Shown here: positions 1 through 24,336 of the stretch, piece after piece
Layout: each line of letters starts with the position of its first letter
Position numbering within the stretch: position 1 is the stretch's first letter
IMG/VR virus record: IMGVR_UViG_3300045421_000617
Span: 1-24,336 of that record
DNA length: 24,336 nt
From: a virus
Direction: 5' to 3' (one strand)
The notes under the pieces: generated by a model
What the model saw: only the letters and a program-made list of their open reading frames with translations
Database searches by the model: none
Told to the model about the DNA's origin: nothing
Program-made: the position numbers and the translations under genes

Positions 1-292
1 TTCCGGTAGCAAAAGTCTTAGTTCCACTAATCGTTTGGTCTCCTGTAGCATATACAACATTTTCAACTGAAACTGAAGCTGAAGCTGAAGCTTCTCCACT
101 TAAAAGAACTCCTGTTCCATTGACGGTAGGTCTTACAGAAAAATTTTTGACACCATTAATTATCTGCGACCCAGTAGTGCTTACGGAATTAATGATTTTA
201 TCAAAATCAACTTGTTCAGAAATCTTGTTGAGCACAAAACCATTTAAATCTGTTTGATTTAATTGTTGAATTCTAATTAAATTATCTGGCAT
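1..292 (-). CDS. Fibre/appendage-like structural protein, N-terminal part (runs off left edge)
   Basis: The first 97 codons of a gene that continues beyond position 1. It starts with ATG at 292, three bases after the portal stop codon, so it is the next gene of the packaging/structural operon. The N-terminus reads MPDNLIRIQQLNQTDLNGFV. Two copies of a short Gly-x-Gln-x-Ile-x-Gly-x-Lys-x-Phe motif follow: GSQIINGVKNF near residues 42-52 and GDQTISGTKTF near 84-94. They are separated by an Ala/Ser/Val stretch (EASASASVSV). From my knowledge of phage proteins, the 'GDQTISGTKTF' phrase is common in tail-fibre, collar and other surface-structure proteins. The exact role is unknown because most of the protein lies outside the window. 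Confidence 0.6.
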   Translation of the reverse strand, partial: MPDNLIRIQQLNQTDLNGFVLNKISEQVDFDKIINSVSTTGSQIINGVKNFSVRPTVNGTGVLLSGEASASASVSVENVVYATGDQTISGTKTFATG

Positions 293-295
293 AAA

Positions 296-2194
296 TTATT
301 CCAATCTGCTATGATATAAAATACTCGCTAAATAAGAATCAATTTGATGATCTGCGGCGATAGAATTTATCTCCTTAATAAGAATATGATTTTTGTCTAC
401 GGGAGAATCGATATACTCTTGAATTTTATTCTTCCAGTTTTCAGGAGATTCATTTGCTATAATAATTCTTGATATTTGTTCAACTACTTCTTTTTGATTG
501 TAACTTAATTTTTTTAGATTATGTTTTTTTCTTAAAAAAGAACCAACTTCTTCTTCTAATTTCTGAGCCAAAACAAGATTCTCTTTCACTCTATTAAAAC
601 TATACTTTTCTTGGGCTTTAGACTGGTCTCCTTGACCTATAGGACTTACATTTTTTGTAGCTTGTGGCGCGCCCGTACCAGTAGGTCTTCCGGCTTCTTG
701 TTTTGGGCCACCTATTATAGGAGAATACAAACCTTTGTCTTTTAAAGACTTAAACTTTTCTTGAGCTAATTGAGACTCTTCTTGATCGGGCAATCTTCCA
801 GTTTCAATAGCCCTGACTCCTTCTTCTGCGGTTAATACCCCTAGCTCAACAAGTCTTGTGTATATTTTTGCGTATTGAAGATCATCTTTAAGATCTATGT
901 CTTCAAAATATGGAGTAGGGAAATTTTTAAAACCTAAATCTTTGCTTATTCTTCTTATTTCTGGCATAAGAAATTCGTTAAGAAACGCTTGTCTAGCTTG
1001 CTTTAACCTCTCTACAAAAACTTGTGCTTTTATGCTTTGATTAGCAAACTTTTCGTTTCCGATTAATATATTATTTAAACCAATCTGTATATCTCTATCT
1101 ACAACTTCATATTTTTGAGGACCAATTAAATTTCCTATGTCTGGAATAACAAATTCTGCTTTAGTTGTATAATCTGCGATTAAAACTCTACCTACGCTTT
1201 GGTTCTCAAAAAGCTTTTGCATAGCTTCAAGATTCTTTTGATTTATCCCGCCTTTTTCTGGTTCTGCTCCCATTGTAATTAATAAAATTGCTTGTTGCGT
1301 GGTTCTTGTAATCGCCATATCCATCTTTTTCATTTCAGCTTTCCAATTAATATCATCAAGGACTGGGAATCCCATGGGAACGGCAAAGGGTTCGTAGTCT
1401 TGTTTTTTGTAAAAAACTGCGCATAAATTTTTTGGTTCTAGTGGTAAGCTCAAAATAGAGCTGTTTTTATTTTGAACTAATTTTTTAGATTGTGGATCTA
1501 AACTCTCTAGCACTTCATTGTCTTCGTCTGTCTTTGGATTTTTTAATCTTTCTAGCTCATAGTCTGTTAATATTTTGTAGTATTTTGCTGAAGAAAAATT
1601 AATTGTTCCACCTATTTGAATATCTGCGGGGTTTAATATGATATATCTAGAAGGTAAATTAATAGAAGATTTAGAAAAATTTAAACCAAAAGTCTGAGTT
1701 ATTTTGCTTATGTCAGATTCAGCGATTTTATTTTCGAACTTGTAGACAAAAACATTTCCTGATCTATAATATTCTCTAAAAAATTTATCCTGAAAATCAA
1801 ATATATTAATTTTTTTGAAAAGGGCAGTAAAAAAATCTCTACCCTTTTGGCTTCCGTCTCTAAAATATATATTGCTACAGCTAAACTCTGTCATAAGGTC
1901 TATCGTGTTTCTGAAAATTGCAAAATTATAATAAGCTTTTTGGCATAGGATGACAGCGTCTCTAATATCAATATTAGATTTATTATCTATACTGGTTGTA
2001 GAATATTTAAACGGTATAATGCCGTCTTCTATATTCTTGTATCTATCTGTTCTATTAATTGTACTAGAAGAATTTCTTCTGAGTGGTGTAGAATTTCCCT
2101 GGGTAGAAGCTTCGGATATAGCGGCTGCGGCCATCAATGGCATTATTTCTGATTTTTTTTGCTGTTTTTTCGTATTTTTTTTGTTTTTTGTCAT
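296..2194 (-). CDS. Phage portal protein
   Basis: A 632-residue protein directly downstream of the large terminase, the usual place for the portal. The portal forms the dodecameric ring at one capsid vertex through which DNA enters and leaves. The N-terminus is very basic (MTKNKKNTKKQQKK) and probably disordered. The core contains portal-like phrases: a 'YYRSGNVFVYK' segment near residue 141, 'DIQIGLNNILIGNE' near 370, and a long helical stretch ending 'LGVLTAEEGVRAIETGRLPD', which is typical of the portal stem/crown. A Gly/Pro-rich linker (GRPTGTGAP, about 500-510) is also common in portal C-termini. The start is ATG at 2194, with no Shine-Dalgarno sequence, 13 nt downstream of an AGTGTAA motif. 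Family assignment is by sequence feel and context, not by a search. Confidence 0.8.
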   Translation of the reverse strand: MTKNKKNTKKQQKKSEIMPLMAAAAISEASTQGNSTPLRRNSSSTINRTDRYKNIEDGIIPFKYSTTSIDNKSNIDIRDAVILCQKAYYNFAIFRNTIDLMTEFSCSNIYFRDGSQKGRDFFTALFKKINIFDFQDKFFREYYRSGNVFVYKFENKIAESDISKITQTFGLNFSKSSINLPSRYIILNPADIQIGGTINFSSAKYYKILTDYELERLKNPKTDEDNEVLESLDPQSKKLVQNKNSSILSLPLEPKNLCAVFYKKQDYEPFAVPMGFPVLDDINWKAEMKKMDMAITRTTQQAILLITMGAEPEKGGINQKNLEAMQKLFENQSVGRVLIADYTTKAEFVIPDIGNLIGPQKYEVVDRDIQIGLNNILIGNEKFANQSIKAQVFVERLKQARQAFLNEFLMPEIRRISKDLGFKNFPTPYFEDIDLKDDLQYAKIYTRLVELGVLTAEEGVRAIETGRLPDQEESQLAQEKFKSLKDKGLYSPIIGGPKQEAGRPTGTGAPQATKNVSPIGQGDQSKAQEKYSFNRVKENLVLAQKLEEEVGSFLRKKHNLKKLSYNQKEVVEQISRIIIANESPENWKNKIQEYIDSPVDKNHILIKEINSIAADHQIDSYLASILYHSRLE

Positions 2195-2206
2195 TTTTGC
2201 TTTAAA

Positions 2207-2216
2207 TTTACACTTT
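2207..2216 (-). promoter_or_regulatory. AGTGTAA motif upstream of portal
   Basis: On the minus strand this reads AAAGTGTAAA, 13 nt before the portal ATG. It overlaps the terminase stop codon (TAA AGTGTAAA). It is one of eleven such sites in the left part, all placed just before a start codon and oriented towards it. It may mark a separate late promoter for portal inside the operon. Confidence 0.5.
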
Positions 2217-4059
2217 ATTTAATCATTATAGGTGAAAAAGTTGAATTTTCTACTTTTTCTGGTTGAGCAATCATATCTTGATAGCATTTTAAAGCCCAAT
2301 TAGCTAACATTAGGGCTGAATAATTATCTTTTCTGGCTTTATTTGCTGAAGTGCTTCTTTTTAAATGCTGAGGAAGATCAAACGTTTGAGTGCCTCTCGC
2401 TGTGCTAGAATGCTCAACTAAAGCGCATTGTTTCTTTGTCTGATAAATAAAATCATCTTGATGTTCAATAAAATCTAATATTGTCCAATCTTTCTTGTCT
2501 TCACTCTTCATAAATTCTATTGGCGCCCCTTCCGCAACGACTTCATTAAAAAATGATTCGTCAGCGCTAGTTTTGCTGGCAAACCATATTTTTTTATAAT
2601 CTATACATGCTTGCAGATATTCGTTCCCTTTTCTTATAAAGTTAGAAGTAAATACTTGATTAAAGGCTATTCTTTTATCATTCAAGTTATATTTTAATCT
2701 TGCATCTCTAATCATAGCTTCATAATCTGCGCCATCGATGTCAGAATTGATTTCTATAGTTTTTATCTCTAATTTATTCTTTCTAAATAATTCAGATTGA
2801 TTACAGGCTGATAAAAAAACATCTGCGCCAGCGTTATCTAGAATAATCATTACAATGTTAAAATTATTTAATATATAATAAAAATAAGCTACATGATTTT
2901 TTAAATTACCAAGGCCTGAATAGGTATGGACCAAAACGCCATGTTTTTTTTCTTCATCTATCTCTAAAATTGCCATAGCAAAATAATCCGCATTAGGGCT
3001 ATCGCTCATGTTGGGGTCAACGCCGAGTATATATTTCTTTTTTGAATTTCCCTTTAATATTGTGTGAGGACTCTCTCCGTTTTTTAATGTACACTCTTCC
3101 ATCTTTTTAGCATTAAAATAGCTATCGCTACCGTCTGTAAATCTTGCACAATACTCTCTTAAAAAGCTACTGTGGCTTGTCCCGCCGTTTTGAGCCTCTT
3201 CAATAATAGTCTTATCTATCATCTCCTCTGGTAAAGCTTCGTAGCTCATTTGGCTTACAAAGTATGTAGCTTCACCTTTTTCATTATTAGTGATTTTTTC
3301 TATCCATTCATTGTAAGTTTTATAAAGGTTTTCAAACGTAAAACTAGCAGAAGAAAAAGCAAGCATCTTACTCGTGTTCTCAAATACCATTCTCTCTTCA
3401 TCTTTCATTAGCTTTTCTGCTATTAATTTATCTTCTATCTCTCGAATCTGCATTCTTTCTTTAATATTCTGTGGCGCGACCAAGAACGGCATAAGGACAT
3501 TCTTAATAATTTCTTCTGGTAAAAGAAGAAACTCGTCTAGAACAAGAGCGTTTGCTCTAAAACCTCTTATTTTTTCTCCATTTAATGGGATTGCGACGAT
3601 GCTTCCACCGTTAATTTGCCATTCAAACTGATCGTTTCTTTTAGTTTTTGCTCCAAAACATTGAGATAATAATTCCGCTCCTGGACTATCTATTATTTTT
3701 TCTAAATTATTAAATATAAACCTAGCAGTTCTAAAAGTTGGGCCAGCTATTAATATTTTTGTATTAGGCTCAAATACACATTGTAAAAAACAATAAACTG
3801 CAGCCATAAAAGTCTTACCGCAACCTCTACCAAATACGCACATATTAAAATTTCTATTAAAAAATGCTTTAATATGAAGCTCTTGATAAGGAGCAAGCTT
3901 AACGCCACTTATAAGTTCTGTTGTCAGCCCTATGTTTGATCTTAGAAATTGAGCTAAAGATATTTTCGCCTCTCTATCATTAAGATAGCCCTTCAAACTT
4001 GCTAATTCTGCATTAACATCTTTTATAGTTCTTATGTATTTATCTGGACAATATATCAT
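2215..4059 (-). CDS. terL: Terminase large subunit (packaging ATPase and nuclease)
   Basis: A 614-residue DNA-packaging motor protein. The N-terminal ATPase has a Walker A motif GRGCGKT at residues 77-83, Walker B ALVLDEF at 171-177 (Asp175, Glu176) and a coupling motif FSSAS at 235-239. The C-terminal RNase-H-like nuclease shows acidic residues in the right order: Asp348 in GVDPN, Asp408 in IILDNAGAD, and a late Asp578 in KDNYSALMLANWA. The length is normal for TerL. The start codon overlaps the stop of the upstream ERCC4-type gene by ATGA, implying translational coupling. The cysteine inside the P-loop (GRGCGKT) is a small deviation that TerL families tolerate. This is the most secure functional call in the window. 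Confidence 0.95.
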   Translation of the reverse strand: MIYCPDKYIRTIKDVNAELASLKGYLNDREAKISLAQFLRSNIGLTTELISGVKLAPYQELHIKAFFNRNFNMCVFGRGCGKTFMAAVYCFLQCVFEPNTKILIAGPTFRTARFIFNNLEKIIDSPGAELLSQCFGAKTKRNDQFEWQINGGSIVAIPLNGEKIRGFRANALVLDEFLLLPEEIIKNVLMPFLVAPQNIKERMQIREIEDKLIAEKLMKDEERMVFENTSKMLAFSSASFTFENLYKTYNEWIEKITNNEKGEATYFVSQMSYEALPEEMIDKTIIEEAQNGGTSHSSFLREYCARFTDGSDSYFNAKKMEECTLKNGESPHTILKGNSKKKYILGVDPNMSDSPNADYFAMAILEIDEEKKHGVLVHTYSGLGNLKNHVAYFYYILNNFNIVMIILDNAGADVFLSACNQSELFRKNKLEIKTIEINSDIDGADYEAMIRDARLKYNLNDKRIAFNQVFTSNFIRKGNEYLQACIDYKKIWFASKTSADESFFNEVVAEGAPIEFMKSEDKKDWTILDFIEHQDDFIYQTKKQCALVEHSSTARGTQTFDLPQHLKRSTSANKARKDNYSALMLANWALKCYQDMIAQPEKVENSTFSPIMIK

Positions 4060-4991
4060 AACAATTTCATATCATAAGCTAGTTGCAAGTCTATCTTTTT
4101 ATAGAAGCATTTGCTTCCAAAAATACATTCTATAATCCTTTTCATTTCAGATCTTCCATTAACAAATAAGAATTGTAAATTCTTATAATTTTGTATTAAA
4201 TTTCTAACGTTATGGAATATAAACTCTGGTGTAGCTTTTATTTTTTTACTAATGTAGGGCAGATAAGGAAAACTTAAGGCATTCGATAACTTTTCTTCTA
4301 CAATAACAATTAAGTAAGCTCCGTCTTTTTTAGCTTTTAATATTTCATTATTAAATCTCTCCAAATTACCGCTGCTTAAAGTGCTGATAAAATCGCTTAA
4401 GCTTTTTCGTTCGATATAGCAGTTACAGTTATCATTACTACACGTATAGTCTCCATAGGGTAAGGTTTTTATCTCAAATGGAATATTAAATTTTAACCAA
4501 TTCTGTTCTCTTGTATCCACGTAAATCGTATCATTTTGTTTTAATTTAAGTTTAAATTGATTTGATATATTTCTTGGATGAACAAATTTATTCTCAAAGC
4601 CAATAGAAGAACATAAATCATAATAATCTTCAAAAATTTTATTATAAGAAATAATTGAAGGGCTCATAATAGTCCTTAATTCAATCTGCGAGGGCGAGTA
4701 CGTAATATTTTTCTCTTCTTTTCTTCTAATTAAAGTATTTCTGCAATACTCTTTAGCTTTCTCTAAACTTTGTTCTTTTAACCATTTTTTCATATTATTT
4801 TTATCGTTAAAATCGCTGTTAAAATATTGATCTTTTGATTTAAAATTAATAATTTCTCCAGTTAAAAGATCTTTTCTTGGAAAATACTTATGATAATATT
4901 TTTCTTTATTTAATCCGTACCCTTTAAGAGCAAGATGAAGACTTTTTTCATCCTTAAACTCTTTCCCGTCAACTTTACAAATGATACTCAT
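4056..4991 (-). CDS. ERCC4-type nuclease with extra N-terminal domain
   Basis: A 311-residue protein whose C-terminal half carries the ERCC4/XPF nuclease signature: VDTRE at 158-162, GDY at 180-182, IERKS at 193-197, then SDFISTLSSG and RFNNEI (212-217). Asp159, Glu162, Asp181, Glu194, Arg195 and Lys196 are the expected metal-binding and catalytic residues, so the nuclease looks intact. It lacks the tandem HhH domain of XPF. The N-terminal 140 residues (KEF..KSLHLALKGYG, then YYHKYFPRKD..TGE and QYF) form a separate unassigned domain, possibly DNA- or protein-binding. The gene is coupled by ATGA overlaps to the gene before it and to terminase after it. A role in processing branched or concatemeric DNA before packaging is my inference. 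CSNDNCNC (184-191), inserted between the GDY and ERK motifs, is unusual. Confidence 0.82.
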   Translation of the reverse strand: MSIICKVDGKEFKDEKSLHLALKGYGLNKEKYYHKYFPRKDLLTGEIINFKSKDQYFNSDFNDKNNMKKWLKEQSLEKAKEYCRNTLIRRKEEKNITYSPSQIELRTIMSPSIISYNKIFEDYYDLCSSIGFENKFVHPRNISNQFKLKLKQNDTIYVDTREQNWLKFNIPFEIKTLPYGDYTCSNDNCNCYIERKSLSDFISTLSSGNLERFNNEILKAKKDGAYLIVIVEEKLSNALSFPYLPYISKKIKATPEFIFHNVRNLIQNYKNLQFLFVNGRSEMKRIIECIFGSKCFYKKIDLQLAYDMKLL

Positions 4992-6082
4992 CCGTTTAAA
5001 ACCTCATCTTTTGAAATCCCTAAAATCTTGCATTTTAATTCCTCCATTGAAGAAAGCCTGTCTATCTCTTTTTCAACAATTTTCTTTCGCATTTCTGCCA
5101 TCTTTAATAGCTTAGCCCTGCTTTCTTCTTCTTTCCACATTTGGACAAGATTAATTATTGAGGCTGTATCTTTTGTTTGTTTTGAAAGTCTTTCGCTTCT
5201 TTTTATTTTTAAATCATTATTTAACTTCTGTTGCCTATTAACGCAATCATTATATTCTTTTCTAGCGGTGTTACTGGCTTCTACTAAAGCCATAGGAATT
5301 TTGCCGTCATCAGAAATTGCTATGTCTATTTGATTTTGTAAAACATTTATCGTTTCTTGAATTTTTGAAGAAATTAAGACTTCGGTACAAAGAACGATGT
5401 ATTGATCAACTTCTTCTTGAGTCAAATCAGCTTTATTGTAGGTGTATCTAATAAAACTACTTTCAAATAGCTCTCTATCAGCTTCATTATCGTAAAGATT
5501 AATTTGATGTATAAATCTATGAGTATTCATATATCCTATACAGGCGTTTATTTCTCTCTTTTGACCATGAGTTATCTTAGTTTTATCTATTCCGTCTAAA
5601 ACGTATTTGTTGATTTTCGCTATCATTCTTTCTTCGCTACGCGGAGGTTTATAATCTTCTGTTGACGCATTTTCATTTTCAATATTATTATATTTTATAT
5701 TTGTGGGTAAACTTTTCATGTATTCCAAAACACTTCTGGTCTCTTGAGACAAATTTGTTAAAGCATCATTTTTGAACAATACTTTCGCCATCTCTATACC
5801 CGTCATAGTTGCACAGTTATTGCTTATGTACTCTTTCTGTTCGTCGTTTAAGCTTATTAAACCTTTAGCTTCGTATTCATGGCTCTTTTTCGGCTTGATC
5901 TGCCTAGAGGCTAAAAATTGTTTAACCGCCTTACCTTCCTTACTTCTTCCATCTAAATCTTCTCTAGAAAAAGCTAATTTAACCAATTCGGATAACGAAG
6001 GGGGATTAGATGGCCTATTATTCCATTCGCTTAATAGCTTAAGCTGCTGTTCTTCTGTTAAAATTGGAAGATCTTCGTTCAT
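4988..6082 (-). CDS. Tandem helix-turn-helix-like protein, candidate small terminase
   Basis: A 364-residue protein that I do not recognise as a named family. Its N-terminal third contains an internal duplication. Residues 8-63 (LTEEQ..., SELVKLAF..., S-x-E-x-x-x-V-x-x-x-L/M) align with residues 78-128 (LNDEQ..., IEMAKVLF..., S-x-E-T-R-S-V-x-x-x-M). Each unit looks like a small helical DNA-binding domain. The C-terminal 130 residues are strongly helical and charged (ETINVLQNQIDIAISD, then WKEEESRAKLLKMAEMRKKIVEKEI), suggesting a coiled coil for oligomerisation. DNA-binding repeats, a helical oligomerisation region and a position two genes before terL fit a small terminase or packaging-recognition protein. 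That is inference; a general DNA-binding regulator is the alternative. Both ends overlap their neighbours by ATGA. Confidence 0.5.
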   Translation of the reverse strand: MNEDLPILTEEQQLKLLSEWNNRPSNPPSLSELVKLAFSREDLDGRSKEGKAVKQFLASRQIKPKKSHEYEAKGLISLNDEQKEYISNNCATMTGIEMAKVLFKNDALTNLSQETRSVLEYMKSLPTNIKYNNIENENASTEDYKPPRSEERMIAKINKYVLDGIDKTKITHGQKREINACIGYMNTHRFIHQINLYDNEADRELFESSFIRYTYNKADLTQEEVDQYIVLCTEVLISSKIQETINVLQNQIDIAISDDGKIPMALVEASNTARKEYNDCVNRQQKLNNDLKIKRSERLSKQTKDTASIINLVQMWKEEESRAKLLKMAEMRKKIVEKEIDRLSSMEELKCKILGISKDEVLNG

Positions 6083-6798
6083 GATATATCTATGTCTCCG
6101 TTATACAAATACTTTTTGACTTTTATTAAAATAGATTTTTTTAAATTTCTAATTTGTTTATATCCAGCTGTTCTATTTTTTTCAGAAGTTCTGTAACCCA
6201 TTAGCTTGGCTGTATGTTCTTCTGTTTTTCCTTGAATATAAAGATATTGATAGATTTTCCATTCTACGGGTTTTAAAACTTGTTGCATTTTTATATGAAT
6301 CTTTTCTGCAGTTTTTTCTAAATTTAAATTTTCTTCTTTTAAATCGTTTATTTCTGTAGAATGATTTTCTATACTAAGAGTAAGCTTTGTGTCATGTGCA
6401 TTTTTTTTGGTTTTTTCCCATCTGGCGTATAAAGGACAAGAATTGCATTGCTCCCCATATATTGCACATCCAGACTCTCCTTGACAAGCTAAACATTTTA
6501 GGCATGGTCTTGAAAAGTGCCCGTAATGATTTCTAATTAAATTTTTAATTTGATTATTTACTATAGTATTGACCCAGGGCGCCAAAGGTTTTTTTGGTTG
6601 ATATAAATGCCATTTTTTATATATATGAAATCTTATTATTTGAGCAACATCTTGAAAATCCATCCAATTAATAGCGTTTAAATTCCATTTATTTTTCTTT
6701 TTGAAGATTTCTTGATTTATTTCATCAATACATTCTTCAAAAGTTCTTTTTCGAGAATTATTCTGTTTTTTTTCTTTTAACTTTAGCTTTTTTCGCAT
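6079..6798 (-). CDS. Phage sigma-like factor with Cys-cluster insertion
   Basis: A 239-residue protein with the outline of a small sigma-70/ECF factor. Residues 45-95 (MDFQDVAQII, then KKPLAPWVNTIVNNQIKNLIRN) resemble sigma region 2, where a D..Q/D motif precedes the W/N-rich helix that contacts the -10 element and core polymerase. Residues 175-232 (KPVEWKIYQYLYIQGKTEEH, LMGYRTSEKNRTAGYKQIRN) resemble region 4, a helix-turn-helix. Between them is a cluster of six cysteines, C99-x2-C102-x2-C105-x5-C111-x6-C118-x2-C121, which probably binds one or more metal ions. The start lies 41 nt inside the upstream zinc-ribbon gene and the stop overlaps the next start by ATGA. It is the natural candidate to recognise the AGTGTAA sites. 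The sigma assignment is fairly good; the promoter link is inference. Confidence 0.68.
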   Translation of the reverse strand: MRKKLKLKEKKQNNSRKRTFEECIDEINQEIFKKKNKWNLNAINWMDFQDVAQIIRFHIYKKWHLYQPKKPLAPWVNTIVNNQIKNLIRNHYGHFSRPCLKCLACQGESGCAIYGEQCNSCPLYARWEKTKKNAHDTKLTLSIENHSTEINDLKEENLNLEKTAEKIHIKMQQVLKPVEWKIYQYLYIQGKTEEHTAKLMGYRTSEKNRTAGYKQIRNLKKSILIKVKKYLYNGDIDIS

Positions 6799-7060
6799 TT
6801 GGTTTTTTAATAAAATTACTTAAGCTTTCTTTTGGAGGATTCTCGTCTTCAAAAACGTATTCTAATGCTGTTATGTTTGGGACTTTTAATACCTCATCTT
6901 CAAGGAAATCCTCTTCAAAATCTATTGAATTTTTTTGAATAATGGGCTGCTTATGACTTAGTGCCGTTTGAAAAGAATTTCCACAATGTCCACAAAATAT
7001 GGGTTTTTTAAGAGTATATTCGTTTGGAGAGCCGCATTTTTGGCAATACATTTTTAACAT
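6758..7060 (-). CDS. Small zinc-ribbon protein
   Basis: A 100-residue protein with an N-terminal zinc ribbon: C6-x2-C9 (CQKCGS) and C23-x2-C26 (CGHCGNSF). The middle is acidic (DFEEDFLEDEVLKV) and the tail basic (KKPNAKKAKVKRKKTE). Zinc ribbons of this shape occur in transcription and DNA-packaging accessory proteins. Its 3' end overlaps the sigma-like gene by 41 nt, so the two are likely co-expressed. The real start could be either Met1 or Met4. Upstream (7061-7093) there is no AGTGTAA site, but an AT-rich TATAATATACATATATG-like run is present. The function is unknown; a transcription accessory factor working with the sigma-like protein is a guess from position only. Confidence 0.6.
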   Translation of the reverse strand: MLKMYCQKCGSPNEYTLKKPIFCGHCGNSFQTALSHKQPIIQKNSIDFEEDFLEDEVLKVPNITALEYVFEDENPPKESLSNFIKKPNAKKAKVKRKKTE

Positions 7061-7093
7061 ATATGTATATTATATCTTGTAAGTTAATTAATA

Positions 7094-7354
7094 TCAAACA
7101 AAATTTGAATCAAATAATGTGTTATTTACAAAAATTAATTCAGCTTCATTTATTTTAGTCAAATCTTTACCTAAGTTTTTAATTATAGCTATACATCTAA
7201 AAATTTTATTCTTGTCTTTTATGTCTTTAGAACCAATTGTATTTCGATCCCGAAAAGAAAGTTTAATTTCAAATTGAGGCATAATGTGTTCTGCTCCCAA
7301 GCCCAATCTAAAGTCTTTTTTATAGACTCTTAAATAGTATATATCCCATGACAT
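7094..7354 (-). CDS. Small conserved-looking protein of unknown function
   Basis: An 86-residue protein starting at ATG 7354 (MSWDIYYLRVYKKDF), seven bases after the stop of the large spike gene. It has no signal peptide, membrane segment or Cys motif. It looks like an alternating beta-rich small domain (FEIKLSF, FRCIAIIKNL, AELIFVNN). Its place between the spike and the packaging operon suggests a structural or assembly role. I do not recognise the family. The frame is supported by tight spacing and amino-acid composition like its neighbours. Confidence 0.5.
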   Translation of the reverse strand: MSWDIYYLRVYKKDFRLGLGAEHIMPQFEIKLSFRDRNTIGSKDIKDKNKIFRCIAIIKNLGKDLTKINEAELIFVNNTLFDSNFV

Positions 7355-7361
7355 GAATATA

Positions 7362-10300
7362 TTATAAGCTTCTATTTCCGCCTAAGCACCCCAAATACAT
7401 TGCGTTATTGTTTAAGCTTTTTTTATTAAAAGAATAATTGTTAGCAGAAACATCAATAAATTTTCCATAATTTACGCCGTTAAATGAATGATTTCCAGCT
7501 GAACAATGCTCAAAAGTTCCAGAAACTATTCCAGTAATATTAAAATTAAAATTAGGCTCTTGTAAAAATAATTTTGAGCTATCATTTTCAGCCCAAAATC
7601 CACCAAAACTACCATCTAAAGCAGAGCATTTAAAGAATTTTCCTATGCAATTTGCGGGATAAGCTCTCTGCCTATATAAAGTTTTTATTGATTGTTTTAA
7701 AAAATCTACAGAATATTCGAATACGTAAGGATCTCTATTATTATTGGTCAGAAATAGTCCTCTTTGCGTTGAGTATCCAAATCTAAAATATCTGCTTAAG
7801 GTATTATGATAAAACGGATTTCTTCCTCCGTTTCCTTGCTCGTTTAAAAGAATATCAAAATTTAAGCCATATAATATATCTTTCTCGAAAAGAGATCCAC
7901 CATCAGGTTCAAATGCTACTACAGCAAATATTGTATACTCATTTCTTAATATTTGCCGAAAATCTTCTGGTCTTTCATTAATTAAATGTCTTATATTATC
8001 TAAAACAATCGGCCTTTTAAATCCTATGTTTAATTTTAGTTGCGTTGCTGTAGGTAAAGACAGCAGATAAGGCAAATTAGCAACAGAAGAAAAGCTTTCG
8101 CCCCCAGCAAAAGATTTAGGATTTTTTATAAAATTTCTTTCGTGATTGCTTAGGTCGCTTATTTTGGCTATGTAATCAACTCCATTGACCGTTTGAATCT
8201 CATTGCTATCTAAAGAAGAATCAATTCTAAGGGCTAGATTATCTTCTAAAAGAATACCAAATTTAGAGTCAGCAAAACCTAAAGAATATTTATTATTTAA
8301 ATAACCTTCAACTCTTTCAATTTCATTGAAATTTAATTTCTTATCATAAATCAGAAGCTCAAATAAATAAGTTTTATTTCTATTAAGAAGATTGCCAAAA
8401 CTGGCGTGATGTATTGAACCAAGCATAAAGGTATCTATGTCTCCTAATGCATGATTTTCCGGAAAAGTTGAGGTATTATCATGCACGCCTAAAATAGAAG
8501 AAGATAGTTGTCTTTTAACAGCGTATTCTTCTTCGTTTAAATAGAAAGTGCTTAAACCGCTTCCACTCTTTGTTGTTGCGCCCCACAGATAAAGTTTATT
8601 TTGAATAAAAGGTCTGCCGACGCCTTCTCCCCCGAAAGAGTTTTGCTTGGCCTCGCAAAAAGAATAATTTCCATTTTCTATCATATCTCCAAAGCTATGC
8701 ACACCTGCTGTACATTTTTCAAAAGTTGAATCTATTGATTTTGCTCCGTAACCAAAACTATAATCTTTTGCAGAGCAATTTTCAAATTTAGATTTACTTA
8801 TTAAACCATTTCTTCTACTTAGATCTGTACCAAAAGAATAGTCCCAAGCTTTGGAATTTAAAAATACAGAATTAACTATTTCACCAGCAAAGCTGTGTAG
8901 CGTTGCTTCACAATTTTCAAAATAAGAGTTCCTAATTGCTCCGTTTGCCCCGAAAGAATAAGATCCTCCTCTACAATTGATAAATCTTGCGGCTATAATT
9001 TTATTTTCGGAAGTAGAATTTAAATTAGATAAACCACCCATATCGCCCCCAAAAGATATTGCCCCTCCGGTACAATTAATAAATTCAGAATAATAATCAT
9101 TTGCTTCGCTAAAGGAAATATCTAAATTTATACCACCAAAAACATTATTGTCTCCTCCGCCAAAACCCGACCTTCCAGCAGAACAATTTTCAAAAGAGCA
9201 ATCAGTATAATTATAATTTGTTCGCATACTATTTATGCCATAGGTTATTAACGGCTTAGATTCTTGAAAACTACAATTAAAAGATTTAATTCTAGGATTA
9301 ATTGGATCCAAACGCGCTTTTCTATTCCAAAGAAATTGAGAGTCTGTAGTAGATGTAAAAATATCTGGAAAGTAAGCAGACGCATGACCTAATGGCTGCT
9401 TACGGTAGCTTGGATAATTATAATTTATAACTGTTCCACTACTAACAGTAGTCGCCGACCTTGGCCAATATCTACTACCACTAGTGGTAGTAGAAGGATT
9501 AAATGGAAACGATGTTAATCTCGCGGTTACTTCTATAGTAATTGGAAGGGTAGAAGCACTAGGCGCACCGGCTCCTGGAGAGGCATCAAATCTTACATAA
9601 AAACTAATTGTTCTTTTTATCTCTCGAAGAGAACTGTTAGCTATTTCTTCTGGAGTAAGATTAAAAATTTCCGAATAAGGAATTTGAAAAAAGAAATATT
9701 TATTCGCTGAAGATCCTCCTTCTGAACTGTTTTGATTTGCCATAGGATTCCACCATTCCCAAGATTCTGCAAGAGATTTTCCGTTAGCCTCGAAACTAGT
9801 CGAGGGAGTATTTGTTACAGTAAAATGAGCTGCTAGCTTTGTGCTAGTATTAGTAGAATCAAAACTAGTAGTATTTAAAAGAATGTACTCTCCTGTGTCC
9901 CCCAAAGAATGCGCTAATCTATAGGAACCCGCCGCGTCAGTATGAGTTCTAAAAGGAATAAAAAATCTCAAAATTCCTCCAATAGTGTCTGTTGTAGAAG
10001 AATTGTAATCAATTTTTCTGATAGCAAAATGTCTTATTTTAGAATAACCAGGCTGTCCAACGACACCTTGAGGAAGGCCTTCAAGCAATAAGTTAGATAC
10101 TTCTGGATTTGTAGTAAACTGAAAAGGACCCAAAAGCACTCTGCTGTTAACGGAGAGCGAATTAATCTCTCCTAATATTTTATAAAAATCATACGTATTA
10201 GAGTGTACAAATGTCCCTCCATATCTATCTATGTCTATATTGGGGCTTAACTCGCTTTTAATTCTAAGATTAGCTAAATAAATATTTGGGGCTTTTTGAA

Positions 10301-10673
10301 TTATTGCCCCCTGATTAACGCAGCTTCTTAGAAGCTCTGAATTATTTTTAATTACAGAAAAATTAGAGCCAACAGTATTTACTATTGAGCTTCTAGCAGA
10401 CACAGAAATTCCTAATATATCTATACCAGCTGTATCCAGTATTAAACTTTCCATTCCTAAGTCATATATTCCAGGCTCGAGAATAATAGCGTATCTTTTA
10501 CCGCTTAATATTCCTCCTAATTTTTTATAATTTTTTTTAGCTAAAGCATACGCTTTAAGAAGAGATCGACCATCGTTACTGAAAACCCCCGTAGACCTAA
10601 CAATCGTCTGGTAATCTGACTGATAATCTTGAGGGCCTACAGATAAAGGCGTTATTTGAGTTGCGTCTGACAT
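7362..10673 (-). CDS. Tail-spike/appendage protein: Cys-rich beta-helix with inserted lectin-like region
   Basis: A 1103-residue protein. The N-terminus (NDGRSLLKAYALAKKNYKK then IILEPGIYDL, residues 33-72) matches the start of pectate-lyase-like beta-helix spikes. Residues about 490-690 hold eight rungs of the form F-x-N-C-x-A/G-x-x-x-S-F-G, for example FENCSAKDYSFG and FEKCTAGVHSFG. Four more follow at about 1013-1103 (FFKCSALDGSFG, FEHCSAGNHSFN, FIDVSANNYSFN, YLGCLGGNRSL). Between the rung blocks, 690-1000 looks like ConA/LamG-type lectin sequence: a C-terminal-half signature (ELLIYDKKL, then EIERVEGYLNNKYSL near 770-797) precedes N-terminal-half-like sequence (LALRIDSS, ISDLSNHERNF, then YTIFAVVAFE). 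Residues 140-480 are another beta-rich, Ser/Thr-rich region. Probably a receptor-binding or glycan-degrading spike; no catalytic residues can be assigned. An AGTGTAA motif lies 11 nt before the ATG. Confidence 0.75.
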   Translation of the reverse strand: MSDATQITPLSVGPQDYQSDYQTIVRSTGVFSNDGRSLLKAYALAKKNYKKLGGILSGKRYAIILEPGIYDLGMESLILDTAGIDILGISVSARSSIVNTVGSNFSVIKNNSELLRSCVNQGAIIQKAPNIYLANLRIKSELSPNIDIDRYGGTFVHSNTYDFYKILGEINSLSVNSRVLLGPFQFTTNPEVSNLLLEGLPQGVVGQPGYSKIRHFAIRKIDYNSSTTDTIGGILRFFIPFRTHTDAAGSYRLAHSLGDTGEYILLNTTSFDSTNTSTKLAAHFTVTNTPSTSFEANGKSLAESWEWWNPMANQNSSEGGSSANKYFFFQIPYSEIFNLTPEEIANSSLREIKRTISFYVRFDASPGAGAPSASTLPITIEVTARLTSFPFNPSTTTSGSRYWPRSATTVSSGTVINYNYPSYRKQPLGHASAYFPDIFTSTTDSQFLWNRKARLDPINPRIKSFNCSFQESKPLITYGINSMRTNYNYTDCSFENCSAGRSGFGGGDNNVFGGINLDISFSEANDYYSEFINCTGGAISFGGDMGGLSNLNSTSENKIIAARFINCRGGSYSFGANGAIRNSYFENCEATLHSFAGEIVNSVFLNSKAWDYSFGTDLSRRNGLISKSKFENCSAKDYSFGYGAKSIDSTFEKCTAGVHSFGDMIENGNYSFCEAKQNSFGGEGVGRPFIQNKLYLWGATTKSGSGLSTFYLNEEEYAVKRQLSSSILGVHDNTSTFPENHALGDIDTFMLGSIHHASFGNLLNRNKTYLFELLIYDKKLNFNEIERVEGYLNNKYSLGFADSKFGILLEDNLALRIDSSLDSNEIQTVNGVDYIAKISDLSNHERNFIKNPKSFAGGESFSSVANLPYLLSLPTATQLKLNIGFKRPIVLDNIRHLINERPEDFRQILRNEYTIFAVVAFEPDGGSLFEKDILYGLNFDILLNEQGNGGRNPFYHNTLSRYFRFGYSTQRGLFLTNNNRDPYVFEYSVDFLKQSIKTLYRQRAYPANCIGKFFKCSALDGSFGGFWAENDSSKLFLQEPNFNFNITGIVSGTFEHCSAGNHSFNGVNYGKFIDVSANNYSFNKKSLNNNAMYLGCLGGNRSL

Positions 10674-10683
10674 AATATTGAAA

Positions 10684-10691
10684 ATTACACT
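10684..10691 (-). promoter_or_regulatory. AGTGTAA motif upstream of the spike gene
   Basis: The minus strand reads AGTGTAAT, 11 nt before the spike ATG at 10673. Together with the plus-strand copy 30 nt away it makes a symmetric divergent control region. Confidence 0.5.
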
Positions 10692-10713
10692 AAAAAATAT
10701 ATTTTTTGTATTT

Positions 10714-10722
10714 AAGTGTAAT
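10714..10722 (+). promoter_or_regulatory. AGTGTAA motif upstream of the gene at 10730
   Basis: The plus strand reads AAGTGTAAT, eight bases before ATG 10730. There is no Shine-Dalgarno sequence in between, only TATTTTAT. Confidence 0.5.
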
Positions 10723-10729
10723 ATTTTAT

Positions 10730-11107
10730 ATGAACGAAGAGCGTGGTTCTGCTTATTATCTGAATAACGACGGCATTCAAATTCACAACGCCTGGGGATT
10801 AGCAGAGTTCCAAAAGAAGTATCCTATATTTAAAGATCAAACAGTTTTAGATTTAGTTAAATTTGTTGATGATCATCCCATGGGAAATCTTAGCGGTAGT
10901 GAATATATTAATTTAAGCAAAGAGATAAATGGAAGATTTCAATCAGTTTTTCAAGAGATTTCAGATATTCGCTCAGCTATAGATTGGACTATTGTCCCTC
11001 ACGATTGGGCGGAAAAAGAACTAACCTTGTGGTATGGATCTTGGGTTTTAAAAAGCGTCTTTATACACACGCATATACTCCACAAGGGAAAATCTTACGG
11101 ACTCTGA
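10730..11107 (+). CDS. Unknown small protein; zero-frame product of a probable frameshifted gene
   Basis: I chose ATG 10730 (MNEERGSAYYLNNDGIQIHN) rather than an upstream TTG because it follows the AGTGTAA motif directly. In frame it encodes 125 residues and stops at 11107. The first ~105 residues look like a real protein (hydrophobic/charged alternation, WGLAEFQKKYP, SEINGRFQSVFQEISDIRSA-like helix). The last ~20 residues (SVFIHTHILHKGKSYGL) look like out-of-frame sequence. At 11047-11053 the reading frame crosses T TTA AAA. A -1 shift there continues into an open frame to 11199 with sensible basic helical sequence. The gene is a lone plus-strand unit between minus-strand structural genes. 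Function unknown; no domain recognised. Confidence 0.6.
   Translation: MNEERGSAYYLNNDGIQIHNAWGLAEFQKKYPIFKDQTVLDLVKFVDDHPMGNLSGSEYINLSKEINGRFQSVFQEISDIRSAIDWTIVPHDWAEKELTLWYGSWVLKSVFIHTHILHKGKSYGL
11047..11053 (+). other. Candidate -1 ribosomal frameshift heptamer T TTA AAA
   Basis: In the 10730 frame the codons are GTT-TTA-AAA-AGC, so the bases T TTA AAA fit the X XXY YYZ slippery pattern exactly. Slipping back one base gives AAG-CGT-CTT and joins the -1 open frame. A sequencing or assembly error in the T4A5 run would look the same. Confidence 0.45.
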
Positions 11108-11199
11108 TTGAAAACTTTCGTAATCTCTCAAAGGTTTTCTCAAAGAAAGCCTTTCGTAGAAAAAGAATTAGAAAAAATAAACTTAAGTGCCCGTTCTAG
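11053..11199 (+). CDS. -1 frame extension of the gene at 10730
   Basis: If the shift at 11047-11053 occurs, translation continues KRLYTHAYTPQGKILRTLIE and on to a strongly basic end (KKAFRRKRIRKNKLKCPF), stopping at 11199. That adds about 48 residues and fills what would otherwise be a 106-nt gap before the convergent gene ending at 11214. In this phage, genes are packed nearly end to end, so the fit supports this frame being coding. It could be a regulated C-terminal extension with a basic, possibly nucleic-acid-binding tail, or simply the true C-terminus of a gene broken by an indel. Confidence 0.45.
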   Translation, partial: KRLYTHAYTPQGKILRTLIENFRNLSKVFSKKAFRRKRIRKNKLKCPF

Positions 11200-11213
11200 G
11201 TAATCCTAATACT

Positions 11214-12002
11214 TTAATTATAGTCTTTATTTTCCATTAATTTTAGTCGCATACTTATTCTTTCTTTAATATCTGGCCTTCCTTTAGATCCCATTAAATG
11301 AGTATAGCCTACTTGAGAAGCCATCTCCTCGGTTGGCCAGGAAGGAAATAAATTTGTAATGTTTTGATTATAATATCTTGCTGCCCCCGCAAGAAAATAT
11401 TGTTCAGCTAAAACTGCTTTGCACCACTTTTTAGAATATTTTTGATACTTTTGCCAGAACAATGAGTTGTTTTTGTCTAGGACAAAATTTATTGCTGCTT
11501 CACTATATTTAGAAATAAAATATGCGTTATTTCCTCCAAAAATACCCATATTATAAGAAAACTCTGGAAAATTATCCTTTAGTAAACTTTTATTTGGGCA
11601 GTACGCTATAAATTTATCGATCTCATAAACATGATCTATAATATCCTCTGGGCATTGAACAAAAACTTCTGCATCAATTATTCTCTTTGGCAATTGCTTC
11701 CACAAGATGACATCATAGTCTATATGAATAAATGGATCTTTTTTTGAAGCAATATATCTAAATGCATATAGCTTAGACAAACTCCACACATCTAGATGGG
11801 TGTCTGGAACATCATCTAAAATTGTTGAAACAGAGGACCACGGTATATCTTTAAAAAAGACTAGAGATTTTGTGTCTGTTACAAAATGAACTTCTTTAAA
11901 ATGTTTTTTTGCATAAAAAGCAGCGATTTTATGTAAATTAATTAAATCTTGATCAGGCATTCCTTGATAACCTAATCTAGAAAAAGATAGATAGGCTTTC
12001 AT
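11214..12002 (-). CDS. Glycosyltransferase-like protein (GT-A type, DxD motif)
   Basis: A 262-residue protein resembling small GT-A-like glycosyltransferases of the DUF6734 kind. Key features are WSLSKLYAFRYIA at 73-85, followed by HIDYDVILWK at 93-102, where Asp95-Tyr-Asp97 is a DxD motif for divalent metal and nucleotide-sugar binding. Downstream are YNMGIFGGN (~150-158), typical of the acceptor/donor loop, and AEQYFLAGAARYY (~199-211). No membrane segment or signal peptide. It lies among structural genes, so it may glycosylate a virion protein or alter a host surface sugar; that is inference. The start is ATG 12002, preceded by an AT-rich ATAACATATACATAAG run with no Shine-Dalgarno site. 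The end converges on the plus-strand gene at 10730-11199 with about 14 nt between. Confidence 0.7.
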   Translation of the reverse strand: MKAYLSFSRLGYQGMPDQDLINLHKIAAFYAKKHFKEVHFVTDTKSLVFFKDIPWSSVSTILDDVPDTHLDVWSLSKLYAFRYIASKKDPFIHIDYDVILWKQLPKRIIDAEVFVQCPEDIIDHVYEIDKFIAYCPNKSLLKDNFPEFSYNMGIFGGNNAYFISKYSEAAINFVLDKNNSLFWQKYQKYSKKWCKAVLAEQYFLAGAARYYNQNITNLFPSWPTEEMASQVGYTHLMGSKGRPDIKERISMRLKLMENKDYN

Positions 12003-12015
12003 TCTTATGTATATG

Positions 12016-13248
12016 TTATGTAAGAGCTATATTTAAAATATTATTTAGTTGATCTATCAATTCTAAGCCAATTCCACCATCACCACTGCCACTTCCACTT
12101 CCACTTTCACTTGTAAAAGTTATGTTAAAGGACACAAAATTATTGCTATCAACAGAGCTTTTTAATTTATCTGCTCTTACCCATCCTTTTACAGGAAATA
12201 AACTGTCTCCGTTATAATTAAAGTTATAATAAAATACATTTTTTTCTAAATCTAAAATTTGCCAAAGTTTTCTTCTAGTACATCTTTCCCCAGCGCATGT
12301 CGCTGATGTGCCGTCTGTACTTATGCTAAAAGGTTTTGAATATTTTATAAATAAAGGATTTTTTGCTATTGTAGAAGTAAAAGCGTTAAATAAATATTGA
12401 GAATTATTAAAAATAATAACTTTAGAATTATTTGGATCTCCATTCTCAGAATTAAATAGCGCAGATTTGACTTGATAAAAATCACCGCCTTCGCCATAAT
12501 GAGAATTTAAAACAGCATTAGTGTTAATATGCTTTGTTCTTGAGTCAGAAGAAAACGTTGAATCTATTATTTCAAATTTAAAATTTGAATTTTTAAAAAC
12601 GCTATCTATATCAACAAAATCTGAAGGATATCCAAAAGGAGAAGTATTTGCAAAAACATTTATCAAAGTATTCACTTGTTGTATATCGTGATCGTGCGGA
12701 CCAAAAGAAAAAGTCTCTTCTGGGTTATCTTGATTAATCCAGCCAGTTAAAGGAAATAGGTTTGAATTAATATTAACTTTTAATCTAAAAATTTTACCTC
12801 TAAAGGCTAGTATCCATTCTTGATTAGCTACATCTATGCCGCAAAACGCTTCACCGCTTTGGAAGCCATATTCCGTGTCTCCCACCCAAAGGCGAAGTAA
12901 AAGGGGTATTTTCCCTCCATTGCCTATATTATAATCTTTAAGGAAATCTGGAGAGATTGTTCTCGCACCATTTTCAAATTTAGTATTTGATAAGACTACA
13001 CTAAACATACCAGCAGATTCAACGTATAGTCTGACTGAACCAAAAATAGGCGAAAGAAGCCACGTGTAATAAGCGTCTTCGTCTGATTTTATTTTTTCTG
13101 CTATTTTAGTATTAACTTTTAAAAGAGAGGTTTTCCTTACGATAATACTTTTGATTTTTTCAATATCTGAAGAAAACTGAGCAATTTGCTGTCGGCGAGA
13201 TTTTACCTTATTCAGATTTGAACGGATTTTATTGGCGCGGGGCGTCAT
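12016..13248 (-). CDS. Structural protein with coiled-coil N-terminus and internal repeat
   Basis: A 410-residue protein. Residues 1-60 are a charged coiled-coil-like helix (RSNLNKVKSRRQQIAQFSSD). Two segments repeat: WILAFRGKIFRLKVN then SNLFPLTGWINQDN (145-175), and WQILDLEKNVFYYNFN then DSLFPVKGWVRADK (329-361). Shared features are W-x-x, an aromatic beta strand, LFP, GW and a following Asp. A CAGERC pair of cysteines lies before the second copy. The C-terminus has a Ser-Gly run (SGSGSGSGDGG, about 382-392) before a short hydrophobic helix. Context and composition fit a virion surface or tail component. I do not recognise the family. The start ATG 13248 is preceded by GGGGGT a few bases upstream, one of the few SD-like starts in the left part. 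Confidence 0.55.
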   Translation of the reverse strand: MTPRANKIRSNLNKVKSRRQQIAQFSSDIEKIKSIIVRKTSLLKVNTKIAEKIKSDEDAYYTWLLSPIFGSVRLYVESAGMFSVVLSNTKFENGARTISPDFLKDYNIGNGGKIPLLLRLWVGDTEYGFQSGEAFCGIDVANQEWILAFRGKIFRLKVNINSNLFPLTGWINQDNPEETFSFGPHDHDIQQVNTLINVFANTSPFGYPSDFVDIDSVFKNSNFKFEIIDSTFSSDSRTKHINTNAVLNSHYGEGGDFYQVKSALFNSENGDPNNSKVIIFNNSQYLFNAFTSTIAKNPLFIKYSKPFSISTDGTSATCAGERCTRRKLWQILDLEKNVFYYNFNYNGDSLFPVKGWVRADKLKSSVDSNNFVSFNITFTSESGSGSGSGDGGIGLELIDQLNNILNIALT

Positions 13249-13262
13249 TTATACCCCCATAT

Positions 13263-13823
13263 TTAACTTCTTTCCCAGGCTATATACCTCGGAGATGTTC
13301 CAAATACGCTAACTACGCCAGTATAGCTTTGATCAGAAATTGATCCTCCGTCACCAGCATTTGTTTCTGTATTTTTAGCTAAAACAAAATTAAAAGATTC
13401 TGCTGTTGCCCCCTGCCCGTATTTAACATAAAGTTCTTGAGTAGATAGATTCTGTACAAAAAGCTCTTTCCTATTTGAATTTGCTTCAATAGTTAGACCA
13501 AGAGAAGTTGATGGAGAACTGTTAGAAATTGAATCGCTTTTTTCAGGAAAAGAAGTAACATTATCTAAATCTTTATTTAAATTTGATTGATAAACGACGA
13601 CTCCAGAAGGAATTCCTGCGTTTGAATCTGAAAATGTAACATTATTTAAATTATTTTTTAAAGAAGTGATCTCTGCATCACGAACATTAATTCCGCCTTT
13701 TAGTAAAGCTTCTATCTCATCTATTTTAGAAAAGTCTAAGGCTTGATAGCCTGATATATCATTATTATAAACAAGGTTTATTCTTTTATCTGTGATCTCT
13801 TTAACGTTTATATTTGGTACCAT
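13263..13823 (-). CDS. Small virion structural protein
   Basis: A 186-residue protein. Its C-terminal half has the layout of a widespread phage beta-sandwich domain: N-R-K-E-L-F-V-Q-N-L-S at about 118-128, then ELYVKYGQGAT, SFNFVLAKNT, GDGGSISDQSYTGVVSVFG and a terminal SPRYIAWE. From memory, this 'RKELxIQN...LYVKxG...YxGxVSVxG.SPRYIAWE' pattern is frequent in phage and prophage proteins of unknown exact position (decoration or neck proteins have been suggested). The N-terminus is helical and polar. It starts at ATG 13823 without a Shine-Dalgarno site, 11 nt after an AGTGTAA-type motif, and lies 14 nt before the gene at 13248. Confidence 0.6.
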   Translation of the reverse strand: MVPNINVKEITDKRINLVYNNDISGYQALDFSKIDEIEALLKGGINVRDAEITSLKNNLNNVTFSDSNAGIPSGVVVYQSNLNKDLDNVTSFPEKSDSISNSSPSTSLGLTIEANSNRKELFVQNLSTQELYVKYGQGATAESFNFVLAKNTETNAGDGGSISDQSYTGVVSVFGTSPRYIAWERS

Positions 13824-13833
13824 AATAAATTCT

Positions 13834-13843
13834 ATTACACATT
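13834..13843 (-). promoter_or_regulatory. GTGTAA motif upstream of the gene at 13823
   Basis: The minus strand reads AATGTGTAAT, with GTGTAA ending 11 nt before the ATG. It overlaps the extreme 3' end of the phoH-like gene upstream (stop at 13846), much as the portal copy does. Confidence 0.45.
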
Positions 13844-13845
13844 TT

Positions 13846-14571
13846 TTACTTATTTATTTCTTCAAATTTTTCAATGATATAAGCAAGAATATCGTTTCTC
13901 ATTATATCGTCTGTTCCAAATTTAAAAGTTATAATTCCTTTACTTTTGCTCTGATTATCATCGAATAATTCATAAGTTTTTTCAAATCCGCTATTTTTAA
14001 TATCAGACTGACGAATGTCTCCAATTAAAATTAATTTACTAAATTTGCCCATTCGAGTGGTAATTAATAAAAGATCATGAATACTTAAGTTTTGCGATTC
14101 ATCACATATAATATAGCTAGCATTAATGCTTAATCCTCTTAAGAAACCAACGGGTAGACCTTTAACTCTTTCCTCTTTTAGAAGACGCTCTACTTGTTGC
14201 TTGGGAAGTAATTCGTGTAGCTTGTCCATCAATGGTTGCAGATATGGATCAAGCTTGCTATGAAGATCTCCTTTAAGGAATCCAAGATTATGACTTGAAC
14301 TTTCTACAGGATTTCTTATATAAAAAATTTCACCGACTTTTTTATCATTTAAAGCTTTAAGCGCGCAATATACAGACAAAAGGCTTTTTGCGGTTCCAGC
14401 CGGACCTTTGCACAAAATTATTTTTGTATTTTTATCCTGTAAAGTTTCAATAAATTTTTTCTGATTCGTTGTCCATTGCAATTCGCGAATATTTAACATT
14501 CCTTCAATTTTATCTCTTTGAGGTACGATTGGAGATCTATCTTCTTGTTTGCGTTTATTTTTTTTCGACAT
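13846..14571 (-). CDS. phoH: PhoH-like ATPase
   Basis: A 241-residue PhoH-family P-loop NTPase. The Walker A motif is GPAGTAKS at 56-63, preceded by IILCK. Walker B is YIICDESQN at 153-161 (Asp157, Glu158). The sensor-like IGDIRQSD at 183-190 is typical of the family. The order and spacing match PhoH proteins, which are very common in phages; their role is uncertain (RNA or nucleotide metabolism have been proposed). The N-terminal 20 residues are basic and probably unstructured. It starts at ATG 14571 with GTGTAA 15 nt upstream, and is transcribed away from the transferase-like gene at 14631. Confidence 0.9.
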   Translation of the reverse strand: MSKKNKRKQEDRSPIVPQRDKIEGMLNIRELQWTTNQKKFIETLQDKNTKIILCKGPAGTAKSLLSVYCALKALNDKKVGEIFYIRNPVESSSHNLGFLKGDLHSKLDPYLQPLMDKLHELLPKQQVERLLKEERVKGLPVGFLRGLSINASYIICDESQNLSIHDLLLITTRMGKFSKLILIGDIRQSDIKNSGFEKTYELFDDNQSKSKGIITFKFGTDDIMRNDILAYIIEKFEEINK

Positions 14572-14586
14572 GCAGACTACTTATTT

Positions 14587-14593
14587 TTTACAC
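14587..14593 (-). promoter_or_regulatory. GTGTAAA motif upstream of phoH
   Basis: The minus strand reads GTGTAAA within CACGTGTAAAAAATA, 15 nt before the phoH ATG. It is paired with a plus-strand copy about 14 nt away in the 59-nt divergent region. Confidence 0.5.
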
Positions 14594-14604
14594 GTGTTTA
14601 ATAA

Positions 14605-14614
14605 AAAGTGTAAA
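14605..14614 (+). promoter_or_regulatory. AGTGTAA motif upstream of the gene at 14631
   Basis: The plus strand reads AAAGTGTAAA, 17 nt before ATG 14631, followed by ATATTTTGTAATTTAA with no Shine-Dalgarno site. Confidence 0.5.
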
Positions 14615-14630
14615 ATATTTTGTAATTTAA

Positions 14631-15326
14631 ATGCTGATAACTTTTGATCATATAAATGGATTTGGTAAAATGACGCATCAAGATTTTGTATACTCTAATC
14701 CAGAAGGAGTTTTAGAAAAAAATGAAAAACCAGATGAAGCCTTAGAAAAAGGATGGATACCATGGAAAAATAAATGGTACAACCATCGATCAGTTAGGAT
14801 AAATTTAAAAGAATACTATCCAACAAAAACTACAAAAAAAGACTTTAAAAAAATAACTACAACATTTGATTCAATTTGTAATTTTACAAAATATAAAAAA
14901 GCAGAAGAAATATACGAAATATACTGCAAAAAAAATAATTTTAATCGCAACATACCTATTATAGAGATAATAAAAGATTCAAGTTGTTTTTTTGAGTTTA
15001 AATACGGCAAAGAGACAAAAGCTTATACTTTTTCTACTTTATATGAAAAATCTTTAATCAGTTCAGAATTTATACAAGACTTTAGTTGTCCAAAGATATC
15101 TTTAGGATCAATATCTCAACATTACGAATGTATCACCGCAAAAGAGTTAAATAAAGAATACGTCTACCTTTTAGGAGGATACGAATCGACTTGTATTTAT
15201 AAGTGTAATTTTCATGGTATGGAATGGTGGACAGGAAAAAACTGGTCTAAAGACTTAGATTTGTATAAAAAACTTTGTGAAAAAGATGATAGAATAAAAA
15301 TAGAAAATTATGATAACAATTTTTGA
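14631..15326 (+). CDS. Ate1/Bpt-like aminoacyl-tRNA-protein transferase (GNAT fold), putative
   Basis: A 231-residue protein that looks like a divergent arginyl/leucyl-tRNA-protein transferase. Residues 49-75 (WYNHRSVRINLKEYYPTKT then TKKDFKKI) mimic the family's 'C.PvRi.v..f.ptkSqRR..kk' segment, and an EEIYEIYCKK helix (92-101) follows. The C-terminal half has KISLGSISQ (155-163), then YVYLLGGYESTCIYK (177-191) and FHGMEWWTG (194-202), paralleling the Ate1 'SLG...YyYLGyyi...kM.YK..f.P.E' block. The usual N-terminal CxxC cluster of Ate1 is absent. Known family members add an amino acid from tRNA to a protein N-terminus, marking it for degradation; a peptide- or lipid-directed aminoacyl transferase is an alternative. 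First gene of a three-gene plus-strand operon. The assignment is from remembered patterns and needs a profile search. Confidence 0.55.
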   Translation: MLITFDHINGFGKMTHQDFVYSNPEGVLEKNEKPDEALEKGWIPWKNKWYNHRSVRINLKEYYPTKTTKKDFKKITTTFDSICNFTKYKKAEEIYEIYCKKNNFNRNIPIIEIIKDSSCFFEFKYGKETKAYTFSTLYEKSLISSEFIQDFSCPKISLGSISQHYECITAKELNKEYVYLLGGYESTCIYKCNFHGMEWWTGKNWSKDLDLYKKLCEKDDRIKIENYDNNF

Positions 15327-15525
15327 ACCATCTAATCAACTTGAAGTAGATACTCCAAAAGGAAGAGCTTCTATTTGGTTGGTCACGGAATATGGAACGG
15401 AGACCGAAAAAATTTTTACTTGTATTATAAAAGATACTGGTGAAATTTGGGAATACCGACCTAAAGATATAAAAGTAATAAATAATATTACATTCGGTAG
15501 AACAGCAAAAAAGGAAAATAAATGA
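15310..15525 (+). CDS. Small conserved phage-type protein of unknown function
   Basis: A 71-residue protein, MITIFEPSNQLEVDTPKGRA. It overlaps the 3' end of the transferase-like gene by 17 nt. The pattern VDTPKGRA..., WLVTEYGTE, a 'DTGEIWEYRPKDIKV' strand pair and a final NNITFGR resembles a small beta-barrel family seen in many phages ('..tP.G.G......YG.E....w.v....tgeiw......v....N.t.GR'). The function is not known to me. Its stop overlaps the next start by ATGA, so the pair is translationally coupled. Confidence 0.65.
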   Translation: MITIFEPSNQLEVDTPKGRASIWLVTEYGTETEKIFTCIIKDTGEIWEYRPKDIKVINNITFGRTAKKENK

Positions 15526-15803
15526 ATAAAACAATAAACATAAGAGAAAAAAATATTACGCAAGGCGAGAAAGCTAATCCTCAAAATTGCGCAATTGCCA
15601 GAGCAATAAAAGAAGAATACAAAAGTAAAATAAAAAACGTTTCTGTTTTACCTTCTCATATTGTTCTTGAGTTTAAAAAGCAGACTTATACTGCAGCTAT
15701 GCCTAAAAATGGCATAGATTTTATAAAAAGATTTGATAGGGGTTTAGCGGTAAATCCATTTGTGCTTAAACTAAGATTTAAAAAAGACTACGCCTTAGTC
15801 TGA
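15522..15803 (+). CDS. Small conserved phage-type protein of unknown function
   Basis: A 93-residue protein. It begins NKTINIREKNITQGEKANPQ, then CAIARAIKEEYK, ending in FIKRFDRGLAVNPFVLKLRF. The layout 'I.v...hi..G....... C.iA.Ai ... i........y...mP......FI..FD.g..v.PF.f.L.f' is one I have seen in small proteins of phages and bacteria of unknown role. A weak SD (AAGGAAAATAA) precedes the ATG. It is the last gene of the transferase-like operon; the 63 nt after it contain the leader of the large adhesin gene. Confidence 0.65.
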   Translation: MNKTINIREKNITQGEKANPQNCAIARAIKEEYKSKIKNVSVLPSHIVLEFKKQTYTAAMPKNGIDFIKRFDRGLAVNPFVLKLRFKKDYALV

Positions 15804-15830
15804 TCTAATAGTAAAAATACCATTTATAAT

Positions 15831-15838
15831 GGTGTAAA
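15831..15838 (+). promoter_or_regulatory. GTGTAA motif and leader hairpin upstream of the adhesin gene
   Basis: GGTGTAAA lies 29 nt before ATG 15867, the widest spacing of the set. The extra room holds a short hairpin, AGGTTT (15838-15843) pairing with AAACCT (15850-15855) around a six-base loop. Confidence 0.45.
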
Positions 15839-15866
15839 GGTTTAGTAGAAAACCTATAAAAGAATT

Positions 15867-18800
15867 ATGGACAAAAAGCGTATAAATGATATTTTAGATT
15901 TTATTCAGAACATAAATTCTGTTAGTAGTAATCAAAGTGATTATGTGCCATATCCTACCGGTCCCCAATGGTGTTGTGATTGCGGTGATTGTTATAAAGC
16001 ATATCGAATCGGCACATGTTACGAACAAGTAGAATGTAGAGACGGCAAAATTTCTGGTTTTCTTTGCCCAAAAAAAGACAGAATAACTGGAAGATGTATT
16101 TTAGATCAACGAAACTGCTCGTCGTCCATATTCCAAAAACCTATTATGATAAATATGGAGATTAATATCCCCGAATGTAATCTAAAATATATACAAAGAG
16201 TTCCCTATATTAGCAACCTAGCATTAGCTGCGAGCGAAAAACTTACTTGCACACATGGCAAACCCAGTATTCAGAAAAGGCACAGAGGCAATTTAGGCAT
16301 AGATCAAACTAAAGGGTGTTGCGAAAAAAGACAATACCCTATGATTTATAGATCTTCTACAGGATTTTCTGGGGATCCTGTTGGCGGATATTTTACTGAC
16401 GATAGAAAAGCAGTTGACTTTCACACAGGCTGGACTTCTGTCCAATGGGCTATGTACCAAAGCGGCGGGTATTGGGATGTTGTGTTTTCAGATACAGAAA
16501 TTGTCAGGAATCAAAATGTATACGTTAAAGCTACTCTTATTAAAGACCCAAATTTTAAGTGCCCGTCTGATCCAGAGGAAAGAGCTTTATGGTGTCAATA
16601 TTCTCCTGGAGCATTGGATGAAACTGGGCTCTCAGTATGCTGCGAGCGTACGCCTGCTTGCAAAAGTGCACCATGCGCAGTTGGAGAATTTTGTCCACCA
16701 TATTGTTTTCGGTTAAAATCTTCTGTTGTAAATCCAGATGGCACGTTTATTTGTGATGTAGGCAAAATGCCACTAACGCCTACTCCAACGCCTACTCCAA
16801 CGCCTAAAGAAGAAAATTACTTAGAATGGGCACAAAAAGCTAAAATTTGTCCATCTAAAAAATTAGATAAAAATGCTAATTGTCTAATTCTTTCATCAAA
16901 CGAACACGCCGTACTAGACCAAATAATAAAAACTACTTATACTTACAAAGGGCAAAAAACTATCATAGATTTTATAACTTATAAGAAAGAAAATAAGTTA
17001 ATTTGTCCAAGTATATTAGAAAGTCGTCCTACTTGTAATTATGGTACAGCTTATGTTGCAGATTGGGGCCCAATGATCAACCCGACTTGTTGTCTTCCAA
17101 TTTGGAAATGCCCTCAAAATACTACCAGTGTTTCTGATAATCAAAGAGTGTCTTTCTGTTTTAATCAATTAAAAAATTTAATAAATTCTAACCCTTTTAT
17201 CTCTCCTGTTTTTACTCCTCCGCCAAACACCGGAGGTGCTGAAGGTGGAAACAAATCTCCAAAAGAGAAGAGTCTACTTAATTTGAAAACATATGGATAT
17301 TTTTATAAATTAGAAATAACTTCTAAAGTCTGGGAAAATAAATTTCAATCTGTGCATTCATTTATAGACCTAGAGCTCTCTGGATTAAAAGAAGAAGAAG
17401 TATATTACGACGAAAAAAATAAGTGCGCATACATTATGTATCCATCTCGCAAAAAAACTTATTATATAAAATCTGGAGTTTCTGTCCTACCAGGAGTCGG
17501 TGGAATTTGCGATAGTGAATGTATATCCGTAACCCTAGACCCTTGCGCAACTGGAAAAATATGTAGAAAAACAAATCCTCACCACATTCATGTGGGGGGC
17601 GGGGTGCGGGGAGAGATCTGGCCGGACGCTTTTGGCGGTGCGGCAGTACGAAAAGCTTACAAAAGATATCCTGAAAATTGGCCTGGACCACATAAGATAT
17701 CTATAGATAAAACTACAAAAAACTTATTTTTAGGTCGTGGATGCATTGAAATAGAGATTAGAAACTCTGAAATAACAAATCTTTGGTCTAAGGCAGAGTC
17801 TGTTGGTATAATTAATATAAAAGCTACAGTAGGCGGCTGTTATCGTACTACAGGTGATACAGGAAAATTAACTTTTAAAAATCTTGATCCTTCTACGGGA
17901 GCTTTTAATATAGAACTATCTGGCAGCTTAAATGGTCAAAAAGGTGGCGACCCAGGACAAGGCTGCCGAAAACAAAGCGACATATTTGGATTAGAAGGCC
18001 TCAACATATTAAGTTTAAAATTAAACAAAGTTCGATTAAACGGTATTATTCTCAAAAAAGCGCCTCGAGAACTTGGTTTACACGGAGTCGAAGGATCTTT
18101 AACAATTGCTCCAGACAAGCCTTCTTTAGTAAATCTGTTATATTTAAATTCTTACGAAAACGAAAGCCTTGATTGGCCTTGGAATCAAAAGCAAAATTAT
18201 ATTGATTGGCCTAGGATTGTAACTAGTAATCCTGATCACGGCTTCACATTAAATATAAATAATAATTGCTGTTTCCAATACAACTCAGAGCTAAATACAA
18301 ATACGTTTTGGGAGTCGCATCTTCATGCACCACAAGTCGGAAGTTACTATCTAAACAATGCAGAAACAAATAAAAACGTATTAAAAGGAATTAATAACAC
18401 TGTAAACTTAATGCCTGGTATAAGTGCAATTTTATCAAAAAGCCTTCATAATACGAACGCTCCACAAATTAGATTAAATTCTAATATTGAGAATTTTATA
18501 ATTTCAGGTATAGGCAAACCCGATAAAAGTAATGATCTCATAGATTTTATAAATAAAATAAACTTTGGAGATTTAAATTTATCCTATAGAGAATGGCCAA
18601 TGTTTATCATAGGGGAATTATTTATTATATTAAGAAATTCTTTTTCTGTAAATAAAAACTCAGAGATTTCTGCTATACTAACTAATTTAAAAAGAAAATT
18701 AAACGCTACAGTAATGCTTGGTTGGTATAATCTAACTAAGATAAATGAACATATTCCTACTCCTCCGCTTCTTCCGCCTCGTCCACCTCCTCCGCTTCTT

Positions 18801-19805
18801 CCGCCTCCTACCCCAACATCAACAAATATTATACAAACCGGTGTTCTTTGTCCAGATTATTCTTTTGGATCTTCAGGAAGAACTATAGGAGTTTTAGATC
18901 TCGACAATGATAGCTTATGGGCTCAAAAATACGGATTCGGGTCTAGCGCAGAATCTAGCCGACCTGATTATTATGATACAGTATACGTTTTTGAAGCTTC
19001 TTCTACAGGATTTATCACTACGCTAAGTTTTGCTCATAGATGGGAAGAAGAGATTTCTCAAAAATACGGATTAGCAACGCTTCAAATTTATTCTGGAAGC
19101 GGAATCAGTGGCCCATTGCTTTTTCAAAGTAGAATTATTATACAATCCGGAGATAATACACCTCTAGAAAATAAATATACAAATTATAACGTTAATGTCC
19201 CTTGCGTCGCAAAAAATAAATACTCTGTTAGATTAAATTACGAATCTGCTAAAAGTATTCCAGTTCCGTTGTCCATAATTGGATGGGCCCACCCCTTTCA
19301 TTCAAAATTCTTTGAGTACTACACATACACAAGAAATGTCCGCACTCTTCAAAAGATTGCATATACTCCTGATTTTAGAGTTTATATTTCAAAAAATTCT
19401 TCGCCAATTAAACTTTGCAAGGAACCTACTTTAATTTATAAAGGCGACTTTATTCAAGGTCAAATACCTATTGAGTTTGCTCCTATTAACGTTGGAAGAC
19501 CTGTAATATTGCCTCCAAAAAACCCCGTTATACCTCCACCAAAGAATCCCAATTGCCATCCTACCCAATATGATACCGTTGTCTACAATCATAGGGCCCC
19601 AGTTAATTATTTTCCTGAAGGGTGCTTAGATCCAAGTCTTCCAAGTATCATTGGTTGGATAAGAATTTGGGGCGACAAAAAAGAATATCCTATAGTAAAC
19701 CCTGAATTCAAAAATTACGCCGCAGTTTTGCAGAAGCATCGAAAAGTATATAAACCAACTACTTACCCTCAACATATAAGTCTTGAGGATCTTGTGAAAC
19801 CTTAG
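15867..19805 (+). CDS. Large Cys-rich modular adhesin/fibre protein with Pro/Thr linkers
   Basis: A 1312-residue protein, the largest in the window, alone in its transcription unit. The first 300 residues are unusually Cys-rich for a phage protein (CCDCGDC at 36-42, several CC pairs, CKSAPC, CPPYC), implying disulphides or metal binding. A (Thr-Pro) linker follows at about 303-313 (TPTPTPTPTP). A second, proline-rich linker lies near 965-985 (TPPLLPPRPPPPLLPPPTPT) and a third near 1211-1228 (ILPPKNPVIPPPKNP). The segment after the second linker (about 990-1145, with LWAQKYGFGSS and TLQIYSGSGISGP) looks like a beta-sandwich carbohydrate-binding-type module. No signal peptide, membrane anchor or catalytic motif is evident. 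Linker-separated globular modules suggest a host-binding surface protein; this is inference. A short GC-rich patch at about 17,590-17,650 encodes HVGGGVRGEIWPDAFGGAA. Confidence 0.6.
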   Translation: MDKKRINDILDFIQNINSVSSNQSDYVPYPTGPQWCCDCGDCYKAYRIGTCYEQVECRDGKISGFLCPKKDRITGRCILDQRNCSSSIFQKPIMINMEINIPECNLKYIQRVPYISNLALAASEKLTCTHGKPSIQKRHRGNLGIDQTKGCCEKRQYPMIYRSSTGFSGDPVGGYFTDDRKAVDFHTGWTSVQWAMYQSGGYWDVVFSDTEIVRNQNVYVKATLIKDPNFKCPSDPEERALWCQYSPGALDETGLSVCCERTPACKSAPCAVGEFCPPYCFRLKSSVVNPDGTFICDVGKMPLTPTPTPTPTPKEENYLEWAQKAKICPSKKLDKNANCLILSSNEHAVLDQIIKTTYTYKGQKTIIDFITYKKENKLICPSILESRPTCNYGTAYVADWGPMINPTCCLPIWKCPQNTTSVSDNQRVSFCFNQLKNLINSNPFISPVFTPPPNTGGAEGGNKSPKEKSLLNLKTYGYFYKLEITSKVWENKFQSVHSFIDLELSGLKEEEVYYDEKNKCAYIMYPSRKKTYYIKSGVSVLPGVGGICDSECISVTLDPCATGKICRKTNPHHIHVGGGVRGEIWPDAFGGAAVRKAYKRYPENWPGPHKISIDKTTKNLFLGRGCIEIEIRNSEITNLWSKAESVGIINIKATVGGCYRTTGDTGKLTFKNLDPSTGAFNIELSGSLNGQKGGDPGQGCRKQSDIFGLEGLNILSLKLNKVRLNGIILKKAPRELGLHGVEGSLTIAPDKPSLVNLLYLNSYENESLDWPWNQKQNYIDWPRIVTSNPDHGFTLNINNNCCFQYNSELNTNTFWESHLHAPQVGSYYLNNAETNKNVLKGINNTVNLMPGISAILSKSLHNTNAPQIRLNSNIENFIISGIGKPDKSNDLIDFINKINFGDLNLSYREWPMFIIGELFIILRNSFSVNKNSEISAILTNLKRKLNATVMLGWYNLTKINEHIPTPPLLPPRPPPPLLPPPTPTSTNIIQTGVLCPDYSFGSSGRTIGVLDLDNDSLWAQKYGFGSSAESSRPDYYDTVYVFEASSTGFITTLSFAHRWEEEISQKYGLATLQIYSGSGISGPLLFQSRIIIQSGDNTPLENKYTNYNVNVPCVAKNKYSVRLNYESAKSIPVPLSIIGWAHPFHSKFFEYYTYTRNVRTLQKIAYTPDFRVYISKNSSPIKLCKEPTLIYKGDFIQGQIPIEFAPINVGRPVILPPKNPVIPPPKNPNCHPTQYDTVVYNHRAPVNYFPEGCLDPSLPSIIGWIRIWGDKKEYPIVNPEFKNYAAVLQKHRKVYKPTTYPQHISLEDLVKP

Positions 19806-20110
19806 TTTAAAACTTTTAATTGAAAACTTTGAGGCGGATATTTTATAGATAGAAATACATTATTATTGTGAAATTCCTGAGGAAGTTTATATAAATTTAA
19901 ATCAAAGTTAGAAACAAGAATGCTTAGGTTAGCGTTAATTATATCTCTCTCTAAATAAGCAGTGCTACGATTAATTAAAAGTATATTAGATCCTGCGTTG
20001 ATAAGATCAATAATCTTAGGATCTGTAAATAAATTATAATTATTTTGAATATCTTTTAAGCCAGATAAGCCAGATATAGATAGAGATCCAGAAACAACAC
20101 TATAGCTCAT
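19802..20110 (-). CDS. Small protein of unknown function
   Basis: A 102-residue protein, MSYSVVSGSLSISGLSGLKD, with a Ser/Gly/Ile-rich start and an Asn/Leu-rich body (IDLINAGSNILLINRSTAYL). No recognised domain, no clear membrane segment. Its stop codon is interlocked with the stop of the 1312-residue adhesin on the other strand (the two stops share bases within CTTAGT), so the convergent genes leave no room for a terminator. It is preceded 18 nt upstream by the cysteine-protease-like gene and is probably co-transcribed with it. Confidence 0.5.
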   Translation of the reverse strand: MSYSVVSGSLSISGLSGLKDIQNNYNLFTDPKIIDLINAGSNILLINRSTAYLERDIINANLSILVSNFDLNLYKLPQEFHNNNVFLSIKYPPQSFQLKVLN

Positions 20111-20128
20111 TTAATTTATTATATACAA

Positions 20129-20584
20129 TTAGATATAAATTGTCCAAATACTATTAAATTCTTCTTCTGTTAAATCAAGAACAGAGCCGTTTTGTGGTTC
20201 AAAAAATATTTGACGACAGATATTTCCATCGTTTATGTATACTACATTAATAGCATGGCCACCTTTAGAGCCGTCTTCTGCTCTTGAATTTGCCATATAA
20301 TTTATAACGCCCACGGCAATGCCCTCTGCGTCGCTATCAATTGAACTAAAATAATATCCGCTTGCAAACAATTTAAAAGCATCTGCAAAATTATCACAAT
20401 CCCACTTGTGACTCCATTTGCTCCATTTTAATGAATTTAACCACCAATTAAATTTAGGATATATATTATTTCTAAGTAAAAATATGTTTGGCGCAAAATA
20501 ATTTTTATCTGATATTACAATGTTTTTTGGGAGGGTTGATTTTCCAACCCAGGGTGTTATTATCTCGTTTTTTGTTATAATCAT
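20129..20584 (-). CDS. Papain/transglutaminase-like cysteine hydrolase, putative
   Basis: A 151-residue protein with a plausible Cys-His-acidic/amide triad. Cys63 lies in WDCDNFADAFKLFA (61-74), His110 in GGHAINVVYIND (108-119), and FFEPQNG (127-133) supplies the third polar residue. This 'DCDNFA ... GHA.N ... EPQ' arrangement occurs in small phage proteins related to transglutaminase-like or papain-like peptidases. Substrate unknown: peptidoglycan peptide cleavage, virion maturation or host-protein cleavage are all possible. No signal peptide. It starts at ATG 20584 nine bases after an AGTGTAA motif with no Shine-Dalgarno site. Confidence 0.6.
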   Translation of the reverse strand: MIITKNEIITPWVGKSTLPKNIVISDKNYFAPNIFLLRNNIYPKFNWWLNSLKWSKWSHKWDCDNFADAFKLFASGYYFSSIDSDAEGIAVGVINYMANSRAEDGSKGGHAINVVYINDGNICRQIFFEPQNGSVLDLTEEEFNSIWTIYI

Positions 20585-20592
20585 ACATAAAG

Positions 20593-20602
20593 TTTACACT
20601 TT
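20593..20602 (-). promoter_or_regulatory. AGTGTAA motif within a dyad upstream of the hydrolase gene
   Basis: The minus strand reads AAAGTGTAAA, nine bases before ATG 20584, overlapping the stop codon of the upstream gene. It sits inside an inverted repeat, CATAAAG (20588-20594) and CTTTATG (20601-20607), so it could be an operator or hairpin as well. Confidence 0.5.
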
Positions 20603-20888
20603 ATGTAAGTTCTACTGTACGAGAAAAATTTCCTTTTAGATTTATTTTAATCTTTGGTTGTTTTTTTGACAAAATTTTTAGCAAAGGCTTATCTTTTAAT
20701 AAGCTAATAAAAAGTTTCTGTTTCTCTGGCTTATTTGTAATAAATTTCTCTTTTGATTCTCCATAATTTATATAATTTGGAGCAATTAAATTATAGTTTA
20801 AACTTTCCGACATATTTATCTTGCTAAAAGTTTTAATTAAATATCCTACTAAATAGAAGGAAAACAGTGTTACAATGAAGCTTGCCAT
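20601..20888 (-). CDS. Small membrane-anchored protein of unknown function
   Basis: A 95-residue protein with an N-terminal hydrophobic helix (MASFIVTLFSFYLVGYLIKT, residues 1-20), followed by a polar, Lys-rich soluble part (EKFITNKPEKQKLFISLLKD, KKQPKIKINLKGNF). The topology is probably a single N-terminal anchor. No family recognised. The start is preceded by an AT-only run (AATATATATTAATATACAAAT) with neither a Shine-Dalgarno site nor an AGTGTAA motif. It is likely the first gene of the leftward unit 20888 to 19802. Confidence 0.45.
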   Translation of the reverse strand: MASFIVTLFSFYLVGYLIKTFSKINMSESLNYNLIAPNYINYGESKEKFITNKPEKQKLFISLLKDKPLLKILSKKQPKIKINLKGNFSRTVELT

Positions 20889-21016
20889 ATTTGTATATTA
20901 ATATATATTTACTTTTAAGTCAACAAATTTAAATTTTTAAAATAAAAAATTTTTTTGCATGCTATATTCTAATAAAAAAAGATCAATTTATCTCTAATAG
21001 AAATTTAAATACTATC

Positions 21017-21068
21017 TATATATAAAAAGACCCTATAAAATAAAACCCCTTCGGATTTTTTTAGCCTT
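21017..21068 (+). repeat. Imperfect direct repeat, copy A
   Basis: It begins with TATATATAAAAAGAC (15 bases identical to copy B at 21792-21806) and ends with GGATTTTTTTA followed by a CCTT block. The middle differs between copies (CCCCTTCGGA here, AGCTCCGTGGA in B). It probably represents a duplicated regulatory element of the left-part genome. Confidence 0.5.
21042..21059 (-). terminator. Possible rho-independent terminator for the leftward genes 21770-21332
   Basis: In minus-strand RNA, AAAATCC and GGGTTTT can pair (one G-U) around a GAAG loop, followed by ATTTTATA. The stem is short and AT-rich, so this is tentative. It would have to act after the transcript has run through the plus-strand gene at 21139-21330 antisense. 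Confidence 0.25.
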
Positions 21069-21116
21069 CATAAAATAAACACCTATATTAAATATAAATG
21101 ATTTTAAAAATGGATG

Positions 21117-21123
21117 GGTGTAA
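21117..21123 (+). promoter_or_regulatory. GTGTAA motif upstream of the gene at 21139
   Basis: GGTGTAA lies 15 nt before ATG 21139. A short dyad follows it (ACCT..AGGT around ATCTATAG), as in the leader at 15831. Confidence 0.4.
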
Positions 21124-21138
21124 CCTATCTATAGAGGT

Positions 21139-21330
21139 ATGAACAAGAAATTCGTTTTATTTGGATTATTTATATTTGTTATAGGATACTGGTTAGGAAT
21201 AGCTAATATACAAGTAAATTACTTTAGAAAGAGTAGTGGCGAATCTATCCTATACATATCAGGAAAAAACAGTTTTATTACTATAGACATAAGGGATAAA
21301 AAGACAAAACAAATATTATATCAAGAATAG
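21139..21330 (+). CDS. Small membrane-anchored protein
   Basis: A 63-residue protein with an N-terminal membrane helix (KFVLFGLFIFVIGYWLGIA, residues 4-22) and a short beta-rich exterior part (ESILYISGKNSFITIDIRDK). It could be a signal anchor. AGAGGT directly before the ATG is too close to be a good ribosome binding site. Its stop is one base from the stop of the convergent gene ending at 21332. No family recognised; holin or superinfection-exclusion roles are possible for a protein of this shape but are not supported by any motif. Confidence 0.5.
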   Translation: MNKKFVLFGLFIFVIGYWLGIANIQVNYFRKSSGESILYISGKNSFITIDIRDKKTKQILYQE

Positions 21331-21331
21331 C

Positions 21332-21538
21332 TTAAACTGGTGGCAAAGTTGCATCGTTATTGCTAGGGGTCTTGCCTAATTCAACAGCGTCTCTATAAGA
21401 AGGCATTAACTTTCTATACTGATCTAAAACATGTTGATAGTATTTATTCTCTGTTTGACCAGCCAAACGATCTAATATAGCTTTACATTCTTCTAGTTTT
21501 AGTTGATTGACTTTTTTCGTGTTCTTTTTATTTGCCAT
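21332..21538 (-). CDS. Small helical protein
   Basis: A 68-residue, Lys-rich then helical protein: MANKKNTKKVNQLKLEECKA followed by ILDRLAGQTENKYYQHVLDQ and YRKLMPSYRDA. The LEECKAILDRL and YYQHVLDQYRKL helices suggest a compact helical or coiled-coil domain, with a disordered tail (TPSNNDATLPPV). No function can be assigned. It follows the 71-residue membrane protein gene by 16 nt, with an AGTGTAT variant motif between them. Confidence 0.55.
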   Translation of the reverse strand: MANKKNTKKVNQLKLEECKAILDRLAGQTENKYYQHVLDQYRKLMPSYRDAVELGKTPSNNDATLPPV

Positions 21539-21548
21539 ACGCTATAAA

Positions 21549-21555
21549 ATACACT
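21549..21555 (-). promoter_or_regulatory. AGTGTAT, variant of the AGTGTAA motif
   Basis: The minus strand reads TGAGTGTATTTT, ten bases before ATG 21538, and the TGA is the stop codon of the gene upstream (21555). This is the same stop-codon/motif juxtaposition as at 2207 and 20593. Confidence 0.35.
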
Positions 21556-21770
21556 CATTTAATAGTATCATCTATGATATCATCTATACCGTCTCTATCT
21601 TTGTCTTTAAAAGCCTCTGGATCTCTTACAAATACTTTTTTAGCCATCAAATAATCATCGGCATTCTCGTTTTCTATATAATCAATTGTATTTTTATTCC
21701 ATTTAAATAATAGATAATAAGCCCCAGTTATTAATAAAACAACAGATAAAATAAAGAACAAAAAGAACAT
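21555..21770 (-). CDS. Membrane-anchored protein with a Ca2+-loop-like DxDxDG tail
   Basis: A 71-residue protein with an N-terminal membrane helix (FFLFFILSVVLLITGAYYLLF, starting at residue 2) and an acidic tail ending DKDRDGIDDIIDD (about 56-68). D-x-D-x-D-G-I-x-D is the core of a calcium-binding loop of EF-hand or thrombospondin-type-3 kind, here as a single copy. No known family. The start, ATG 21770, lies 14 nt after an AGTGTAA motif. This is the last gene with left-part composition. Confidence 0.5.
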   Translation of the reverse strand: MFFLFFILSVVLLITGAYYLLFKWNKNTIDYIENENADDYLMAKKVFVRDPEAFKDKDRDGIDDIIDDTIK

Positions 21771-21783
21771 ATGTATATATTAA

Positions 21784-21792
21784 TTTACACTT
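21784..21792 (-). promoter_or_regulatory. AGTGTAA motif upstream of the gene at 21770
   Basis: The minus strand reads AAGTGTAAA with GTGTAA ending 14 nt before the ATG. It touches repeat copy B, which starts at 21792. Confidence 0.5.
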
Positions 21793-21843
21793 ATATATAA
21801 AAAGACTTTATAACAAAAATAGCTCCGTGGATTTTTTTACCTT
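21792..21843 (+). repeat. Imperfect direct repeat, copy B
   Basis: The second copy of the element at 21017-21068. It starts with the same 15 bases, keeps a TATAA block eight bases later, and shares GGATTTTTTTA near its end. It lies in the ~330-nt non-coding stretch between 21770 and 22103. Confidence 0.5.
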
Positions 21844-21937
21844 GATTACTTTACAATACTATAAAGTATTTAAATAAATTTAAAATATAGGACTATATAG
21901 ATAAATGCTTTTATTATTCTGGGGAGACTGAAATTAG

Positions 21938-22007
21938 TACCCCCCGTCGACCCTCTCATCCCGAATGTTTTGAATTTTTTCAAAAATGGGGGGGTATCTT
22001 TTTTTAC
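21938..22007 (+). terminator. Terminator-like inverted repeat with C6/G7 arms
   Basis: TACCCCCC (21938-21945) can pair with GGGGGGTA (21989-21996), followed by TCTTTTTTTA. Inside the loop, TTTTGAA and TTCAAAA (21968-21985) form a second short stem. A strong G:C stem followed by a T run resembles a rho-independent terminator on the plus strand, though the outer loop is long (about 43 nt). Confidence 0.3.
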
Positions 22008-22068
22008 GATTCTTTCTAAGTCGTTGATAATCAATGAAATTTAACTGAAGAAAAATGCTCTGTGGCTC

Positions 22069-22096
22069 TTGACAGAAGCTATATCTGTGATAGATT
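22069..22096 (+). promoter_or_regulatory. Sigma-70-like promoter P1 (TTGACA-16-TAGATT)
   Basis: TTGACA at 22069-22074 and TAGATT at 22091-22096 are separated by 16 nt ending ATCTGTGA. An upstream AATCAATGAAATTTAA block (22029-22044) is shared with P2. The expected transcription start falls at about 22102-22104, on or next to ATG 22103, so the first mRNA may be leaderless. Confidence 0.65.
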
Positions 22097-22102
22097 AGGG
22101 GT

Positions 22103-22273
22103 ATGAAAGTTAAAGCAAACATCAAGTTCGACATCAACGAAACCATCAAACGCCTCGAAGCTATCACCGCAGGATTCCAAGCCTCGGCACAACGCCTCGA
22201 CAACATCGTGGCAGAGGCACAAGCCAAAAAGGATGAGGCTCATCAAAAGTATATGGGCGAGCCTATAAAATAA
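22103..22273 (+). CDS. Small coiled-coil protein
   Basis: A 56-residue protein, MKVKANIKFDINETIKRLEA, continuing as a single amphipathic helix (ITAGFQASAQRLDNIVAEAQ, AKKDEAHQKYMG). The heptad-like pattern suggests a coiled coil. Codon use (AAC, ATC, CTC, CGC) is unlike the left part. ATG 22103 is almost at the predicted transcription start of P1, and AGGGGT touches the start codon, too close for a normal ribosome binding site. The function is unknown. Confidence 0.6.
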   Translation: MKVKANIKFDINETIKRLEAITAGFQASAQRLDNIVAEAQAKKDEAHQKYMGEPIK

Positions 22274-22312
22274 CCCTTGACGAAACAACAACCAGAAAGC
22301 AAACTAGACCAA

Positions 22313-22732
22313 ATGAAAAACCAAATCACAATCACAAAGCAAGCGTTCGGAAACACAACCGCTTTCCTCTTGGAAGGCTCACTTACCCAAATCGAGAACT
22401 TCTTTAACCAGATGTTTAATTGGGGTGCAACCTCTGGAGAGTTGCACGATATGGGCAACGGCAAAGCGTTCTACTTCTACGCTCAACCCGAAGCTATCCT
22501 TCACGCTCTGATGCGTGTCGCAATCGTCTCTCTCTCTAATAGTAAGCACGCCAAAGGAATGAAAGGTGGCGTGTTGCGTCTCGCACAAGAGAAAGCAAAC
22601 CGCAAGTTTGAGAGCATCAAAGAGGGTCGCTTTCTTCACGCTTCTGCCTCGAATGATACCTACAACCTCGGAACAATCACAGCAGAGAAGCCTAGCGACT
22701 ACTGCGGCGCAATCAGTAGCGGGAGAGACTAA
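22313..22732 (+). CDS. Protein of unknown function
   Basis: 139 residues from ATG 22313 (MKNQITITKQAFGNTTAFLL). An in-frame TTG at 22277 would add 12 polar residues, but it immediately follows the previous stop and lacks a ribosome binding site, so I prefer the ATG. The sequence continues EGSLTQIENFFNQMFNWGAT, GNGKAFYFYAQPEAILHALM, with a basic helix later (KGGVLRLAQEKANRKFESIK). It appears soluble and globular; I do not recognise a family. Codon use matches the SleB gene. It ends in a TAATG overlap with the next small ORF. Confidence 0.6.
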   Translation: MKNQITITKQAFGNTTAFLLEGSLTQIENFFNQMFNWGATSGELHDMGNGKAFYFYAQPEAILHALMRVAIVSLSNSKHAKGMKGGVLRLAQEKANRKFESIKEGRFLHASASNDTYNLGTITAEKPSDYCGAISSGRD

Positions 22733-22830
22733 TGAATAACGAAGCAAAAATCATTTATATCAAACAAATCTTTTCGTCATCAAACAGCCCCATCTATGTG
22801 ATAGTAGAAGGTAAAGACTATGACCGCTGA
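22732..22830 (+). CDS. Very small ORF coupled to the SleB-type hydrolase gene
   Basis: 32 residues, MNNEAKIIYIKQIFSSSNSP then IYVIVEGKDYDR. The start overlaps the upstream stop (TAATG) with GGGAG eight bases before it, a good Shine-Dalgarno site. The 3' end overlaps the hydrolase start by 11 nt. It looks like the first strands of a small beta domain (IIYIKQIF...IYVIVEGKDY). It may be a genuine micro-protein or mainly a coupling leader for the hydrolase. Confidence 0.45.
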   Translation: MNNEAKIIYIKQIFSSSNSPIYVIVEGKDYDR

Positions 22831-23197
22831 GATACTTGTTATAACTTTGACGCTACTAGGTGAAGCTAGAGGTGAAGGCTTTGAGGGTATGGCTGGCGTT
22901 GCATCAGTCATCCAGACACGAGCTATAGAACGCAAGCAAACAGCAACGCAGGTGTGTCTCGCCCCAAAACAATTCAGCTTCTGGAATGGTGGCGTGAGTG
23001 AGGCGAAGAAACAACAGCTCCTAAAGAATCCTCAAGCACACAACGCAATTCATCTTGCGAAACTTGTAGCAGAGAAGCGAATGCCCGATGTAGTGAATGG
23101 TGCAAATCATTATCACACTTTGCAAGTGTCGCCTAAATGGTCAAAGGGTCAGCCATTAGTTGCACTAATAAAGAATCATAAGTTTTACCGATTGTAA
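22820..23197 (+). CDS. SleB-type cell wall hydrolase
   Basis: A 125-residue single-domain member of the SleB/hydrolase_2 family, which cleaves peptidoglycan glycan strands. Recognition features are LTLLGEARGEGFEGMAGVAS (residues 10-29) with the catalytic-type Glu15, then VCLAPKQFSFWNG (45-57), and a late GANHYHTLQVSPKW (94-107), followed by a terminal NHKFYRL. There is no signal peptide, so it would need a holin or be used inside a particle, as with many phage lysins. AAGG nine bases before ATG gives a reasonable ribosome binding site. In a phage context it is a likely endolysin; in a bacterial context it would be a cell-wall enzyme lacking its export signal. Confidence 0.88.
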   Translation: MTAEILVITLTLLGEARGEGFEGMAGVASVIQTRAIERKQTATQVCLAPKQFSFWNGGVSEAKKQQLLKNPQAHNAIHLAKLVAEKRMPDVVNGANHYHTLQVSPKWSKGQPLVALIKNHKFYRL

Positions 23198-23220
23198 GTC
23201 TTTAAGCATCAACGACTTAC
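23194..23220 (+). repeat. 27-nt dyad, copy 1
   Basis: GTAAGTC ... GACTTAC arms with partly paired inner bases. It starts within the last codons/stop of the hydrolase gene and may act as part of a transcript end. Confidence 0.55.
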
Positions 23221-23241
23221 GCATGCAGGGAGGCGCTCTTT

Positions 23242-23268
23242 GTAAGTCCTTAATATGTAGATGCTTAC
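23242..23268 (+). repeat. 27-nt dyad, copy 2 (decayed)
   Basis: GTAAG ... CTTAC arms with several inner mismatches and the same 27-nt length as the other copies. It is separated from copy 1 by the conserved CAGGGAGGCG spacer. Confidence 0.45.
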
Positions 23269-23307
23269 AAACATTACCGATCTTAGAATAAAACCTGATG
23301 GAAGCGA

Positions 23308-23327
23308 AAAGATCAGATCTGATCTTT
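23308..23327 (+). repeat. 20-bp perfect palindrome with three GATC sites
   Basis: AAAGATCAGATCTGATCTTT equals its own reverse complement. It contains three GATC sites and sits right after an AAAACCTGATGGA unit. It could be a hairpin, a protein-binding operator or a methylation-sensitive site. Confidence 0.6.
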
Positions 23328-23331
23328 CGAC

Positions 23332-23356
23332 AAAACCTGATGGAACGCAAAAAATC
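23332..23356 (+). repeat. 25-nt exact repeat, module X copy
   Basis: It starts AAAACCTGATGGAACGCAAA and is identical over 25 nt to 24111-24135. A shorter related unit (AAAACCTGATGGA) is at 23290-23302. Confidence 0.75.
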
Positions 23357-23445
23357 CAAATTCTTAACTATCAACTACTTGAACGAGCAGCCTCCCTTGC
23401 GTTGTAACTTGTTGTCAATCAACGAAATTTAAATGAAAAAAAAAC

Positions 23446-23473
23446 TTGCAAAAAATCAAATCTGTGATAGATT
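23446..23473 (+). promoter_or_regulatory. Sigma-70-like promoter P2 (TTGCAA-16-TAGATT)
   Basis: TTGCAA at 23446-23451, 16 nt ending ATCTGTGA, and TAGATT at 23468-23473 give the same geometry and sequence as P1. An AATCAACGAAATTTAAATGA block upstream corresponds to the one before P1. The predicted start at about 23480 leaves a ~38-nt leader to ATG 23518. Confidence 0.7.
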
Positions 23474-23517
23474 ATAAGTAGAAAGAAAGAAACAGAAAAA
23501 CAAAAAAGGATAAAACA

Positions 23518-23700
23518 ATGAACCTAGAACAATTCGAACAACTCTTAAAAAATCACGATTGGACTTATATGATGAGCGATGACTCTCGCTACTATCGCAA
23601 AGGTCAGATGCAACTCAAAGAAATCGATGAGGCAATCGCTCAAAACGGCGAAGAGTTTCAAAACCTCTACAATCGATATAAAGCAGAGTTTGGTGTTTGA
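23518..23700 (+). CDS. Small acidic protein of unknown function
   Basis: A 60-residue protein, MNLEQFEQLLKNHDWTYMMS followed by DDSRYYRKGQMQLKEIDEAI and ending LYNRYKAEFGV. An AAAGGA ribosome binding site is 10 nt upstream, and promoter P2 is 45 nt upstream. The 'hDWtY.mSDD.r.y.kG....kei......' pattern recalls small proteins found in various phages and plasmids, but I cannot name a function. It is the first gene of a P2-driven run with the next two small ORFs. Confidence 0.6.
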   Translation: MNLEQFEQLLKNHDWTYMMSDDSRYYRKGQMQLKEIDEAIAQNGEEFQNLYNRYKAEFGV

Positions 23701-23731
23701 CAAAATCAACAAAAGGAGATAAAGTAAAACA

Positions 23732-23875
23732 ATGAACAATACCAATGACAAAATCATCGAGTTGGCTTCCAACTTGGTAAACATCATCAAAGACCTAAAC
23801 AGCAAGCAATACAACCTCACCGCTGGAGTTTACCTCGCAGAGTTGAGCAACCTACTCGAAACGAGGAAAATCTAA
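23732..23875 (+). CDS. Small helical protein of unknown function
   Basis: A 47-residue protein, MNNTNDKIIELASNLVNIIK then DLNSKQYNLTAGVYLAELSN, predicted mainly helical. AAAGGAGATAAAG is a strong Shine-Dalgarno sequence about 13 nt before the ATG, which supports the gene despite its size. The stop overlaps the next start (TAATG). Confidence 0.6.
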   Translation: MNNTNDKIIELASNLVNIIKDLNSKQYNLTAGVYLAELSNLLETRKI

Positions 23876-23967
23876 TGGAACGCAAAGAAACAATTTTTTT
23901 AACTGGAATCTTAATCTGGGGATTCTGGATGGCGTTTTTAATTCTAAACATTTTGAAAGAAATCTAA
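23875..23967 (+). CDS. Tiny single-span membrane protein
   Basis: A 30-residue ORF beginning MERKETIFLTGILIWGFWMA and ending ILNILKEI. It is one hydrophobic helix with a charged N-terminus and a lysine near the end. It is translationally coupled to the previous gene by TAATG. With a SleB-type lysin nearby it could be a minimal holin or other membrane-active peptide; the sequence alone does not prove this. Confidence 0.5.
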   Translation: MERKETIFLTGILIWGFWMAFLILNILKEI

Positions 23968-23978
23968 ATCCAATCCTC

Positions 23979-24005
23979 GTAAGTTGTTGAATATCAACGA
24001 CTTAC
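23979..24005 (+). repeat. 27-nt dyad, copy 3 (best copy)
   Basis: Arms GTAAGTTGTTGA and TCAACGACTTAC pair over 12 positions with one T/G position, around a three-base loop ATA. It lies 11 nt after the stop of the tiny membrane protein. Confidence 0.75.
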
Positions 24006-24026
24006 ACACGCAGGGAGGGCGTCTCT

Positions 24027-24053
24027 GTAAGTGCTTGATCATCAACATGTTAT
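24027..24053 (+). repeat. 27-nt dyad, copy 4 (decayed)
   Basis: GTAAGTGCTTGATCATCAAC... keeps the TTGA/TCAA inner stem, but the outer right arm has changed to GTTAT. Confidence 0.45.
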
Positions 24054-24110
24054 ACCCAATTAAACTGGTCACAACATTTTAATGTTATAATCTCCTGTTG
24101 ATCTTAGAAC

Positions 24111-24135
24111 AAAACCTGATGGAACGCAAAAAATC
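24111..24135 (+). repeat. 25-nt exact repeat, module Y copy
   Basis: Identical over 25 nt to 23332-23356, and followed immediately by a hairpin-forming sequence. Confidence 0.75.
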
Positions 24136-24156
24136 GAAGTCGATCTTTTCGACTTC
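24136..24156 (+). terminator. Hairpin after the 25-mer, possible terminator or processing site
   Basis: GAAGTCGA and TCGACTTC form an 8-bp stem with a TCTTT loop. There is no long T run after it (TAGTCTTAAACG), so termination is uncertain. It takes the place that the GATC palindrome holds in module X. Confidence 0.4.
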
Positions 24157-24224
24157 TAGTCTTAAACGCTCAAAACCGATCCTCTTGACTATCAACGACT
24201 TGAACGGAGAGGGGGCCCGCGCGC

Positions 24225-24251
24225 GTAAGTGCTTGATAATCAAAGACTTAC
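24225..24251 (+). repeat. 27-nt dyad, copy 5
   Basis: GTAAGT...ACTTAC outer arms, TTGA...TCAA inner arms, a two-position mismatch between them and a three-base loop TAA. Same architecture as copy 3. Confidence 0.65.
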
Positions 24252-24315
24252 CTCATAATAAAATCTAATTCTAAAATAAGAAAACCTTCTACCTAAAAAA
24301 TCTTCAAAGAATCAC

Positions 24316-24336
24316 TTGCAAAATCCCTAAAGTGTG
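24316..24336 (+). promoter_or_regulatory. Promoter P3, truncated by the window edge
   Basis: TTGCAA at 24316-24321 is followed by AATCCCTAAAGTGTG, which matches the P2 spacer pattern (AAATC...TGTG). The -10 element would begin at about 24,338, just outside the window, predicting another gene downstream. Confidence 0.45.

Follow-up and report, generated by a model that had tools for sequence, protein, structure and literature searches.

A phage-borne family of predicted Ate1/Bpt-like aminoacyl-tRNA transferases without the cysteine cluster

A 231-residue protein (P1) encoded by an uncultivated tailed phage is best explained, by fold and ancestry, as an Ate1/Bpt-like transferase that would tag protein N-termini for Clp degradation; taken as a whole, this statement is given a probability of about 50%. 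That P1 is an aminoacyl-tRNA-dependent transferase is very probable, and that it uses protein N-termini as acceptors and thereby supplies Clp proteolysis stands at roughly even odds. The gene lies on a 24.3-kb phage genome fragment, the whole stretch of DNA that was analysed (here called the window), in which a terminase, phoH, an ERCC4-type nuclease and a sigma-like protein were recognised and in which neither tRNAs nor Rfam RNAs were found when looked for. The features that bear on P1 are the following:

13846..14571, minus strand: phoH (PF02562, 1.6e-50), the divergent core neighbour, which marks the insertion slot
14587..14614, no strand assigned: inverted repeat TTTACAC-N14-GTGTAAA in the divergent phoH/P1 intergenic region
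14631..15326, plus strand: P1, Ate1/Bpt-like aminoacyl-tRNA transferase of 231 aa as judged from profiles and a structural model, predicted double-GNAT, without Cys/Zn site
14787..14861, plus strand: RSVRI...YYPTKTTKKDFKKI block, codons 53-77 of P1, aligning with the Bpt block 'vRI..F.PSR.QRR'
15099..15245, plus strand: ATE_C core SLGSISQHYECITAKELNKEYVYLLGGYESTCIYKCNFHGMEWWTGKNW, codons 157-205 of P1, with LG, A, Y, YK, E and W in common with Bpt
15310..15525, plus strand: P2, predicted SH3/Tudor-like small beta-barrel protein of 71 aa, second gene of the cassette
15522..15803, plus strand: P3, phrog_19191 protein of 93 aa, a core gene of the window's phage clade outside the cassette

The layout described in the initial annotation is present: the 231-residue reading frame contains both motif blocks, RSVRINLKEYYPTKTTKK at residues 53-70 and YVYLLGGYESTCIYK at residues 177-191, two small coupled genes follow it with overlaps of 17 nt (P1/P2) and 4 nt (P2/P3), and the unit diverges from phoH, which lies 59 nt upstream on the opposite strand. 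The inverted repeat in this gap is kept, with slightly varied spacing, in five relatives that share this arrangement (L003, L004, L005, L007 and L008) and had no occurrence in 100 shuffles of the window; it probably functions as a bidirectional promoter or operator.

Several other products of the window are of separate interest. The phage sigma-like factor (6079-6798, minus strand) has a Sigma-70 region 2 domain (PF04542, 2.1e-6) and a Cys-rich insert, and an 1103-aa protein with repeated 'F.NC.A...SFG' units (7362-10673, minus strand) appears beta-helix-like by eye and is probably a tail fibre or spike. A Cys-rich protein of 1312 aa with proline-rich stretches and without a Pfam match (15867-19805, plus strand) is possibly a structural or adhesion protein, and a 151-aa protein (20129-20584, minus strand) has weak matches to Agglutinin_C and ricin-type lectin C-terminal domains (1e-4, below cut-off).

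Seven relatives of P1 with 72-76% amino acid identity were found in IMG/VR. Comparison with close relatives gave a dN of about 0.17 and a dS of about 1.0-1.3, which indicates purifying selection, and P1 is a real gene under such selection. A profile of the close relatives only (A1) led to a protein with 46% identity to P1 (L010), which as a query retrieved 56 loci with identities down to 29%, several of them on contigs of 100-200 kb. P1 belongs to a family of uncultivated phages with more than 60 loci in IMG/VR, from which 22 representative members were aligned into a deeper profile (A3). Searches of the 50,697 deposited phages in INPHARED with P1, L010 and the divergent member L062 gave no clear relatives, only two weak local fragments (E 0.05 and 0.5), and no PHROG matched the family with a consistent hit. 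Accordingly, standard annotation labels these proteins hypothetical. Bacterial relatives of P1 were not found when genome contigs were searched with A1. A shortened transferase relative of 145 aa, comprising only the C-terminal GNAT part, is encoded at L365:1441-1878; this contig, of 352 kb, carries a ClpS gene as well.

The sequence ties of P1 to Ate1/Bpt become visible at the level of the family. Single-sequence scans of P1 against Pfam, NCBIfam and PHROGs gave nothing useful, and its matches to Kelch_6 (0.16) and PPR (0.029) are noise. PF04377 (ATE_C) has one match in the window's record, which is P1 (4.1e-4), at 15.4 bits against a Pfam cut-off of 25, and the 46%-identical L010 exceeds this cut-off with 32.5 bits. 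ATE_C matches were obtained for six of eight close relatives and, at E<=1, for 18 of the 22 family members (best 1.9e-10). With A3 as the query, yeast ATE1 chains came first in the PDB (1.1e-6), and hhalign aligned A3 to eight Bpt proteins across residues 53-206 of P1 (97%, 1e-10). The shallow profile A1 reached a probability of only 1.6% against Bpt, and its PDB matches to unrelated chains were discarded as chance, close relatives making too shallow a profile. Since A1 fails against Bpt and P1 alone stays below the ATE_C cut-off, detection rests on the wider family.

The specificity of A3 was controlled in one Pseudomonas genome, in which the single match at E<=10 was the known Bpt position. 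Among 299 Pseudomonadota genomes, 67 had a match, one each; the top ones were inspected, and the best (L367) is a Bpt with both ATE domains, located beside aat and a clpA-like ORF, while L368 also looks like Bpt. The Bpt sequences were fetched with a Pseudomonas-like Bpt query, and only the returned database sequences serve as evidence. Conservation of 80% or more on both sides, phage family and Bpt, is seen in 12 alignment columns, corresponding to G41, Y50, R56, Y98, L158, G159, A170, Y179, Y190, K191, E198 and W205 of P1. The parallel to N-end-rule transferases that had been seen in the two motif blocks is thus not due to chance. The PSKTTKK segment, which is aligned to the PSR.QRR block of Bpt, contains four to eight basic residues (K/R) in all 22 members and forms a helix at residues 66-74 in the AlphaFold model of P1. 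By analogy with the ATE1-tRNA structure, this basic segment, which may correspond to helix alpha-f of ATE1, is proposed to contact the tRNA acceptor stem.

The N-terminal half of the family departs from Ate1/Bpt. ATE_N (PF04376) matched none of the 22 scanned members, the same scan finding the domain in the Bpt L367 at 7.9e-21. Both ATE domains had been named for a profile search in the initial annotation; ATE_C was recovered in the family, P1 itself remaining below the cut-off, and ATE_N was not. The proposed absence of the Cys cluster holds: Bpt has four invariant Cys columns, none of which has an equivalent in the N-terminal halves of the 22 phage proteins, and Cys stays below 40% in every column of the phage alignment ahead of residue 99. 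Since P1 lacks both ATE_N and the Cys cluster, it is called Ate1/Bpt-like; by its sequence, the family is placed as a metal-free sister lineage of Ate1/Bpt and not as a member. Whether the metal site of Ate1 holds zinc or an iron-sulphur cluster is debated, and an Ate1/Bpt-like enzyme that naturally lacks the Cys cluster would help settle the role of this site. Without it, the phage enzymes must hold the substrate cleft differently from Ate1, and substrate recognition by P1 must differ from that of cellular Ate1/Bpt.

The CX2CXnCC site of Ate1 has been reported as strictly conserved and zinc-binding, supporting stability, substrate access and tRNA binding (PMC10115844). Together with the loss of ATE_N and the metal site, this role in substrate and tRNA binding would fit a relative without catalytic activity whose role is to capture charged tRNAs or N-degron proteins, thereby dampening host translation or proteolysis. 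Such a function is improbable, as even very divergent phages keep the core residues in common with Bpt unchanged, and the low dN/dS is that expected of an active enzyme.

The AlphaFold model of P1, built from A3, has a pLDDT of 83.5 and a pTM of 0.82. In a Foldseek search of the PDB, human and yeast ATE1 were its best matches (9.4e-8 and weaker), followed by other aminoacyl-tRNA-dependent double-GNAT enzymes, and VIA-align superimposed it on human ATE1 with a Z of 15.1 over 215 of 231 residues (rmsd 4.4). The predicted structure therefore gives the confident double-GNAT match to Ate1/Aat-type enzymes that the initial annotation had called for, and its proposed Ate1/Bpt-like identity is supported by this ranking as well as by the yeast ATE1 profile match and the Bpt alignment. 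Single-GNAT acetyltransferases also align with the model (Z 11-12), and GNATs are often carried by phages, so that an ordinary acyl-CoA-dependent N-acetyltransferase merely resembling Ate1 has to be considered. This is very improbable: these acetyltransferases cover only about 120-155 residues, whereas the whole P1 chain including its N-terminal part aligns to ATE1, and the conserved basic segment and the Bpt core residues would be left unexplained.

MprF, aPGS, FemX and Sba18/Sbb17, all aminoacyl-tRNA-dependent, reached Z values of 12-16 with the P1 model, mostly over 140-190 residues. With MprF/FemX-type enzymes at 15-16, as high as ATE1, the fold alone cannot choose between them. An enzyme like FemAB or MprF, acting during infection on the host envelope by aminoacylating its peptidoglycan precursors or its lipids, would also agree with weak matches to PF13480 (Acetyltransf_6) in eight of the 22 members (best 0.0045) and with a phage FemAB protein that ranks second for the P1 model in a library of viral structures (BFVD). 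It is nevertheless a rather remote explanation, because ATE_C matches more members and does so more strongly, the HMMER matches of A3 in the PDB are to ATE1 with no FemX, MprF or aPGS chain among them, ATE1 comes first in Foldseek, and the P1 model, to judge from its secondary structure, seems to have no membrane part. Thus, the predicted fold is that of an aminoacyl-tRNA-dependent double GNAT, and it is the sequence that places P1 in the Ate1/Bpt branch.

The genomic context shows which of the neighbouring genes belong with P1. Of 64 loci, 54 have P2 overlapping the 3' end of the transferase gene (clustering assigned 52, and inspection added L002 and L006), a count that includes many near-identical contigs and does not represent independent events; the ten loci without an overlapping P2 are L037, L038 and the divergent L059-L066. 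The notion of P2 as a transferase-specific gene has to be softened, as 11 of the 80 loci with P2 lack a transferase, both in the vicinity and elsewhere on the contig. The P2 model folds as a small beta-barrel similar to SH3/Tudor domains, with E-values that are not significant. In five inspected relatives of the window's phage (L453-L457; phoH 84-88% identical), a gene for a protein of about 213 aa fills the slot beside P3, and the copy that was scanned belongs to phrog_3704. This PHROG is labelled 'ferredoxin', and no Pfam domain was found in the protein. The transferase was absent from all 24 contigs with a closely related phoH, some of which are fragments. Since the phrog_3704 gene replaces P1 and P2 in these relatives while P3 stays beside phoH, the transferase and P2 constitute a two-gene cassette that can be exchanged, and P3 belongs to the phage's core genes. 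Of the operon of three genes suggested in the initial annotation, the pairing of P1 with P2 stands; the inclusion of P3 is rejected.

ClpS is an adaptor that reads N-degrons. It was found above the Pfam cut-off in seven of 20 transferase-bearing contigs, belonging to only a few lineages, and ClpP in two of the 20, both of which also have ClpS. ClpS was found in none of 11 contigs with P2 and no transferase, in none of 20 transferase-negative phoH relatives, and not in the window's own clade, the contigs being fragments. ClpS is also frequent in viral contigs generally, and the transferase is present on only one of 24 ClpS contigs; given this and the lack of ClpS in the window's clade, an obligatory partnership of ClpS with the transferase was rejected. 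Among the phage ClpS proteins (L237-L241), a canonical type (L241) and a divergent type with an NDDVHSFAYVV-like motif (L237, L238) can be distinguished, the latter being Bacteroidota-like by eye. Overall, the Clp genes carried by some members would fit N-degron tagging, and the link from the P1 family to protein degradation is plausible and suggestive.

In the mechanism envisaged, P1 would bind a charged host tRNA via the acceptor stem and would transfer the amino acid to selected proteins at their N-terminal amino group, perhaps helped in substrate recognition by its SH3-like partner P2. The added residue would create a destabilising N-terminus, and the tagged proteins would be degraded by host ClpS/ClpAP or, in some relatives, by way of the phage's own ClpS, resulting in the removal of host or phage proteins during infection. 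A further, tentative extension, somewhat doubtful at present, is that some phages have an N-degron pathway of their own, in which the metal-free transferase writes the degron and ClpS, with ClpP in two contigs, reads and executes it, redirecting proteolysis. The window's phages would then carry only the writer, exchanged as a cassette, and would use host ClpS/ClpAP.

The neighbourhood differs in the large phages L059-L061 and L064-L066 and in L365, where genes for AdoMetDC-like, phrog_10325, DUF6614 and amidinotransferase-like proteins are found near the transferase. An AdoMetDC/SpeD homologue adjoins it or lies within about 2 kb in L059-L061 and L065, as supported by PF02675 matches in L060 (1.6e-12) and L065 (4.5e-15) and by clustering for the copies in L059 and L061. 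DUF6614-type and amidinotransferase-like genes adjoin it in L065 and L365, the latter assignment having been made by eye without a Pfam match. These neighbours would suit an aminoacyl-tRNA-dependent transferase whose acceptor is not a protein but a small molecule, i.e. a polyamine or an agmatine-like or guanidino compound. Ornithine/arginine decarboxylases are known among phage SpeD homologues (PMC10407285, PMC9992855), and Sba18/Sbb17, which rank high structurally, are peptide synthases acting on streptothrisamine. A small-molecule acceptor is nonetheless unlikely for P1, since the cassette has none of these genes as neighbours in the window's clade, the amidinotransferase reading is one made by eye, and the sequence profiles reach ATE1 and Bpt but not Sba18 or FemX. 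The cluster of transferase, phrog_10325 protein (with a CPFA motif), DUF6614 and amidinotransferase-like protein in L064-L066 (L065:3688-9494, with AdoMetDC) and L365 (939-3265) is possibly a biosynthetic pathway.

If the activity of P1 is N-terminal tagging for Clp degradation, it would represent a new viral way of choosing proteins for destruction in the infected cell, and the family suggests that phages may steer the protein-disposal system of their host. A phage enzyme of this kind appears to be new: no report of one, and no phage enzyme writing N-degrons, was found in the open literature, to which the search was confined.

Among known systems, Bpt, the bacterial aspartate/glutamate leucyltransferase (PF04376 plus PF04377), is similar to P1 in length (about 230-240 aa) and has a homologous GNAT core with the 12 shared conserved positions. 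In contrast to Bpt, P1 has neither an ATE_N match nor the C..C..C cluster, has a GFEFWTG..W tail instead of the Bpt C-terminus, and is phage-borne beside an SH3-like gene. Leucyl/phenylalanyl-tRNA-protein transferase (Aat, LFTR) performs the same kind of reaction and has a role in N-degron formation. Its fold is GNAT-related (PMC10115844), and it was not among the matches listed in the sequence and fold searches with the P1 family. The eukaryotic arginyl-tRNA-protein transferase Ate1 is the best Foldseek match, the human enzyme aligning over the whole chain, and a PDB profile match at 1e-6; with about 500 aa it is much larger than P1, which lacks both its variable domain and its CX2CXnCC zinc site (PMC10115844 for the latter). 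Phage ClpS, already known from jumbo phages such as Agrobacterium phage Atu_ph07 (PMC6102473; review PMC7824862), is an established phage route into the host Clp machinery, and some transferase-bearing phages encode it as well. ClpS recognises N-degrons, whereas P1 would create them.
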